A DNA stretch of 64,000 nucleotides. Origin: Gluconobacter frateurii (GTDB taxonomy: Bacteria > Pseudomonadota > Alphaproteobacteria > Acetobacterales > Acetobacteraceae). Position numbers and translations under genes: made by a program. The notes under the pieces were generated by a model. That model worked only from the letters and a program-made list of their open reading frames with translations. It was not told where the DNA came from and did no database searches. The stretch is from positions 372,001 to 436,000 of the forward strand of contig NZ_BEWN01000001.1 in NCBI RefSeq assembly GCF_002723955.1. Direction: 5' to 3'. Below, one piece after another: positions 1 to 64,000 of the stretch. The first letter of the stretch is position 1; each line of letters starts with the position of its first letter.

Positions 1-1127
1 ATGGCGCCGTTCATGAATCCGGTGGTCTGTATGTCATCGGGACGGAGCGTCATGAGAGCCGTCGTGTTGATAACCAGTTGCGTGGCCGTTCGGGGCGTCA
101 GGGCGATCCGGGTAATTCCCGTTTCTTCCTGTCACTTGAAGACGATCTGATCCGCATTTTCTCTGGCGACCGTATGGGCGCAATGATGCAGAAGATGGGC
201 CTGAAGGAAGGGGAGGCGATTGTTCACCCCTGGCTGAACAAGGCCGTCGAGAAGGCTCAGAAGCGTGTTGAAGCCCGCAACTTCGACATGCGCAAGAACA
301 CGCTGAAATACGACGACGTCATGAATGACCAGCGCAAGGAAGTCTATTCCCAGCGCAAGGAATACATGTCGTCTGAAGATCTGTCTGGTGTGATCGCGGA
401 GCTGCGTTTGCACACTATCGAGGATCTGGTTCACGCCCATATTCCTGAGAAGTCCTTTGCGGAAGCCTGGGATACGGCAGGACTTTCCAAGAGCCTGATA
501 GAGACCCTGAACCTCGATCTTCCGATTGCCGAATGGGCAAAGGAAGATGGCATGGATGCAGAAGGCGTGATCGAGCGTGTGGAAGCCGAAGCCCAGAAGG
601 CTCAGGCCGCCCGTACGGCGAACATGGGGCCGGAACTCATGCGCATGATCGAGAAGCAGGTTGTACTCACGACGTTCGATGCTGTGTGGAAAGAGCATCT
701 GCATGGGCTGGACCAGCTTCGTCAGGGCATTGGCCTGCGTGCTTATGGTCAGCGTGATCCGCTGAACGAGTACAAGCAGGAAGCCTTCCAGATGTTCACG
801 GCCATGCTGGATGACATGCGGATGCGCGTGACGCAGACTATGTGCCGCATTCAGGCTGTGAGTGAGCCGCCGCCTTATCCGGTCGTGGATACATCCGCGC
901 AGCATGAGACGTTCGAGGCTCCGCCGTCCGCTCCGGCATCTCTTGAGCAGGCTTCGCAGCCGGTTATGAGCTTTGCCGCCCCGCAGCCGCAGTTTGCTGC
1001 GCAGGGTTCGGTAGAAGAGCCAGATGCAGCAACGCTTCAGCGGTGGTATGAAGAGACGCCGCGCAATGCGCTTTGCCCGTGTGGATCGGGCCAGAAGTTC
1101 AAACACTGTCATGGCAGGCTCGCCTGA
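1..1127 (+). CDS. secA: SecA preprotein translocase ATPase, C-terminal part (5' truncated)
   Basis: This is the ATP-driven motor that pushes unfolded preproteins through the SecYEG channel at the inner membrane. Reading frame 3 is open from the window edge, and the first visible residues carry the conserved SecA helicase motif around GTERHESRR followed by [11 protein letters not shown]. About 374 residues are visible, covering the end of the second nucleotide-binding fold, the helical scaffold and wing regions, and a low-complexity proline/alanine/glutamine linker. It ends in the zinc-binding tail CPCGSGxxxxxCH that contacts SecB and phospholipid. The start and the Walker A region lie upstream of the window. 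The next gene begins 32 bp after the stop. Confidence 0.97.
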
Positions 1128-1159
1128 GCCTCTGACACCCGTAGAGGAAGGAGCGACCG

Positions 1160-1909
1160 ATGGCCGGTCATTCGCAATTTAAGAACATCATGCACCGCAA
1201 GGGCGCGCAGGATGCCAAGCGCGCCAAGCAGTTCGCCAAGATCCTGCGTGAAATCACGGTTGCAGCGCGGTCTGGCCTGCCTGACCCGGCATCCAACCCG
1301 CGGCTTCGTGCGGCTGTTACGGCCGCACGTGAAGCGAATATGCCAAAGGACAATGTCGAGCGCGCCATCAAGAAGGCATCCGGTGCTGCTGGCGGGGAAG
1401 ACTATGTGGAAGTCCGCTACGAGGGCTACGGCCCGGCTGGCGTGGCGATCATTGTCGAAGGCCTGACCGACAACCGGAACCGTACGGCTGGCGAAGTCCG
1501 CGCTGCATTTTCCAAGCATGGCGGCTCACTGGGTGAATCGAACTCGGTGTCCTTCATGTTCCAGCGTCTGGGTGTTGTGACCTATCGGGTCGATGCCGCG
1601 TCCGAAGACGAGATGCTTGAAGCCGCCATTGAAGCTGGTGCTGACAATGCTGTGCTGACCGAGGAAGGTCACGAGATCACCTGCGAGATGGAAAATTTCT
1701 TCGCGGTTCGTGACGCCCTTGAGAGCCGATTTGGCGAGCCGCAGTCCGCGAAGCTGGACTGGCGTCCGGAAAACAGCGTTTCGCTGGATGAAGAGAAGGC
1801 CCGGACGGTTCTGAAGCTGATCGACGTTCTGGAAGACAACGACGACGTTCAGGCTGTGTACGCCAACTTTGACCTTCCGGATGACGTGGCTCAGGCGCTC
1901 GCCGCTTGA
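1160..1909 (+). CDS. yebC: YebC/PmpR family regulatory protein
   Basis: A 249-residue protein starting [14 protein letters not shown], the hallmark N-terminus of the YebC/PmpR (DUF28) family. Members have been described as DNA-binding regulators and, more recently, as factors that help ribosomes on difficult peptides, so the exact role here is open. The length is normal for the family and the protein is cytosolic with no membrane segment. The ATG follows a good ribosome site (GAGGAAGGAG). It sits directly upstream of ruvC with a 4 bp overlap, the common yebC-ruvC arrangement, suggesting co-transcription with the Holliday junction genes. Confidence 0.95.
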
Positions 1910-2412
1910 TCCGTCTGATGGGCATAGACCCCGGCCTGCGTTTCATGGGCTGGGGGATTATTGATGTGGATGGCAATCGCCTGAAGCATGTGGCTTCCGG
2001 TGTGATCGCAACGGATGGCCAGGAATCGGTTCCCCTGCGGCTTTGTGAGCTGCATGGGAAGCTCCAGAATCTGATCCGTGAGTATGCTCCCGCTGAAGCT
2101 GCGGTTGAGGAAACTTACGTGAACCGCAACGGCTCCTCCACACTCAAACTCGGTTATGCGCGCGGTGTGGCGCTTCTGACGCCTGCCTATGAAGGGCTTC
2201 CCGTCGCAGAATATGGCGCCATGACGGTCAAGAAATCCGTTGTGGGGACAGGGTCTGCCACAAAGGAGCAGGTCACGATGATGGTGAAGCGCCTGCTTCC
2301 GGGTGTGGCTATTCACAAGGCGGATGCGTCCGATGCTTTGGCCGTGGCGATCTGCCACGCGCATCATCGTGCCAGCGCAGCGCACGTGGCTGTCGGAAGG
2401 CGAATGGCATGA
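1906..2412 (+). CDS. ruvC: Holliday junction resolvase RuvC
   Basis: RuvC cuts Holliday junctions symmetrically after RuvAB branch migration during recombinational repair. The 168-residue product shows the RNase H-like fold acidic residues: D8 in GIDPG, E68 in AVEETYV, and D140 and D143 in the [10 protein letters not shown] helix. I place the start at a TTG that overlaps the yebC stop (TTGA); an ATG four codons later (1918) is the alternative but would leave only three residues before the catalytic GIDPG strand. The stop overlaps the ruvA start as ATGA, indicating translational coupling. Confidence 0.95.
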
Positions 2413-3011
2413 TCGGACAACTGACTGGCCTTGTCGGGCAGATTGAAGGCGAGCGCTGCATCGTAGATGTCAATGGCGTTGGTTATGTGGTGTCCGCCTC
2501 AACGCGCACGCTCGGCACGGTTCCGCACCCGCCGGAAGTGGCACGTCTGCTGATCGAGACAGTCGTCCGGGAAGATGCGATCCTGCTGTATGGGTTCGGG
2601 ACCGCTGATGAACGCGAGTGGTTCCGTCTGCTGACAACGGTTCAGGGCGTGGGCGCCAAGGTTGCGCTGGCCATTTTGTCGGCCAACTCGCCGGGTGAAA
2701 TTCTGCTGGCCATCAATGCCGGAGACCGTGGGTCTTTGACGCGGGCAGCTGGTGTCGGCCCGCGCCTTGCGGACCGTATTCTGAGCGAACTGCGGAACAA
2801 GGTCGCCAAGATGCCGGGTGGCGGGGCTGCTGCACCAATGCCGGGGATCGTGACCGGACCAAGCGTTGAAAATGATGCGCTGCTGGCGCTGGCTGGTCTC
2901 GGCTTCCGTCGGGCAGAAGCGTGGCCGGTGCTGAGTCGTGTTCTGGCTGAAAATGAGAATGCCAGCCTTGATCTGGCCATCCGTCTTTGCCTGAAGGAAC
3001 TGGCCCGATGA
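2409..3011 (+). CDS. ruvA: Holliday junction branch migration protein RuvA
   Basis: RuvA forms the tetramer that holds the four-way junction in a square-planar form and loads the RuvB motors. The 200 residues match the family: an N-terminal OB-fold starting [10 protein letters not shown], the helix-hairpin-helix region around [13 protein letters not shown] and [13 protein letters not shown], and a C-terminal RuvB-binding domain (about 155-200) after an alanine/proline/glycine linker. It overlaps ruvC by 4 bp at the front and ruvB by 4 bp at the back, so the three genes form a tightly coupled operon. Confidence 0.96.
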
Positions 3012-4051
3012 GCGAATTTCGGGAAACGGACCCGGCTCGTCTGCCGGAAGATATTGCAGAGAGTGGGTTAAGGCCGGAGAGCCTTGCTGATTTTACCGGG
3101 CAGAAAGCCAGCCGGGAAAATCTTGCTATCTTCATCGAGGCTGCCAAGGCTCGTGGTGAGGCGTTGGATCACGTCTTGCTGCATGGCCCTCCGGGTCTGG
3201 GTAAGACGACCCTGGCACAGATTGTGTCCCGTGAGCTGGGTGTCGGTTTCCGGGCAACGTCCGGGCCAGTCATTCAGCGGGCAGGAGATCTGGCGGCGAT
3301 CCTGACGAATCTCCAGCCACGCGATGTGTTGTTCATTGACGAAATTCACCGTCTTCAGCCTGCGATTGAGGAAATTCTCTATCCTGCGATGGAGGATTTC
3401 CAGCTCGATCTGATTATCGGGGAGGGGCCAGCGGCTCGATCTGTCCGGATTGATCTCGCGCCGTTCACGCTTGTTGCCGCGACGACGCGTGCGGGTCTGC
3501 TGGCCACGCCTTTGCGGGATCGCTTCGGCATTCCCCTGCGACTTGTTTTTTATACGCCGGATGAACTGCGGGCCATTGTGTCCCGTGGAGCGACCAAGCT
3601 CGGCGTGCATCTGAACGACGATGGCGCGGAAGAAATCGCACGCCGTTCCCGTGGGACGCCGCGTATTGCCGGGCGTCTTCTGCGTCGGGTGCGGGATTTT
3701 GCTTTGGTGGCGAAGAAGCCGATCATTGATCGCGCCACGGCGGATGCGGCGCTGTCGCGTCTTGAGGTTGATGAGCGCGGTCTGGATGCGATGGACCGGC
3801 GCTATCTGGTGCGGATTGCAGAGCATCATCATGGCGGGCCGGTGGGCGTTGAAACGCTCGCAGCCGGTCTGGCGGAAGCCCGCGATACATTGGAAGATGT
3901 CATTGAGCCTTACCTGATTCAGGAAGGCATGGTGCTTCGAACAGCACGCGGTCGCATGCTGGGTGAAGCGGGGTGGCGCCATCTGGGGCTGAACCCGCCA
4001 GCGAGCCAGGTGGATCTCCTTTCTGCGCTCGATGACGATACGACGGCCTGA
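3008..4051 (+). CDS. ruvB: Holliday junction branch migration ATPase RuvB
   Basis: RuvB is the hexameric AAA+ motor that drives branch migration with RuvA. The 347-residue protein shows Walker A GPPGLGKT (60-67), Walker B with DEIH (111-114), a sensor region ending in AATTRAGLL, and the C-terminal winged helix. I chose the ATG at 3008, which overlaps the ruvA stop (ATGA); the frame is open further upstream but only within ruvA. The next gene, ybgC, starts 26 bp downstream, linking the ruv and tol groups on one strand as in many proteobacteria. Confidence 0.97.
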
Positions 4052-4077
4052 AACTGGGCAAATGAGCGGAGGATCTG

Positions 4078-4503
4078 ATGGCAACGCATAAAATCCGGTT
4101 CCGGGTTTATTACGAAGACACGGATGCCGGGGGGATTGTCTATCACGCGCGCTATCTCGGTTTTGCTGAACGTGCGCGCAGCGAGGCCATGCGGGATGCA
4201 GATGCGTCCGTCACGGAACTTCTGAATGATTTCGGTCTGGCCTTCGTCGTTCGGCAGGCCAGCATCCGGTATCGCTCCCCGTTGCGACTCGATGATGAAA
4301 TGGAAATCGAGACTGCGCTGGATGCCATGACGCCAACACGGTTGAAACTTCAGCAGACAGTGCGGAATTTCTCAAAGGGTAACGAAACCGCCGTTGTCAT
4401 TGATGTGGAACTGGCCTGCCTTTCTGCAGAAACAATGAAACCTGCCAAAATTCCGCCTCGCTGGTGTGATGCTGTTCGAAAACTCGAGGCTGGAGAGGTC
4501 TGA
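4078..4503 (+). CDS. ybgC: Tol-Pal associated acyl-CoA thioesterase YbgC
   Basis: A 141-residue hot-dog fold thioesterase of the YbgC/4-hydroxybenzoyl-CoA thioesterase family, acting on short acyl-CoA or acyl-ACP thioesters in the cytosol. The diagnostic YxxDTDxxGxVYHxxY stretch is present, with the predicted catalytic D16 and H23. It stands 26 bp after ruvB and 77 bp before tolQ, its conventional position at the head of the tol-pal cluster. The link to the envelope machinery is by synteny; the physiological substrate cannot be told from sequence. Confidence 0.93.
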   Translation: MATHKIRFRVYYEDTDAGGIVYHARYLGFAERARSEAMRDADASVTELLNDFGLAFVVRQASIRYRSPLRLDDEMEIETALDAMTPTRLKLQQTVRNFSKGNETAVVIDVELACLSAETMKPAKIPPRWCDAVRKLEAGEV

Positions 4504-4580
4504 CCCACTTTCCTGTTTCCTCACGAAGTGCAATGGAGAGACCTGACCCGTAAGGGACAGGATCTGGACAGGAGAGAACA

Positions 4581-5324
4581 GTGGATCATGAGGTAAGTTC
4601 GAGTGCGCTTGGGGCGGTCGGTGCGGCCGGTCTGTCGCCTCTGGACCTGTTCCTGCACGCGTCCATCGTCGTAAAGCTGGTCATGATCGGGCTCGTCCTG
4701 TGCAGTGCAGGCGTGTGGGCGATCATCGCGGAAAAAATCATTCTGATGCGTCGCGTGAATCGTGAAGCGACGGAATTTGAAGACCGTTTCTGGTCCGGCG
4801 GTTCGCTGGACGACCTCTACGAATCCGATGGTGCCCGCCCGACGCACCCGATGGCCGCCGTATTCGGTGCAGCCATGGGCGAATGGCGTCGTTCGGCACG
4901 TATCGTCGGGATCGACCTGGCGCGTGGTGGCGTGCGGGACCGTATCGACCGTGCCATCAATATTACCGTTTCCCGCGAAAATGATCGTCTGGGCCGTCGC
5001 CTGATCTTCCTGGCGACGATTGGTCCGGTAGCACCGTTCGTGGGTCTGTTCGGTACGGTCTGGGGTATCATGCATGCGTTCGGCTCGATTGCCGCCATGC
5101 ACAACACCAACCTTTCGGTCGTGGCCCCGGGTATTTCCGAAGCGCTGTTCGCAACAGCCATTGGCCTTGTAACGGCTATTCCCGCCTACGTTGCCTATAA
5201 CGTTCTCAGCAACTCCACGGACAAGTTTGCGGACCGTATGGAGGCTTTCGGAACCGAATTCGCCGCCATCCTGTCCCGTCAGTCCGAAGAGCGAGCTGAC
5301 GAGACGTCCAGCGGGAAGGCCTGA
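4581..5324 (+). CDS. tolQ: Tol-Pal proton channel subunit TolQ
   Basis: TolQ is the inner-membrane, ExbB-like subunit which with TolR uses the proton gradient to energise TolA during outer-membrane constriction at division. The 247-residue product has a membrane segment at about 24-48 and two more in the second half (about 140-160 and 175-198), separated by a cytoplasmic loop. The conserved ATIGPVAPFVGLFGTVWGIM stretch in the second segment is typical of the MotA/TolQ/ExbB family. It is followed by tolR after 3 bp. An unusually long minus-strand frame opposite it (4521-5975) is a codon-bias shadow. Confidence 0.96.
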   Translation: MDHEVSSSALGAVGAAGLSPLDLFLHASIVVKLVMIGLVLCSAGVWAIIAEKIILMRRVNREATEFEDRFWSGGSLDDLYESDGARPTHPMAAVFGAAMGEWRRSARIVGIDLARGGVRDRIDRAINITVSRENDRLGRRLIFLATIGPVAPFVGLFGTVWGIMHAFGSIAAMHNTNLSVVAPGISEALFATAIGLVTAIPAYVAYNVLSNSTDKFADRMEAFGTEFAAILSRQSEERADETSSGKA

Positions 5325-5327
5325 TCC

Positions 5328-5765
5328 ATGGGGATGTCCGCTGGAGGAGGAGGACGCGCAGGGAGCCGTCGTCGGCGTCCGGCATCCGAGATCAACGTCA
5401 CACCACTGGTGGACGTCATGCTTGTGCTGCTCATCATCTTCATGGTGACAGCACCAATGATGACCAGTGGCGTCAATGTTGATTTGCCCAAAACGGATGC
5501 CAGCCCGGTCAATGCGGATACGAAGCCCATCACGGTTTCGTTGCGCAATGACGGTTCGCTGTATCTGGGCGAAGATCCGATCACGCCGGAACAGCTTGTG
5601 GACCAGCTCAAGGTCCAGTCCCAGAATGATCCGAACCATCGGATTTTCGTTCGTGCCGATGCGCATATCGACTATGGCCGCGTGATGCAGGTCATGGGTC
5701 AGATCACGTCTGGCGGCTTTACGCATGTGGCGCTGCTTGCTCAGCAGCCTCAGAGCGGCCAGTAA
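5328..5765 (+). CDS. tolR: Tol-Pal proton channel subunit TolR
   Basis: TolR is the ExbD-like partner of TolQ: one transmembrane helix and a periplasmic domain. The 145 residues begin with a basic glycine/arginine-rich cytoplasmic tail, then a membrane helix at about 24-45 carrying the essential acidic residue in TPLVDVMLVLLIIF (D29), then a periplasmic region with EQLVDQLK and IDYGRVMQVMGQI, as expected for ExbD/TolR. It lies between tolQ (3 bp) and tolA (12 bp), so the three subunits are almost certainly co-translated. Confidence 0.96.
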   Translation: MGMSAGGGGRAGSRRRRPASEINVTPLVDVMLVLLIIFMVTAPMMTSGVNVDLPKTDASPVNADTKPITVSLRNDGSLYLGEDPITPEQLVDQLKVQSQNDPNHRIFVRADAHIDYGRVMQVMGQITSGGFTHVALLAQQPQSGQ

Positions 5766-5777
5766 AGGACTTCGCCA

Positions 5778-6773
5778 GTGGTGCGTCCACGTCGTTCGGA
5801 CAGGCGTCGCTTTCGCAACGCGCTGCTGGGTTCGGTTGGTGTCCATGCGGCACTGATCCTGTACCTGGTGGTGCGGATCCCGTTCGAGAAACCTCCTGAG
5901 CCGCCGGAACCCCCGGCGGTGCAGATGGAGTTCGAGGAGGCTGGTCCTCCCACTCATCCTATCAAGGCTGATCATCCGGCTCCCAAGCCAGCGCCGGCTC
6001 CTGCGCCCGTGAAGAACGAGGCTCCTCCGTCCCCGACGCCTCCCTTGAAGGCGCCGACGGAAGAACCACCTCCGCCTCCACCGCCGCCGCAGCCGGTTCC
6101 GCCAGCGCCGGAGACCAAGCCTCAGCCTCTGCCGCCGACGAAGCTTCCGCCCAAGATCACGGAACCGTCGCCGGAACCTGTGCCTGCGTCCCCGCCAAAG
6201 CCGTCACCGCCGACCAAGTCGACGATGGTGGCCCCGCCAAGCCCGCAGACGCAGAAGGCTGACAAGCTGCCGGATGCGCCGAAGTTCTCACACCTGACTC
6301 AGCCGAATGCGTCCAAGAATACGCAGGCAGATAGTCATTCCCTGCTGGCCACGCTGGATAGCTTCCGGTCCGACCAGAAGCAGACGCATGCGCCCAAGGC
6401 GAAAGCCAACCCGCCACAGGGTGGTGCGCCGGATGGCGGCGGTGTTCCGAACGGGGATATTACGAAGTCCCTGTCCATGGCGGATCAGAAAGCCATCGGT
6501 GGTTCCGTGCGGCGTTGCTACACGGAAGACACGGAAGCGCGGAACTATGCGAGCTTTGTCGCGCATCTGATTGTGACGGTGGATGCAACGGGTGAGGCAC
6601 GTCTTGTGAAGTATGCTCCAGATACAGCAGCGAAGATGGCGGCAGATCCGTCCTATCGTGTGCTGGCGGAGCGTGCGCGAGATGCAGTGCTGAGCCCGAC
6701 CTGTGCCCATCTGCCCATTCCTTCCAACCTGCTAGGCCAGACGCATCAGCTGCGTTTTGTCTTCAGGCCGTAA
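5778..6773 (+). CDS. tolA: Tol-Pal energy-transducing protein TolA
   Basis: TolA spans the periplasm and links the TolQR motor to TolB/Pal. The 331-residue protein starts at a GTG, has a single membrane anchor at about 14-34, then a very proline-rich stretch (about 38-160, PPEPP and PPPPPPP runs) in place of the long alanine/lysine helix of enterobacterial TolA, and a folded C-terminal domain (about 230-331) containing SVRRCY and repeated VTVD-type strands, consistent with the TolA/TonB C-terminal fold. The identification relies on position and overall architecture because TolA sequences diverge quickly. Confidence 0.92.
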   Translation: MVRPRRSDRRRFRNALLGSVGVHAALILYLVVRIPFEKPPEPPEPPAVQMEFEEAGPPTHPIKADHPAPKPAPAPAPVKNEAPPSPTPPLKAPTEEPPPPPPPPQPVPPAPETKPQPLPPTKLPPKITEPSPEPVPASPPKPSPPTKSTMVAPPSPQTQKADKLPDAPKFSHLTQPNASKNTQADSHSLLATLDSFRSDQKQTHAPKAKANPPQGGAPDGGGVPNGDITKSLSMADQKAIGGSVRRCYTEDTEARNYASFVAHLIVTVDATGEARLVKYAPDTAAKMAADPSYRVLAERARDAVLSPTCAHLPIPSNLLGQTHQLRFVFRP

Positions 6774-6790
6774 ACCCTAGAGGAATCATC

Positions 6791-8155
6791 ATGACCTTCA
6801 TTTCCGATTCCGAAGCTGATGCTCTGAGCGCGCTGCTATCGCGCCGTTCTGTTCTTGGTGCCACGGCTGCGGCTGGTGGCCTTCTGGCAACGCCCCTGCC
6901 TGCTTTTGCCCAGGGCTCCACTGCGGCTGGCCCGGGTGAAGCTGAAATTACCGTGGATCAGGCCCGTCAGGCGCCGATCCCCATCGTGATCCCGAGCTTC
7001 GGTGCCGGGATGGGCGAGCAGATTTCTGGCGTCATTTCCTCTGATCTGGAGAGCACGGGTCTCTTCAAGGTCATGAGCGGTGATGTGCCTCCGGGCTCCA
7101 CGCCTGACTTCAGTGCCCTCAAGGCGCAGGGCGCACGTGCGGCTGTAGCCGGGCGCGCAGTCGGTTCAGGCAGTGTTCGCGTTGAGATGCGGCTGTGGAA
7201 CGTTGTGGCTGGTGAGCAGCTTCAGGGCACGGCTTATACGGCGTCTCCCTCCAACTGGCGTCGTATCGCTCATATTATTGCTGATGTGATTTATGAGCGG
7301 ATGCTGGGTGAGAAGGGATATTTTGATACCCGTATCGCCTACATCGCCCGTACAGGACCGCGTCGTCATCAGATTACGCGTCTGGCGCTAATGGATCAGG
7401 ACGGGTTCAATTCCCGTATGCTGACCGGCGGCCAGTGGCTGACGCTGACGCCGCGCTTTAATCCGGCGCGCGATCAGGTCGCGTTCATGTCTTATGCGAA
7501 CAACCGTCCGCGTGTGTATCTGTTCGATCTTGGCTCTGGCCGTCAGCAGATGCTGGGCGAGTTCGATGGCATCTCATTTGCGCCTCGTTTCTCGCCTGAT
7601 GGCAGCCGCGTTGTTCTGTCTGCAACGCGTGGTGGTGGGTCAGACATTTTCGTTGTGGATCTGGCCTCCCGAAGCAAGCACCAGATCACCAGCTCTGGTG
7701 GTGCCATTGATACCAGCCCGTGCTTCAGCCCGGATGGCAGCCAGATCGTGTTCAACTCCGATCGTGGTGGTAGTCCGCAGCTTTATATCATGAGCGCATC
7801 AGGCGGCGGAGCACGCCGGATTTCGTACGGCTCGGGTCAGTACGGTTCTCCGGTGTGGTCGCCGCGTGGTGATCTGATTGCCTTTACCCGTATTGGTCAC
7901 GGTGGCTTTTCGCTGGGTGTGATGAATCCTGATGGGACAGGTGAGCGGATCCTGACGCAGGGCTTTACGGTTGAATCGCCGACGTTCTGTCCAAATGGTC
8001 GTGTTCTGGCGTTCTGCCGTCAGAGCGCCTCTAGTGCGGGCGGAGCAGGGTTCTCATCTGGCATCGGTACAATCGACATCACGGGCTTCAATGAGCGCCC
8101 GATCCGGACAGCCACTGGCGCGTCCGATCCAGCCTGGTCTCCGCTGAACGGCTGA
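6791..8155 (+). CDS. tolB: Tol-Pal beta-propeller protein TolB
   Basis: TolB is the periplasmic component that binds Pal and is displaced by TolA. The 454-residue precursor has a small N-terminal domain followed by a six-bladed propeller visible as repeated SPDGS, NSDRGG and WSPRGD elements from about residue 225 on. The export signal is unusual: about 16 residues precede a twin-arginine stretch SRRSVLG (17-23), then a hydrophobic run and an AFA|QG cleavage site near residue 40, suggesting the Tat route or a long Sec signal. It follows tolA by 17 bp. A stable hairpin lies just after the stop. Confidence 0.95.
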   Translation: MTFISDSEADALSALLSRRSVLGATAAAGGLLATPLPAFAQGSTAAGPGEAEITVDQARQAPIPIVIPSFGAGMGEQISGVISSDLESTGLFKVMSGDVPPGSTPDFSALKAQGARAAVAGRAVGSGSVRVEMRLWNVVAGEQLQGTAYTASPSNWRRIAHIIADVIYERMLGEKGYFDTRIAYIARTGPRRHQITRLALMDQDGFNSRMLTGGQWLTLTPRFNPARDQVAFMSYANNRPRVYLFDLGSGRQQMLGEFDGISFAPRFSPDGSRVVLSATRGGGSDIFVVDLASRSKHQITSSGGAIDTSPCFSPDGSQIVFNSDRGGSPQLYIMSASGGGARRISYGSGQYGSPVWSPRGDLIAFTRIGHGGFSLGVMNPDGTGERILTQGFTVESPTFCPNGRVLAFCRQSASSAGGAGFSSGIGTIDITGFNERPIRTATGASDPAWSPLNG

Positions 8156-8166
8156 ACAGGCTTCCT

Positions 8167-8192
8167 CCGCGCCAGAGATCACTCTGACGCGG
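8167..8192 (+). terminator. Hairpin after tolB, possible terminator or mRNA end
   Basis: Arms CCGCGCCAGAG and CTCTGACGCGG form ten base pairs with one internal mismatch around a 4-base loop, starting 11 bp after the tolB stop. There is no T-run after the stem, so it may protect an mRNA end or act as a weak or Rho-assisted terminator. Confidence 0.45.
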
Positions 8193-8687
8193 AAAATCCT
8201 CCCACCGGCATAGGCCTTAAGGCAGAAGCTTGCTGGAGAGGGCAGACACCATGCTTAAGCAAGTCGGCTGAAACGCCTTTAGGTGGAGTCGATTGAGCCC
8301 GGATCGCTTGTCACTTGCGGCATGGTTTCATCGCATGTTCTGTAAATCAAAGACGCGACGCCAGAGGATGGGGGAATTTTGCCCCGCATTCAGCGCTGGT
8401 CTGCCGTGCATCGACTGCATGATGATTGACGGTTTCAAGAATGTTCAGCAAAACAACCGGCAGAATTCCGCCACATTCCTGTCCAAATGCTGTGACATTT
8501 ATGTTGCATTCTCTAGTTTCGAATCAGAATCGTTCTTTGGTGCACAAGGTGTGTCTTAGAGGATGCTTGACCCCGGATTTAAGTCATGGGTATGGGCGCT
8601 AGTGGCCAATGTTTTTCAGAGGACACGCTGGGAGTTGCAGAGCGACTCTTGAGCGGTTCCGATGAAGGGCGTGGGGTCCGGAACAAC

Positions 8688-8726
8688 GCGGCATTATGCC
8701 GCATTTCGGTTCCCGAAAAGGAACCG
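8688..8726 (+). promoter_or_regulatory. Paired hairpins in the pal leader
   Basis: Two perfect stems stand back to back: GCGGCA/TGCCGC with a 3-base loop (8688-8702), and CGGTTCC/GGAACCG with a 6-base loop (8707-8726). They end 18 bases before the pal ATG. A second copy of CGGTTCC at 8654-8660 could pair with the same right arm, giving an alternative fold. A regulatory role is inferred only. Confidence 0.4.
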
Positions 8727-8744
8727 TTCTCAGGGTTGAGACAC

Positions 8745-9224
8745 ATGAAGTTCAAGGTGTTTGGTGCGCTTGGTCTGGCGCTCGTTCTCGCAGCCTGCTC
8801 CAATGGCAAAACCGATACGGGCAACAGCACCGGTGCTGGCGCAGCTACGCAGGAAGCTGGCCCGACGCCAGGCAGCGAAGCTGATCTGGTTGCCAACGTT
8901 GGCGATCGTATCTTCTACGAGCTGAATGTTTCCCAGCTCTCCGAAGAAGCTCGTGCGACGCTGGACAAGCAGGTTGCATGGCTCCAGAAGTACCCGCAGG
9001 TCAGCGTTCAGATCGCCGGTAACTGCGATGACCGTGGTACCGAAGAATACAACATTGCTCTCGGCCAGCGCCGTGCAAATGCCGCTCGCGACTATCTGGT
9101 TGCCAAGGGCGTCAGCGCTTCCCGCATCACGACGATTTCCTATGGTAAGGATCGTCCGACCGCTGATGGCGATGATGAATCCTCATGGGCTCAGAACCGT
9201 AACGCGATCACCTCGGTTCGCTGA
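8745..9224 (+). CDS. pal: Peptidoglycan-associated lipoprotein Pal
   Basis: Pal is the outer-membrane lipoprotein that holds the outer membrane to peptidoglycan and binds TolB. The 159-residue precursor starts MKFKVFGALG and has a clear lipobox VLAAC with C18 as the lipidated residue, a low-complexity linker, then an OmpA-like peptidoglycan-binding domain (about 55-159) with the typical GNCDDRGTEEYN and ALGQRRANAARDYL elements. The frame is open for 53 codons further upstream, but only this ATG gives a signal peptide with lipobox. A strong terminator follows. Confidence 0.96.
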   Translation: MKFKVFGALGLALVLAACSNGKTDTGNSTGAGAATQEAGPTPGSEADLVANVGDRIFYELNVSQLSEEARATLDKQVAWLQKYPQVSVQIAGNCDDRGTEEYNIALGQRRANAARDYLVAKGVSASRITTISYGKDRPTADGDDESSWAQNRNAITSVR

Positions 9225-9258
9225 ACCCGGGTCATCCGTTTGACGGACTGACAGTTTG

Positions 9259-9297
9259 AACGGCCGGGGGAGCTTATCCCCCGGCCGTTTCTGTTTT
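9259..9297 (+). terminator. Rho-independent terminator after pal
   Basis: A 13 bp perfect stem, AACGGCCGGGGGA with TCCCCCGGCCGTT, around a 5-base loop and followed by TTCTGTTTT. It separates pal from cpoB transcriptionally. Confidence 0.85.
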
Positions 9298-9379
9298 ATG
9301 ACTGTCTCTTCTGCCGTGCTCGCCGGCGACTGCGAGAGGGCGCCCTGGCCGGGTGCTGAACTGTCTCAGGAGATCTTGC

Positions 9380-10261
9380 ATGGCCCTGTCCCGTCCCCTT
9401 CGCGCGCTGATGCTCGGAACGGCGTTTTCTGTGCTTTGCCCTGTCCTGCCGGCTCTGGCGCAGGACGCATCGGATGGCGGGGGGATTTCCTCTCGCGAGG
9501 CGATTGCCCTTCAGGATGAAATTGCATCATTGCGGCAGCAGCTTTCGCAGATCCAGAACAGTGGACCTTTGCCTGCACCTAGTTCCTCATCCTCCCGAGG
9601 TTCGTCTGGTAGCGGCGACGGAAGCATGGTTGCCCAACTTCTGGAGCGTGTTTCGGCTCTCGAAGAGCAGAACCGTCAGATGCGTGGAGAACTGGACCAG
9701 TTAACGAACGCACAGAAGGAAACACAGGCCAATCTGTCCAAGCAGATCTCTGACATGCAGTTTGCGTCTCAGAATGGCGGCGGCGGGACACAGGCAGCGG
9801 CGCCCACAGCATCGGCGCCGCCGAGTGCAAAGGTGGCTGAAGCGGAAGCCCCGGCTGCCGGAGACGCAGCACCCAAGACGGCCCTTGAGGCGCTGAAACT
9901 TGGTAATGCCGCGCTGAAGGCCGGCAAATACGACGACGCTGAAACGAATGCGCGCTTTGCCATCAAGACGGCCAAAAGCGCGTCGGGCAAAATGGATTCC
10001 CAGTTCCTTCTGGCCCAGTCCCTCGCAGGTCAGAAGCAGTATCGTGAGTCGGCTGTGGCTTATTACGATGCCTATAACAAAGCTCCGAAGTCTCCCAAGG
10101 CTCAGGACTCTCTGCTGGGCGTTGCAGCCTCCCTTCTGGCGATGGGCGACAAGAATTCCGCCTGTCAGGCACTCGACAAGCTAAAGGACGAGTTTCCAAC
10201 GCCCACGCCTCGTGTGAAGTCTGCCGCTGCGACGTTCCGTGGACGTGCAGCCTGTCACTGA
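9380..10261 (+). CDS. cpoB: Cell division coordinator CpoB (YbgF), Tol-Pal associated
   Basis: CpoB is a periplasmic protein that ties peptidoglycan synthesis to outer-membrane constriction. The 293-residue product has a signal peptide (about 1-27, ending PALAQD), a coiled-coil region (about 38-120), a proline/alanine-rich linker and C-terminal tetratricopeptide-type repeats (about 165-290). I chose the ATG at 9380, preceded by AGGAG, over an upstream start at 9353 that would spoil the signal peptide. Its position after pal supports the assignment. It overlaps tilS by 23 bp. Confidence 0.92.
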
Positions 10262-11483
10262 CCTGAACGCTCCTGTCGGGGCGGACGAGTTTTCCGCCCT
10301 GATGGAAAATGTAGGGCCATGGTTGCCTGATGTGCCTGAGGCTCCTGTCGGGCTTGCTGTTTCGGGTGGGGGTGATTCCCTGGCTTTGGCATGGCTGGCA
10401 AAACGCTGGCGGCGGCATGTTCTGGCTTTTGTGGTGGATCATGCTTTGCGGCCCGAGTCCGGTGCCGAGGCACTTCTGACGGTAGAGCGGTTGGAGGCTC
10501 TGGGACTTCAGGCACGTGTTCTGACACTGGCGCCATTTCCCAAGGGTAGACTTCAGGAACGTGCAAGGGATGCGCGTTTTGCAGCTTTGGAAGAGGCCTG
10601 TGTCGAGGCCGGATGCCTGGATCTTCTGGTGGCTCATCATCTCCATGATCAGGATGAAACGGTCTGGATGCGGCAGCATGCTGGCAGCGGCTGGCGAGGG
10701 CTGGCGGGGATGGAAGCGACATCCCTTCGCGGTCGTGTCAGGATCGTCCGGCCTTGCCTGACACTTCACCCGGAGCGGTTGCGTGCGACGTTGCGTGCGG
10801 CTGGTCTTATGTGGATTGAGGACCCTTCCAATCAGAACAGGCGCTTTGAGCGTGTCCGGTGGCGCCAGGATCTGTTTCCGACGCAGCGGGAAGAAGCCCG
10901 GGAGTGGCAGGTCGCAGCACAAAGTTATCGTCATTCTGAAGATGAGATACTGGCGGCCTTGCTCGCAGAAAATGCGGTCTGGCATTCCACAGGCTGGGTT
11001 CATCTGAAACCTGCGGGGATTTGTGAAAACACGCTTTCAGCGCTGATCCGTCTGGTCTCTGGACGTCCATATCGTCCCTCCCGTGGACAGGTGCTCGCTC
11101 TTGCGCAACAGGGGCACGGAACGCTGGCTGGTGTCATCATGCGTCCAGCAGGCCGTTTCGGTGAAGGTGTGATGCTTGTCCGTGAGGAGCGGGCGGTTCA
11201 GCGTCCTGTTGTGGCTGAGACTGGAGCTTTGTGGGACAGGCGTTGGCGTTGTGATGCGGACGGTCTTCCGACTGACTGTCTGATCGGTGCCTTGGGTGAC
11301 GGGGCCTTGAAGATGGATACCAGAAGGCTTGGCTTGCCTCTGGGAGCCCTGAGAACTCTACCTGCTCTTTGGCAGAACGGTCAGATCATCGGATTGCCTG
11401 ATGTTCTGAAGGAAGCCGGCGCTGTTCCTTTTCTGTGGGCAGGAGGGGTTCCTGCGACCGGAGAAAATGGTGCAACAGGGTGA
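10239..11483 (+). CDS. tilS: tRNA(Ile)-lysidine synthase TilS
   Basis: TilS attaches lysine to C34 of the CAU-anticodon isoleucine tRNA so that it reads AUA. The 414-residue protein has the N-type ATP pyrophosphatase P-loop SGGGDS (42-47) and further adenylation-domain motifs such as DHALRPES and [12 protein letters not shown]. The C-terminal part (about 230-414) is divergent. The start is a GTG inside the end of cpoB; a second GTG two codons later is equally possible. The cpoB-tilS-ftsH order is common in proteobacteria. Confidence 0.93.
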
Positions 11484-11500
11484 AAAGCGCACCAAAATGG

Positions 11501-11526
11501 CCTGAAATGCGTTTTCCTTCCCCCAA
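11501..11526 (+). promoter_or_regulatory. Possible heat-shock-type promoter for ftsH
   Basis: CCTGAAA (11501) and CCCCCA (11520) resemble the sigma-32 elements CTTGAAA and CCCCAT but are separated by only 12 bp. ftsH is a heat-shock gene in several proteobacteria, which makes the match plausible but not proven. Confidence 0.25.
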
Positions 11527-11651
11527 TGGGGTAGGAACGTGGGCTGGAGCGCCTATGTTATGAAGTCAACGCAGACTATGACGTCGGCCTGTTTGAGATG
11601 ATGAAGCCACGCTGCATCGGTTGGACAGTCTGAAGGACGACAGAGAACGAG

Positions 11652-13556
11652 ATGAACAATTTAGGCCGTAACGTTGCGATCTGGGTGGTCATCATCATGG
11701 TCGGAATGGCAGTGCTGACCGCCTTCCAGCCCGGTGGAAGCCAGCACGCTGCCCAGCAGATCGCTTATTCCGATTTTATCCATGATGTGGATGAGCACCA
11801 GGTTCGCTCGGTAGTGATTCAGGAACAGAATGTCTCTGGAACGCTGACGAACGGCACGTCTTTCGAGACCTATGCGCCGATGGATCCGGGCCTTCCGGCT
11901 CGTCTGACGAGTGCTGGCGTGGAAGTCACTGCCAAGCCGATGGATAGCGGTGAAAGCCCGATCCTGCGGTATGTCGGTGCTTACCTTCCGGTTCTGCTGC
12001 TGGTTGGCCTGTGCTTCATGGTGTTCCGCCAGATGCAGGCAGGCGGCGGCCGTGCCATGGGCTTCGGCAAGTCCAAAGCTCGTCTCCTGACGGAGAAGAC
12101 CGGTCGCGTCACGTTTGATGACGTTGCAGGTATTGACGAAGCCAAGGCCGAACTTGAGGAAATCGTTGAATTCCTCAAGGATCCGCAGAAGTTTACCCGT
12201 TTGGGCGGCAAAATCCCCAAGGGGGCTCTGCTGGTCGGTCCTCCGGGTACGGGTAAGACGCTTCTGGCTCGAGCCATTGCTGGGGAGGCAAACGTCCCGT
12301 TCTTTACGATCTCTGGTTCAGACTTCGTAGAGATGTTCGTGGGTGTTGGTGCATCGCGTGTGCGCGACATGTTCGAGCAGGGCAAAAAGGCTGCGCCGTG
12401 CATCATCTTCATCGATGAAATCGACGCGGTCGGTCGCCATCGTGGCGCTGGCCTTGGCGGTGGTAACGACGAGCGCGAGCAGACACTGAACCAGATGCTG
12501 GTTGAGATGGATGGTTTTGAAAGCAACGAGGGCGTTATCCTCATTGCCGCAACGAACCGTCCGGACGTGCTTGATCCAGCTCTGTTGCGTCCAGGCCGCT
12601 TTGACCGTCAGGTTGTCGTGCCGAACCCGGATGTAGCCGGTCGTGAGAAGATCCTGCGCGTTCACATGAAAAAGGTGCCGCTGTCTTCTGATGTGGATCC
12701 AAAGGTGATCGCTCGCGGCACGCCGGGCTTCTCGGGTGCGGATCTGTCCAATCTTGTGAATGAAGCCGCACTGATGTCGGCCCGTCAGGGACGTCGGACG
12801 GTTGGTATGGCTCAGTTCGAGGAAGCCAAAGACAAGGTTATGATGGGTGCGGAACGTCGCTCCATGGTCATGACCGAAGATGAAAAGCGTTCTACGGCTT
12901 ATCATGAGTCCGGGCATGCCATCTGTGCCATCTTCACCCCGGGCAGCGACCCGATTCACAAGGCAACGATTGTGCCGCGTGGTCGTGCGTTGGGCCTGGT
13001 GATGACGCTGCCGGAGAAGGATAATATCTCCTACAGCCGGAAATGGTGCCTTGCCCGTCTCGTGATCGCCATGGGTGGTCGTGTGGCTGAAGAAATCATC
13101 TTCGGTCCCGAAGAAGTCAGTGCGGGTGCGTCGGGCGACATCAAGAGTGCCACTGATCTGGCACGCCGGATGGTGACCGAATGGGGCATGAGCGATAAGC
13201 TCGGTATGATCTCCTACGGTGATAACGGTCAGGAAGTGTTCCTGGGTCATTCCGTGACGCAGAACAAGAACCTGTCCGAGCAGACGGCCCGTGAGATCGA
13301 CACGGAGATCAAGGTACTCATCGACACGGCTTATCAGCAGGCGCGTGAGCTTCTTCTGACGCATATCGATGATCTGCATCGTCTGACAGCAGCGCTTCTT
13401 GAGTATGAGACGCTGACGGGTGATGACGTAGGCCGTATCATGCGCGGTGAGGCTATTGAGCGCGCTTCGGACGACGAACAGTTGCCCGATAATCGCCGTG
13501 CTTCTGTTCCAACAACACGTCCAGGCGCGTTTGATCCGGCTCCACAGGCGGGCTAA
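11652..13556 (+). CDS. ftsH: ATP-dependent zinc metalloprotease FtsH
   Basis: FtsH is the hexameric inner-membrane AAA+ protease that removes damaged membrane proteins and short-lived regulators. The 634 residues contain two membrane segments (about 6-25 and 107-126) flanking a periplasmic domain, Walker A GPPGTGKT (196-203), Walker B with IDEIDAVG, and the zinc-protease motif HESGH (418-422). The length is normal. A strong terminator follows the stop, so glmM is probably transcribed separately. The 168 bp upstream leaves room for its own promoter. Confidence 0.98.
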
Positions 13557-13578
13557 TCAGACCGTTAACCGCACCATC

Positions 13579-13625
13579 AGGCGCGTCATTGAGGGGTTTC
13601 CCCCTCGATGCCGCGCCTTTTTCTT
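13579..13625 (+). terminator. Rho-independent terminator after ftsH
   Basis: A two-part stem (AGGCGCG with CGCGCCT, then GAGGGG with CCCCTC, separated by small internal loops) is followed by TTTTCTT. It ends 25 bp before the glmM start. Confidence 0.85.
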
Positions 13626-13649
13626 ATCTATTGAGACATGCAGGATTTC

Positions 13650-15014
13650 ATGACCATGGCCAGCAAGAGGGCACTGTTCGGTACGGACGGGATCAGGGGA
13701 ACAGCCAATACCGCACCGATGACGGTAGAGGTTGCCCAGAAACTCGGACAGGCGGCCGGGCTGCACTTCATGCGCAATCAGAGCCGCCGACACAGTGTTG
13801 TTCTGGGCAAGGACACGCGTCTGTCGGGCTACATGATTGAGTGCGCGCTTGTAGCCGGGTTTCTATCTGCGGGCATGGATGTCATTCTTGTTGGTCCGCT
13901 GCCGACGCCAGCCATTGCCATGCTGACACGGTCACTCCGGGCCGATCTCGGGGTGATGATTTCCGCATCCCATAACCCCTTCACGGATAACGGTATCAAG
14001 CTGTTTGGGCCGGATGGGTTCAAACTTTCCGATGACGTTGAAGGAGAGATCGAGACCCTGATGGGTGAGGACTTGTCTGGGCGCCTGGCGTCTCCGGAGC
14101 AGATTGGTCGGGCTTCACGTCTGAACGATGCAGCGGGCCGTTACATTGAGAATGCCAAGGCCTCGTTCCCTCGTGGGTTGCGTCTTGATGGACTGAAGAT
14201 TGTTCTCGATTGTGCGAATGGCTCGGCCTATCGCGTAGCGCCGACGGCTTTGTGGGAGCTTGGGGCGGAAGTCATTAAGATTGGATGCTCTCCAGATGGT
14301 CTGAACATCAACGACGGTGTGGGTTCAACGCATCCAGAGAAACTTTGTGCGGCCGTAAAGGAGCATAAGGCAGATTTCGGAATTGCTCTGGATGGTGATG
14401 CTGACCGCGTACTGATCGCCGATGAGAACGGTACCCTGGTCGATGGAGACCAGATCCTCGGTCTGATTGCCAAATTCTGGAAGCAGCATGATCGCCTCCG
14501 CAGCACGACTGTTGTGGCGACCGTCATGTCCAACATGGGGCTGGAGAAGGCACTTTCAGAAGTAGGGCTGGAACTCCAGCGGACCGCCGTTGGTGACCGC
14601 TATGTTGTTGAGCGGATGCGCGAGAATGGTGGCAATCTCGGTGGTGAGCAATCCGGGCATATGGTGTTGTCCGATTATGCCACGACGGGCGACGGTCTGA
14701 TTGCTGCATTGCAGGTGCTGGCCGTGTCAGTTGAAACCAAAAAACCAGCTAGCGAAATCTGCAAGGTCTTTGAGCCGTTTCCGCAGCTTCTGAAAAATGT
14801 GCGCTATTCGGGTGTGAGCCCGCTGAGCAGTCCTGAACTGGCTGCTGCGAAATCCTGGGCTGAAGAGCGTCTTGCAGGTCGGGGGCGTCTGGTTTTGAGG
14901 GCTAGCGGAACGGAGCCGCTGATCCGCGTTATGGCGGAAGCTGAAGACGAGACTCTCGTTGTTGAAGTTGTGGACCATGTCTGTGACGCGATCCGCGCCA
15001 TTACGGGAAACTAA
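13650..15014 (+). CDS. glmM: Phosphoglucosamine mutase GlmM
   Basis: GlmM converts glucosamine-6-phosphate to glucosamine-1-phosphate, feeding UDP-GlcNAc for peptidoglycan and lipopolysaccharide. The 454-residue product has the family N-terminus LFGTDGIRG, the phosphoserine loop SASHNP with catalytic S107, the metal loop DGDADR, and the C-terminal phosphate-binding [14 protein letters not shown]. Three in-frame ATGs (13638, 13650, 13656) are possible; an AGGA at 13642-13645 suits the latter two. thiD begins 3 bp after the stop. Confidence 0.96.
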
Positions 15015-15017
15015 GCG

Positions 15018-15827
15018 ATGATCGGCCGGGTTTTGACCATTGCCGGAAGTGATTCAGGCGGAGGAGCTGGAATTCAGGCTGATCTCAAGACTGTAACGGC
15101 GCTTGGCGGATTTGGCATGAGCGCCATTACAGCTTTGACCGCTCAGAACACGTTGGGCGTCTTTGGTGTTGAAGCTGTGTCGCCTGCGTTTGTGCTTCAG
15201 CAGATGCAGGTTGTTCTGGATGATCTTGGAACGGACTGCTGCAAGACAGGCATGCTGGCAAATGCCGCAATCGTTCATGTCATAGCAGATGAATTGGGTC
15301 GGCGGTCAGAGCTGCCGCTTGTGCTTGATCCTGTCATGGTTTCCACAAGTGGCTCTGTTTTACTCGATCCCGAAGCAGTGGAAGCCGTGATGACACGCCT
15401 GCTTCCTCGCGCTCTGGTTGTAACGCCGAATATTCCCGAAGCTGAAGTTATGACCGGGCAGGTCATCGCCGATCTGCGTGGGATGCGATCTGCGGCGCAG
15501 GTATTGCAGGAAAAAGGTGCAGGAGCCGTTCTGCTCAAAGGGGGACATCTTCATGGAGATGAACTTGAAGACCTTCTGGTCTTTCCCGATGGGCGCGAAG
15601 TTGTTCTTCGTGGTGAAAGGATAAAGACCCGTCATACGCATGGCACGGGGTGCACTCTGGCGAGTGCGATTGCGACGGGTGTCGCGCAGGGTATGAGTCT
15701 GGAGGGTGCGGTTGTGCGTGGAAACCAGTATCTCAAACTTGCGCTGTTACATGCGCCCAAATTGGGGCGGGGACACGGGCCGGTCGATCATGGTGTGACG
15801 ATCCGGCCTGAATGGCACCAATCCTGA
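15018..15827 (+). CDS. thiD: Hydroxymethylpyrimidine/phosphomethylpyrimidine kinase ThiD
   Basis: ThiD phosphorylates HMP and then HMP-phosphate to the pyrophosphate used for thiamine synthesis. The 269 residues have the ribokinase-like fold signatures: TIAGSDSGGGAGIQADLKT at the N-terminus, VVTPNIPEAEVMTG in the middle and the anion hole/catalytic stretch HTHGTGCTLASAIA near the C-terminus. No thiamine riboswitch is visible because the gene follows glmM by only 3 bp and is probably co-transcribed with it. It converges with the ctrA-type gene. Confidence 0.95.
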   Translation: MIGRVLTIAGSDSGGGAGIQADLKTVTALGGFGMSAITALTAQNTLGVFGVEAVSPAFVLQQMQVVLDDLGTDCCKTGMLANAAIVHVIADELGRRSELPLVLDPVMVSTSGSVLLDPEAVEAVMTRLLPRALVVTPNIPEAEVMTGQVIADLRGMRSAAQVLQEKGAGAVLLKGGHLHGDELEDLLVFPDGREVVLRGERIKTRHTHGTGCTLASAIATGVAQGMSLEGAVVRGNQYLKLALLHAPKLGRGHGPVDHGVTIRPEWHQS

Positions 15828-15836
15828 ACGCTGCTT

Positions 15837-16580
15837 TCAGGCGAGTGTTGTAATGGGTTGAACTGCGCGCGGGGGCTCGGCCTGAAGAGTGGAAGTAGCT
15901 TCGACGTTTTGTTCGTCACGCAGAATATATCCACGCCCCCAGACCGTTGCGATCAGATTTCCAGCTCCGGCTTTTTGCAGCTTGCGGCGAAGCTTGCAGA
16001 TGAACACATCGATAATTTTCATTTCTGGCTCATCGATGCCGCCGTACAGGTGATTCAGAAAGGCGTCTTTCGTCAGGACTGAGCCCTTGCGGATAACCAG
16101 CAGTTCCAGAATGGCATATTCCTTGCCAGTCAGGTGCAGGGCTGTTCCGTCAACCGTGACGTTCTTGCCGTTCAGATCGAGTTCCAGATTTCCAACCCGC
16201 AGGCAGGGTTCGGCAAATCCGCGAGAGCGGCGCATGACTGCCTGAAGGCGAGCGATCAGTTCGCCGGGATCGTAAGGCTTCGTCATGTAGTCATCCGCGC
16301 CCATCGAGAATGCCCGGATCTTGGCTTGTGGACGGAGCAGGGCGGACAGAACGAGAATAGGCGTTGTAATGCGGGCGGAGCGGACCCGGCGGATGACGTC
16401 ATATCCCTCAATGTCGTTCAGCATCAGTTCGAGAACCATCACGTCGTAATCGTAATGGCGGAGCATCTCGATGGCTTCTTCACCTGATGCCGTGTGATCC
16501 ACGGTGAAAGCGGCTGTCCGCAGGATCTGGGACAGAGTGGCTGCGGCCTGAAGATCACTGTCGACAAGAAGGATACGCAT
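15837..16580 (-). CDS. ctrA: CtrA-family response regulator with Glu at the phospho-acceptor site
   Basis: An OmpR-type regulator: receiver domain (about 1-115) and winged-helix DNA-binding domain (about 125-230) containing HLTGKEY, FLNHLYGG and KIIDVFICKLR, near identical to what I know of Caulobacter CtrA, the master regulator of cell cycle and flagellar genes. The ATG at 16580 (GGGAG upstream) aligns it with CtrA without gaps. In that numbering the phosphorylated Asp51 is Glu (MVLELML) and the acidic pair reads D7-S8 rather than E7-D8, while the conserved Lys (MTKPY) remains. A C-terminal tail of about 20 residues ends in LA. It diverges from fliI-fliJ, synteny that fits CtrA. It may be an ortholog that no longer needs phosphorylation, or a paralog. 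Confidence 0.88.
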   Translation of the reverse strand: MRILLVDSDLQAAATLSQILRTAAFTVDHTASGEEAIEMLRHYDYDVMVLELMLNDIEGYDVIRRVRSARITTPILVLSALLRPQAKIRAFSMGADDYMTKPYDPGELIARLQAVMRRSRGFAEPCLRVGNLELDLNGKNVTVDGTALHLTGKEYAILELLVIRKGSVLTKDAFLNHLYGGIDEPEMKIIDVFICKLRRKLQKAGAGNLIATVWGRGYILRDEQNVEATSTLQAEPPRAVQPITTLA

Positions 16581-16694
16581 GTTTTTCAACTCCCGGATTG
16601 GTGAAGTAATGGTTACTACCTAAGGTTGTGCATGTCGATAGACATAAACCAAAAAGCGTAAATTTTTCATCATTCCTTCATTAAGTGTGTTCGC

Positions 16695-16710
16695 TTCAGG
16701 TTTTGTTAAC
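16695..16710 (+). promoter_or_regulatory. Candidate CtrA-binding site between ctrA and fliI
   Basis: TTCA, seven bases, then TTAAC: one mismatch to the CtrA consensus TTAA-N7-TTAAC. It lies 24 bp upstream of the fliI start and about 115 bp upstream of the ctrA-type gene, within their shared 153 bp divergent promoter region. Confidence 0.45.
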
Positions 16711-16733
16711 TCTCTCGGTTTAGCGTTCGAAAA

Positions 16734-18110
16734 ATGATTGAAGCCGCCAAAAAACAGGAAAAAAAGGCGATTTCCGGCCGTCTCAAAGGACTGCTGGAAA
16801 AGGTGGCACCCTTGCAACCTGACGGTGCAGTGGGGACGGTCCAAGACGTAACTGGGTTGTGTGTAACAATTCGCGGGCTGGAAGGATTCGTTTCAATCGG
16901 AGATCGAATCGCAATCCGTTCTCGTTCCGGGAGCCTCATACAGTCAGAGGTTGTAGGGTTTCATGATGCACATGCTCGGGTCATGGCTTTTGGCAGTCTC
17001 GAAGGTATCGGGCCGGGTTGTGAGGCGCGTATTCCCCTGAGCCGTCAGTCTTCGGCGTCTCTTGGAGTTAATGAAAGCTGGCTGGGGCGTGTTGTCGATC
17101 CGCTTGGCGTGCCGATGGACGGGAAAGGGGCCTTGGTTCCCGCTCTGGATCAGCAACCTGTTCTCAATTCCCCTCCCAATGCTGCAACGCGCGCAAGGCT
17201 TGGAGACAGGATCGATCTGGGCGTCAGGGCCCTTGATGCGTTTACAACCTGTCGGCGCGGTCAAAGGCTAGGCCTGTTCGCAGGATCCGGTGTTGGTAAG
17301 TCGACGCTGTTGTCCATGCTGGCGCGGGGAGCAGACTGTGACGTCGCGGTGATTGCGCTTGTTGGTGAGCGAGGCCGCGAGGTTCGCGAGTTTATTGAAG
17401 ACGACCTTGGCCCGGAAGGTCTTGCGCGAAGCGTTGTTGTGATTGCGACCTCCGACACGCCACCATTGATGCGGCGGGACGCTGCTGTCTCTGCCATGGC
17501 GATCGCCGAGCATTTCAGGGATCAGGGCAAATCGGTCCTTCTTCTGATGGATAGCGTAACCCGTTATTGCATGGCCTTGCGAGAAATTGGTCTGTCAGCA
17601 GGGGAGCCACCTGCAACCCGCGGGTATCCGCCTTCGGTTTTTGCGGAACTGCCAAAGCTTCTGGAGCGTGCGGGGCCTGGCTATCCGGGCAAGGGAATGA
17701 TTACGGCTCTGTTTACGGTTCTGGTGGAAGGTGACGATCACAACGAGCCTGTTGCTGATGCGGTGCGTGGTATTCTGGATGGGCACATCGTTCTTGATCG
17801 AAAGATCGGAGAGCAAGGACGCTATCCGGCTATCGACGTGTTGCGGTCTCTGTCCCGGGCAGTGCCTGGGTGTAATTCCGCAGAGGAAAACAGGCTAACG
17901 CGCCAGGCGCGCGCGACCATGGCAACCTATGAGCGCATGGCCGACATGATCCGGCTGGGTGCCTACAAACCGGGGACGGAGAAAGATGTGGACGAGGCGA
18001 TCCGCCTTATGCCTCAGCTTGATGCATTTCTGTCTCAGGGGAAAAACGAACGCTCGGGGTGTCTGGATGCCTTTGAGCAGCTTGCAACCATCATGGGCGC
18101 GACCGCCTGA
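16734..18110 (+). CDS. fliI: Flagellum-specific ATPase FliI
   Basis: FliI is the soluble ATPase of the flagellar type III export apparatus, related to the F1 beta subunit. The 458-residue protein has an N-terminal barrel domain, Walker A GSGVGKST (184-191), the conserved GERGREVREF stretch, Walker B with LLLMDSVTR, and the export-ATPase signature around GEPPATRGYPPSVFAELP. The ATG at 16734 has only a weak ribosome site, so the precise start is less sure. fliJ follows after 19 bp. No other flagellar gene lies in the window. Confidence 0.95.
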   Translation: MIEAAKKQEKKAISGRLKGLLEKVAPLQPDGAVGTVQDVTGLCVTIRGLEGFVSIGDRIAIRSRSGSLIQSEVVGFHDAHARVMAFGSLEGIGPGCEARIPLSRQSSASLGVNESWLGRVVDPLGVPMDGKGALVPALDQQPVLNSPPNAATRARLGDRIDLGVRALDAFTTCRRGQRLGLFAGSGVGKSTLLSMLARGADCDVAVIALVGERGREVREFIEDDLGPEGLARSVVVIATSDTPPLMRRDAAVSAMAIAEHFRDQGKSVLLLMDSVTRYCMALREIGLSAGEPPATRGYPPSVFAELPKLLERAGPGYPGKGMITALFTVLVEGDDHNEPVADAVRGILDGHIVLDRKIGEQGRYPAIDVLRSLSRAVPGCNSAEENRLTRQARATMATYERMADMIRLGAYKPGTEKDVDEAIRLMPQLDAFLSQGKNERSGCLDAFEQLATIMGATA

Positions 18111-18129
18111 CCCTTCTCGGAGAAAAGCA

Positions 18130-18555
18130 ATGCGGCAGATGCCACTTGAGGTTCTGCGTCGTCTGAGACGTCACGAACTTGCAGATGTGGAAAAGGCTTT
18201 TGCAGAGGCCGTGGCGCGGGAAACTGCCGCAGAAACGGTGCTTGGTCAAAAGCATCAACAATTGCTGATGGAACAGAAGCTGGCTTCTGATCCGACTGCG
18301 GATGATGAGGCCGTTGAGGCTTTCAGTCGCTGGCTGCCCGTTGGCCAACGGGCCATTTCTGAGGCTCAGGAAAAATGCCGTCAGGCAGCAATGGACAGAG
18401 ACTGCATCAGGTCAGCTCTTCTGATGGCGCAGGCGGCCCTGAAGGCCGTGGAAAAGCTGGAAGAAAAACAGCGGGGTGAAATTCAGCAGCATCTTCTTCG
18501 CAAAGAGCAGGCTGCTCTGGATGAACTGGCTCTGAGGCAACGAAGCCTAAACTGA
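18130..18555 (+). CDS. fliJ: Flagellar export chaperone FliJ-like coiled-coil protein
   Basis: A 141-residue, highly charged, alanine/glutamine/glutamate-rich helical protein with the heptad-like composition of FliJ, which stimulates FliI and recycles export chaperones. FliJ sequences are poorly conserved, so the call depends on size, coiled-coil character and its place 19 bp after fliI. I chose the ATG at 18130 (GGAGA upstream) rather than one inside fliI. Its 3' end overlaps the convergent next gene by 9 bp. Confidence 0.8.
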   Translation: MRQMPLEVLRRLRRHELADVEKAFAEAVARETAAETVLGQKHQQLLMEQKLASDPTADDEAVEAFSRWLPVGQRAISEAQEKCRQAAMDRDCIRSALLMAQAALKAVEKLEEKQRGEIQQHLLRKEQAALDELALRQRSLN

Positions 18556-18963
18556 TCCGTCGCCCCGAAGCATCCCCACCAGATGGTCTGCGGTTCCGAT
18601 CAGAGCGCAGGCGACTGGATGCGTCTCGTCTCTCACGAACGCCAGAATCAAGGTGGGATTGCTGGGGAAAAGGTCGCTTTCCAGACTGATAACGGGTGCG
18701 GTCTTGCCTTCGTTCTGAGCCGCTTCAGCTGCGTGAGCCAAAATGCGGGTGACGGCTTTTTCAAGAGCGGGAAGCACGATGAGATGAGGGGCGGCATGGT
18801 TGTCAGCATGCGCTGTAATGAGTTCATCCCATCCTGCTTTCGTGACGAAGGCTGGAATACCGTCAGGCGGTGTTTCGCGTTCGGCACGAAGAATGGCGCC
18901 AGATTGGGCCAGGCCAAGAATATTGACGGATGGAAGCGTAGAGGGATCGAGCATCACGGACAT
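18547..18963 (-). CDS. Hypothetical protein, 138 aa
   Basis: I do not recognise this protein. It is a soluble-looking 138-residue product without signal peptide or membrane segment, rich in Ala, Leu and Pro, with an alternating pattern (about 60-125: LIVLPALEKAV, VISLES, LILAFVRDE) that suggests a small alpha/beta fold. It converges with fliJ, overlapping by 9 bp. A plus-strand frame on the same DNA (18583-19074) has a less protein-like composition, so I favour this strand. It might be flagellum-related by position only. Confidence 0.55.
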   Translation of the reverse strand: MSVMLDPSTLPSVNILGLAQSGAILRAERETPPDGIPAFVTKAGWDELITAHADNHAAPHLIVLPALEKAVTRILAHAAEAAQNEGKTAPVISLESDLFPSNPTLILAFVRDETHPVACALIGTADHLVGMLRGDGSV

Positions 18964-18998
18964 GGCGCTGTTTTACCAGCGCTGCGTCCGGAAAAGAA

Positions 18999-19025
18999 GG
19001 CATACCCTTTCCAGAAGGGTATGCC
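18999..19025 (-). terminator. Rho-independent terminator (minus strand)
   Basis: A perfect 11 bp stem, GGCATACCCTT with AAGGGTATGCC and a 5-base loop, followed on the minus strand by TTCTTTTC. It lies just after the stop of the exported unknown protein at 19034. Confidence 0.75.
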
Positions 19026-19033
19026 GGAAGACA

Positions 19034-19546
19034 TCAGTGTGGTGGGTTGCCCATGGCCTGCATCAGAGCGTTGACCTGATCCGGGTGGGCTTTGAACAGC
19101 GCGACGTTGGACGGGTTGGGAGTAGGCATCCCGGCAGGAACCTGCCCATTGCTGGCAGCCAGTGTCATGCCGAAAGTCGTCATGCCGATAATGAATGTTT
19201 CCGGGGTGAAGCCGTGAGAGCGAAGCACTTCCGGGAAGCCGGGCACCTGACTCGTTCGGGCAATCATGTCCTGAAGCCCAAGGCCCTGCGAATTGGGGGG
19301 CTGGATATTCCGCCCCTGAAGCTCGCTGATCGTGGAGACCGCGCGTGGCATAAAATCTGCGGGAAGCACGTATCGCATGGCCCGTTCCGCATCAGCACGG
19401 AACTGTGGGGGGATCTGTGCAGATTGCTGGCCTGACTGGCCGTCGATCTGTGTCTGGCTGGGAGCGCCTTGAGCGACAGCGGTCAAGGGAGCGATTGCCC
19501 CTGTTGCCAAGGCGAGTGCAGGGAGGAGGCCGCGTCGAAAAATCAT
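19034..19546 (-). CDS. Hypothetical exported protein, 170 aa
   Basis: Function unknown. The product begins MIFRRGLLPALALATG, a Sec signal peptide ending near VAQG (about 26), followed by a Gln/Ser/Pro-rich segment and a helical domain (about 45-150) with PADFMPRAV and GLQDMIART. It ends in a PNPSNVALFKAHPDQVNALMQ helix. The chosen ATG overlaps the stop of the upstream aminopeptidase gene (ATGA), indicating translational coupling; an ATG four codons earlier lies within that gene. A terminator follows. Confidence 0.7.
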   Translation of the reverse strand: MIFRRGLLPALALATGAIAPLTAVAQGAPSQTQIDGQSGQQSAQIPPQFRADAERAMRYVLPADFMPRAVSTISELQGRNIQPPNSQGLGLQDMIARTSQVPGFPEVLRSHGFTPETFIIGMTTFGMTLAASNGQVPAGMPTPNPSNVALFKAHPDQVNALMQAMGNPPH

Positions 19547-20826
19547 GAAATTACCCATTCACCAGCACGCATGAGAGGCGTGCGCGTTCCATCCTTGAGG
19601 CCGTCGAGATCAATCTTGTCCGACCCAATCATCCAGTCGATATGGATCAGCGAGTCATTAACGCCGCGCTCAAGAAGCTGTTCCGGCGTCAGGCCTTCAA
19701 TATCGACCATGCATTTGGTGTAAGCCTGACCAAGGGCGATATGGCTGGAAGCATTCTCGTCAAACAATGTGTTCTTGTAGAGAATTCCACTGGAGGAAAT
19801 TGGAGAGGAATGCGGCACAAGCGCCACCTCGCCAATGCGTCGTGCGCCTTCATCAGTGTCCAGAATGCGGTGCAGAACGTTCTCACCCTTGCTGGCATGA
19901 GCCTCGACAATACGGCCATCTTCAAAACGGACGGAAATATCGTCAATCAGGGTGCCCTGATGGAAGAGTGGCTTTGTGCTTGAAACTGTACCATTGACGC
20001 GGGAGCGGTGCGGCGTGGTGAAGATTTCTTCCGTCGGAATATTTGGGTTGCAGACAATCCCATTGAGCGCTTCTTCCGAGCCGCCAGCCCAGGCGTGACC
20101 GTCTGCCAGGCCTACCGTTAGGTCTGTGCCGGGCCCGGAGAAGTGCAGCGCGTCAAAACGCGTATCGTTCATGTATTTTGCGCGGGCATGGAGGCGCGCA
20201 TTGTGAGCCTTCCAGTCTGCGACCGGATCCGGAACATCTACGCGGGATGATTTGAAGATGCCATTCCACAGGGCGGTCAGCGCGTCATCTGCTGGCAGGT
20301 CGGGGAAAACCTGTGCCGCCCAGGCAGGGGTAGCGCAGGCAATGATGTTCCAGTTCACCGCAAACTGGGTGATGATTTCCATGGCCGGGCGATTGGCGGC
20401 GGAGTTGGCGCGGTTGGCGCGGGAAATACGCTCCGGATCCTGCCCTGCGAGAAGGGTCGGATTTGCGCCGGTGATGGCCATGCGCGCGGCCCCGTCCCGG
20501 AACGCTTGTGCAATCCCGTTGGCGAGCCATGTTGGGGCTGTATCGAAAGCATCGTCAGAGGCGTGGACGTACCGGGCTAACGTGGCTTCGTCGTCAGCGT
20601 ACAGGGTGGTGACGAGGGAGGCCCCAGCCTTGTAGGCGTGTTCCGTGACGCGGCGGACCAGTGGCACAGCATCGAGCGGGGCCGTAATGAGAAGCTGCTG
20701 TCCAGGCTTGATATTCAGGCCGACGCGGACGGCAACTTCACCAAGTCGATCCAGAAGCTGTTCGTGCGAAAAGGGGGAAGGAACGGGCACGTCTTGCTCT
20801 TTCGCAATGAAAAATCTGTCTGTCAT
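19543..20826 (-). CDS. Aminopeptidase, M29 family (AmpS/PepS/aminopeptidase T type)
   Basis: A 427-residue cytosolic metallo-aminopeptidase of the M29 family, which removes N-terminal residues using two metal ions. Evidence is the family-typical C-terminal half: DDISVRFEDGRIVEAHASKG, ILYKNTLFDENASSHIALG, and the LIHIDWMIGS motif near the end. The length is close to the usual 400-420. I placed the start at the ATG giving MTDRFFIAKEQ; an upstream ATG at 20907 would add 27 residues. It is divergent from the HNH gene and coupled to the exported unknown downstream. Confidence 0.88.
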   Translation of the reverse strand: MTDRFFIAKEQDVPVPSPFSHEQLLDRLGEVAVRVGLNIKPGQQLLITAPLDAVPLVRRVTEHAYKAGASLVTTLYADDEATLARYVHASDDAFDTAPTWLANGIAQAFRDGAARMAITGANPTLLAGQDPERISRANRANSAANRPAMEIITQFAVNWNIIACATPAWAAQVFPDLPADDALTALWNGIFKSSRVDVPDPVADWKAHNARLHARAKYMNDTRFDALHFSGPGTDLTVGLADGHAWAGGSEEALNGIVCNPNIPTEEIFTTPHRSRVNGTVSSTKPLFHQGTLIDDISVRFEDGRIVEAHASKGENVLHRILDTDEGARRIGEVALVPHSSPISSSGILYKNTLFDENASSHIALGQAYTKCMVDIEGLTPEQLLERGVNDSLIHIDWMIGSDKIDLDGLKDGTRTPLMRAGEWVIS

Positions 20827-20905
20827 GGTGGGGGTTGAACGAGCGAAGTGCAAGAGCGCCTCTGAGGCTTGCGGTTCTTCGTGAGTGCACCCACTCTCAG
20901 AGTTC

Positions 20906-21274
20906 ATGGGACGAAATCGAGCATTCGAAAAACGGCTGGAACCGCCTGGGGAGCATGACGATGAGAACTTCTGTGCGTTGTGTGGCCGTGCGATTCCATC
21001 GACGGTACGGTCTTCACGCCATCATCTCACGCCCAAGCTGAAGGGGGGCGCCCAAGCGGAAACAGTGCGGCTGCATCAGATTTGCCATAACGCCATTCAT
21101 GCGCATTTCAGTGAAGCAGAACTGGCGGCGCGTCTGACAGATCCGGAAGCATTGCGGCAAGAAGCCGCTCTTGCGCCGTTTCTGTCATGGATACGCAGGA
21201 AGCCCGCGGATTTTCATGCACGAACGCGGCGCGCAGCATCCAAGCATGGGCCGCATCGTGGACGGATGGCCTGA
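20906..21274 (+). CDS. Small HNH-type nuclease-like protein
   Basis: A 122-residue protein with a zinc-ribbon-like CALCGR near residue 24 and the HNH signature spread over RHHLTPKLKGG and LHQICHNAIH, followed by a helical EAEL region and a basic tail. HNH proteins of this size occur widely in bacteria as uncharacterised putative endonucleases; there is no restriction, toxin or phage context here. The start is at an ATG, with a GTG seven codons upstream (20885) as alternative. It diverges from the aminopeptidase gene. Confidence 0.72.
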   Translation: MGRNRAFEKRLEPPGEHDDENFCALCGRAIPSTVRSSRHHLTPKLKGGAQAETVRLHQICHNAIHAHFSEAELAARLTDPEALRQEAALAPFLSWIRRKPADFHARTRRAASKHGPHRGRMA

Positions 21275-21293
21275 GAGCCCGTAATCTTGCGGA

Positions 21294-22085
21294 ATGCGTC
21301 CTGGATTTCATATTTTTGCTGACGACGGTCAGCCCGATCAGCGCCCTTTTGATGTCGCAGTGGTCATGCCTAGCCTACTAAGACCTACCCTGCTTCATGC
21401 GTTGCAGTCCGTGTTTGCCCAAATGGGTCATCTGCGGGTTCAGATCATGATCGGGGTGGATGTTGCCCCCCCACCGGGAGCACAGAACATGCTGGAGCAG
21501 GCCTGTCAAGGGCGCCCTGAAGGGTGGTCTGTACAAGTCCTGTGGCCGGGATATTCCACATCCGAGCGGCATGGCGGGCTCGGAAAGGCGTGGGATGGCG
21601 GCGTGTTGCGGAGTGTGCTGAGCCAGCTCTCCAATGCACCCCGGATTGCCTATCTGGACGATGACAACTGGTGGGCACCCAACCATCTTCAGTCCCTGCT
21701 TGAGGCGATTGAAGGACAGGACTGGGCATGGTCCGGGCGATGGTTTGTTCATCCCCAAACATTGAAGCCCGTCTGCGAAGACCAATGGGAATCTATCGGA
21801 CTGGGCGGCGGTCTGTTTCGTGAAGCGTATGGAGGGTTCGTTGATCCGAACTGCCTGATGATTGATCGCACCCGTGTGCCGGAGGTTTTAGATCTCTGGA
21901 ATCAGCCTTTGGCTGGGGATCAGACACGAATGACGGCTGACCGGAGTGTTTTCAATTTTCTCAAGTCCCGGCCGGGTCGGCCAAGCGGAAGCTATTCGGC
22001 ATTTTATGTTCTGACGGAAACGGATGGCATGCATCCGATCCGGCTTCGCTGCATGGGCGAGGCGTGGGACCGGGCTGGCCAATAA
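21294..22085 (+). CDS. Family 2-like glycosyltransferase
   Basis: A 263-residue protein with the GT-A glycosyltransferase pattern: an N-terminal strand FDVAVVMPSLLRPTLLHALQSV, then IAYLDDDNWWAPNHL (about 118-132), where DDD is the likely metal/nucleotide-sugar DxD motif, and a downstream FVDPNCLMIDR acceptor-side segment. No membrane helix is seen, so it may act at the cytoplasmic face or in the cytosol. Donor and acceptor cannot be told. It stands 19 bp after the HNH gene, and no other polysaccharide genes are nearby, making it an orphan. Confidence 0.72.
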   Translation: MRPGFHIFADDGQPDQRPFDVAVVMPSLLRPTLLHALQSVFAQMGHLRVQIMIGVDVAPPPGAQNMLEQACQGRPEGWSVQVLWPGYSTSERHGGLGKAWDGGVLRSVLSQLSNAPRIAYLDDDNWWAPNHLQSLLEAIEGQDWAWSGRWFVHPQTLKPVCEDQWESIGLGGGLFREAYGGFVDPNCLMIDRTRVPEVLDLWNQPLAGDQTRMTADRSVFNFLKSRPGRPSGSYSAFYVLTETDGMHPIRLRCMGEAWDRAGQ

Positions 22086-22112
22086 TCGGCACAAGCCCGG
22101 CTCCGATCGTAC

Positions 22113-22376
22113 TTACATGGAGCGGATGGTGTTCCGGCGTGGCGCACGGCGCTGGCGCTGTTGATCCTGCGGCTGCTCCGTGCGGTTGGCAGCGCGGACC
22201 GCTTTTTCGCGGGCAGCGGCGCGGAGTTCCGTTTCCAGTTCCTTGATGCGGCGCTGGACACTCTCCTTGAGAGCAGGCGATGTGTGGGACTTCATGGACG
22301 CAAGCGTTTCCTTGAGGTCCCGAAGCTGCTTTTCCTTTTCGGCCTGATTGCGGCGGATAGGCTGGTTGTCGGACAT
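22113..22376 (-). CDS. Small coiled-coil protein, unknown function
   Basis: An 87-residue, strongly charged product (MSDNQPIRRNQAEKEKQLRD) with a predicted continuous helix over about residues 10-60 (Lys/Glu/Leu heptads) and a basic, Arg/Gln-rich disordered tail. I do not recognise a family. The start is uncertain: ATG at 22397 and GTG at 22415 are also in frame. It lies downstream of hisC on the same strand after 153 bp. Frames on the other strand look worse in composition, but this remains a moderate call. Confidence 0.5.
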   Translation of the reverse strand: MSDNQPIRRNQAEKEKQLRDLKETLASMKSHTSPALKESVQRRIKELETELRAAAREKAVRAANRTEQPQDQQRQRRAPRRNTIRSM

Positions 22377-22529
22377 CTGTCCGTGGAATGCGCGCATGTC
22401 TTGGTCTTTCAGCACGAAATGCCAGAAGCCTCCGCATTTGTCGGAAATGCAGAACGGCGCACGAGGGTGCCCCGGTTGGCCTCTGGGAGGTCATGATCGT
22501 GAGGGCGGATCAGTCCGCCCGGCTGTGAT

Positions 22530-23600
22530 TCAGGATCGGTTGCTCAGAATGATGGCCCGAAGGGCGTCAATCAGGCGTGTGCAGGCCTCGTCAGTTCCGA
22601 TCGTGACGCGTAGCCAGTTCTGGATACGCGGGGTTGAAAGATGCCGCACCAGGATCGAGCGCTCGCGCAGGGCGGCGGCGACCGATCCGGCCGGATGCGC
22701 CGGATGACGCATGAGAATGAAGTTGGCACAGGATGGCAGGACTTGGAAGCCGAGATTTTCGAGTTCCGGAACAAGCGTCGCACGGCTGGCGATGACCTTG
22801 GCCGTGATGTCCATCAGCCAGTCCGTATCCTGGATGGCAGCGATTGCACCTTCCTGCGCCGGGCGTGACAGGGGGTACGAGTTGAAGCTGTCCTTCACGC
22901 GGATCAGCCCTTCGATCAGTTCCGGGGAGCCGATCGCAAAGCCAACTCGCAGCCCCGCCAGGGCATAGGATTTGGAGAGTGTCTGCACGACCAGAAGGTT
23001 GTCATGACGCTTTGTCAGGGGAATGGCCGACTCGGCACCGAAATCCACATAGGCTTCGTCGATGATGACGGTCCGATCCGGGTGGCGGAGAGCCAGCGTT
23101 TCGATCTGTTCCAGTGAAAGGGCGAGACCCGTATTGGCATTGGGGTTAGCAACCACTACACCGCCGCACGGGCCGTCATAGGCGTCGATGGCGATCTCAT
23201 AGTCATCATTGAGCGGGAACTGTTTGAATGGCTGTTCGAACAGGCCGCAATAGACTGGGTAGAACCCGTATGTGACGTCTGAGAAATAGAGCGGTGCGTC
23301 GTCGTGGAACAGGGCACGGAAAGCGTGAGCCAGCACTTCGTCTGAGCCGTTGCCAACGAAAACGCAGTCTGCCGGAACGTCAAAACGCTCGGCAATGCTT
23401 TCGCGCAAAGCGGCGGCTGTCGGGTCCGGATACAGGCGGAGCGTATCTGTCGCGGAGGCTCTGATGGCGTCCAGCACTTTCGGGCTAGGACCATACGGAG
23501 ATTCGTTGGTGTTGAGCTTGAGCAGGTTGGTCAGTTTTGGCTGCTCGCCCGGAACGTAAGGGTCTAGCTCGTGGACGCGACGGTTCCAGAAGCGGCTCAT
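22530..23600 (-). CDS. hisC: Histidinol-phosphate aminotransferase HisC
   Basis: HisC is the PLP enzyme that transaminates imidazole-acetol phosphate in histidine synthesis and can act on aromatic amino acids. The 356-residue product has LNTNESPYGPSP near the N-terminus, FVGNGSDEVLAHAFRA, VIIDEAYVDFG (PLP Asp/Tyr), and QTLSKSYALAGLRVGF with the Schiff-base lysine in SKS. It stands apart from other his genes. Its start overlaps the stop of the upstream ankyrin gene by 4 bp (ATGA). Confidence 0.95.
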   Translation of the reverse strand: MSRFWNRRVHELDPYVPGEQPKLTNLLKLNTNESPYGPSPKVLDAIRASATDTLRLYPDPTAAALRESIAERFDVPADCVFVGNGSDEVLAHAFRALFHDDAPLYFSDVTYGFYPVYCGLFEQPFKQFPLNDDYEIAIDAYDGPCGGVVVANPNANTGLALSLEQIETLALRHPDRTVIIDEAYVDFGAESAIPLTKRHDNLLVVQTLSKSYALAGLRVGFAIGSPELIEGLIRVKDSFNSYPLSRPAQEGAIAAIQDTDWLMDITAKVIASRATLVPELENLGFQVLPSCANFILMRHPAHPAGSVAAALRERSILVRHLSTPRIQNWLRVTIGTDEACTRLIDALRAIILSNRS

Positions 23601-24100
23601 GCGCCTGTCCCTTCGGTGAAAAGGCCCGTCAGGTTCTGGCGCTCAGCCAGATCACGAGCCGAAACACCATCCATGTCCCGGTGTTCAGGGTTGGCACCGG
23701 CGGAAAGCAGAAGTCGCGCCATATCTGCTCGACCGAACATCACTGCAAACATAAGCGGTGTCCGTCCCGAGAAATTGGCATGATCGACCTGTGATCCATG
23801 GTCGATAAGAATTTTGGCAATATCCGTCAGGCCTTTGAAAGCTACGCCGGACAGGGCTGTTGCGCCCTTGAGGTCGGTGGCTTCCGTATTGGCGCCACGT
23901 TGCAGGAGCAACCGGGCCGCGTCCATATGTCCGTTATAGGTCGAGACAATAAGGGCCGTATATCCGCGGCTGTCTGGTGTATCAATGGCCATGCCTGCAT
24001 CGAGAAACTGGGTCAGCAGGTCCGTGTCACCCTCGCGGGCGGCGTCAATGAACAGGGCGGTAATCTGTTCGGGCGTGAAGTTGACGGTCTGTGCGTTCAT
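23597..24100 (-). CDS. Ankyrin-repeat protein
   Basis: A 167-residue protein made mostly of four ankyrin repeats (about 15-150), seen as repeated G-x-TAL/TPL and A-x-LLL-x-x-GA elements such as GYTALIVSTYNGHMDAARLLLQ broken over successive 33-residue units. No signal peptide, so a cytosolic protein-protein interaction module is likely. The start is the ATG preceded by GGTGGA; a GTG five codons earlier is possible. It is translationally coupled to hisC, which is unexpected because no metabolic link is known. Confidence 0.85.
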   Translation of the reverse strand: MNAQTVNFTPEQITALFIDAAREGDTDLLTQFLDAGMAIDTPDSRGYTALIVSTYNGHMDAARLLLQRGANTEATDLKGATALSGVAFKGLTDIAKILIDHGSQVDHANFSGRTPLMFAVMFGRADMARLLLSAGANPEHRDMDGVSARDLAERQNLTGLFTEGTGA

Positions 24101-24135
24101 GACGGTTTCCACCAAGGGGACAATCTGGCGCTAGG

Positions 24136-25155
24136 TTAGCGGCTTGAGGAAGGGGACGAAAGGGCAACGGTTTCACCGTTTTCCAGTGCCTTGAAGAGAG
24201 GTTGTCGATCCTGAAGAGCGATCTTCAGACGAGCGCCCGGTTCCAGGATTGCCTCATCCGTAAGCTGGAAAGTCCCGAAATGGATGGCCATAGCGTGAGC
24301 CGGCTTGAGGGTGTCAAAGGCCATGACGGCTTCTTCGGGATTCATGTGAACCCGTCGCATGAAATTGCGCGGCTCGTAGGCGCCAATGGGCAGAATGGCG
24401 AGATCCATCGTCTCCCAGCGTCGATGTATTGCTGCAAAGTGACCGCCCCACGCGGTGTCGCCAGCGAAGAAGACCTTTTTACCCTCAGCTTCAATCATGA
24501 AACCGCCCCACAGAGCCTTGTTCTGATCGAAAGGGGTGCGGGCACTTCCATGCAGGGCGGGGGTTGCCGTGAGGCGCGCGCCTTCGGCTTCTGTCTCGGC
24601 CCACCAGTCGAGTTCAACGATGCGCGCCAGACCGGTCTTCTCCAGATGTCTGCGATTGCCGGGTAGAGAAATGCACAGCGCGTCATTCTTTTCAGCCAAC
24701 ACACGCAGAGTCGGAAAATCCATATGGTCGTAATGGCAGTGCGACACCAGGATCAGGTCGATCGGTGGGAGGGCATCCAGCGGAATACCCGGCGACCTCA
24801 CGCGTTTGGGACCGAAACTGCGGAAGGGGGAGCAGCGTTCTGAAAACACCGGGTCCGTGATGATGCGTAGTGGTTCACGTCCCTGCCGACCGAACTGAAG
24901 CAGGACGGTAGCATGGCCGATGAAGGTTGCGAGACATTCACCGGGCGCGGGAGCAGTCAGGGTGTGGGGTGTCTGGGGTGGCAGGGCATCAGGCCAGCGG
25001 GGACGCAGGCTGAGCTGCCATTTCAGAATATTTCGGAAACGCTGACCCCGTGTGCGCACAGGGCCAGTTTCATCCGGACGCCACGAAGGTGGGTTAAAAT
25101 AGCGTGTTCCGTCGAAGTGTAGCGGGTTGTCGTCGAGCACAAGACCGTGTTTCAC
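24136..25155 (-). CDS. Metallo-beta-lactamase fold hydrolase, NAPE-PLD/UlaG-like
   Basis: A 339-residue zinc hydrolase of the family that includes N-acylphosphatidylethanolamine phospholipase D and bacterial lipoprotein-like relatives. It has the N-terminal HFDGTRYFNP motif, a TFIGHATVLLQ strand, the metal site SHCHYDHMD, a second His in PALHGSARTPFD, and FFAGDTAWGGHF. No signal peptide is evident. The substrate is not known; relatives are often annotated as outer-membrane or phosphoesterase proteins. It diverges from the tkt operon with about 120 bp between starts. Confidence 0.85.
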   Translation of the reverse strand: MKHGLVLDDNPLHFDGTRYFNPPSWRPDETGPVRTRGQRFRNILKWQLSLRPRWPDALPPQTPHTLTAPAPGECLATFIGHATVLLQFGRQGREPLRIITDPVFSERCSPFRSFGPKRVRSPGIPLDALPPIDLILVSHCHYDHMDFPTLRVLAEKNDALCISLPGNRRHLEKTGLARIVELDWWAETEAEGARLTATPALHGSARTPFDQNKALWGGFMIEAEGKKVFFAGDTAWGGHFAAIHRRWETMDLAILPIGAYEPRNFMRRVHMNPEEAVMAFDTLKPAHAMAIHFGTFQLTDEAILEPGARLKIALQDRQPLFKALENGETVALSSPSSSR

Positions 25156-25276
25156 AATATGGTTTACCCATCAAGCATTGCGTCAGACGTGATATCGCGT
25201 CATGCCGTGGCTGCAGAAGGTGCGGGGGCATCATTCACCTTTCCCCCGCTCGTCACAAGCCGGAGACCCCATACCG

Positions 25277-27334
25277 ATGAGTACCCTTCCTGAACTCGGT
25301 ATCAATACCATCCGCACACTCTCCATGGACGCTGTCGAGCGCGCGAATTCCGGTCATCCCGGAACGGCGATGGCTCTGGCTCCGGCCATGTATGCGCTGT
25401 GGCAGCATGATCTGAACTATGATCCGGCCGATCCGCTATGGCCGGCCCGCGACCGTTTTGTTCTGTCCGTCGGGCATGCGTCCATGCTGCTGTACTCGAC
25501 GCTGTTCCTCACAGGCGTCCGTGATATTCAGGACGACAAGGTTGTCGAGAGCCCGGCTCTGACGATTGAGGACCTGAAGCAGTTCCGTCAGCTGAATTCC
25601 CGCACGCCGGGCCATCCGGAATACCGCTTCACGGCAGGCGTCGAAACGACGACTGGTCCACTGGGTCAGGGCTGTGGCAATTCCGTCGGTATGGCGATTG
25701 CCGAGAAGTGGCTGGCTGAGACGTATAACCGTCCCGGCTTCAAGTTGTTCGACTATCACGTCACGGTTTTCTGTGGCGATGGCGACATGATGGAAGGTGT
25801 AGCCTCGGAGGCAGCGTCCACAGCTGGTCATCTTGGTCTTGGCAACCTGACTTGGGTTTACGATTCCAACCAGATTTCCATTGAAGGTTCGACGGACCTT
25901 GCCCTCACGGAAGACGTTGGCAAGCGTTTCGAAGCCTACAAGTGGCATGTCCAGACGCTGACGGACGGCAATGACGTTCAGGCAATCCTGAAGGCGCTTC
26001 AGGAAGCCAAGAAGGTCACGGACCGCCCGAGCATGATCGTTCTGAAGACGGTTATCGGTTATGGCGCTCCGAAGAAGGCCGGTACGGCATCCGCTCATGG
26101 CGAGCCGCTTGGCGCGGACGAGATCAAGGGCGCGAAGGCTTCTTATGGCTGGCCGGAAGGTGCGGGTGACTTCTATGTGCCGGACGGCGTGAAGGAGCAC
26201 TTCGCAGAAGGTCTGGGCAAGCGCGGTGCTGCTGCCAGTGCCCAGTGGCGTGAACTGTTCTCGGCTTACAAGGAAGCGCATCCGAAGGAAGCTGCTGAAC
26301 TTGAGGCCATTTTCGAGCATCGCCTGCCAGAGGGCTGGGATAAGGACATTCCGGTCTTCGAAGCTGATGCCAAGGGCGTCGCCTCCCGTGCAAGCTCTGG
26401 CCAGGTGCTGAATGCCGTTGCCAAGAACCTGCCCTGGATGATCGGTGGTTCCGCTGACCTGACGCCATCTACGAAGACGGACATCAAGGGTGGCGGATCG
26501 TTCCAGCCGCCGCAGTGGGGTGGCACCTATGGTGGCCGCAACCTGCATTTCGGTGTGCGTGAACACGCGATGGGCTCGATCTGTAATGGTATCGCGCTGT
26601 CCGGTATCCGTGCCTATGGCTCCGGCTTCCTGATCTTCTCGGATTACATGAAGGCCCCGATCCGTCTGTCGGCCATCATGGAACTGCCGGTCACCTATAT
26701 CTTCACTCATGACTCCATTGGCGTCGGTGAAGATGGTCCGACCCATCAGCCAATCGAACAGCTTGCTCAACTTCGCGCGACCCCGGGCATCATGACGATC
26801 CGTCCGTCCGACGCCAACGAGGTGGCAGAAGCCTGGCGCACGCTGATCCCGATGACGCACAAGCCTGCTGTTCTGGCTCTGAGCCGCCAGAATCTGCCGA
26901 CGATCGACCGCAGTAAGTATGCAGCGGCATCCGGTCTGGCGAAGGGTGCGTACGTTCTGGCCTCCTGTGACGGTAAGCCGGATGTGATTCTGATGGCGTC
27001 GGGTTCTGAAGTATCGCTGGTTGTCGAAGCTTATGAAAAGCTTAAGGCAGAAGGTGTGAAGGCTCGCGTGGTATCGTTCCCAAGTTTTGATCTTTTCGAA
27101 GAGCAGCCTCAGGAATACCGCGATTCAGTCCTGCCGCCTGACGTGATTGGCCGCGTGGCCGTTGAGCAGGCAGCAGCCTTTGGCTGGGACCGATACGTCG
27201 GTCTCGGCGGTGCGATCATCGCCATGAATACGTTTGGTGCATCGGCTCCGGCCTCTGCACTTCTGACCAAGTTCGGGTTTACGCCGGAAGCAGTCTTTGA
27301 CGCCGCAAAGCGTCAGGCCGCCCGTAGCAAGTAA
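25277..27334 (+). CDS. tkt: Transketolase
   Basis: Transketolase moves two-carbon units between pentose and hexose phosphates using thiamine diphosphate. The 685-residue product has the TPP/Mg motif GDGDMMEGVASEAASTAGH continuing to DSNQ, the catalytic-site FGVREHAMGS stretch, and DGPTHQPIEQLA. The ATG at 25277 follows GGAG; the frame extends upstream but without a better start. It is the first gene of a long pentose phosphate operon; tal-pgi begins 11 bp after the stop. Confidence 0.97.
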   Translation: MSTLPELGINTIRTLSMDAVERANSGHPGTAMALAPAMYALWQHDLNYDPADPLWPARDRFVLSVGHASMLLYSTLFLTGVRDIQDDKVVESPALTIEDLKQFRQLNSRTPGHPEYRFTAGVETTTGPLGQGCGNSVGMAIAEKWLAETYNRPGFKLFDYHVTVFCGDGDMMEGVASEAASTAGHLGLGNLTWVYDSNQISIEGSTDLALTEDVGKRFEAYKWHVQTLTDGNDVQAILKALQEAKKVTDRPSMIVLKTVIGYGAPKKAGTASAHGEPLGADEIKGAKASYGWPEGAGDFYVPDGVKEHFAEGLGKRGAAASAQWRELFSAYKEAHPKEAAELEAIFEHRLPEGWDKDIPVFEADAKGVASRASSGQVLNAVAKNLPWMIGGSADLTPSTKTDIKGGGSFQPPQWGGTYGGRNLHFGVREHAMGSICNGIALSGIRAYGSGFLIFSDYMKAPIRLSAIMELPVTYIFTHDSIGVGEDGPTHQPIEQLAQLRATPGIMTIRPSDANEVAEAWRTLIPMTHKPAVLALSRQNLPTIDRSKYAAASGLAKGAYVLASCDGKPDVILMASGSEVSLVVEAYEKLKAEGVKARVVSFPSFDLFEEQPQEYRDSVLPPDVIGRVAVEQAAAFGWDRYVGLGGAIIAMNTFGASAPASALLTKFGFTPEAVFDAAKRQAARSK

Positions 27335-27345
27335 GGAGAGAGCCT

Positions 27346-30216
27346 GTGGCAGACACAATCTCTAATACCGGCCTAGATAAAGTGGGCAGTGTCCTGCGGG
27401 ATCTGGAAAAGCACGGCCAGTCCCCATGGCTGGATTTCATCCAGCGCAGCTTTACGGAAAATGGCAGTCTCAAGAAGCTCGTCGAGGAAGACGGGCTTCG
27501 CGGGGTCACTTCCAATCCGGCCATTTTTGAGAAAGCCATCGGCAAGGGGACGGAATACGATCCCCAGATCCGCAAGCTTCTCGAAGGGGAAGGTCTCTCT
27601 GCTGGAGACCTTTACGAACACCTCGCGATTGATGACATCCGCGCCGCCTGCGGTGTTCTCTATCCGGTGTTCGAAAAGACGAAGGGTCTGGACGGTTACG
27701 TCAGCCTTGAAGTCTCTCCATATCTTGCATTTGACGCGCACGGTACCATCACGGAAGCCCGTCGCCTGTGGAAGGCTGTCGGTCGCAAGAACCTGATGGT
27801 CAAGATCCCGGGCACGGAAGAAGGCACGGGTGCGATCCGCGAAGCGATTGCAGACGGCATCAACATCAACGTGACGCTGCTGTTCTCCCTGGAGGCATAC
27901 AAGGCTGTTCTGGAAGCTTACATTTCCGGTCTTGAAGCTCGCGCAGCCCGTGGGGAAGACATTTCCCACATTTCCAGCGTGGCGTCGTTCTTCGTCAGCC
28001 GCATCGACGCGAAGATCGATGGTGAGATCGACCGCCGCGTCGCTGCTGGCGACAAGGATGCGGAAGCGCTCAAGGCTCTGCGTGGCAAGGTTGCCATCGC
28101 AAATGCCAAGATCGCCTATCAGTATTATCTGGACGTCAAAAAGAGCCCGCGCTGGCAGGCACTCGCTGCCAAGGGTGCAAACCCGCAGCGTCTGCTCTGG
28201 GCCAGCACCGGCACGAAGGACAAGGCTTATTCTGACGTCCTGTACGTCGAAGAACTGATTGGTCCGGAGACGGTCAACACCATTCCGCCCGCAACCTTCG
28301 ATGCTTTCCGTGATCATGGCAAGCTCCGTGAGAGCCTGACGGAAAACGTTGAAGAAGCCCGTCACGTTCTTGCTGAGGCGGAGCGCCTTGGTCTGGATCT
28401 GGCCGGTGTTACGGCGAAGCTGGTGAAGGATGGTTGTGCATCCTTCTCTGAATCCTTCGATACCCTTCTTGGTGCGGTCGCTGAAAAGCGGGAGTCTGTG
28501 CTGGGAAAACGGTTGCTCCACGTCACAGCTGACCTTCCCTCTGATATCCGCGACGATGTTGCGGAATCCGAGAAGGCGTGGAGCAAGGAAGGTCTGGTCC
28601 GTCGCATCTGGGCGAAGGACGCATCTGTCTGGACGAATGGGCCGGAAGCCGGTTGGCTGAACTGGTTGACCATCGTTCAGGACCGTCTGTGGCACATCGA
28701 AGAGCTGGAACTTCTGGCTCGTGATGTCCGCAGCCGTGGGTTCACTGACATTCTTCTTCTGGGTATGGGCGGTTCGAGCCTGGGTCCGGAAGTGCTGGCC
28801 GAGACGTTCGGTCAGCAGGAAGGGTGGCCGAAGCTGCATGTTCTCGACAGCACGGACCCTCAGCAGGTCCGGACATACGAGAAGGCAGTCGATCTCAAGA
28901 AGACCCTGTTTATCGTGGCTAGCAAGTCTGGCGGCACGCTGGAGCCGAACATTCTGTTCGCGCATTTCTGGACGGTCGCCGGTCAGGCTCTAGGCAAGGC
29001 TCCGGGCGATAACTTCATCGCCATCACGGATCCTGACTCCCACATGCAGAAGGTCGCCGAAGAAAACGGCTTCTGGCGGATTTTCTACGGTGATCCGAAG
29101 ATTGGTGGCCGGTTCTCCGTGCTGTCTAACTTCGGTCTGGTGCCTGCCGCTGTTAGTGGGCTGGATATCCGCAAGTTCCTGACAATCACTACCCTGATGG
29201 TCGAGAGCTGTGGTCCCAGTGCACCGGCGCACGTCAATCCGGGTGTGACCCTGGGTTTGATCCTTGGTCATTCGGCCAAGTGCTTCGGCCGCGACAAGGT
29301 AACGATCCTCGCGTCCAAGGGCATTGCGTCCTTTGGTGCATGGCTTGAGCAGCTCATTGCCGAGAGTACCGGCAAGAAGGGCACGGGCCTTGTTCCGATT
29401 GATGAAGAAGAACTCGGTACGCCTGACGTCTACGGCAAGGACCGCGTTTTCGTGGATCTGCTGCTGGGTGACGAAACCCCTGACAGCCGTCTGGGCGCGC
29501 TGCGCGAAGCGGGTGCTCCGGTTGTGACGGTGCGTCTGGCAGACAGGAACGAGATCGGTCAGGCTTTCTTTGTCTTTGAATTCGCTACGGCTGTTGCTGG
29601 TGCGGTTCTGGGCATTGATCCGTTTGATCAGCCGGATGTCGAGTTCAGCAAGGTGGAAACACGCAAGCTGACCACGGCTTACGCTGAAACCGGTTCCCTG
29701 CCGGCTGAGGCACCGTTTGCTGGTGATGGAAACCTCTCATTCTACGCGGATGAGAAGAATGCTGCTGCCTTGGGTAGCGGTGATACGGTCTCCATTCTGA
29801 AGAAGCACTTCGAACGTGTTGGACCGGGCGACTATGTGGGCCTTCTGGCTTACATCGAACGCAACCGGGAGACGCGTGACTGGGCGCAGGACGTCCGTAT
29901 GGATCTGCGGAACGCACTCAAGGTTGCTACGGCCGCCGAGTTCGGGCCCCGGTTCCTCCACTCGACAGGCCAGGCCTACAAGGGCGGCCCGGACAGTGGT
30001 GTTTTCCTTCAGGTCACTGCGAAAGATGCGGCTGATGTTCCGGTTCCGGGGCATGGCTTCAGCTTTGGTGTCGTCAAGGCGGCACAGGCTCGCGGTGACT
30101 TCGAGGTTCTTTCAGCCCGTGGGCGTCGTGCCCTGCGGGTGCATATTGATGGACCACTGGAAGAGGGCCTGAAGACCCTTGCGGCGGCCATTCATAAAGC
30201 GATTGCAGGAGCATAA
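27346..30216 (+). CDS. tal-pgi: Bifunctional transaldolase / glucose-6-phosphate isomerase
   Basis: A 956-residue fusion. Residues about 1-375 are transaldolase, with the Schiff-base lysine K153 in NLMVKIPGT and GVTSNPAIF at the N-terminus. Residues about 390-956 are phosphoglucose isomerase, with LLGMGGSSLGPEVL, IVASKSGGTLEPN and the C-terminal GPDSGVFLQ region. Both activities interconvert sugar phosphates: transaldolase yields fructose-6-phosphate which the isomerase turns to glucose-6-phosphate. The gene starts at GTG after GGAGAG. Such fusions are known in Gluconobacter and some other bacteria. Both domains look intact. Confidence 0.97.
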   Translation: MADTISNTGLDKVGSVLRDLEKHGQSPWLDFIQRSFTENGSLKKLVEEDGLRGVTSNPAIFEKAIGKGTEYDPQIRKLLEGEGLSAGDLYEHLAIDDIRAACGVLYPVFEKTKGLDGYVSLEVSPYLAFDAHGTITEARRLWKAVGRKNLMVKIPGTEEGTGAIREAIADGININVTLLFSLEAYKAVLEAYISGLEARAARGEDISHISSVASFFVSRIDAKIDGEIDRRVAAGDKDAEALKALRGKVAIANAKIAYQYYLDVKKSPRWQALAAKGANPQRLLWASTGTKDKAYSDVLYVEELIGPETVNTIPPATFDAFRDHGKLRESLTENVEEARHVLAEAERLGLDLAGVTAKLVKDGCASFSESFDTLLGAVAEKRESVLGKRLLHVTADLPSDIRDDVAESEKAWSKEGLVRRIWAKDASVWTNGPEAGWLNWLTIVQDRLWHIEELELLARDVRSRGFTDILLLGMGGSSLGPEVLAETFGQQEGWPKLHVLDSTDPQQVRTYEKAVDLKKTLFIVASKSGGTLEPNILFAHFWTVAGQALGKAPGDNFIAITDPDSHMQKVAEENGFWRIFYGDPKIGGRFSVLSNFGLVPAAVSGLDIRKFLTITTLMVESCGPSAPAHVNPGVTLGLILGHSAKCFGRDKVTILASKGIASFGAWLEQLIAESTGKKGTGLVPIDEEELGTPDVYGKDRVFVDLLLGDETPDSRLGALREAGAPVVTVRLADRNEIGQAFFVFEFATAVAGAVLGIDPFDQPDVEFSKVETRKLTTAYAETGSLPAEAPFAGDGNLSFYADEKNAAALGSGDTVSILKKHFERVGPGDYVGLLAYIERNRETRDWAQDVRMDLRNALKVATAAEFGPRFLHSTGQAYKGGPDSGVFLQVTAKDAADVPVPGHGFSFGVVKAAQARGDFEVLSARGRRALRVHIDGPLEEGLKTLAAAIHKAIAGA

Positions 30217-30219
30217 AGC

Positions 30220-31218
30220 ATGCGTATCGGTATCATTGGTCTGGGTCGTATGGGCGGGAATATCGCCGTCCGTCTGACCCGGCATGGACATGATGTTGTT
30301 GTGCATGACCGTACTGCTTCTGTGACGGAAGCTATTGTGAAGCGGTCGGAAGCCGGCCGCGCCACAGGAGCGGACACCGTTGAAGCTCTCGTGAAGGGTC
30401 TCGAGGGCGACACGCATCGCGTCGTCTGGGTCATGCTGCCTGCCGGTCCGATCACCGAGGCCTGTGTGAAGCAGCTCGGAACCCTTCTGGGCAAGGGTGA
30501 CGTCATCATCGACGGTGGCAACAGCTACTACAAGGATGACGTCCGTCGTGCGGAAGAACTTGCTGCGAAGGGCATTTCCTACGTTGACGTTGGTACGTCC
30601 GGCGGCGTGTGGGGCCTGGAGCGCGGATACTGCATGATGTATGGCGGCCCGAAGGAAGCGGCGGATTATATTGATCCGATCCTGGCTGCTCTGGCTCCAG
30701 GCAAGGGCGATGTTCCTGTTACGCCGAACCGGGATGCCACCAATCTCGATCCCCGCGCCGAGCAGGGCTATCTGCACTGCGGTCCATCGGGGGCCGGTCA
30801 CTTCGTGAAGATGGTTCATAACGGCATTGAATACGGCATGATGCAGGCCTTCGCTGAAGGCTTCGACATCATGAAGAGCAAAAACTCTCCTGTTCTGGCT
30901 GAAGGTGAACGCTTCGACCTGAACATGGCGGATATTGCCGAAGTCTGGCGTCGTGGCAGTGTCGTGTCGTCCTGGCTGCTGGATCTGACGGCAGAGGCTC
31001 TCGCCAAGTCTGGTGAACTTTCCGAGTTCTCGGGTGAAGTTGCTGACTCTGGTGAAGGTCGCTGGACGATCGAAGCCGCTATTGAAGAAAATGTGCCGGC
31101 GCCTGTCATGACGGCGGCTCTCTTTACCCGTTTCCGTTCACGGTCGGGCAATAACTTCGCCGAGAAGATCCTCTCGGCGCAGCGTTTCGGCTTCGGCGGT
31201 CACGTCGAGCAGAAATAA
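30220..31218 (+). CDS. gnd: 6-phosphogluconate dehydrogenase, decarboxylating (short form)
   Basis: Gnd oxidises 6-phosphogluconate to ribulose-5-phosphate and CO2. The 332-residue length matches the short GndA/YqeC-type form rather than the 470-residue type. The N-terminus [19 protein letters not shown] is a Rossmann dinucleotide site; the substrate motif [19 protein letters not shown] and the catalytic helix [19 protein letters not shown] follow. The stop of tal-pgi is only 3 bp upstream. A strong hairpin sits between this gene and the next one. Confidence 0.97.
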
Positions 31219-31239
31219 GCCCCTTTGACGGATGGGCAA

Positions 31240-31270
31240 GGGGGAGTGGGCACAGTATGCTCATTCCCCC
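31240..31270 (+). promoter_or_regulatory. Intra-operon stem-loop between gnd and the HAD gene
   Basis: GGGGGAGTGGGC pairs with GCTCATTCCCCC over 12 positions (two G-U pairs as RNA) around a 7-base loop, 30 bp before the next start. No U-run follows, so mRNA processing or 3'-end protection of tkt-tal-pgi-gnd is more likely than termination. Confidence 0.5.
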
Positions 31271-31300
31271 ATTCAATATGGCCGACCGACAGGGGCTTGC

Positions 31301-32161
31301 ATGTCCATTGATCTTGATACCATTCACGCGGAACTTCCCCCATTGCCGGATACGATCCGGATGGTTGTTTCCGACATGGATGGAACGCTCCTGACACCGG
31401 AAAAGACGATCGCCCCTTCCACGCTGGCGATGGCCAAAGAACTTCAGAAGCGTGGTATTCCGCTCTGTCTGGCAAGTGCGCGGCCTCCGGCTGCAATGAC
31501 AAAATACATCTCACAACTTGGGTTGAACGGTCAAAACGCTGGTTTCAACGGTGGCATTATCTTTGGGCCAGATGGAACGCCGACGGTCAGCCGTGTGCTC
31601 TCCCGCGATGTGCTTTCAGTGGTGCATGACATGCTGCATGTTCATGGGATCGAGACCTGGCTTCTGCGACAGTCGCATTGGATGGTTAGTGATGCTGCGA
31701 CACCGTTTGTGGAGCATGAGCGCCGCATTACAGGCCTGACCCCGCATGAAGTGCCGGATCTGCGTCATGAATTTGATGGGATCGGCAAGGTCATGGGGGT
31801 CACCAATAACTACGATCTGCTCCAGCGTGTTGAGACGGAACTGGCAGCCATGCTTCGGGGTGAGGCAAGTGTGCGCCGTTCTTCCGAAATGTTGCTCGAT
31901 ATTACGCCTGCGCTCGCCAACAAGGGTGAAGCCGTGCGTGAACTGGCCCTCGCCCATGGCGTGGCGCCGCATGAAGTGGCCTGTCTGGGTGATGCCCACA
32001 ACGACCTGCCGATGTTCTCCGTCGCAGGGTTGGGTATTGCCATGGGACAGGCTGAAGACGATGTGAGAGCCGCTGCCCAGGTTCGCACTGACACCAATGA
32101 GCGTGATGGCTGGGCCAAAGCCGTCGAGCGCTTCATTCTCCCAAGGGTCAAGAATACATGA
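31301..32161 (+). CDS. HAD-superfamily (Cof-type) sugar phosphatase
   Basis: A 286-residue HAD phosphatase of the Cof subfamily with the nucleophile motif VSDMDGTLL (near residue 22), a cap region in the middle, and the C-terminal GDAHNDLPMFSVAGLGIAMGQA that binds Mg2+. Such enzymes dephosphorylate sugar phosphates or flavin-type phosphates; position within the pentose phosphate operon suggests a sugar-phosphate substrate, but this is inferred. Start at the ATG preceded by AGGGG; the frame is open upstream through the hairpin. Its stop overlaps the pgl start (ATGA). Confidence 0.85.
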   Translation: MSIDLDTIHAELPPLPDTIRMVVSDMDGTLLTPEKTIAPSTLAMAKELQKRGIPLCLASARPPAAMTKYISQLGLNGQNAGFNGGIIFGPDGTPTVSRVLSRDVLSVVHDMLHVHGIETWLLRQSHWMVSDAATPFVEHERRITGLTPHEVPDLRHEFDGIGKVMGVTNNYDLLQRVETELAAMLRGEASVRRSSEMLLDITPALANKGEAVRELALAHGVAPHEVACLGDAHNDLPMFSVAGLGIAMGQAEDDVRAAAQVRTDTNERDGWAKAVERFILPRVKNT

Positions 32162-32898
32162 CAACCGATATCCGTACTGCCACGCTGGAAACACTGCCAA
32201 ATTCAGATGCAGTCGCCCTTCGAATGGCGGATCTTCTGGTCGAAGGTGTTCTTGCCAAGACTGATGGCAAGTTCCGCGTGGCATTGTCGGGTGGATCAAC
32301 GCCGAAGCGTCTGTTCGAACTGCTGGCCGAGCCGGAACTGGCAAAGCGTATTCCCTGGGAGCGGGTCGAGCTCTTCTATGGCGATGAGCGTCATGTCCCC
32401 GAAGGGCATGCGGATAGCAACCATACGGTTGGGCAGTCTGTTTTGATCAGCCGCGTTCCGGTTCCCCCTGAAAACGTGCACCCGATCCCGACTGGCGGGA
32501 CGGTAGAGGCAGATGCGCGCGCTTATCAGAAGACGCTTGAGACGGCCTATGGTGCGACGGAGCTTGATCCGGCTCGCCCGCTGTTTGATCTCGTGATGCT
32601 GGGGCTTGGAACGGATGGCCATACCGCCTCACTGTTCCCGGGAGAACCGGTGCTTCAGGAAAAGATGGCATGGGTGGGAACGGCGGCTCCCAAGACAGCG
32701 CCTTATGAGCGTATCACGCTGACCTATCCTGCCATCCACTCCAGTGCTCTGGTCGTTTTCCTTGTGACCGGGGCCTCCAAGGTCGAGATGCTGAAGCGCC
32801 TGCGGGAAGGGGACAAGACCCTGCCATCCGCGAATGTGACCAGTGAAGGGCGCATCGTCATTCTGGCGGACCGGGCAGCGGCAGGAGAAGCAGCATGA
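32158..32898 (+). CDS. pgl: 6-phosphogluconolactonase
   Basis: Pgl hydrolyses 6-phosphogluconolactone to 6-phosphogluconate, the second oxidative step. The 246-residue protein belongs to the NagB/DevB-type family: VALSGGSTPKRLFELLA, VELFYGDERHVPEGHADSN and MLGLGTDGHTASLFPG are the expected active-site segments. Overlaps of 4 bp on both sides (with the HAD gene and rpiA) show tight operon structure. Confidence 0.95.
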   Translation: MTTDIRTATLETLPNSDAVALRMADLLVEGVLAKTDGKFRVALSGGSTPKRLFELLAEPELAKRIPWERVELFYGDERHVPEGHADSNHTVGQSVLISRVPVPPENVHPIPTGGTVEADARAYQKTLETAYGATELDPARPLFDLVMLGLGTDGHTASLFPGEPVLQEKMAWVGTAAPKTAPYERITLTYPAIHSSALVVFLVTGASKVEMLKRLREGDKTLPSANVTSEGRIVILADRAAAGEAA

Positions 32899-33587
32899 GT
32901 TCGGATATGGAGACCCACAAGCGCACCGCAGCCCGTCGTGCTGCGGATATGGTGCAGAGCGGGATGGTCGTCGGGCTCGGAACGGGCAGTACCGCAACGT
33001 ACATGATTGAGCGACTGGGCGAGCGTGTTGCGGAGGGTCTTCACATTGTGGGGATTCCAACGTCCGAAGACAGTGCCCGCAAGGCACAGAAAGCCGGTAT
33101 TCCCCTGACCGATTTTGCGGCTCATCGCCGGATTGATATTGCCATTGATGGGGCGGATGAAGTCCAGCGTGGCCCGCTGAACCTCATCAAGGGGCTTGGC
33201 GGGGCACTTTTGCGCGAAAAGATCGTGGCGCAGGCTGCGAAGAAATTCGTCGTGATCGTGGATGGAAGCAAGCCTGTGGATCACCTTGGCGAGCGTGCTC
33301 CGGTTCCCGTGGAAGTGATTTCTTTTGGCTGGGAATGCACGGCAGAACGGTTGTCAGCCTGCGGTGCCAAAGGCGTCAAGCCGCGGACCGACCGTGACGG
33401 AAACCTGTTTGTCAGTGACAATGGCAATATGATTCTGGACTGCACGTTTGGCCCGATCGAGGACCCGGAAGAACTGGCGCGCCAGATAGACGCGATCGTA
33501 GGCGTGGTGGAGCACGGCATGTTCCTGAACATGGCGTCTGAAGTTCTGGTTGCGACAGAACAGGGAGTGGAACGATGGGAACCATAG
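32895..33587 (+). CDS. rpiA: Ribose-5-phosphate isomerase A
   Basis: RpiA interconverts ribose-5- and ribulose-5-phosphate. The 230-residue product has MVVGLGTGSTATYMIERLGE (phosphate loop), IDIAIDGADEVQ with the catalytic acidic residues, LIKGLGGALLREKIVA containing the conserved lysine, and DNGNMILDC. It overlaps pgl by 4 bp and the gluconokinase start by 13 bp. Confidence 0.96.
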   Translation: MSSDMETHKRTAARRAADMVQSGMVVGLGTGSTATYMIERLGERVAEGLHIVGIPTSEDSARKAQKAGIPLTDFAAHRRIDIAIDGADEVQRGPLNLIKGLGGALLREKIVAQAAKKFVVIVDGSKPVDHLGERAPVPVEVISFGWECTAERLSACGAKGVKPRTDRDGNLFVSDNGNMILDCTFGPIEDPEELARQIDAIVGVVEHGMFLNMASEVLVATEQGVERWEP

Positions 33588-34153
33588 GGACTGTCCAGTC
33601 TGTTGGAACCATGGGAGTCAGGCCGCGGTTTCTGGTCGTGATGGGGGTTTCCGGGACCGGAAAGACGACAATCGCCACCGGCCTTGCGACCCGTCTCGGG
33701 TGGCATTTTCAGGAAGGGGATGCTCTCCATCCCCAGAGTAATGTCGACAAGATGAGTTCCGGTCAGCCTTTGACGGACGAAGACCGCAAGCCCTGGCTGG
33801 AACTGTGCCACGACTGGTTGAGCAAGGAAGTGAAAGCCGGTCACGGTGCAGTGCTGACCTGCTCTGCGCTTAAGCGCATCTATCGTGAACAGCTTCGGCG
33901 AGATCTGCCTGTCGAATTCATTCACATTCGTGTAGCGTCGGGCACCCTGGTTGATCGCATGACCCATCGAAAGGGTCATTTCATGCCAGCCAGCCTGTTG
34001 CCGAGCCAGCTCTCTACTTTTGAGGAGCCAGGGGATGATGAGCCAGTCATTCATGTCTGTGGCGAAGATCATCCTGATGTCGTGCTGGAGAAACTGATCC
34101 AGCAATTTCGTGACGAAGAAAACCAGAAAGAACTTCATGCGGCTGTTGGTTGA
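33575..34153 (+). CDS. gntK: Gluconokinase
   Basis: GntK phosphorylates gluconate to 6-phosphogluconate, feeding the pathway directly and suiting an organism that oxidises glucose to gluconate in the periplasm. The 192-residue product has a P-loop VMGVSGTGKTT (about 22-32), GDALHPQSNVDKM (the gluconate-kinase signature) and LTCSALKRIYREQLR. About 17 residues precede the P-loop strand, more than usual, with a small Gly/Thr/Val-rich repeat. The ATG follows GGAGTGGAACG within the end of rpiA. Confidence 0.93.
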   Translation: MGTIGTVQSVGTMGVRPRFLVVMGVSGTGKTTIATGLATRLGWHFQEGDALHPQSNVDKMSSGQPLTDEDRKPWLELCHDWLSKEVKAGHGAVLTCSALKRIYREQLRRDLPVEFIHIRVASGTLVDRMTHRKGHFMPASLLPSQLSTFEEPGDDEPVIHVCGEDHPDVVLEKLIQQFRDEENQKELHAAVG

Positions 34154-34616
34154 TGCGGATGCCTGCCCTGTAAAAGATGAGATCTACCGTGTGGCAGGCC
34201 GCTATGGCCTCCAGACGCTTGTTGTTGCCAATCGGTGGATCAATATCCCCCAGTCACCTTTGATCGAACGCGTGGTAGTACCGGAAGGCCCGGATGTTGC
34301 GGATGACTGGATTGCGGAACAGGCCGTTGCTTTCGACATCGTGATTACAAATGACGTGCCACTTGCCGTCCGGTGTCTGGACAAGAGCGCGGCAGTTCTT
34401 CGGCCAAACGGCGAAGAAATTGATGAACGGTCCGTTGGAATGGTCTCGGCCATGCGGGATCTGATGCATGATCTGCGCGAAACCGGCACAGTGAACACCT
34501 ACAATCCATCTTTCGGAAAAGCCGATCGGAGCCGGTTTCTTTCCGCTCTCGATACGCTCATTGTGCGACTCCGCAGGAAAGCTGCCCTTTCCAAAGTGAT
34601 CCCCAGTTGCTCATAA
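34137..34616 (+). CDS. DUF188 / YaiI-YqxD family protein
   Basis: A 159-residue PIN-like protein of unknown function: it begins MRLLVDADACPVKDEI, the diagnostic YaiI/YqxD N-terminus, with DIVITNDVPLA and a conserved RDLMHDLRETG helix. The family is widespread but the biochemical role is not settled. I chose the ATG at 34137, which overlaps the gluconokinase end by 17 bp; the frame continues upstream without family-like sequence. It is the last gene of the pentose phosphate operon and may be there by chance. Confidence 0.9.
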   Translation: MRLLVDADACPVKDEIYRVAGRYGLQTLVVANRWINIPQSPLIERVVVPEGPDVADDWIAEQAVAFDIVITNDVPLAVRCLDKSAAVLRPNGEEIDERSVGMVSAMRDLMHDLRETGTVNTYNPSFGKADRSRFLSALDTLIVRLRRKAALSKVIPSCS

Positions 34617-34691
34617 ATGATCCACAGGGACGTCCCCGGAGATGTTCCATGAATCTGGGGATAAGAGTCCGCAGCTGAGGAAAAAGCGCCC

Positions 34692-35552
34692 ATGAATCCG
34701 TTGCGTCTGTCCCAGTTGGAAATGTTCTGTGCAGTCGTCGAGACGGGAACGGTAGTTGCGGCGTCACGAAAGCTGAATTGTGTGGCGTCCAACGTGACAA
34801 CGCGCCTGCGCGAGCTGGAACAGTTGCTGGGGCAGGAGTTGTTTGCGCGCGAAAAGAACCGCCTGCTTCTGACACCGGAAGGGCGGTTATTTCATCAACA
34901 GGCCAAAGCCGTCGTGGATCAGGCGCGTCAGTTGACGGATCTGTTTTCGGAGGGAACGCCAAAGGGTGTTTTGACGGTTGGTGCGCTGGATGTGGCGCTC
35001 AAGAAATACCTGCCGGATCGCGTTCCCCGGTTTCTGACGTCAGCGCCGGGAGTGGAAATCAGGCTTCTGATCCGGCCGACGGATACCCTTGAGCGCATGC
35101 TGGTGGACGGGGAGATCGATCTGGCCCTGACAGACGGGCCGATCGAGCATCCCATGATGGGAAGTGCTTTTGCTTTCCGGGAACGTCTGGCGATTATTCT
35201 GCCAAACGGACAGGATGTTTTACGGTCTGGCCAGGCTGTTTTCCTGTTTAATACGGACTGCCTGTATCGACGGTATTTCGAGGCCTGGCTGGAGCAGGGC
35301 GGCGTTGGTGGCGGCCTTATTCACACGATAGAGTCCTATGATGTCATTCTTGCGTGCGTAGAGGCAGGGTTGGGGATTTCCTGCATTCCCCAAAGCGTTC
35401 TTTCAACACTGAAGGGGAACCAGCTTTCCAGTGTGAACGTGCTTTACCCGGATGATCTTCGTGGAAGCGATATTTACGCTGTCTGGCGCGAACCGGGATT
35501 AGGCCCCCTTGGTCAGATGTTTGTCGACAGCCTAAAGACCGCAGTAGAATAA
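34692..35552 (+). CDS. LysR-family transcriptional regulator
   Basis: A 286-residue LysR-type regulator: N-terminal winged helix-turn-helix (about 3-62, LEMFCAVVETGTVVAASRKLN and LLGQELFAREKN) and a C-terminal periplasmic-binding-like effector domain (about 90-286). It stands upstream of and on the same strand as the aldehyde dehydrogenase gene rather than divergent from it, so its target could be that gene or itself. Co-inducer unknown. Confidence 0.93.
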   Translation: MNPLRLSQLEMFCAVVETGTVVAASRKLNCVASNVTTRLRELEQLLGQELFAREKNRLLLTPEGRLFHQQAKAVVDQARQLTDLFSEGTPKGVLTVGALDVALKKYLPDRVPRFLTSAPGVEIRLLIRPTDTLERMLVDGEIDLALTDGPIEHPMMGSAFAFRERLAIILPNGQDVLRSGQAVFLFNTDCLYRRYFEAWLEQGGVGGGLIHTIESYDVILACVEAGLGISCIPQSVLSTLKGNQLSSVNVLYPDDLRGSDIYAVWREPGLGPLGQMFVDSLKTAVE

Positions 35553-35557
35553 TCACA

Positions 35558-35595
35558 AAAAGTGAATGGTATGCTGATTTATCATCACTTTTAAT
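35558..35595 (+). promoter_or_regulatory. Inverted repeat between lysR and the aldehyde dehydrogenase gene
   Basis: AAAAGTGA and TCACTTTT are separated by 20 bases just after the lysR stop, in an AT-rich stretch ahead of the dehydrogenase gene. It could be a weak terminator for lysR or an operator. Confidence 0.35.
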
Positions 35596-35702
35596 AATCA
35601 ACTGCTTTTGTCAGTCTCCGCTCATCGACTGAACCGGCGACGGTCTCATGCGTCTGACACAGTACAGCGCAGGACGCGTCGCCCTGAATACAGGAGCAGT
35701 CA

Positions 35703-37145
35703 ATGGCTACGAAATACGATCTCTTTATCAATAATGAATGGGTCGCTCCGGAAACCAACGAATGGATTTCCGTCGAGAACCCAGCAACCAAAGAAACAGT
35801 GGGGCAGGCTGCCCGGGGAGGAGAAGCAGATCTCGACAGGGCTGTTGCCGCCGCCAAGGCTGCATTTCCTGCTTGGAGCCGCAAGACAGCGACTGAGCGT
35901 GCGGACTACGTGCAAGCTCTTAAGGATCTCGTGAAACGGGACAAAGAGAAGTTGGCTGAGACCATCACGTCTGAAATGGGCAAGCCGCTCAAGGAAGCCC
36001 GTGTTGAGGTTGATTTTGCGATTGGGCTTCTAAGGTTTGCAGCGGAGAACACGTTGCGGCTTCAGGGCGAAATCATTCCAGGCAGCACGTCGGATGAGAA
36101 GATCCTGATCGACCGTGTTCCCTTGGGTGTCATTGGTGCCATCACGGCGTGGAATTTCCCGTTGGCCCTTTGTGCACGCAAGATTGGTCCTGCCATCGCC
36201 GCTGGCAACACGATCGTCGTGAAGCCTCACGAGTTGACGCCTCTCGCATCGCTCCATCTGGCGAAGCTGGTTGAAGAAGCGAAAATCCCTAAGGGTGTCG
36301 TAAATATTGTCACGGGTGATGGACCGGAAGTTGGCGTACCACTGGTTGCACATCCGGACGTGAAGCTCATTACCATGACGGGTTCTACGCCTGCGGGTAA
36401 GAAGATCATGGCAGCGGCGGCGGAAACGCTGAAGGAAGTCCGGCTCGAGCTGGGTGGCAAGGCACCTTTCCTTGTCATGGAAGATGCCGATCTGGAAAAA
36501 GCTGCCGAGGCCGCCGTGCAGTCCCGTTTTATGAATACGGGGCAGGTCTGTACCTGTAATGAGCGCACTTACATTCACGAAGCCGTCTATGACGAATTCG
36601 TTCAGAAGGTTCGTCAGAAGATCGCGGCACTGAAGGTTGGGCTCCCGACTGATCCGGAAACGGATATGGGGCCAAAGGTCAGCGAAGATGAACTGAAGAA
36701 AGTTCACGAGATTGTTGAAAAGGCCATCAAGCAGGGTGCGAAGCTGGAAACCGGTGGCAAGCGGCTGACAGGCGGTGTTTACGACAAGGGCTATTTCTAT
36801 GCGCCCACACTTCTGACGGATGTCTCGCAGGATATGGACATAGTCCATAACGAGGTCTTCGGCCCGGTCATGTCTCTCATCAAGGTGAAGGACTTCGATC
36901 AGGCGCTCGCCTGGGCCAACGATTGCCGTTACGGGCTGTCGGCCTATCTCTTCACAAAGGATCTGGGCCGCATTCTGCGCATGACCCGCGAACTGGAGTT
37001 CGGTGAGGTCTATGTGAACCGTCCGGGCGGCGAAGCACCGCAGGGCTTCCACCATGGCTACAAGGAAAGTGGCCTTGGCGGTGAGGACGGACAGCATGGG
37101 CTGGAAGCCTATGTGCAGACCAAGACGGTTTATCTCAACGCCTGA
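35703..37145 (+). CDS. NAD(P)-dependent aldehyde dehydrogenase (lactaldehyde/succinate-semialdehyde type)
   Basis: A 480-residue aldehyde dehydrogenase of the AldA/GabD-like group. It shows the nicotinamide-binding ITAWNFPLALCARKIGPAIAAGNT stretch in two parts, catalytic E249 in LELGGKAP and nucleophile C283 in NTGQVCTCNERTY. No signal peptide, so it is cytosolic, unlike the membrane PQQ dehydrogenases of acetic acid bacteria. Substrate preference cannot be decided, but AldA-like features (glycolaldehyde, lactaldehyde) are the nearest match. A terminator follows. Confidence 0.9.
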   Translation: MATKYDLFINNEWVAPETNEWISVENPATKETVGQAARGGEADLDRAVAAAKAAFPAWSRKTATERADYVQALKDLVKRDKEKLAETITSEMGKPLKEARVEVDFAIGLLRFAAENTLRLQGEIIPGSTSDEKILIDRVPLGVIGAITAWNFPLALCARKIGPAIAAGNTIVVKPHELTPLASLHLAKLVEEAKIPKGVVNIVTGDGPEVGVPLVAHPDVKLITMTGSTPAGKKIMAAAAETLKEVRLELGGKAPFLVMEDADLEKAAEAAVQSRFMNTGQVCTCNERTYIHEAVYDEFVQKVRQKIAALKVGLPTDPETDMGPKVSEDELKKVHEIVEKAIKQGAKLETGGKRLTGGVYDKGYFYAPTLLTDVSQDMDIVHNEVFGPVMSLIKVKDFDQALAWANDCRYGLSAYLFTKDLGRILRMTRELEFGEVYVNRPGGEAPQGFHHGYKESGLGGEDGQHGLEAYVQTKTVYLNA

Positions 37146-37155
37146 TTTCTCTGAG

Positions 37156-37184
37156 GGCAGCCCGGAAATCGGGCTGCCTTTTTT
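37156..37184 (+). terminator. Rho-independent terminator after the aldehyde dehydrogenase gene
   Basis: GGCAGCCCG and CGGGCTGCC form a perfect 9 bp stem with a 5-base loop, followed by TTTTTT. Confidence 0.88.
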
Positions 37185-37202
37185 CATGAAAGGACCGGGA
37201 AC

Positions 37203-37730
37203 ATGGTTAAAGTTGCAGCACTGGCCACGGATGGCCTTGAAGAAATCGAACTGACCTCCCCCAAGGAAGCACTGGAAAAAGCTGGTGCGACTGTCACCGT
37301 GATTTCGCTGAAAGCCGGCGAATTTCAGGCCGTGAACAAGGACATCTATCCGTCGAACAAAATCCGTGCGGATCTGGCGATTGTTGAAGCAAAGGCTTCA
37401 GATTTCGATGCTCTTCTGCTTCCGGGTGGTCTGGCTTCACCGGATGCCCTGCGTATGAACAAGGATGTCGTGGCATTTGTGAAAGCGTTCGTGAAGGCCA
37501 ACAAGCCGATTGCCGCGATCTGCCATGGTGCCCAAACGCTGATTGAAGTGAATGAACTGCGCGGTCGCACCGTAACGTCGTGGCCAGCCATCAAGACCGA
37601 TTTTCAGAATGCTGGCGCGGATTGGGTGGACACGGAAGTCGTGACAGACGGGCCTTATGTGTTTTCCCGCTGCCCTGATGATCTCCCGGCATTCAACAAG
37701 GCCATCATCAAGCATTTCAAACTCGGCTAA
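37203..37730 (+). CDS. DJ-1/PfpI family protein
   Basis: A 175-residue protein of the DJ-1/PfpI (class I glutamine amidotransferase-like) superfamily. The nucleophile-elbow cysteine is C107 in AAICHGAQTL, followed by the family-typical LRGRTVTSWPAI. Members act as deglycases, glyoxalases or chaperones. Its place after an aldehyde dehydrogenase gene suggests a shared role in handling reactive carbonyls, although a terminator separates the two. Start at the ATG after AAAGGACCGGGAAC. Confidence 0.9.
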   Translation: MVKVAALATDGLEEIELTSPKEALEKAGATVTVISLKAGEFQAVNKDIYPSNKIRADLAIVEAKASDFDALLLPGGLASPDALRMNKDVVAFVKAFVKANKPIAAICHGAQTLIEVNELRGRTVTSWPAIKTDFQNAGADWVDTEVVTDGPYVFSRCPDDLPAFNKAIIKHFKLG

Positions 37731-37739
37731 CGGCTTATC

Positions 37740-38090
37740 TTACCAGGGTTGGATGAACGAATCATGGATCGGATGATCGTCCACCCTGCGTGTTGATGTG
37801 ATCTGCCAGTGATCCTTCACAAACCGGGACTTCAGGCGGCTCCCCTTGAGGGACTGCCGAAGCGCCTGCTGGATCGTAAGTGCTCCTGAAAGTGCCGGGG
37901 CTTTCAGGTTTCCAAGGGTTGCTGAATCTACCTGAATAAAGCATCCGGTTTCGCGGGTTAGATCCTGCAAACGTTCATCCAGGCGTTGAATGGGAAGAGA
38001 CAAGGGAACGGTGTCTTTTGTGCAAGCTCCCGAGGCAAAGGTAGGGCAGACAAGAGCCGCAGTGAGAAGCGCCAGAACTCGATAAGACAT
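37740..38090 (-). CDS. Stand-alone STN (secretin/TonB short N-terminal) domain protein
   Basis: A 116-residue exported protein: signal peptide MSYRVLALLTAALVCPTFASG (split here as about 21 residues) followed by a single STN domain, seen as LSLPIQRLDERLQDLT, GCFIQVDS, APALSGALTIQQALRQSL and a final WQITSTR strand. STN domains normally head TonB-dependent transducers such as FecA, or secretins, where they contact partners in the periplasm. Here it stands alone. The ATG at 38090 is preceded by GAAGG. It is 85 bp downstream of the retropepsin-like gene on the same strand. Confidence 0.75.
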   Translation of the reverse strand: MSYRVLALLTAALVCPTFASGACTKDTVPLSLPIQRLDERLQDLTRETGCFIQVDSATLGNLKAPALSGALTIQQALRQSLKGSRLKSRFVKDHWQITSTRRVDDHPIHDSFIQPW

Positions 38091-38175
38091 GCTGCCTTCT
38101 TTCAAATGACCTTTTCCTAACGACGTAACGGAAAGAAAGCTGACGATGGGCAGCTTTCGTCATTCCAGACATGTT

Positions 38176-39603
38176 TTAATTGAAACAGGCTTTGTGTTCT
38201 GGCCAGTCGAACTGGAGCGATCCGTATTTGAGAAGGCCGTAGGTGAGGGCAGAGGGAACACTGTCTGTAGCAGTAAGAGTGAATCGGATCTGATCTGTGA
38301 TGGATACAGCTCCGATAGAGAGAACGGCGGGAACTGTCGCTGTCTGGCTGGACTGGCGCCCCGAAGCGGTCTCCTGAAAGTCGCTGCTGATTTCACCGCT
38401 TGCCGGGATGTGTGACGTCCGGACATTCAGAACCGCTTCGTTATTATCGCCTGTATCGACCATGGCCATTTCAGAATGTGATCCCTGCTGAATGGGGAGA
38501 AGCCATTGGCTGGCATACCCTGCCCGCAGGGAGGCGGTGATAAGATCAGCCGTGCATTGGAAAGGTGCGTGAAGGCCATAGGTCATGCCCTGGCGCGTTA
38601 TCGTGACGTGCCGAAGCTGGCTGAGCTGTTGCAGGCCAATAACGATTTCTGTGCCTTGGGAAACAGCAAAAAGCTGGTTCAGGAAAACGGTCTTGCCAAG
38701 GACGAGCGAGGGCATCAGAACGAATTCCTGAGAGGATATCTTGCCGGACCCGTCTGATACGGCGTTGGTATTACCGATGACCCGCAACTTATGCGCGCGG
38801 ACGAATTTTTCTGGAACCAGTCCTGTCAGGGTAGCGGTTCCAATCAGAGCACAGGTAGTTTCACCATCCAGAATGACCTGCGTAGCGGCTGCCCTGACGC
38901 CTTGCTGGGTAAAAGTTGAGGGCATCGTGCTGAAGCTGACGGTATCGAAGAATGGCAATCGCACCGCCTGATCCGGAATGCTTGCGGCCGGGACGGTGAG
39001 TGTCATGGGCTGGGCGTTGCTGAATTCCAGGTTGGGCATATGATAATAGGCGCGGAGAGGCTTGAAATACTGCCGCTCGATCTTTTCCTGCAGGAGAGCC
39101 CATCCGCGGATATGGCCCCGCAGAAGCAGGTTCCCACTTCGGGTCTGTTCAATCATAAAATCAAGCGGATTTACCGTGCGCTCAGGGTCGGCGATTGGTC
39201 CCAGTTTGCTGGTCATGGTGTTCAGCAACAGATCACTGGTTTCATAGTCCCCATGCAGCCGGGCGATTGCACTCAGGCAAAAACCGAGCATGACTTTATG
39301 CGAGAACGTAGGCTCTTTCTGGATGAGATGCGCCAGTTCTGTTTGAATAAACTGGAGCCGGGCCTCATCCCCATGGGCGAGAGCCTCGAAAATCCCGTAA
39401 TTGTCTTCCACGTGAAGTACCGGGCGGCCACCCGGTACCTCCTCAACCATGTCTGGCGTGAAGGCATCTACGGACGCGGCCTGAGCTGACGTGACCCCGA
39501 GCGCCAAGGCAGGAATGAGCGCTGAGACTGAAGCCGAGTGCCTTAACAAGGTGCGGCAGATCTGGATTTTGTAACTTAAAGACTCGAAATGAAATATAAA
39601 CAT
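38176..39603 (-). CDS. Exported protein with two retropepsin-like aspartic protease domains, first degenerate
   Basis: A 475-residue protein with a signal peptide (cleavage near SAQA|AS, about 42), a helical N-terminal region (about 60-190), then two retropepsin-like halves. In the first (about 215-340) the catalytic DTG is replaced: ALIGTATLTGL (252-262), with the family-typical VIGLQQLSQL later (321-330). The second (about 360-475) keeps a DTG at 383-385 in MVDTGDNN and ends LLKYGSLQFDWPEH. So it could be an active/inactive pair. The start is uncertain; a downstream TTG is also possible. I know no characterised homologue. Confidence 0.7.
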   Translation of the reverse strand: MFIFHFESLSYKIQICRTLLRHSASVSALIPALALGVTSAQAASVDAFTPDMVEEVPGGRPVLHVEDNYGIFEALAHGDEARLQFIQTELAHLIQKEPTFSHKVMLGFCLSAIARLHGDYETSDLLLNTMTSKLGPIADPERTVNPLDFMIEQTRSGNLLLRGHIRGWALLQEKIERQYFKPLRAYYHMPNLEFSNAQPMTLTVPAASIPDQAVRLPFFDTVSFSTMPSTFTQQGVRAAATQVILDGETTCALIGTATLTGLVPEKFVRAHKLRVIGNTNAVSDGSGKISSQEFVLMPSLVLGKTVFLNQLFAVSQGTEIVIGLQQLSQLRHVTITRQGMTYGLHAPFQCTADLITASLRAGYASQWLLPIQQGSHSEMAMVDTGDNNEAVLNVRTSHIPASGEISSDFQETASGRQSSQTATVPAVLSIGAVSITDQIRFTLTATDSVPSALTYGLLKYGSLQFDWPEHKACFN

Positions 39604-39670
39604 ACAAAAGGCATAACCTGCCTGCCTGGCAACGTCATCCGTCTGGGTGCCGGAAGGTTAGTCTCCAAAT

Positions 39671-39728
39671 AAAAAAAGCGCTGTCCGATCTGCCCTTCTC
39701 TTTCCGGCAGATCGGACACCGCTTTTTC
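39671..39728 (-). terminator. Bidirectional terminator after glpQ
   Basis: A 13 bp perfect core stem, TGTCCGATCTGCC with GGCAGATCGGACA, extends outward by AGCG/CGCT-type pairs with one mismatch; loop of 11. On the minus strand it is followed by seven T, and on the plus strand by five T. Confidence 0.88.
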
Positions 39729-39749
39729 AGGGAGCAGAGAAATTCTGGT

Positions 39750-40862
39750 TCAGAAAGTCGTATCTACAAGCTGCCGACCAAGTGCCGGGTCATCCGTGAA
39801 GAACCCGTCGATCCCCATATCCAGATAGCGGCGGACTTCCGCAATCATGCCAGCCGGATTGCGTGCTGCGGGACCGGCGTCATTCCGGAGCTGGGCGGGA
39901 AGGAAATAGTTTTCCGGACGAGCCGTGTAGGAATGAACGAGCAGGCCCGCACGGTGAGCGTCATCCACGAGCGTGCTGGGATCAAGCCACGCACCTTTGG
40001 AATCGCGTGGGATCAGATCCGTGTTCGAAGGGCCAATGACGTCAGCATACCGGCGCACATTCTTGAGGCCGTCCGGCGTCATCAGATCGCCGAAGGTGGT
40101 CGTCTTGCCTGCTGCGGCGAGATCGGGCGGAACCTGCTTGCGCTCACCCATCAGAAGCATCAGCCGTGTCTGTGGATTGATCGCCAGCGCCTGCTCCCGG
40201 ATACGGGCGAGGTTGGACGTCTCGAAAGACTGGATTTCGAGCGGGGCCTGACGCGTATATTCGTGAGTCGCGATGGTCTTCAGGAAGATCGCTTCTGGAT
40301 CATGGCCGAGGCTGTGAAAATGGGTGGAATGCTTGAGTTCCGGGATGAGGCCAAAGGTCTTGCCGGTGGCAGCAGCCTGAGCGGCCACAACTTCAATAAC
40401 TTCCTCAAACGTCGGAATTTCAAAGCGGTCGTTGTAGCGGGTGTTATGGACACGAAGGGTGGCCAGACGCTCACGGGCCCGGAGTGTTTTCAGTTCCGCA
40501 AGTGTAAAATCCGTGGTGAACCAGCCGGTCTGCTTTTGTCCGTCGATGGTGACGGTCTTTTTGCGGTCGGCAAATTCCGGATGGTCTGAAACATCCGTCG
40601 TATCGGCGATGTTGCTTTCATGGCGGACGACCAGATGGCCATCCTTCGTCATGACCAGATCGGGTTCGATGAAATCGGCGCCGTCCAGCATCGCCTTGGC
40701 ATAAGCGCCAAGTGTGTGTTCAGGGCGAAGGGCCGACGCGCCGCGGTGGGCGAACACCAATGGTTTTGGCGCCAGGGAAGGAGCCGCCTTTGCAGAGCGG
40801 CTTAGGTGAAGGGCAGGGATGCCTGCAGAAAGCAGGCCCAAAGTGCGGCGGCGCGTCAGCAT
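39750..40862 (-). CDS. glpQ: Glycerophosphodiester phosphodiesterase GlpQ, periplasmic
   Basis: GlpQ hydrolyses glycerophosphodiesters from phospholipid to glycerol-3-phosphate and an alcohol. The 370-residue precursor has a signal with a Tat-like TRRRTLG start (3-9) and cleavage near AKA|AP. Active-site elements are present: AHRGAS (H39, R40), the metal site EPDLVMTKDG (E66, D68) and H81 in VVRHES, plus PELKH. It follows the TonB receptor by 10 bp on the same strand, so the two form one operon ending at the terminator; a Pho-box-like array precedes the operon. Confidence 0.95.
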   Translation of the reverse strand: MLTRRRTLGLLSAGIPALHLSRSAKAAPSLAPKPLVFAHRGASALRPEHTLGAYAKAMLDGADFIEPDLVMTKDGHLVVRHESNIADTTDVSDHPEFADRKKTVTIDGQKQTGWFTTDFTLAELKTLRARERLATLRVHNTRYNDRFEIPTFEEVIEVVAAQAAATGKTFGLIPELKHSTHFHSLGHDPEAIFLKTIATHEYTRQAPLEIQSFETSNLARIREQALAINPQTRLMLLMGERKQVPPDLAAAGKTTTFGDLMTPDGLKNVRRYADVIGPSNTDLIPRDSKGAWLDPSTLVDDAHRAGLLVHSYTARPENYFLPAQLRNDAGPAARNPAGMIAEVRRYLDMGIDGFFTDDPALGRQLVDTTF

Positions 40863-40872
40863 GGATCAATCC

Positions 40873-43251
40873 TTACAGTGTGGCGTTCAGTGTCAGGAAG
40901 AAGCTGCGGGGCGCAACCGGATAAGCCGTAAACTGACCGGAAGCCTGGGTCGCGTTAATGGTGGACCAGGCGCGGGTGTTAGTCAGATTGGTGATGTTAC
41001 CCTGCACGCGCAGGGCCGCAATGTGCGGAATACCATGGAACGTGTAGCCCGCGTTCATGTCGAACTGCGCGTATGGTGCAGCATACAGGTCGTTCGTATA
41101 GGTCGCATAACGCTTGCCGGTTACGACGCCGATGAACTGGCCGTAGGCGTTGCCCCAGTTGGTGCTGAAGACGAACTTCTCGGACCATGCCGGCATGCCA
41201 ACGACGTTCTTGCCCGCTGTATGCACGACTGTCGTGCCGGTGCTGTAGTTATCGTTGTACGTGGACTTGTTGTAGGAAAGGCCGTTGTAAAGCGAGAAAT
41301 GTTCGCCGAAATGGGACGTGAAGGAGAAGTCCATACCGTCTGTCGTTACGGAACCCACGTTGGCCAGCGTCGTGGCGGAGCCTACGATGGAAGACAGTGT
41401 CTGTGTTGTGGCAATGGCCAGCAGGCGGTTCGAGAAGTGAACATGGTAGTAGGAGAGCTGGCCTTCGATGGATGTGAGCGGGCCAAGATGGATCTGACGG
41501 TGCTCACGCAGACCGGTTTCATACGTCCATGATGTTTCCGGCTTACCGTTCTTCTTGAACTCTTCAAACGCGGCCTGGCTGGTGGCGCCCCAGGGAGTGG
41601 CGTTGCCATAGCCCGCATCCTGATAGGAGCGCATGTTTTCCTGAATGGTGGCAAACCACTGTTCGTTCGGCGTGATGTTCCAGACTGCACCGAAGGAAGG
41701 CAGGAACGGACGTTCTGCAGCAATCGTACCACCCGGAGCCGTGACGGCGTAGGACGGAGACAGGGAGCCGGGCTTGGCAGCGACGGGCAGGGTGCCATTC
41801 GTGTAAACCAGCTCCGACTTGAAGCCAGCCGTCAGGGAGAAGTTCTTGGAAATCTGCCAGTTGTCCTGCAGATGGGTCACGAACGTGTTGGTGTAAAAGT
41901 TGTTCGTGTACTGGTCGATCAGGGCGTTCTGCTGGCGCTCATACGGTGTTGTGGGGTTGTTCGCATCAAGCGCGTACCAGCGACGGGCCTGCGTATTGTT
42001 GTTGCGCTCGTACCAGCCGCCGACTTCGATGGAATGCTTGCCGAGATGGTAGCGGAGCGTGGACATCAGGCCACCACGGTTGTCCCAGTATTCCGTCGTA
42101 CGGGTTGCATAGCCGGAGCCGCCGAAGACCGTGCTGAGATCCTGCCCCGGGAAATAGGCTGCGAACAGCGTCGGAAGACCGGCAGCCGTAATCGGCCCTG
42201 CAACGACGCCTTCACCCAGATCATGATGATAATAGATGGAGTTGTCCCAGTGCAGGTCCGCATTGAAATCATGCGTCCATTTTGCATAGGCGAGGAAATC
42301 TTCGCGCTGGGCTGCAGAGTAATAGTTACGGTAATTCAGGCCTGCGTTCGTGTAGGCAGCTGAATTGATATAGGATTTTGCGTAGTTGTAGTTAGGGTAT
42401 GTGAAGGGGCGGACGTACGTGCCGTAGCCCTGCGGCAGCGTTACGCTGTCTTCGTTCGGCTCAACCTTCTGGGACCAGTCGAAGAAAGCCGAGAAGTGGT
42501 CATGCGCGCCATTGTGCACGAACTTGGCGTTGACCTGATAGCCACCCTGATGACCGGCAAAGTCCCACGCGCGGGCATCCTGACGGGCGAACGAGACATA
42601 GGCAGAGTTGCCATTTCCGAATTCGCCTGTGTCGAGACGGGCAAAAGTGCGGAACGTGGACCAGCTGCCAAAAACCTGTTCGATCTGGGCACCACGCTTG
42701 CGCAGTGGGTCCTGCGTTGCGAATTCGAGCGTACCACCGAGGTTAGAGGTGGACGCTGTTCCAAGACCGCCTGCACCGGTGGCAATGGATGCTGATCCGA
42801 TGTTTTCGCTGATGGCGGCGCGCTGCGGGGAAAGGCCGTTATAGTTACCGTAAGCCTGATCACCGAGGGGAATGCCATCCAGCGTGTAGCCAAGCTGGTT
42901 CTGGTTGAAACCATGCACGTACAGGGAAGAGTTCTGCTCGTTGTTGCCCCAGGGATCCGCATTGTTGAACACAACGCCCGGCAGGATCTGGAGTGACTTG
43001 ATGGGGTTGATACCCGGCAGGATACGCTGGATCTGAACGCGACCCAGTGTCTGTTCGGAGCGGGTCCGTTTGGCCGTGATGACCAGCTGCTCAGAACCGC
43101 CCGAAACAGAAGCTGCCTTGTGAGCGGCCGTATGTTTCTTAGCGGTCTTGGACGTATCAGCACCCTGAGCAGACGGCAGAGCCATGCACACTGCTAACGG
43201 AGAACAGAAAAGAAAGAGCAACCCTTTGTTGCGCTTGGACTTTGAAGGCAT
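40873..43251 (-). CDS. TonB-dependent outer-membrane receptor, glpQ-linked
   Basis: A 792-residue TonB-dependent receptor: signal peptide (1-30, ending SAQG), a TonB-box-like segment (SEQLVITAKR, about 53-62), plug domain (about 65-190, SLQILPGVVFNN, YTLDGIPLGD) and an aromatic-rich 22-strand barrel. No STN domain precedes the plug. It is co-transcribed with glpQ, suggesting uptake of glycerophosphodiesters or other organophosphates rather than iron. It ends in a strand without the usual final aromatic (LNATL). Confidence 0.93.
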   Translation of the reverse strand: MPSKSKRNKGLLFLFCSPLAVCMALPSAQGADTSKTAKKHTAAHKAASVSGGSEQLVITAKRTRSEQTLGRVQIQRILPGINPIKSLQILPGVVFNNADPWGNNEQNSSLYVHGFNQNQLGYTLDGIPLGDQAYGNYNGLSPQRAAISENIGSASIATGAGGLGTASTSNLGGTLEFATQDPLRKRGAQIEQVFGSWSTFRTFARLDTGEFGNGNSAYVSFARQDARAWDFAGHQGGYQVNAKFVHNGAHDHFSAFFDWSQKVEPNEDSVTLPQGYGTYVRPFTYPNYNYAKSYINSAAYTNAGLNYRNYYSAAQREDFLAYAKWTHDFNADLHWDNSIYYHHDLGEGVVAGPITAAGLPTLFAAYFPGQDLSTVFGGSGYATRTTEYWDNRGGLMSTLRYHLGKHSIEVGGWYERNNNTQARRWYALDANNPTTPYERQQNALIDQYTNNFYTNTFVTHLQDNWQISKNFSLTAGFKSELVYTNGTLPVAAKPGSLSPSYAVTAPGGTIAAERPFLPSFGAVWNITPNEQWFATIQENMRSYQDAGYGNATPWGATSQAAFEEFKKNGKPETSWTYETGLREHRQIHLGPLTSIEGQLSYYHVHFSNRLLAIATTQTLSSIVGSATTLANVGSVTTDGMDFSFTSHFGEHFSLYNGLSYNKSTYNDNYSTGTTVVHTAGKNVVGMPAWSEKFVFSTNWGNAYGQFIGVVTGKRYATYTNDLYAAPYAQFDMNAGYTFHGIPHIAALRVQGNITNLTNTRAWSTINATQASGQFTAYPVAPRSFFLTLNATL

Positions 43252-43318
43252 GGTGGTCTTCCCGTAACGAGCCAGAATCGAAACGGGCGGAAACTAAGCG
43301 CAATACTCTGAGGTGTGT

Positions 43319-43358
43319 GTGAACCTAGTGTGAAGCTCGGGTGACAGTTTTATGACGC
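43319..43358 (-). promoter_or_regulatory. Four tandem Pho-box-like half-sites
   Basis: On the minus strand the 7-mers GCGTCAT, CTGTCAC, GCTTCAC and GGTTCAC start exactly 11 bp apart (at 43358, 43347, 43336, 43325), each followed by a 4-base spacer. The PhoB box is CTGTCAT-N4-CTGTCA(T/C); the second unit fits fully, the others share TCA at positions 4-6. The array lies about 70-105 bp upstream of the TonB receptor start and overlaps the stop of the HerA-like gene. Confidence 0.55.
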
Positions 43359-44795
43359 CGTTTGCCAGCCTAGGCCCACGATCGCGACGCGACGTCCGAA
43401 CGGGGTCTCCTGCAACACTATGACTTCTCTTTCTTCAAGATAAGCCAGTTGGCGGCGGGCACGGCCCAGCGAATGGGTCCCGTATGCGCGCGCTAAAGCA
43501 TCATCGTCCGGGCAGGTCTCCGAATCGAGGGCGGTGCGCGCCAGCAAGAGAAAGACGCCTTGCACGTCTTCCGGCAGGGACGCTGCAATGGCTTCGGCTT
43601 TCTGCCAGTCCTCGCTTTCTGCGCGCTCCCGGTCCAGACCCGCGCGGATCGTAGCCAGGATGCGCTGGAAGCGCCCGAGATCCAGAATATTCCGCGACAG
43701 ACCCTGAATGCGGGCCCGGAGCTGAAAGTCCTGATACAGGGTGGCGAGCGGCTTGTAGTCCGCGCCGTCTTCAGACGCGACGCCAGCAACCATGTCCCAG
43801 ATCTGGGCAGGATCAATCTCGGTAATGTCAGCCGTTGCAGCAGGTTCTTCGGCAGCCTCTCGTGTAGCGCCATACGCATCGAGCTGCGCGAGAAGATCAG
43901 GCGGCGGTGGCCGTGTTTCACGGCGCGGGCGTGGCGAGAACTCGTGGACGGGTTCCAGGATAATGTCCCGTAGGTCCTCGGCATCCATGGGTTGGAGCGG
44001 TACCAGAACCGGCCCCGTGTTGTGGCTTGCTGTTTCCACCGGTCCGATCGTCAGGAGCTTCGGGCGTCGGGACAGTGCCGGGCCGAGCGCCATGAACTGT
44101 CCGCGCGCCAGATCCCGGAAAGACTCTGCGGCACGGCGTTCCATGCCCAGAAGATCGGCAGCGCGGGCCATGTCGATATCCAGAAAGGTTCGGCCCATCA
44201 GGAAGTTCGATGCTTCGGCTGCAACGTTCTTCGCCAGCTTGGCCAGACGCTGCGTGGCGATGACGCCTGCCAGACCACGCTTACGGCCACGGCACATGAG
44301 GTTCGTCATGGCACCCAGCGAGAGGCGCCGGGCTTCGTCGGATGTGTCCCCGCCTGCGACAGGGGCGAAAAGCTGCGCTTCATCCACGACGACGAGGGCC
44401 GGATACCAGTGCGCGCGGGGGGCTTCGAACATGCCGTTGAGGAACGCCCCGGCCGCACGCAGCTGCATCTCGGCTTCCACCTGCTCCAGATTGAGGACAA
44501 CCGATGCACGATGGGCTCTGACACGTTCGCCAGCAGCACGAAGGCTGGCTTCAGACTGGTCTTCAACATCGATCACCAGATGACCATAGCGCTCAGCTAA
44601 AGTGACGAAATCGCCTTCCGGATCGATCATGATCTGCTGGACGAGTGTTGCGGTCTGTTCCAGCAGGCGGCGCAGAAGATGGGATTTGCCCGAGCCGGAG
44701 TTACCCTGAACCAGCAGGCGCGTAGCCAGCAGTTCCGGCAAATCAATGCAGGTGTCTGAGCCGTCGCGGCCCTGTCCGAGAACGATGGATGTCAT
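43350..44795 (-). CDS. HerA-like (DUF87) P-loop ATPase
   Basis: A 481-residue protein of the HerA/FtsK hexameric ATPase clan: Walker A GNSGSGKS (31-38), Walker B VVVDEAQLF (135-143), and GRKRGLAGVIATQRLAKL with sensor and arginine-finger-like residues. The last 150 residues look like a separate helical/winged-helix domain. Archaeal HerA works with NurA nuclease in end resection and in some defence systems; no nuclease gene lies nearby here. It follows the flavoprotein gene by 4 bp. DNA processing is likely, but the precise role is unknown. Confidence 0.82.
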   Translation of the reverse strand: MTSIVLGQGRDGSDTCIDLPELLATRLLVQGNSGSGKSHLLRRLLEQTATLVQQIMIDPEGDFVTLAERYGHLVIDVEDQSEASLRAAGERVRAHRASVVLNLEQVEAEMQLRAAGAFLNGMFEAPRAHWYPALVVVDEAQLFAPVAGGDTSDEARRLSLGAMTNLMCRGRKRGLAGVIATQRLAKLAKNVAAEASNFLMGRTFLDIDMARAADLLGMERRAAESFRDLARGQFMALGPALSRRPKLLTIGPVETASHNTGPVLVPLQPMDAEDLRDIILEPVHEFSPRPRRETRPPPPDLLAQLDAYGATREAAEEPAATADITEIDPAQIWDMVAGVASEDGADYKPLATLYQDFQLRARIQGLSRNILDLGRFQRILATIRAGLDRERAESEDWQKAEAIAASLPEDVQGVFLLLARTALDSETCPDDDALARAYGTHSLGRARRQLAYLEEREVIVLQETPFGRRVAIVGLGWQTAS

Positions 44796-44799
44796 GGTG

Positions 44800-46023
44800 T
44801 CAGCGGATACCCGAAACTGACGATTCTAGCCACCCAAGGACGCCCTTTGCGGCAGCAAGACCGGTGGAAAAACATCCCTGCAGGAGATAGCCCCCAGTTG
44901 GCGCCTCCCAGTCCAGCATTTCTCCTGCGGCGAAAACGCCCGGTCTGGAGCGGATCATGAAATGCTTGTCCAGCGCATCCTGCCGTAATCCGCCCGCCGT
45001 AGAGATCGCGCGATCCAGGGTGTCCGTTCCCGTCAGGGTGATGGGAAGCGTCTTGAGGGTTTGTGTCAGTTGATGCGGTGTGGCGTCTTTGGGTGTTGCA
45101 TCGCGCAGGAGTTCGCGGGCTGTGCTGTCCAGCGCGAACGCCTTTCGCAGACGGTTGGACAGGCTTTCCCTTGGGCGCTGGGCCTGCAGTCGTTTCAGGG
45201 CCGCGTCTTCAGAAAGGGTTGGGCGCAGGTCCAGCAGGATGGTCGCGCTGCCATCTCTGGCGATCGCTTCTCGCAAACGTGCGGAGAGTGCGTAGAGGGC
45301 AGACCCTTCCAGGCCACGCGCAGTGATTGTCAGGTCTCCGCGGGTTTTCTCGTTCTCGAAGGACAGGCCGACTGAATGAAGGATGTTGCCTTCGTGTCTG
45401 CGTAGAAAATCGTCTGACCAGTCGGGCGTAAATCCACAGTTGGCAGGGGCAAAGGGGGCCGTTTCCGCCGCAAGGAGGTCAGCCCATTTTCCGTCCGACC
45501 CTAACCGGGACCAACTCGCGCCACCCATGGCAAGAATAACGGCGTCTGGGCTGAAAGTGACAGGGCCTTCTGGTGTCTCAAAGCAAAGTGTCTGGCCGTC
45601 CCAGCCCGTGAAGCGATGGCGGGTCCTGATGGCGACGTCCTGTTCAGCCAGACGGGCCAGCCAGGCTCGCAGGAGCGGGGAGGCCTTCATGCTTTTGGGA
45701 AAGACGCGCCCTGAGGTGCCGCTGAAACAGGGTTGGCCAAGGTCTTCTGCCCAGTCACGAAGGGCTTCGGGTGGGAAAGCCTGTAGGGCTGGAGAAAGCC
45801 AGTTCTGAGCCGCGCCATATCGCGTTAGGAAGCGTTCCAGAGGTTCGGAATGTGTCAGATTCAGGCCACTTCGGCCCGCCATAAGCAATTTACGCCCAAC
45901 GCTCGGCATCTGCTCGAAGATCTCGACACGGCATCCGTGGGCGGAAAGATATTCGGCGGCGAACAGCCCGGCAGGGCCTGCGCCGATGATGGCGACGGAA
46001 GGGGGCATGGGGAAACGGCTCAT
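44800..46023 (-). CDS. HI0933/YhiN-type flavoprotein (NAD(P)/FAD-dependent oxidoreductase)
   Basis: A 407-residue FAD protein: N-terminal Rossmann GAGPAGLFAAEYL (14-26), GRKLLMAGRSGLNLTHSE (the family signature) and a C-terminal TAGGLRQDALDKHFMIRSRPGVFAAGEMLDWEAPTG region (shown here split) that closes the FAD site and is diagnostic of the HI0933 group. Its function is unsettled; some relatives act in RNA or bile-acid chemistry. Start at the ATG giving MSRFPMP; another ATG five codons later is possible. It is 4 bp upstream of the HerA-like gene. Confidence 0.88.
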   Translation of the reverse strand: MSRFPMPPSVAIIGAGPAGLFAAEYLSAHGCRVEIFEQMPSVGRKLLMAGRSGLNLTHSEPLERFLTRYGAAQNWLSPALQAFPPEALRDWAEDLGQPCFSGTSGRVFPKSMKASPLLRAWLARLAEQDVAIRTRHRFTGWDGQTLCFETPEGPVTFSPDAVILAMGGASWSRLGSDGKWADLLAAETAPFAPANCGFTPDWSDDFLRRHEGNILHSVGLSFENEKTRGDLTITARGLEGSALYALSARLREAIARDGSATILLDLRPTLSEDAALKRLQAQRPRESLSNRLRKAFALDSTARELLRDATPKDATPHQLTQTLKTLPITLTGTDTLDRAISTAGGLRQDALDKHFMIRSRPGVFAAGEMLDWEAPTGGYLLQGCFSTGLAAAKGVLGWLESSVSGIR

Positions 46024-46119
46024 GGCTGTCTGATTGCCACGAGCCGGGTCGTTTGTCAGGCACTTGCACCTGAGCAAGGTTCTGAGGCCGCAGGTTGATC
46101 GGCCTCAGGCAGGACTGTT

Positions 46120-48678
46120 TCAGAAACCGGCGCTGATGGAACCGGTTGCGGCGAAGGGAGCTGCGATGGCGTAGGTCGGGGCTGTGCCTTTGACCGTATT
46201 GCCGAAAATGCCCTTCATGGTGGTTGCGTTTGTCTGCACGCTCAGCGGGAAGCCGAGATAGTGCTTGTTGGTGATGTTGCTGATGTTGAGCTTGATGTTC
46301 GGGCTCTGCAGGAAACCGACATTGTGGAAGCGATAACCGACCGTCAGGTTCATGCGGACATAGGACGGAACGGCTTCATCGTTCATGAAGGTCGAATACT
46401 GCTTGGCAACGTATTTCAGGTTGTACGCGCCGAAGAGACTGCCATCATCGTAATCAAGGTTGAATGCGACCTGATATTTAGGTGTTTCAGGTGCGAATTT
46501 ACCCTTGGTGTGCAGGTAGTCTGTGGAGCTGCCGCTGCCGCCGAGCAGGTTGCTGGTCGTACGGGCATCGACATACTCGAAGGACACATATGGGCGCAGA
46601 TGGTAGAAGATCGGCCGTGTACCGATTTCGGCATCCACACCATTTGTGCTCTGACCGCCAGCATTGATGTTGTTGCTGTAATAGTTCGAGCACGCATCAT
46701 CCGTGCATTCGCTCTGCGAGAAGAAGCGGTTCGTAAAATTGTAATGGAAGTACGTGATGGACCCCATGATGGTCGATCCCGTGTAACGCCAGCCGGCTTC
46801 TTCCGAGATGGAAATTTCTGGGTTGAGGTTTGATGTTCCACGCGTGGCATAGCCGCTGCTGGCCTGGTTGGGCGCCTTGACGGAATAATAAGTGCCGGCA
46901 TCGAAAAGGGCGTAGTTCGTCGGCATCCGGAAGTTGGTCGCACCGGAGATGAAGATCTGGTTTTCCGGGTTGATCTGATAGCGGACGGAAGCTGTCGGCA
47001 GCGGTTCGTAATAGGTCTTGTTGATATACGGACCCGTGGATGTGTTCGGCAGCATGTTGTGTGCATCACGGGTGACGATGGCGTATTTCAGGCCGCCTTC
47101 GATCGTGAGCTTGTTGTTCAGCAGCGACAGGCTGTCACCGATGAACATCGTATGAACGCGGGTCTGCGTCAGGTTGGAGCGGTACTGATAGGTCTGCCCA
47201 TTATCAAAGACGTAGTTTGCGGCCTGTCCCCAAACGCTCCAGGGCGTTCCATCCGCGCCAATGCCCGTAGCAGGGCCGCTCTGGATCTGCTTGGAATATT
47301 CGAACCAGTAACCGACCATGAGGCGGTTTACGCCTGTTGTCAGCGTCAGCTTCGTGACGGCACCCGGACGATAGGTTGTGGTGATGGACGGTTCATACAG
47401 CAGGCTGCCCTTGGCAACGGTCTTGCCTTCAAGTGTGCCGCCCATGCTTGTCGCGCCGTAGCTCGTAGGAACGGTGTACGCTCCGCCGCCACTGCCGCTG
47501 CCGTACCAGAAGTACGGCGTTTCCGTCAGTGTCAGGTGGTCCGTCAACTTGAAGGTGGACGGTGCACTGACGTAGATGTTGGTGAACGGGTTCTGATGGA
47601 ACTTGTAATAGTCCGCATCGCTCTTCGTGGTCTGGCCTGTCGGGTCCTTGTACACGCCGTTATAGACGGTGTTGGAAATCGTGGCCGTGGTGTTGTTCTT
47701 GAACGTGGTGCCATTCGGGCGTGTGCAGGTTGCACCAGCCGAGCAGGAGGCCACATATTTGTCCTTCACGCCCAACCCGTATTCGTCCCAGGACGCCATG
47801 TTCACGGAGCGGTTCAGGTAGTTGTAAAGGCGGTTGCCCACGATCGCGAGAGAGACGCGGTTGCCGTCGCCCCAGTCATTCACGATCTTGCCTTCCGCAT
47901 GCAGCTTGCGGTTCGTCGCTTCACTGTGGACGGCATCTTCGGTTGCATAGGAACCGGAGAAATAGGCACGCAGGTTCGTGTGGCCAATCTTGCCAGTGTC
48001 GAGGCGCAGGAAGCCACGGGTATAGTCATAAGACCCGTAGGACATGTCGAATGCGCCTCCAGCCTTCATCTTCGGATCGATCATGTACATGTCGACCACA
48101 CCACCCGTGGCGCTCAGATGCGGGCTGTCCAGATCCGCAGAACCCTGAGCAAGATTGACCTTCTGAAGGTTCTCTGAATCCACGATTTCCTGGGAATATG
48201 TCTGGAAGGAGCCGACGTCGTTGATCGGGAAGCCTTCGAGCGTAAAGCCCATCTGCGTCTGATCTAGGCCACGGGAGCTCATGTGGCTTCCTGTGAGGCC
48301 TGCCGGATCTGAAGACGACACGTTTGCGCCCGGAAGCAGGGAGATGAGCTGCATCGGGTCCTGACCCGGAGCCTGCTTTTCAATGAAGTCGCGAGACACG
48401 CTGGATACGGACTTTGCCGCATCCTGCTTCTGCATCAGGCCGCCGCCAACGTCACGGCGTGTAACGCCGTCGAAATACTTGCGATGCCCACTGACCGCGA
48501 CATGCTCTTCATGAGCTTCATCCGTCGGTGCGGTATTGCCCATCATGGACGGTGCAGCAGCAGCTTCCTGATGGCGGGCTGGTTTGTGATCTGGTGCTGA
48601 CGGAGCGGTGGCCGCCAGCGCAGGGGCGGTCCCCAGAGCAATAAGCGCGGACGTGGAAAGCAGGCGTGCAAGGCGCAT
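46120..48678 (-). CDS. TonB-dependent outer-membrane receptor
   Basis: An 852-residue receptor: signal peptide (MRLARLLSTSALIALG, cleavage near ALA|AT at about 23), histidine/alanine-rich linker with HVAVSGHRK as a possible TonB box, plug domain (about 85-210) and a barrel rich in aromatic residues. A surface loop contains a paired cysteine segment (CSAGATC) and another (CTDDAC), suggesting disulphide-stabilised loops. Substrate unknown; no siderophore or TonB-ExbBD genes are adjacent. The ATG at 48678 gives the clean signal peptide; an ATG 17 codons earlier (48729) is possible. Confidence 0.92.
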   Translation of the reverse strand: MRLARLLSTSALIALGTAPALAATAPSAPDHKPARHQEAAAAPSMMGNTAPTDEAHEEHVAVSGHRKYFDGVTRRDVGGGLMQKQDAAKSVSSVSRDFIEKQAPGQDPMQLISLLPGANVSSSDPAGLTGSHMSSRGLDQTQMGFTLEGFPINDVGSFQTYSQEIVDSENLQKVNLAQGSADLDSPHLSATGGVVDMYMIDPKMKAGGAFDMSYGSYDYTRGFLRLDTGKIGHTNLRAYFSGSYATEDAVHSEATNRKLHAEGKIVNDWGDGNRVSLAIVGNRLYNYLNRSVNMASWDEYGLGVKDKYVASCSAGATCTRPNGTTFKNNTTATISNTVYNGVYKDPTGQTTKSDADYYKFHQNPFTNIYVSAPSTFKLTDHLTLTETPYFWYGSGSGGGAYTVPTSYGATSMGGTLEGKTVAKGSLLYEPSITTTYRPGAVTKLTLTTGVNRLMVGYWFEYSKQIQSGPATGIGADGTPWSVWGQAANYVFDNGQTYQYRSNLTQTRVHTMFIGDSLSLLNNKLTIEGGLKYAIVTRDAHNMLPNTSTGPYINKTYYEPLPTASVRYQINPENQIFISGATNFRMPTNYALFDAGTYYSVKAPNQASSGYATRGTSNLNPEISISEEAGWRYTGSTIMGSITYFHYNFTNRFFSQSECTDDACSNYYSNNINAGGQSTNGVDAEIGTRPIFYHLRPYVSFEYVDARTTSNLLGGSGSSTDYLHTKGKFAPETPKYQVAFNLDYDDGSLFGAYNLKYVAKQYSTFMNDEAVPSYVRMNLTVGYRFHNVGFLQSPNIKLNISNITNKHYLGFPLSVQTNATTMKGIFGNTVKGTAPTYAIAAPFAATGSISAGF

Positions 48679-48878
48679 CAGGAAGATGGTCTTTCTCGGA
48701 TAGTGAAATAGGCGAGAGGCAAAAACCATGCTTCGTCACAATCATCAACAGTCTGACACATGAAACATTACGACATAAAAAATCGTGATATTTCCGCAAC
48801 AAAATAGGGTTGGAAAGCTTGCTTTGAGTGCGGAGGGATCTGCGCGCTATAAGTGGTCACTGCTGACGTTCGGAGATT

Positions 48879-50582
48879 ATGAAAATGCAGAACGCAATCC
48901 AGCGCCGCGTGGCTCAGGGTCAGGGGCGTGAACCAGCCGATCTGGTGATCCGGAACGTCCGCCTGTTCGATCTGGTGACGGGTGAGCTTGTTCCGACAGA
49001 TATCGCACTCTGTGGAGACCGGATTGTCGGGACCTATGGTGACTATGAGGGGCGTGTCACGATTGAGGGTGAGGGGCGCATTGCTGTTCCCGGCTTTATC
49101 GACACGCATCTGCATGTTGAGTCATCGCTCGTCACGCCCTTTGAATTTGACCGTTGTGTGCTGCCTCATGGTGTGACGACAGCCATTTGCGATCCGCATG
49201 AAATGGCCAATGTGCTGGGACGTGCGGCTTTCGACTACTTTTTGGCATCCGCAGAACGAACGGTGATGGATCTGCGGGTCAATCTGTCGAGCTGTGTTCC
49301 GGCAACACCGATGGAAACATCAGGTGCAACGCTGGATGCCGCCGATCTTGTGGCTTATCGCGATCATCCGAAGGTCATCGGGCTTGCGGAATTCATGAAT
49401 ATTCCGGGGGTGCTGAATGGCGATCCGGGATGTCTGGACAAGCTGGCGGCTTTTGCCGGGGGCCATATTGATGGTCATGCACCGTTGATGCGCGGCAAGG
49501 CCCTGAACGGGTATCTTGCGGCAGGCATCTCCACGGATCATGAAGCAACGGCTGCTGCGGAAGCCTTGGAAAAAGTCCGGAAAGGGATGACAGTTCTGAT
49601 CCGTGAAGGATCGGTCTGCAAGGATCTGGAAGCTCTGGTTCCGCTTTTGAATGTGGCGACGTCTCCGTTCTTCGCGTTCTGTACGGATGACCGGAACCCG
49701 CTCGAAATCGCGCATGAAGGGCATCTGGACTTTCTGATCCGCCGGGCGATCGAACTTGGCGTTGAGCCGCTGGCGGCCTATCGCGCTGCGTCGCTTTCTG
49801 CCGCCAACGCGTTCGGTCTGCGGGATCGTGGGCAGATTGCGCCAGGAAAGCGGGCGGATATCGTGCTGCTGGATGATCTGGAGAAATGCCTGGTCTCGGA
49901 TGTGATCTCCGCTGGACGTCTGGTCAGCGACGATCTGTTCGCACAGCGTGACGTTATCCCCCCGGTCGGCCTTGGAAGCGTGAAGCTTCCCGGCACGGTG
50001 ACGGGTGCAGATATGGAAATTCACGGTTCTGGTGAGGCTCGCCCTGTGATGGGGATTATTCCGGGGCAGATCATTACGGAGTATCTGCGACTCACTCTGC
50101 CGGAGGCGGATGGTCAGGTTCTGCCCGATCTGAATGCGGATGTTGCGAAAGTCTGCGTCGTTGCGCGTCACGGACACAACGACAATATCGGGCGAGGCTT
50201 CGTAAAGGGGTTTGGTCTCAGACATGGGGCACTGGCGTCTTCCGTTGGGCACGACAGCCATAATATCTGCGTTGTGGGCACCAATGACGCCGATATGGCT
50301 GTGGCCGTAAACCGTCTGGAAGAAACGGGGGGCGGTTTTGTGGCCGTCCGCGATGGGCAGGTCATTGCAGAACTGCGTCTGCCGGTGGCTGGCCTGATGA
50401 GTGATGCGTCCTTTGAGCAGGTACGGGATGACCTGATCGTTCTGCGCAAGGCCTCAAAGGAAATGGGTGTGTCTCTGGAAGAGCCGTTCCTGCAACTGGC
50501 TTTCCTGCCTTTGCCGGTCATTCCTCATCTCAAGATCACCGACCTTGGCATGATTGATGTCGGGACCATGGAACTGGTGTAA
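48879..50582 (+). CDS. ade: Adenine deaminase
   Basis: Ade converts adenine to hypoxanthine and ammonia in purine salvage. The 567-residue amidohydrolase has the N-terminal metal site [36 protein letters not shown] and FCTDDRNP, and the adenine-deaminase C-terminal [18 protein letters not shown] region (given in part). Length and layout match bacterial AdeC. It diverges from the TonB receptor with about 200 bp between starts. A strong terminator follows. Confidence 0.95.
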
Positions 50583-50587
50583 CGCAT

Positions 50588-50625
50588 AAAAAAAGCCCGC
50601 CTCCCGGACGGAAGCGGGCTTTTTT
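50588..50625 (+). terminator. Bidirectional terminator after ade
   Basis: AAAAAAGCCCGC and GCGGGCTTTTTT form a 12 bp stem around a 13-base loop; T-runs occur on both strands, serving ade and the convergent entericidin-like gene. Confidence 0.9.
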
Positions 50626-50646
50626 CGACAATCCTCAAGGATGTCT

Positions 50647-50847
50647 TCAGTGCGTGGATGCACCGGTCGCATTGGAGATGCCATGCTGTGCATCCGTAGC
50701 GGCGTTGGACGTTGCATGGCCTACGGCGCTGACGTCCTGGCCAGCGCCACGGGTCGTGTTGCAGGCGGACAGGGAAACAGCTGTTCCCGTTAGCAGAGCA
50801 GAAACGAGCATCAGGCGGGCGAACGTGGATTTGCGGTTGTTGGTCAT
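50647..50847 (-). CDS. Entericidin-like small lipoprotein
   Basis: A 66-residue lipoprotein precursor: positively charged start, hydrophobic stretch, lipobox LSAC with C29, then NTTRGAGQDVSAVG, the conserved mature start of the entericidin A/B family, and an Ala/Asn/Thr-rich tail. Entericidins are membrane lipoproteins linked to stress and stationary-phase lysis in enterobacteria; many alphaproteobacteria carry single copies of unknown role. No partner antidote gene is adjacent. It converges with ade. Confidence 0.85.
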   Translation of the reverse strand: MTNNRKSTFARLMLVSALLTGTAVSLSACNTTRGAGQDVSAVGHATSNAATDAQHGISNATGASTH

Positions 50848-51030
50848 GCTGGCATGTCCTTCTTCTGAATGTGTCAGTCCGGGACATAACTGTCTGTCTT
50901 GTCAAAAAGTTGCGTTTTTTCTTTCCCAGGGTTTTCGGGAAAACTGCTCCTGGGATGACCTAAATGGACGTTACGATAACGAACCACCGGGCATACTCTG
51001 ATTTTCGGTCACGGAAATCTCACAAATCAC

Positions 51031-51060
51031 ATAAAAGTATGATGATGTAACTTTTATAAT
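51031..51060 (+). promoter_or_regulatory. Promoter -10 with overlapping palindrome upstream of the sugar transporter
   Basis: ATAAAAGT (51031) and ACTTTTAT (51050) form a perfect 8 bp inverted repeat with an 11-base spacer. It overlaps an exact TATAAT (51055-51060) in a very AT-rich stretch. No good -35 is seen 17 bp upstream. A repressor or activator site controlling the MFS gene is inferred. Confidence 0.45.
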
Positions 51061-51155
51061 GTTATATATGGAGCGAATGAACCAGTCGTCGCATGACGAG
51101 GGTGCTGTTCTCTCCTTTCAGCGGCATATCCTGCGCGGGTGCCGGAGTTCTTTTC

Positions 51156-52568
51156 ATGAGTGATGCAACACTTCACGCTCAGCCCGTTGCCGCACGCCCT
51201 CCCATGGTAGGGCGTATGATGCTGGCCGTTGCGCTGGCAGCCATTGCAGGGCTGATGTTCGGTCTGGATATCGGTGTGATTTCCGGTGCTTTGGGCTTTA
51301 TCAAGGCCGAGTTTCAGGCATCTGACTTCGAACTATCCTGGATTGTGTCGTCCATGATGGTCGGGGCAACGGTTGGCGCTCTACTGGCAGGGCGGATGTC
51401 CTATGCGCTGGGGCGTCGCAAGTCGTTGACCTACAGTGCAGCCATGTTTGTCGTCGGGGCCATTCTGTGCGCCGTTGCTCACTCGGTAGCAATCCTGATC
51501 ATCGGGCGCGCCATTCTTGGTCTGGCAATCGGTATCGCCAGTTTTGTTGCGCCGCTCTACATTTCCGAAATTGCTGATGAGAGCCGTCGCGGCAGCCTGA
51601 TTTCGATGTATCAGCTGATGATCACCACGGGCATTCTTCTGGCGTTCGTGTCCAATGCCGTCCTGTCTTATAGCGGCTCATGGCGCTGGATGCTGGGCAT
51701 TGTCGGTGTTCCGGGGGCACTGTTCCTGATCGGCTCTCTGTTTCTGCCGGATAGTCCACGCTGGCTTATGCTACGCGGCCGGGATGAAGAGGCCCTGAAG
51801 ACGCTCAGCACGCTGCGGCATAGCCATCAGCATGCTCATGCAGAAATTCAGGGGATTCGGGATCAGCTGAATTCGCAGGCCAAGCAGCGTGGTCTGGCCA
51901 TGTTTCTTGAAAACCCGAACTTCCGCCGCTCCGTCATGTTGGGGATTGGTCTGCAGGTTGTACAGCAGTTCACGGGCATCAATGTGGTCATGTACTACGC
52001 TCCGCGGATTTTTGCGGAAGTCGGGTTCGGTCAGGACGGGCAGATGTGGGGAACGGCAACTGTCGGTCTGGTGAACTGCCTTGCGACCTTCATCGCCATT
52101 GCCTTTGCTGACCGCTGGGGCCGTCGCCCGATGCTGATCGCCGGATTTGCCATTATGGCTGCCGGGCTCGGGATTCTGGCCATGCTGATGGGGATGGGCG
52201 ATCATGCAAGCTCTCTGACGCATTACCTCGCAATTTCGGTTCTGCTTTGCTTCATCGCAGGCTTTGCCTTCTCCGCTGGGCCGCTGATCTGGATCCTGTG
52301 TGCGGAAGTGCAGCCTCTTCAGGGCCGTGATTTCGGGATTACCTGCTCAACCGTGACCAACTGGGGAACGAACATCATTGTCGGTGCTACGTTCCTTGGC
52401 CTGCTGAGCACGCTCGGTTCTTCGAACACGTTCTGGCTGTATGCCGGTCTCAACGCCTTGTTCATCATCGTGACGCTGCTGTTCGTACCGGAGACGAAGG
52501 GCGTTTCCCTGGAGACGATCGAAAATCGCCTCAATCATGGTTATCGTCTGCGGGATATCGGACGGTAA
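51156..52568 (+). CDS. Sugar-porter family MFS transporter (sugar:H+ symporter type)
   Basis: A 470-residue inner-membrane protein with 12 predicted membrane helices and the sugar-porter motifs: GLDIGVISGAL in the first helix, GRRKSLTYSAAMF between helices 2 and 3, VQQFTGINVVMYYAPRIF in helix 7, DRWGRRPML, and the C-terminal PETKGVSLE. Closest in type to GalP/XylE/AraE hexose or pentose proton symporters. The ATG at 51156 follows GGAG; an in-frame ATG 21 codons upstream is less likely. A bidirectional terminator follows. Confidence 0.93.
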   Translation: MSDATLHAQPVAARPPMVGRMMLAVALAAIAGLMFGLDIGVISGALGFIKAEFQASDFELSWIVSSMMVGATVGALLAGRMSYALGRRKSLTYSAAMFVVGAILCAVAHSVAILIIGRAILGLAIGIASFVAPLYISEIADESRRGSLISMYQLMITTGILLAFVSNAVLSYSGSWRWMLGIVGVPGALFLIGSLFLPDSPRWLMLRGRDEEALKTLSTLRHSHQHAHAEIQGIRDQLNSQAKQRGLAMFLENPNFRRSVMLGIGLQVVQQFTGINVVMYYAPRIFAEVGFGQDGQMWGTATVGLVNCLATFIAIAFADRWGRRPMLIAGFAIMAAGLGILAMLMGMGDHASSLTHYLAISVLLCFIAGFAFSAGPLIWILCAEVQPLQGRDFGITCSTVTNWGTNIIVGATFLGLLSTLGSSNTFWLYAGLNALFIIVTLLFVPETKGVSLETIENRLNHGYRLRDIGR

Positions 52569-52591
52569 AGCTTTCTGGACTTCTTATGAAG

Positions 52592-52622
52592 AAGGCCTCT
52601 CCATTCCCGGAGAGGCCTTTTC
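52592..52622 (+). terminator. Terminator between the MFS and encapsulin genes
   Basis: AAGGCCTCTCC and GGAGAGGCCTT make an 11 bp perfect stem with a 6-base loop, followed by TTTCTG. It serves the transporter gene and could also stop transcription of the convergent encapsulin gene. Confidence 0.82.
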
Positions 52623-52647
52623 TGTAACAGGCGTTTTTTCGGAAAGA

Positions 52648-53448
52648 TTAGGCCGGGTTGATGGCAACGGTGGCTTCACTGGTCAGCACGCGGAAGGTGA
52701 AGCTTTCCTGAATGTAGAGCTCGACCGTCTCGGCAGTATGACCCAGATAGCCGATCGAAAAATCCTGTCCGATATCGAGTGCCAGATCACCGCCGCGCGT
52801 TGTGACAACAAACGCGCCTTCAATGGCCGGAGCCCAGATGATCTTGCCGTCAATCATGCTCTCAAGATGTCTGCGGATCGGGTATCCGTCATCATCGCCG
52901 CCGCTGACGGCCTGATAGGCCTTGGCGCCGAGCACGATCGAATACGGACCGTTGACGCCAGCCAGACGCAGTTCGTTCAGAGCATCGGCGATGACGTGGG
53001 AGTAGTCCTGAATGCTTGCCGGAAGGGCCAAGACCGTGTTGGACGTTGCTTCGCGGATACCCTTGATGCCAGCTGGGGCGTAGCCGTTGAAAATGGCCCG
53101 GTCTTCCGCGAACGCGATTTTCTGAGCCGCGTCCTTGACGGGCTGCCAGTCGGAATCTTCTGATCCTCTGTCCACGGCATCAATCTCAGCACGCGAAAGC
53201 GTGAAAGGGACGCGCAGTTCGACAACGGGAAGAACCTGACGCAGGGATGCACTGACCCCGTCGTTTGGAGCCTCGATGCTGATCATGCGACCCGTCTCAA
53301 CGGCCGAGAATTTTTCGCCCTTGGGTTCGGATGTATCCACGATGCGGCGACCGGCCAGATGGCGGCGGAGGGTGCGGGAGGCCTCGTCCTCGATCTGCGC
53401 CCAGGCAGCGGTTGAAATCGGGGCGAGATGACGGTGAAGATTGTTCAT
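52648..53448 (-). CDS. Encapsulin shell protein, family 1 (linocin-M18 type)
   Basis: Encapsulins assemble into icosahedral protein nanocompartments with the HK97 phage capsid fold. The 266-residue product starts MNNLHRHLAPIS and has the family pattern AWAQIEDEASRTLRRHLAGRR, then PFTLSRAEIDAVDRG, the EDRAIFNGY segment and the C-terminal YIQESFTFRVL. It follows the DyP peroxidase gene after one base, so the two are co-translated, and the peroxidase ends in a cargo-loading tag. No other phage-type genes are near, arguing against a prophage capsid. Confidence 0.95.
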   Translation of the reverse strand: MNNLHRHLAPISTAAWAQIEDEASRTLRRHLAGRRIVDTSEPKGEKFSAVETGRMISIEAPNDGVSASLRQVLPVVELRVPFTLSRAEIDAVDRGSEDSDWQPVKDAAQKIAFAEDRAIFNGYAPAGIKGIREATSNTVLALPASIQDYSHVIADALNELRLAGVNGPYSIVLGAKAYQAVSGGDDDGYPIRRHLESMIDGKIIWAPAIEGAFVVTTRGGDLALDIGQDFSIGYLGHTAETVELYIQESFTFRVLTSEATVAINPA

Positions 53449-53449
53449 T

Positions 53450-54475
53450 TCAGTGATCCTCTTTCAACGAACCGATACCCAGTGAGCCGGATGGTTTTGA
53501 GTCTGGAGCGACATGAGGCGGAGCAGGGGACTGTTCAGCCGAAGGAGCAGGCATGTCCGGAGCGTTATCCAGAAAGTCCGCCGTGGGAATGAAGAAGAGA
53601 TTGCCAGTGACGGCACGGCTGACGTCCAGAATGCGATCGTAATTGCCAACCGGCTTTCCGATGAACATGTTACGGAGCATCTGTTCGATACGGGACGGGG
53701 ATTTGGCGTACCCAATGAAATACGTGCCGTATTCACCCTTGCCGACTTCGCCGAACGGCATGTTGTCGCGCACGATCTGAAGCTGCTCGCCGTTTTCTTC
53801 AATGTTGGTCAGAACATTATGGGCGTAACTGGGTTTTTCGGCTTCACGCAGTTCGATATCCGACAGCTTCTTTCGACCAATGATGTGTTCCTGCACTTCC
53901 GTCGGAATGGCGTTCCATTTCTTCAGATCATGCAGGTATTTCTGGATGATGACGTAGCTGCCGCCCGCAAAATCCGGGTCTTCATCGCCAATCAGTGTGC
54001 AGTCGAGCGCCGCCTGACCGGATGGGTTTTCCGTTCCATCCACAAAGCCAAGCAGGTCGCGCTCATCGAAATATTTGAAGCCATGAACCTCATCGATGAT
54101 TTTCCCTGCGCCTTCCAGTCTGGACGCGATCGTGGCGGCCATTTCAAAGCACAGATCCATGCGCGCGGCACGGATATGGAACAGCATGTCGCCGGGCGTG
54201 GAGGGGGCGTCATGAACGCCGCTAATGGCCTCGAACGGGTGAAGATCCTTGGGCATAGGCGTGCCGAAAAGCCGCATCCATGCGTCTGCGCCAATGCCCG
54301 TGACGCAGGAGAGGCGCCCATCAGGAATACGAAAGCCTATGCCCCGAACCAGCGAGGACATGTCTCCGAGCAGTTCGCGGATCTGCGTGCCATCGGAAAG
54401 AGTTTCATCCAGTGTCGCGACAAGGAAAACAGAGGCACTGGTCAGCGTTGCCGCGACGGGTTGAGGATTCTGCAA
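53450..54475 (-). CDS. DyP-type heme peroxidase, encapsulin cargo
   Basis: A 341-residue dye-decolorising peroxidase (class B-like). The GFVDGTENP motif gives the distal aspartate; YAHNVLT and the downstream QIVRDNMPFG and GTYFIGYAKSPSRIEQMLRN segments match the heme-pocket region. The tail after about residue 300 is disordered and ends in SLGIGSLKEDH, a typical encapsulin targeting peptide. The likely start is TTG at 54475, since the next ATG is 38 codons in and would remove the first strand. No signal peptide, so it is cytosolic inside the shell. Confidence 0.94.
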   Translation of the reverse strand: MQNPQPVAATLTSASVFLVATLDETLSDGTQIRELLGDMSSLVRGIGFRIPDGRLSCVTGIGADAWMRLFGTPMPKDLHPFEAISGVHDAPSTPGDMLFHIRAARMDLCFEMAATIASRLEGAGKIIDEVHGFKYFDERDLLGFVDGTENPSGQAALDCTLIGDEDPDFAGGSYVIIQKYLHDLKKWNAIPTEVQEHIIGRKKLSDIELREAEKPSYAHNVLTNIEENGEQLQIVRDNMPFGEVGKGEYGTYFIGYAKSPSRIEQMLRNMFIGKPVGNYDRILDVSRAVTGNLFFIPTADFLDNAPDMPAPSAEQSPAPPHVAPDSKPSGSLGIGSLKEDH

Positions 54476-54583
54476 GGCTCTCAGATCTTCTTTACAAAGT
54501 GTTGAAGCGTTCTGAGGTCACCATAGGAGGGAAACAGATTAAGGCAAGGTTCTGACGGGGACGATCCTATGCCGGAATGACTG

Positions 54584-55426
54584 TTACCACTTGTCCTTCG
54601 AGCCACCGCCACCGGAATCTCCGCCGCCGGATCTGTAGCTGTTTCTGTTCCCGGAGTTATTGCTTCCTCCGGACTTGCTGCGGGCAGCAACTGAAAGGAT
54701 GTTGATGAGAATGTTCAGAAGAACATCCCATGGAACATTGACGAGAAAACGGTCCAGCCAGGAAAGGGGCTCTCCGCGGCTTTGTCGGCGTTGCGCGCGG
54801 ATTGTAAAGACAGTGCCAACAAGGAAAAGCAGCAGTCCACCGCCACCAAGAAGCATATCCGTGCTGGAAAAGGTGACGGCTTCGTCAGGCGCTACGGTTT
54901 CCTGCACTGTGGTATCGCTTTTGCGAAGGGTTTCACCAATGGTGTCGACCATGCCGTTCAGTGCGGCAACATAGTGTCCGGCTTTCAGGTCGGGTCGGGC
55001 CGCAACGAGAATGGTGTGTGTCTGGAGATCGGTCAGATCCCCTTCAAAGCCGTATCCGACCTCAATGCGGGACTGCGTATCCGGAATGTCCAGAACGATC
55101 AGCAGACCGTTGTCCTGTCCTTTTTGGCCGATGCCGGAAGCGTGGAATGTCTCATTGGCATACTGGTCGATATCATCCACATGGCCGGGAAGATCGATCA
55201 GGATATGCGGGTGGCTCGGAAGCGTTTCGCGGAGGGTCGTGAGTTTCTCGACCAGTTGGTCCCGTTCCGCGTCTGACAGGGCATTGTTCGGATCAGTGAC
55301 AAGTTGGGTCAGAGGGGCTGCTTCTGCTGTGCCAGTCAAGGAAAGGCACAGCAGTGCGAGCGCACAGAACACAGGATGCAGAATGCGCATGAGCAGTGGA
55401 CGGATCATGGTCAGCACAGTCTGCAT
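54584..55426 (-). CDS. TPM-domain membrane protein (YgcG family)
   Basis: A 280-residue protein with a signal peptide (about 10-36), a TPM phosphatase-like domain (about 38-165; NNALSDAERDQLVEKLTTLR, GQDNGLLIVLDI, RIEVGYGFEGDLTD) and a transmembrane helix (about 190-208). It ends in a glycine/serine-rich tail, as in YgcG relatives. TPM proteins are often paired with LemA, as here (14 bp downstream of lemA), and have been linked to membrane-protein or photosystem repair. Phosphatase activity is not established for bacterial members. Confidence 0.87.
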   Translation of the reverse strand: MQTVLTMIRPLLMRILHPVFCALALLCLSLTGTAEAAPLTQLVTDPNNALSDAERDQLVEKLTTLRETLPSHPHILIDLPGHVDDIDQYANETFHASGIGQKGQDNGLLIVLDIPDTQSRIEVGYGFEGDLTDLQTHTILVAARPDLKAGHYVAALNGMVDTIGETLRKSDTTVQETVAPDEAVTFSSTDMLLGGGGLLLFLVGTVFTIRAQRRQSRGEPLSWLDRFLVNVPWDVLLNILINILSVAARSKSGGSNNSGNRNSYRSGGGDSGGGGSKDKW

Positions 55427-55440
55427 GGTCTTCTGTCAGG

Positions 55441-56037
55441 TCAGTGTTTTGAAAAATCGACAACGGGCGGCGTCTGGGCAGCCGGTGAGGCTTCGTAATA
55501 GACGCGCTGGTGATAGCCCATCACGCCGGCGAGCAGGTTGCCGGGGAAGTGCATGACTGTCTGGTTGTAGGACAGAATGGCCTGCTGAAGACGCTGGCGG
55601 GCCACGGTGATGCGGTTCTGTGTGCCTTCAAGCTGCACCATCAGGCTTGAGAAGTTCTGGTTTGCCTGAAGCTGCGGAGACTGCTCGGCAACGGCGGTGA
55701 TGGCCTTGATTTCCTGAGCGTTGCGCGTCTGGGCATCCAGAATTTTCTTCTGGAGGGCTTCATCACTGACCGAACGTGGGTCAATGCGGTTCAGTGGCGT
55801 TTCACCGGAGCGGGCTGCGGCATAGTCGGTCAGGGTATCATGCTCGTGTGTGGCATAGCCTTTGACCGTGTTGACCAGGTTGGGAATCAGGTCTGACTGG
55901 CGCTGTACTTCGTTCTGAAGCTGGCCCATCTGTTCCTGAACGCGCTGATCCGCACCCATGAAGCGATTGTAGTTCGACCCCATCAGGATGATGAGCCCGA
56001 TGACCAGAATCGCCGGAATGAGAAGTTTTTTCATCAA
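55441..56037 (-). CDS. LemA family protein
   Basis: A 198-residue protein with an N-terminal membrane anchor (about 4-22, LLIPAILVIGLIILMG), the family-typical YNRFMGADQRV segment and a long coiled-coil helical body including QRQSDLIPNLVNTVKGYA. It ends with HFPGNLLAG. LemA proteins are membrane-anchored helical scaffolds of unclear role. The gene is first in a pair with the TPM gene. The 286 bp upstream contains an AT-rich stretch but no feature I can name with confidence. Confidence 0.9.
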   Translation of the reverse strand: MMKKLLIPAILVIGLIILMGSNYNRFMGADQRVQEQMGQLQNEVQRQSDLIPNLVNTVKGYATHEHDTLTDYAAARSGETPLNRIDPRSVSDEALQKKILDAQTRNAQEIKAITAVAEQSPQLQANQNFSSLMVQLEGTQNRITVARQRLQQAILSYNQTVMHFPGNLLAGVMGYHQRVYYEASPAAQTPPVVDFSKH

Positions 56038-56323
56038 GAGTCCTCTGAAATCAAAAATCGGATCATCACTCTGATGGGAGAAGAAAGTATCAGTCGTGAG
56101 GGTCTGTTCCTGTATTCTTTACAGCAGATCAGACTGAACGAAAAAACGTTTCTTTTTCCGATGTGGTGAAACCCGAAGTATTTCGTCTCGCTGCTACATT
56201 ATATCAGGATGATGGGCAGGTTTTATTTGAAACGCAGGCCGTTTTTGTGGGGCCGGGAGCCTGCCACGGGGAAGGGCTTTCAAGCATCTGGTATCACGCG
56301 CGATCATGCGGCATTAAGGCGGC

Positions 56324-57658
56324 ATGAAACTGCGCTTCGCCCCTTCGCCTACGGGCTATCTTCATGTTGGCAATGCCCGTCAGGCTGTGGCCAACTTCCT
56401 GTTTGCCCGTCGTCATGGCGGCAAGTTCCTGCTGCGTATCGACGATACGGACGTCGCACGGAGCAAGCCTGAGTATGAGGACGCCATCCGCAAGGATCTC
56501 GCATGGCTTGGGCTGGACTGGGACGAAGAGGCCCGTCAGTCCTCGCGGATGGAGCGGTATGCAGCGGCGATCGACAAGCTGAAAGCCTCTGGTCGGCTGT
56601 ATCCGTGCTTTGAGACTGAGTACGAACTGAACGCCAAGCGCGAGATGCGCATCCGGGCTGGGAAGGCTCCGATCTATGATCGTGCCATGCTGAAGCTGAC
56701 GCCTGACCAGCGGGCGCGTGCGGAAGCCAATGGCAAGACGCCGCACTGGCGCTTCAAACTGACGGATGGCAGCCGCAAGTGGCAGGATCTCGTCATGGAC
56801 GACTGCTCCGTCAAACTGACGGCAATCTCCGATCCAGTCCTGATCCGCGCTGATGGCACGATCCTCTACACGCTGGCGTCGGTTGTTGATGATCTGGAAA
56901 TGGGCATCACGCATATCGTCCGCGGCGAAGACCATGTGACGAATACGGGTGTCCAGATCGACATTGCCGAAGCTCTGGGTGCAAAGCCAGATCGCTTCAC
57001 GTTCGCGCACCTGCCGTTGCTGCTGGATTCCGATGGCGGGAAGCTGTCCAAGCGTTTCGATGCGCTGGGTCTGAAGTCGCTTCGTCAGGATGGGATCGAG
57101 CCGATGTCCATCGTGTCGTATCTGGCACGCGTCGGGACATCCGATGACCCGGAAGTCATGACGATGGAAGAGGCCATTGCGGCTTACGAGATCTCCCACG
57201 TTTCCAAGTCTGCGGCGCGTTTCGATATGCGCCAGCTTCTGGCCCTGAACCGCAAGGCTCTGCACAACCTGCCGTTCTCGGTGGCGAAGGAACATCTTCC
57301 AGCCGAGGCGACGGAAGAATTCTGGAACGCGGTGCGTGGTAATGTCGATCTGACGGCTGAAATCCCGCATTGGTGGGACGTGACGCAGGGCACGATTGTT
57401 CCGCCGTCACAGCCGGAAGACCGTGAGTTCCTGAAGCAGGCGCTTGAGACACTACCAGCCGAGCCATGGGGCGAAGACACTTGGAAGGACTGGACGACAG
57501 CGTTGAAGGAAAAGTCTGGCCGTAAGGGGAAGACCCTGTTCATGCCGCTCCGTCTGGCGCTGACGGGTGAGGATAACGGGCCGGAACTGCATGTGCTGCT
57601 GGGCCTGATGGGCCATGCGCGGACGGTGTCACGTCTTCAGGACGCAATCGGCGCCTGA
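56324..57658 (+). CDS. gltX: Glutamyl-tRNA synthetase
   Basis: GltX charges tRNA(Glu) (and in organisms with GatCAB also tRNA(Gln)). The 444-residue class I synthetase has the HIGH-type motif in PSPTGYLHVGNARQ (7-20), the KMSKS-type loop KLSKR (240-244) and a C-terminal anticodon-binding helical domain. It lacks a zinc-binding cysteine cluster. Many alphaproteobacteria carry two GltX paralogs, so this may be one of two. Start at an ATG after AAGGCGGC. Confidence 0.95.
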   Translation: MKLRFAPSPTGYLHVGNARQAVANFLFARRHGGKFLLRIDDTDVARSKPEYEDAIRKDLAWLGLDWDEEARQSSRMERYAAAIDKLKASGRLYPCFETEYELNAKREMRIRAGKAPIYDRAMLKLTPDQRARAEANGKTPHWRFKLTDGSRKWQDLVMDDCSVKLTAISDPVLIRADGTILYTLASVVDDLEMGITHIVRGEDHVTNTGVQIDIAEALGAKPDRFTFAHLPLLLDSDGGKLSKRFDALGLKSLRQDGIEPMSIVSYLARVGTSDDPEVMTMEEAIAAYEISHVSKSAARFDMRQLLALNRKALHNLPFSVAKEHLPAEATEEFWNAVRGNVDLTAEIPHWWDVTQGTIVPPSQPEDREFLKQALETLPAEPWGEDTWKDWTTALKEKSGRKGKTLFMPLRLALTGEDNGPELHVLLGLMGHARTVSRLQDAIGA

Positions 57659-57666
57659 TTCAGGAT

Positions 57667-57695
57667 GGGAATGCCCTTTGACGGGGGGCATTCCC
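57667..57695 (+). terminator. Hairpin between gltX and the epimerase gene
   Basis: GGGAATGCCC and GGGCATTCCC form a 10 bp stem around a 9-base loop between two convergent genes. There is no T-run on either side, so termination efficiency is uncertain. Confidence 0.45.
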
Positions 57696-57706
57696 AATGT
57701 CGAGCC

Positions 57707-58576
57707 TTAGATTGGCTCGACGCTCCAGAAAGCTTCCCAGCTTTCGCCAGGCTGTAGATGCAGCAGGCCCGGCTTTTCCGAAAAATCTCCGGCGAAACCA
57801 ACGGGTGTGGCGTAGCCATACCAAGGCTCGATGCACAGGAAACCGGCACCGGGTTTGGTCCAGATCCCGAGATCTTTGAACCCCTCCCAGTGCACGCGCA
57901 GGCCGCTGCCGTCCGGGCCTGTGAAATCGACAGCCTTGCTGCGGGCATTCAGCATGATGATGGCATCAGCTTCGAACAAGCTGTCCTGTAACGGAAGAAT
58001 CCGGTCATGGATTGGGGACGCGACTGCCTCCGGAAGCAGTCCATCCGGACTGATGCGCCGGATATGGTCCACTTCATCGGCTTCAAATGTGAGGCGGTGA
58101 GCATCACGTCCTGCGTCTGGTTTCACAGGCCACATGAAAGCGGGATGCGCGCCCAGAGAAGCGTGCAGCGTTCTGTCTTCCGCGGGGTTCGTCAGAACAT
58201 AGCCGACATGCAGGCCGGTTTCTTCCATCCGGTAGATGAGATGCAGGCGAAATGCTGCCGGGAAGAGCTGCCATGTCTCGGGTGTATCTTCCAGTTCCAG
58301 AACACAGCCGGTTTCTGTCCGTTCGAGCCAGCGGAATGTCATGTCACGGGCAAAGCCATGCTGGGTCAGGGTAACGGGCTGGCCATTCAGCGTCGTATCT
58401 TCCGGCGGCTTCCCAACGATGGGAAACAGAACGGGGGAATGGCGTTCCCAGGCAGGCCCCGCGTTCCAGAGCAGGTCCTGCCCTGAAGTGGTCCGCAGGG
58501 AGGTCAGCTCTGCGCCATGGGCGGAAACCGTTGCCGTCAGGCCATTTTTTCCGAAGCTGTGCTGGGTGTCAGACAT
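57707..58576 (-). CDS. Aldose 1-epimerase-like protein (YeaD/galactose mutarotase fold)
   Basis: A 289-residue protein with the galactose-mutarotase fold: HGFARDMTFRW, LGAHPAFMWP with the likely catalytic His, and CIEPWYGYATP with the acidic partner. The group includes hexose-6-phosphate mutarotases (YeaD type) and galactose mutarotases. The ATG at 58576 overlaps the end of the channel gene by 8 bp, so it is the last gene of a four-gene operon. Substrate not determined. Confidence 0.87.
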   Translation of the reverse strand: MSDTQHSFGKNGLTATVSAHGAELTSLRTTSGQDLLWNAGPAWERHSPVLFPIVGKPPEDTTLNGQPVTLTQHGFARDMTFRWLERTETGCVLELEDTPETWQLFPAAFRLHLIYRMEETGLHVGYVLTNPAEDRTLHASLGAHPAFMWPVKPDAGRDAHRLTFEADEVDHIRRISPDGLLPEAVASPIHDRILPLQDSLFEADAIIMLNARSKAVDFTGPDGSGLRVHWEGFKDLGIWTKPGAGFLCIEPWYGYATPVGFAGDFSEKPGLLHLQPGESWEAFWSVEPI

Positions 58577-59555
58577 GGTGATGGTGCCTTTCATGCGCTG
58601 TGGACGGATCAATCGGGTCGTGGTCCCCGTGTTCGGTTGTGTGGAACCGGGTGAAGTCGACCTCGACCCTGCCATCCGGGCGGTGATGGATCATGTCCGA
58701 GAAACGGTATCCGTGTTTCACATGGCCGATCTCGTAGGCATGTCGTGCGAAGAGGGTCTGGGAAGAGATTTCGTCTGTCCCATCCATCGTGATGATGATT
58801 TCTGCATTCTGGCCAATCAGGGTTTCTGCTGACAGGCCGTAAAGTGGGCTCGTTTCATCAATCATGTGTGTGGCGTTCAGGCTGATCCGGAAAATCGGCA
58901 TGTGTGACTGGATCAGAGCCAATCGGTCAAAGCGGCGCACAAGTCGGCCGTGATCGTCCGGCATCAGACGCGTCAGGGTCATCTCGATATTGGCGGACAG
59001 GATCAGCGTGCGGCGACGGTTGGCGATGCGGATGGTCAGTGTCGGGATCAGATCATCGTAGGACACGACAGCAACATGGCTGAACAGGATCCGGGCCCTG
59101 GGGCGGGAAAAGCGTGCGAAGACAAGGCCGGTGGCGAGAGCATTGAGCATCATTCCAGCGAGCACTTCGAAGGACACGATGGTGTTGGTCAGGCGTCCGA
59201 CGGGGGCCATTGTCCCGTATCCGACGGTTGAGATCGTCTGGACACTGAAGAACACGTCATCAAGGAAATCCCCATGCGGGACGCCGCTGACGCTGCCTGG
59301 GATCATGTAATAGAGCGCTGCAAAAGCAACGTTGATAACCAGATATAAAAGGAGGGACGCCCAGAAGAACGTCCCCCATGTCATGGTCATCAGGTGATGG
59401 TAGAGGTCTGCGAAGGAACCATCTTTCAGACCGGTGCGGATAATGTCGCCCCGGCCATTTTCTTCCAGAACATGTGCCCGGATGCGGTTGGCCGTTTCCA
59501 CCACCAGCGCCTCAGGCCGTGGATGCATCCGGTGCCTGTGTCGCCAGTGGATCAT
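58569..59555 (-). CDS. Inward-rectifier-type potassium channel (KirBac family)
   Basis: A 328-residue channel with a cytosolic N-terminal segment containing a slide-helix-like FADLYHHLMTMTWGTFF, TM1 (about 60-84), pore helix and selectivity filter STVGYG (filter TVGYG at 110-114), TM2 (about 125-148) and a C-terminal immunoglobulin-like cytosolic domain (about 150-290). The tail ends in HERHHHHV, a run of histidines that could bind metal. The start is the ATG 4 bp after the upstream methyltransferase stop. Confidence 0.92.
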   Translation of the reverse strand: MIHWRHRHRMHPRPEALVVETANRIRAHVLEENGRGDIIRTGLKDGSFADLYHHLMTMTWGTFFWASLLLYLVINVAFAALYYMIPGSVSGVPHGDFLDDVFFSVQTISTVGYGTMAPVGRLTNTIVSFEVLAGMMLNALATGLVFARFSRPRARILFSHVAVVSYDDLIPTLTIRIANRRRTLILSANIEMTLTRLMPDDHGRLVRRFDRLALIQSHMPIFRISLNATHMIDETSPLYGLSAETLIGQNAEIIITMDGTDEISSQTLFARHAYEIGHVKHGYRFSDMIHHRPDGRVEVDFTRFHTTEHGDHDPIDPSTAHERHHHHV

Positions 59556-59559
59556 GGTT

Positions 59560-60336
59560 TTACCGTCTCGCCTTTCTGGCGCTGACCAGCTCGCTGACCA
59601 CGCCATGGAGAGTGCGAAGCTCCTGTTCGGTCACTTCGCCCCGTGTGAAGAAATGCCGCAGATTGCGGATCATGCCCGGTTTCTTCTGTTCGTTGCGCAG
59701 GAAGCCACAGTCATCAAGTTCCCGCAGCAGATGGGACATGAAGTTTTCCAGCTCGCCCTTGGTGGCCACATGCGTCTCATTGGTCATGAGATCACGCGGG
59801 GGCGTCATGTCTTCGGTCAGGTACCACTCATAGGCCATGACCAGCACGGCCTGGGCGAGGTTGAGGGACATGAACTTCGGATTGAGTGGGTAACGCACCA
59901 GCGTATCGGCGCGGGCCATGTCTTCGACGTCGAGGCCGGCACGTTCCGGCCCAAACAGGATACCGGTGCGCAGGCCGCGCGTAGAAGCGACACGGAGTTC
60001 CGCAGCAGCGCCGCGCGCCGTCATGACAGGCTTCACGACATGGCGGGGTCGGGGGCATGTCGCGAAGACGCGGTGCAGGTCGGCCACGGCGTCATCGACT
60101 GTTTCGAAGACCTGCGCGTTGTCGAGGATGCGATGGGCGCCGGAAGAGGCAGGCCAGGCGCGTTCCTGCGGCCATCCGTCCCGCGGCGCGACAATGCGCA
60201 GATGGAACAGGCCGCCATTTGCCATGGCACGGGCAGTCGTGCCGATATTTTCGGCCAGCTGCGGGCGCACGAGAATGACAACGGGGTCGAATTCACCGAT
60301 CGGTTCCAGATCGGCGCCACCATCACGTCCGGTCAT
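59560..60336 (-). CDS. TrmJ-type RNA 2'-O-methyltransferase (SpoU/TrmH family)
   Basis: A 258-residue SPOUT methyltransferase: VVILVRPQLAENIGTTARAMANGG at the N-terminus, GILFGPERAGLD and YPLNPKFMSLNLAQAVLVMAYEW forming the knotted SAM site (motifs 2 and 3; motif quoted in part). The C-terminal extension fits TrmJ/TrmH-type tRNA Cm/Um32 enzymes rather than rRNA enzymes, but this is not certain. The ATG lies 4 bp after the cysS stop, after GAAGG. Confidence 0.9.
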   Translation of the reverse strand: MTGRDGGADLEPIGEFDPVVILVRPQLAENIGTTARAMANGGLFHLRIVAPRDGWPQERAWPASSGAHRILDNAQVFETVDDAVADLHRVFATCPRPRHVVKPVMTARGAAAELRVASTRGLRTGILFGPERAGLDVEDMARADTLVRYPLNPKFMSLNLAQAVLVMAYEWYLTEDMTPPRDLMTNETHVATKGELENFMSHLLRELDDCGFLRNEQKKPGMIRNLRHFFTRGEVTEQELRTLHGVVSELVSARKARR

Positions 60337-60340
60337 GGGA

Positions 60341-61699
60341 TTATGCCTTCCGCCATGTGGTGCCGCCGGGACCGTCTTCCAGCGTGATGCCGTCTGCGGC
60401 AAGCTGGTTCCGGATTTCATCCGCGCGGGCGAAGTTGCGGGCTTTGCGGGCTGCCAGACGTTCCTCGATCAGGGCTTCGATAGCGGACGCATCAACACCT
60501 GAGCGGAACCATTCGGCCGGGGAGACCTGAAACAGACCAAGCTGCTTTCCAGCAGCCAGAAGACCGGATGCGGCTTCCTGATCGCCCTGCATGGCAGCGT
60601 CTGCCAGCGGGTGAAGAGCTGCGATGGCGAGCGGTGTGTTCAGATCGTCGCACAGGGCATCCAGCACGGTTGCTGGAACATTCGCTTCTTGTTGCGCGTC
60701 TCCACGCTCAAGGGCGCGGTAGAGGCGATCCAGAATACGACGCGCTTCTTCCAGCTTGTCCCATGTAAAATCCAGCGTCGAACGGTAATGCGCGCCCAGA
60801 TACAGGAGGCGCAGCGGTTCCGCTGGGGATTTTTCCAGAACTTCCCGGATGGTGAAGAAATTGCCCAGAGACTTGGACATTTTCTCCCCGTTGGAGAGGA
60901 GCATGCCGTTATGGAGCCAGTGCGTGGCGAACTTGCTGCCCGGATAGCAGCACAGGGACTGCGCACGCTCGTTTTCATGATGCGGGAACAGCAGGTCGTC
61001 GCCGCCGCCATGAATATCGAAGCTCTCGCCCAGATACCGGTGAGACATGGCGGAGCATTCAATGTGCCAGCCAGGGCGACCACGACCATAAGGGCTGTCC
61101 CAACCAGGCTGATCTGGTGCGGAGGGCTTCCAGAGCACGAAATCGCCCGGATCACGCTTGTAGGGCGCAACTTCGACGCGGGCGCCAGCAATCATGTCAT
61201 CCAGCGAGCGGCCGGAAAGTTCGCCATAAGACGGAAAGTTCCGGACGGCGAACAGGACGTGCCCTTCGGCCTCGTAGGCGTGACCGTTTTCGATCAGGCG
61301 GCCGATCATTTCCAGCATTTCGGGAATATGATGCGTGGCCCGTGGCTCGATATCAGGCGGCAGAATGCCCAGTGACGCCAAATCTTCATGAAAGGCTTCG
61401 GTCGTCCGGGCGGTCAGGGCGGAAATGTCTTCGCCGTTCTCTCTGGCGCGCGCGGTGATCTTGTCGTCCACATCCGTGACGTTGCGCGCATAGGTGACCT
61501 GCGGATACAGGACGCGCAGCAGGCGCACAAGGATATCTGCGCACATCATGGCGCGCAGATTGCCCAGATGGGCGCGGTCATAGACGGTGGGACCACAGAA
61601 ATAGACCCGGACGTTCTGCGGATCGAGTGGTGTGAACTGTCGCTTTTCGCGCGCGTGGGTGTCGTGCAGACGGAGCACGTGAGGAACGGGATCGGCCAT
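60341..61699 (-). CDS. cysS: Cysteinyl-tRNA synthetase
   Basis: CysS charges tRNA(Cys). The 452-residue class I enzyme has the zinc ligand C35 in VYFCGPTVYD, the HIGH motif HLGN (44-47), the second zinc segment WHIECSAMS and HGGGDDLLFPHHENE, and the KMSKS motif in GEKMSKSLGN. The ATG at 61699 yields the expected N-terminus; the frame is open for 43 more codons upstream. It heads the operon cysS-trmJ-type-Kir channel-epimerase and diverges from the MATE gene by about 90 bp. Confidence 0.96.
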   Translation of the reverse strand: MADPVPHVLRLHDTHAREKRQFTPLDPQNVRVYFCGPTVYDRAHLGNLRAMMCADILVRLLRVLYPQVTYARNVTDVDDKITARARENGEDISALTARTTEAFHEDLASLGILPPDIEPRATHHIPEMLEMIGRLIENGHAYEAEGHVLFAVRNFPSYGELSGRSLDDMIAGARVEVAPYKRDPGDFVLWKPSAPDQPGWDSPYGRGRPGWHIECSAMSHRYLGESFDIHGGGDDLLFPHHENERAQSLCCYPGSKFATHWLHNGMLLSNGEKMSKSLGNFFTIREVLEKSPAEPLRLLYLGAHYRSTLDFTWDKLEEARRILDRLYRALERGDAQQEANVPATVLDALCDDLNTPLAIAALHPLADAAMQGDQEAASGLLAAGKQLGLFQVSPAEWFRSGVDASAIEALIEERLAARKARNFARADEIRNQLAADGITLEDGPGGTTWRKA

Positions 61700-61786
61700 A
61701 GAGGCGATCAATGCGCCAGCAGCCGTTTTGGTGCAACAGGCTTTGTTACTCTTGTCTGCATGATCTGCCCTGCGATAGGGAGACTT

Positions 61787-63169
61787 ATGTGTAGCACCTT
61801 TAAAGATCCTACTTCTCCCCGCGGACATGCTCTTGCCCTTCTGCGGGTCGCCCTGCCGCTAGCCCTGTCGCAGCTCTCCGAAATGTCGATGGGCGTGACG
61901 GACACCATTCTTCTGGGCGGTCTGGGCGTTGCGGAAGTGGCGGTTGGCGGTTTGGCCAATACCTTTTTCTTTACCACCATGGTGACGTGCCAGACCATTC
62001 TGGGTGGTGCAGGCGTACTTCTGTCTCATGGGCGGGGTGCGGAAGATCACGGTCGAGACTCCCATGACGGGCGCAGCGTGATGAGCGCAACGTTCCTTCT
62101 GGCGCTTCTGGTCTTTGTTCCCTGTGCTTTGCTGTTGTGGTTCGTGCAGCCGCTGTTCGCGTGGCTCGCAGAACCAAGTGATGTGGTGACGCAGGGCAGC
62201 CACTTCATTCGTATTCTGCTGCTGTCGCTGTTGCCGGATCTTGCGGTGATCGGTGTGTTGCGTGTGGCGCTTCCATCGCTTGGGGCGGAAACGCTTCTGC
62301 TGTGGATCATGCCGGCCATGGCGATCTGCAATGGCATTACGAATGCGGCGCTGATTCATGGCTGGTTCGGTCTGCCCGCCATGGGACTGTTTGGCTCAGC
62401 AACGGCCACGACGCTGACGGGCTGGGCGATCAGCTTTGCCCTGACGGGTCTGTGCCTGATGCATCCGCGTGTGCGGGCTGTCATGAAGCCGGCGGCTGTA
62501 CACTGGCCGGTCATGAAGGAACTTCTGAAGCTCGGTCTGCCCATGATGATGGGGGCTGCGGCTGAAATCCTGATGTTCCAGATCACCAGTCTTCGGGCGG
62601 GGCAGTTGGGAACGCAGAGTCTGGCGGCTCATCAGGTTGCGGTGAATGTCAGTGCGCTGCTGTTCATGGTGTGTCTGGCGATCGGCCAATCCACGAACGT
62701 CCGCGTAGCGTACTGGCGCGGGGCAGGGCGGATGGATCAGAGCCGTCGTGCTGCCTGGACTGGCATCTGGATTGTGCTGGTCTGGTCCGTGCTGTCTTCG
62801 GCACTGCTGCTGGTCTGGCCGGAAAAGATCGTCAGTCTGTATTTCACCGGTCACGCCCCTGATCCGGCAACGGCTGCGCTTGTCATCACCCTGATGAAGA
62901 TTGCCGGGATCTACCAGATTGTGGACGGCCTTCAGGTTGTCTTTAGCGGCGCTTTGAGAGGCTGTGGCGATACGGTCTGGCCGATGGTGATTGCCGTTTC
63001 GAACTACGGCCTGATTGGTCTGGTTTTTGGTGGGTGGTTGGCCTTCCAGGGACACTGGGGTGCGGAAGGCCTATGGATTGGCATGGCGGCAGCGCTGACG
63101 GTTAGCTCTGTCGCCTTGGGCATTCGGCTGTTCAGCGTGATGCGGAGAGCCGAGCCTGTGCCATCGTAA
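61787..63169 (+). CDS. MATE family efflux transporter
   Basis: A 460-residue inner-membrane protein with about 12 membrane helices and the MATE pattern: PLALSQLSEMSMGVTDTILLG near the N-terminus (quoted in part), GLPMMMGAAAEI at the start of the second half, and LGTQSLAAHQVAVNVSALLFM. MATE proteins export drugs or metabolites using Na+ or H+ gradients. I chose the ATG at 61787, preceded by AGGGAGA; an ATG nine codons upstream is the alternative. Its 3' end overlaps the convergent MFS gene by 38 bp. Confidence 0.92.
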   Translation: MCSTFKDPTSPRGHALALLRVALPLALSQLSEMSMGVTDTILLGGLGVAEVAVGGLANTFFFTTMVTCQTILGGAGVLLSHGRGAEDHGRDSHDGRSVMSATFLLALLVFVPCALLLWFVQPLFAWLAEPSDVVTQGSHFIRILLLSLLPDLAVIGVLRVALPSLGAETLLLWIMPAMAICNGITNAALIHGWFGLPAMGLFGSATATTLTGWAISFALTGLCLMHPRVRAVMKPAAVHWPVMKELLKLGLPMMMGAAAEILMFQITSLRAGQLGTQSLAAHQVAVNVSALLFMVCLAIGQSTNVRVAYWRGAGRMDQSRRAAWTGIWIVLVWSVLSSALLLVWPEKIVSLYFTGHAPDPATAALVITLMKIAGIYQIVDGLQVVFSGALRGCGDTVWPMVIAVSNYGLIGLVFGGWLAFQGHWGAEGLWIGMAAALTVSSVALGIRLFSVMRRAEPVPS

Positions 63170-64000
63170 TCAGATAGGCGAGGAAACCACCTGCGGAGAG
63201 AAGGGCCGATCCCCAGCCGATTGAGGCCAGCCCCAGCCCGGAACTGACCAGAAAAGCGCCCAGCCATGTGCCTGCGGCATTGGCGATGTTGAAGGCCGAG
63301 TTGTTCAGGGACGCGGCCAGTGTCTGGGCGTCTCCGGCAACTTCCATCAGATGGGTCTGGATAGCGGGGGAAATGCCGATCAGCGTGGCTGGGATCAGGA
63401 AAGTGATCAGCAGCATGGCGATGGGGGACGGCAGCAATAGCCAGAAGCCAAGCATGAAGACGCAACTGGCAGCGAGGGAGAACAGGATCGTCCGGTTGAT
63501 GTTCCGGTCCGCCATGGCGCCGCCGAACGAATTGCCTGCGACCATGCCCAGACCCCACACGATCTGATAGAGCGCCACGGCCCAGTCTGGCAGGTGTGTG
63601 ACGTCCGACAACGCTGTGGTGAGGAAGGTATAGACCTCGAAAAGGCCGCCGAAGCCGATGGCACTTGTCAGAAGGGTTAGCAGAACCTGAGGGCGCTTGA
63701 AGGCACCGAGTTCGGCGAGGGCATTGGCGTCCGGGTGAGGCTTGTCTCGCGGGGCGAAATACCAGAGAGCCAGAAAGCAGAGCAGTCCGAGGATGGAAAT
63801 TGCGCCGTATGCGGCTCGCCAGCCAAGGTGATTGGCGGCGTAGGTGGACAGGGGTGATCCTACCACGGTGGAGAACATGATGCCGGACAGGACACGTCCG
63901 ACGGCGCGGCCTCTTCTTGCGCGCTCAACCATGGAGGCGCCGACGAGTGCTGACACACCGAAAAATGCACCATGTGGAAGTCCGGTGATGAAGCGCATGA
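63132..64000 (-). CDS. MFS transporter, DHA1/AraJ-type (5' end beyond window)
   Basis: About 288 residues of an MFS protein are visible, beginning inside the conserved RFITGLPHGAFFGVSALVGA segment, which belongs near TM4 of AraJ/YdhP-type sugar-efflux or drug-efflux permeases. The N-terminal 100 or so residues are outside the window. Eight or so membrane helices follow. Its 3' end overlaps the MATE gene by 38 bp; an overlap of this size between two real convergent genes is uncommon but both reading frames look genuine. Confidence 0.88.
   Translation of the reverse strand, partial: MRFITGLPHGAFFGVSALVGASMVERARRGRAVGRVLSGIMFSTVVGSPLSTYAANHLGWRAAYGAISILGLLCFLALWYFAPRDKPHPDANALAELGAFKRPQVLLTLLTSAIGFGGLFEVYTFLTTALSDVTHLPDWAVALYQIVWGLGMVAGNSFGGAMADRNINRTILFSLAASCVFMLGFWLLLPSPIAMLLITFLIPATLIGISPAIQTHLMEVAGDAQTLAASLNNSAFNIANAAGTWLGAFLVSSGLGLASIGWGSALLSAGGFLAYLITMAQARLSASR

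Follow-up and report, generated by a model that had tools for sequence, protein, structure and literature searches.

The sole CtrA of a Gluconobacter carries a natural glutamate at its phospho-acceptor site and is probably a switch fixed in one position

The phosphorylation of CtrA via CckA and ChpT is a textbook bacterial cell-cycle switch, and in Caulobacter the Ala-Ala end of CtrA is the signal for ClpXP. Engineered variants of this regulator have been described. As far as the accessible parts of the papers go, Caulobacter strains with replacement alleles carrying D51E, a stabilised tail, or both are able to grow and are slower in soft agar (PMC12186491). In Rhodobacter, overexpressed D51E slightly lowered GTA transfer and D51A raised it (PMC6363796), opposite results which indicate that the effects depend on the target. 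Under stress such as that caused by ethanol, CckA of Caulobacter is proposed to shift to its phosphatase mode, and no ethanol response appeared when D51E-delta3-omega was expressed (PMC5189948). The absence of relay genes in Rhodospirillales has already been reported (PMC2877005; PMC8116508), the available sections of the latter giving chpT, cckA and divL in 27-36% and ctrA, gcrA and ccrM in 72-82% of the genomes. The accessible text of a study on Komagataeibacter clpP mentions CtrA of Caulobacter only (PMC12733265), and no report of a natural E51 in CtrA was found in the open-licence literature.

Receivers lacking the phospho-acceptor aspartate are the other closest group. According to the available part of a survey (PMC4395418), Glu is their commonest replacement (26%), the second acidic position is acidic in only 29% of them and 70% have a basic residue at the Lys position. 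The same source states that Glu at the phospho-site often does not activate a receiver alone, and that ChxR still binds DNA after its Glu is changed. The residue at the phospho-site of pseudo-receivers was considered an attractive source of activity, which was disproved in some cases, and the way in which these proteins become active is named a central unanswered question in the accessible text of a further paper (PMC12632262).

The window, the whole stretch of 64,000 nucleotides analysed here, encodes on the minus strand a 247-residue OmpR-type response regulator with a pseudo-receiver and a winged-helix DNA-binding domain (ctrA, 15837..16580), as defined by its open reading frame and model matches. 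The gene starts with ATG at 16580, an alternative in-frame TTG being located at 16589, and ends with the stop codon at 15837-15839. The receiver covers residues 3-112 (16245..16574; PF00072, 82.9 bits) and the DNA-binding domain residues 145-220 (15921..16148; PF00486, 74.1 bits), the latter displaying many invariant columns in an alignment of 11 sequences. AlphaFold2 modelling with 11 sequences gave the usual beta-alpha order of a receiver, in which the third strand ends at E51, and a mean pLDDT of 81.1 (71-97 per 10-residue block for residues 1-120); the model is silent on the active state of CtrA. The C-terminal tail (residues 225-247, 15840..15908) was predicted with low confidence and is probably disordered from residue 225.

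The best NCBIfam match of the protein was the CtrA model NF045991 (327.5 bits), below the curated cut-off of 350 of this model, the name of which points to Rhodobacterales. The protein is 85-95% identical to CtrA of named Gluconobacter loci, and its best matches in the other 99 matched genomes of the family show 45-79% identity over nearly the full length, except in genome G062. In that genome, which has both ChpT and CckA, the CtrA match (L114) begins only around residue 63 and contains an internal stop. The genome of the window measures 3.31 Mb and is 99.97% complete. A second, canonical CtrA, which the original prediction had considered as the possible holder of the essential function, was rejected for this genome: among 15 matches, CtrA itself included, the next regulator is only 36% identical. 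The gene is the true and single CtrA of a Gluconobacter. No relatives were found in viral contigs. In six other Acetobacteraceae genomes, second CtrA-like copies with 46-56% identity were observed (L115-L120), several of them with degenerate receivers; they were left out of the residue table. Divergently from ctrA lies fliI, coding for the flagellar export ATPase (16734..18110, plus strand; TIGR03498, 635.2 bits for a cut-off of 587.45), followed by a gene that resembles fliJ (47.5 bits for a cut-off of 50.45). The other flank of ctrA harbours thiD, glmM and ftsH.

The presence of Glu51, Ser8 and a conserved DNA-binding domain was confirmed on the minus strand. From the sequence and the family alignment, codon 51 (GAA, 16428..16430) codes for Glu instead of the phospho-acceptor Asp, and codon 8 (16557..16559) for Ser instead of the second acidic, Mg2+-binding residue. 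Residue numbering rests on Acetobacteraceae relatives rather than on Caulobacter CtrA. Among ChpT-bearing Acetobacteraceae with a readable site, Asp was found at aligned residue 51 in 65 of 65 CtrA proteins and at aligned residue 8 in 64 of 65 (G103 carries N8). Residues 6-10 of the window protein read V-D-S-D-L; the first acidic residue D7 is present along with D9, the conserved switch residue Ser79 (16344..16346) and the conserved active-site Lys101 (16278..16280). The Mg2+ site, which had been called broken, has thus lost the second acidic residue only. With a receiver fold devoid of the phospho-accepting Asp and of another catalytic residue, the protein belongs to the pseudo-receivers. Its likeness to Glu-type members such as ChxR includes the OmpR type, Glu at the phospho-site, a non-acidic second acidic position, and the conservation of the first acidic residue and of Lys (accessible parts of PMC4395418; PMC12632262). 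It differs from them in that a relay-controlled master regulator appears to have been converted in genomes from which the relay genes are missing as well.

In order to look for the CckA-ChpT relay, the genome was searched for both proteins. The Pfam model of ChpT, which does detect the Caulobacter protein, gave no match. Pfam matches below about 26 bits, mostly located in long open frames, were not counted, and the point was settled with a family-specific alignment built from 12 ChpT sequences and searched across 120 Acetobacteraceae genomes. The scores were clearly bimodal: 72 of the 120 genomes reached at least 99 bits, while the other matches listed, which lie in open frames 409-910 aa long, remained at or below 36.7 bits. 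ChpT was undetected in the window's own genome with this alignment too. For CckA, the Caulobacter sequence 5idj was discarded as a query, as it gave no clean score gap, and a family orthologue combined with a tree was therefore used. A CckA call was defined as at least 282 bits with the orthologue query, which 61 genomes pass; this cut-off lies just above a paralogue at 281.1 bits, so that any call falling at about 255-300 bits is uncertain. No CckA call was obtained in 12 of the 65 ChpT-positive D51 genomes, which means that the CckA test misses some. In the kinase tree, the sampled CckA orthologues grouped with 5idj, and the CckA clade contained none of the best CckA-like kinases sampled, three from the own genome and five from other E51 genomes; for the remaining 11 E51 genomes the absence of CckA was read from the score.

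Among the 100 CtrA-bearing Acetobacteraceae genomes, neither ChpT (0/17) nor a CckA call (0/17) was obtained in those with E51. The D8-D51-K101 triad is intact in 64 of 65 ChpT-positive against 8 of 34 ChpT-negative genomes (Fisher 8e-16, uncorrected for kinship); the kinship-corrected test, with three supported independent pairs, gave no significance and had no power. Four of the eight ChpT-negative genomes with D8, D51 and K101 are 77-90% complete and four 97-100%. In four further ChpT-negative genomes (G053, G056, G071, G108) an acidic residue is changed and D51 is kept. The proposal that CtrA has been freed from CckA-ChpT is supported by these data, since ChpT is undetected and the sampled CckA-like kinases fall outside the CckA clade.

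Another kinase or phosphotransfer protein might phosphorylate CtrA, on Glu or elsewhere, ChpT having been replaced. Brilli and colleagues reportedly regarded a replacement of ChpT as possible in organisms having CtrA and CckA. The own genome does offer 23 HATPase matches, of which 18 at E <= 1.5e-16 (by eye, two gyrase-type proteins and a CheA are included), and has hybrid kinases whose catalytic domains resemble that of CckA. This explanation is nevertheless judged very improbable, as the protein has neither the phospho-acceptor Asp nor the second Mg2+ ligand and as the decay of the receiver accompanies the loss of the relay. No clear DivK or CpdR was seen among ten translated of the 27 PF00072 matches, a weak comparison made by eye with the motifs of these proteins.

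The distribution of E51 was then established. E51 together with S8 was observed in 11 of the 11 other Gluconobacter loci read, and a sequencing error as its source was consequently rejected. E51 was also found in Neokomagataea anthophila, Tanticharoenia sakaeratensis, Brytella acorum, Acetobacter musti and Acidomonas methanolica, as well as in three Asaia, two Bombella and two unclassified Acetobacteraceae strains (ESL0709, B3987). At three Bombella/Parasaccharibacter loci (L233, L245, L246), site 51 is Ala and K101 is kept. These residues were read in 41 of 80 loci of named genomes, two partial loci and the others, all of at most 39% identity, being left out; one Asaia and one Bombella locus, two of the 41, were unreadable at site 51. 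In the 120-genome sample, CtrA was detected at E <= 1e-60 in 100 genomes, with D51 in 80, E51 in 17, A51 in two and one unreadable (G062, at site 8 also). The two A51 genomes (L108 = G066, L106 = G001) have lost K101 too (L and A). E51 and S8 are thus shared within Gluconobacter as far as read, and are not fixed across the family, some relatives having D51 or A51.

CtrA was undetected at the same threshold in the other 20 of the 120 genomes, and even the best frame of the Bombella dulcis locus begins to match at residue 94 only, as would be expected if ctrA were a vestigial gene being lost. Such a fate is hardly credible given that the DNA-binding domain is highly conserved, that the gene is open in all 12 Gluconobacter loci, the window included, and that it adjoins fliI and has a conserved upstream element (see below).

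In a careful tree, from which L113 and L114 were omitted (an earlier tree omitted five rows), one group of 15 rows consists of 13 E51, one D51 and one A51, and a group of four rows of three E51 and one D51. Genome G081, with E51, falls outside both groups, and D51 genomes G046 and G060 are placed inside them; the label E51 needs six changes, gains or losses. The E51-rich groups would correspond to acetic-acid bacteria, judging by the loci with names, part of which duplicate sampled genomes. As E51 is largely confined to one clade, its independent origins are few. D8 is kept next to E51 in Acetobacter musti and in genome G009, which suggests that D51E may precede the loss of residue 8.

The main rival explanation is a neutral one, in which the receiver only dimerises, D51E is tolerated without mimicking a phosphate, and the intrinsic dimer is active as in ChxR. 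It agrees with the drift of position 8 to S, N, P, H, G or T in E51 rows, with the existence of A51 and D51 relatives, and with Glu being the commonest replacement in aspartate-less receivers (PMC4395418, accessible part). It is considered unlikely, in view of a Glu that is kept with both of its codons in use (28 GAA and 12 GAG among 47 chosen loci, several being the same species twice) while variation is seen at nearby positions, 50 and 53 among them. Residues 79 (S in 15, T in 2) and 101 (K in 13, R in 4) are likewise retained in 17 of 17 E51 rows, and K101 is lost along with the phospho-site in the two A51 sample genomes, yet kept in the three A51 Bombella-type loci. These loci and the D51 genomes G046 and G060 indicate that Glu is not indispensable. 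Residues D96, D97, R111, R117 and R118, which belong to the dimer face of OmpR-type structures, are invariant in 17 of 17 E51 rows. The divergence of the receiver amounts to 0.453 against 0.267 for the DNA-binding domain in E51 rows, a ratio of 1.70, compared with 1.28 in ChpT-positive rows.

The C-terminal end of CtrA is also modified. As the original prediction had it, the window protein does not end in AA, the last residues being TLA. An Ala-Ala end is present in 44 of 66 ChpT-positive rows, 10 of 15 D51 ChpT-negative rows, one of two A51 rows and 2 of 17 E51 rows (E51 against ChpT-positive, Fisher 6e-5, uncorrected). Since it is frequent in D51 ChpT-negative rows too, its loss tracks the acetic-acid-bacteria group more than the loss of the relay alone. 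RcdA (PF07323) was detected in 0 of the 120 Acetobacteraceae genomes, the Caulobacter control being positive; ChpT-positive genomes lack a match as well, so this absence is not special to E51. Of the two modes of control that had been put forward, synthesis or proteolysis, the latter finds no support here, and the undetected RcdA together with the mostly lost Ala-Ala end points to synthesis.

Compared with CtrA of Caulobacter and other alphaproteobacteria, the window protein has the same domain order, the conserved DNA-binding domain and a CtrA-type box before fliF. It differs by Glu51 and Ser8 in place of Asp and by the loss of the Ala-Ala end, and its genome by the undetected ChpT and CckA orthologue; neither Asp51 nor the upstream CckA-ChpT relay by which a CtrA is recognised was found. 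With the engineered Caulobacter D51E and D51E-delta3-omega alleles it shares Glu at position 51 and an altered C-terminal end (PMC12186491, accessible part). Unlike these alleles, it is natural, occurs in most of a clade and has the second acidic residue changed. A Glu at the phospho-site and undetected CckA and ChpT argue that evolution has probably fixed the CtrA switch in one position.

The explanation which we favour, and hold to be rather likely, is that the relay was lost and CtrA kept as a phosphorylation-independent regulator, Glu51 likely holding the active state, with control by synthesis. The CckA-ChpT relay would have been lost in the acetic-acid-bacteria lineage and CtrA retained as a transcription factor of the pseudo-receiver type. 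D51E would hold a dimer-forming, DNA-binding state as it does in the engineered alleles, Ser/Thr79 and Lys/Arg101 being retained along with invariant charged residues in helix 4-strand 5-helix 5. Both the acidic residue at position 8 and the Ala-Ala end would then be free to decay, so that the output of CtrA would be set mainly by the amount made. A more far-reaching version is possible, if doubtful: the sole ctrA of acetic-acid bacteria could be a natural D51E with a disabled degron, locked on and run by its own promoter. It may have allowed these ethanol-oxidising bacteria to keep CtrA on in alcohol, considering the proposed effect of ethanol on Caulobacter CckA and the unresponsive D51E-delta3-omega cells.

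As far as the open-licence literature goes, the E51 clade is new, and so is the joint loss of relay, phospho-site and degron. A large cultivable clade that keeps CtrA in the absence of its switch would be a test of the contribution made by the phosphate, of the way in which a relay can disappear while its output persists, and of a natural Glu as a working phosphomimetic. Relatives with D51, E51 and A51 are available side by side for the question of pseudo-receiver activation.

Possible targets were searched by means of the CtrA-type box. An exact box, TTAAGTAGGCATTAA (TTAA-N7-TTAA), lies upstream of the own fliF (L343 / L346), the MS-ring gene, which was named by eye and by its relatives. FliF was detected in 95 of the 120 genomes. 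Upstream regions were taken from the 30 best of these 95 matches, 29 being long enough, and a box was counted with at most one mismatch within 200 bp. It was found in 19 of the 29, for 1.21 expected and with 0 of 300 shuffles as high. Among these best matches, 9 of 13 ChpT-positive upstreams have the box (0.11 expected); in the E51 genomes it is present in 6 of the 10 examined (1.01 expected; none of 300 shuffles reached this count) and missing in four. CtrA may control such targets in an active state. Across the own genome, exact boxes are not in excess: 16 were counted, and the reversed control gave 28. CtrA is present in 15 FliF-negative genomes, five of them with E51 or A51 (G008, G066, G070, G073, G101); motility can thus not be its sole role there, if the FliF absences are real.

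About 38 bases before the start codon of ctrA, comparison of upstream regions revealed a conserved element, ACAACC-TTA-GGTAGT-AACC (ACAACC-N3-GGTAGTAACC; 16611..16629, minus strand), which forms an imperfect inverted repeat and was found only with E51 genes. A match of the GT(A/G)GTAAC type occurs upstream of ctrA in 7 of the 17 E51 genomes and in none of the 83 others. The pattern RCAACCNNNRGTRGTAA was detected in 23 of 375 loci, located ahead of ctrA genes with E51; this count includes the window's own gene twice, and several entries repeat a species. Looser forms exist in the remaining named Gluconobacter and in Neokomagataea. A scan for promoters and terminators upstream of ctrA gave nothing. 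The element is a candidate operator, promoter or leader. Finally, GANTC is strongly depleted across the whole window, with 92 matches against 320 expected from shuffles.
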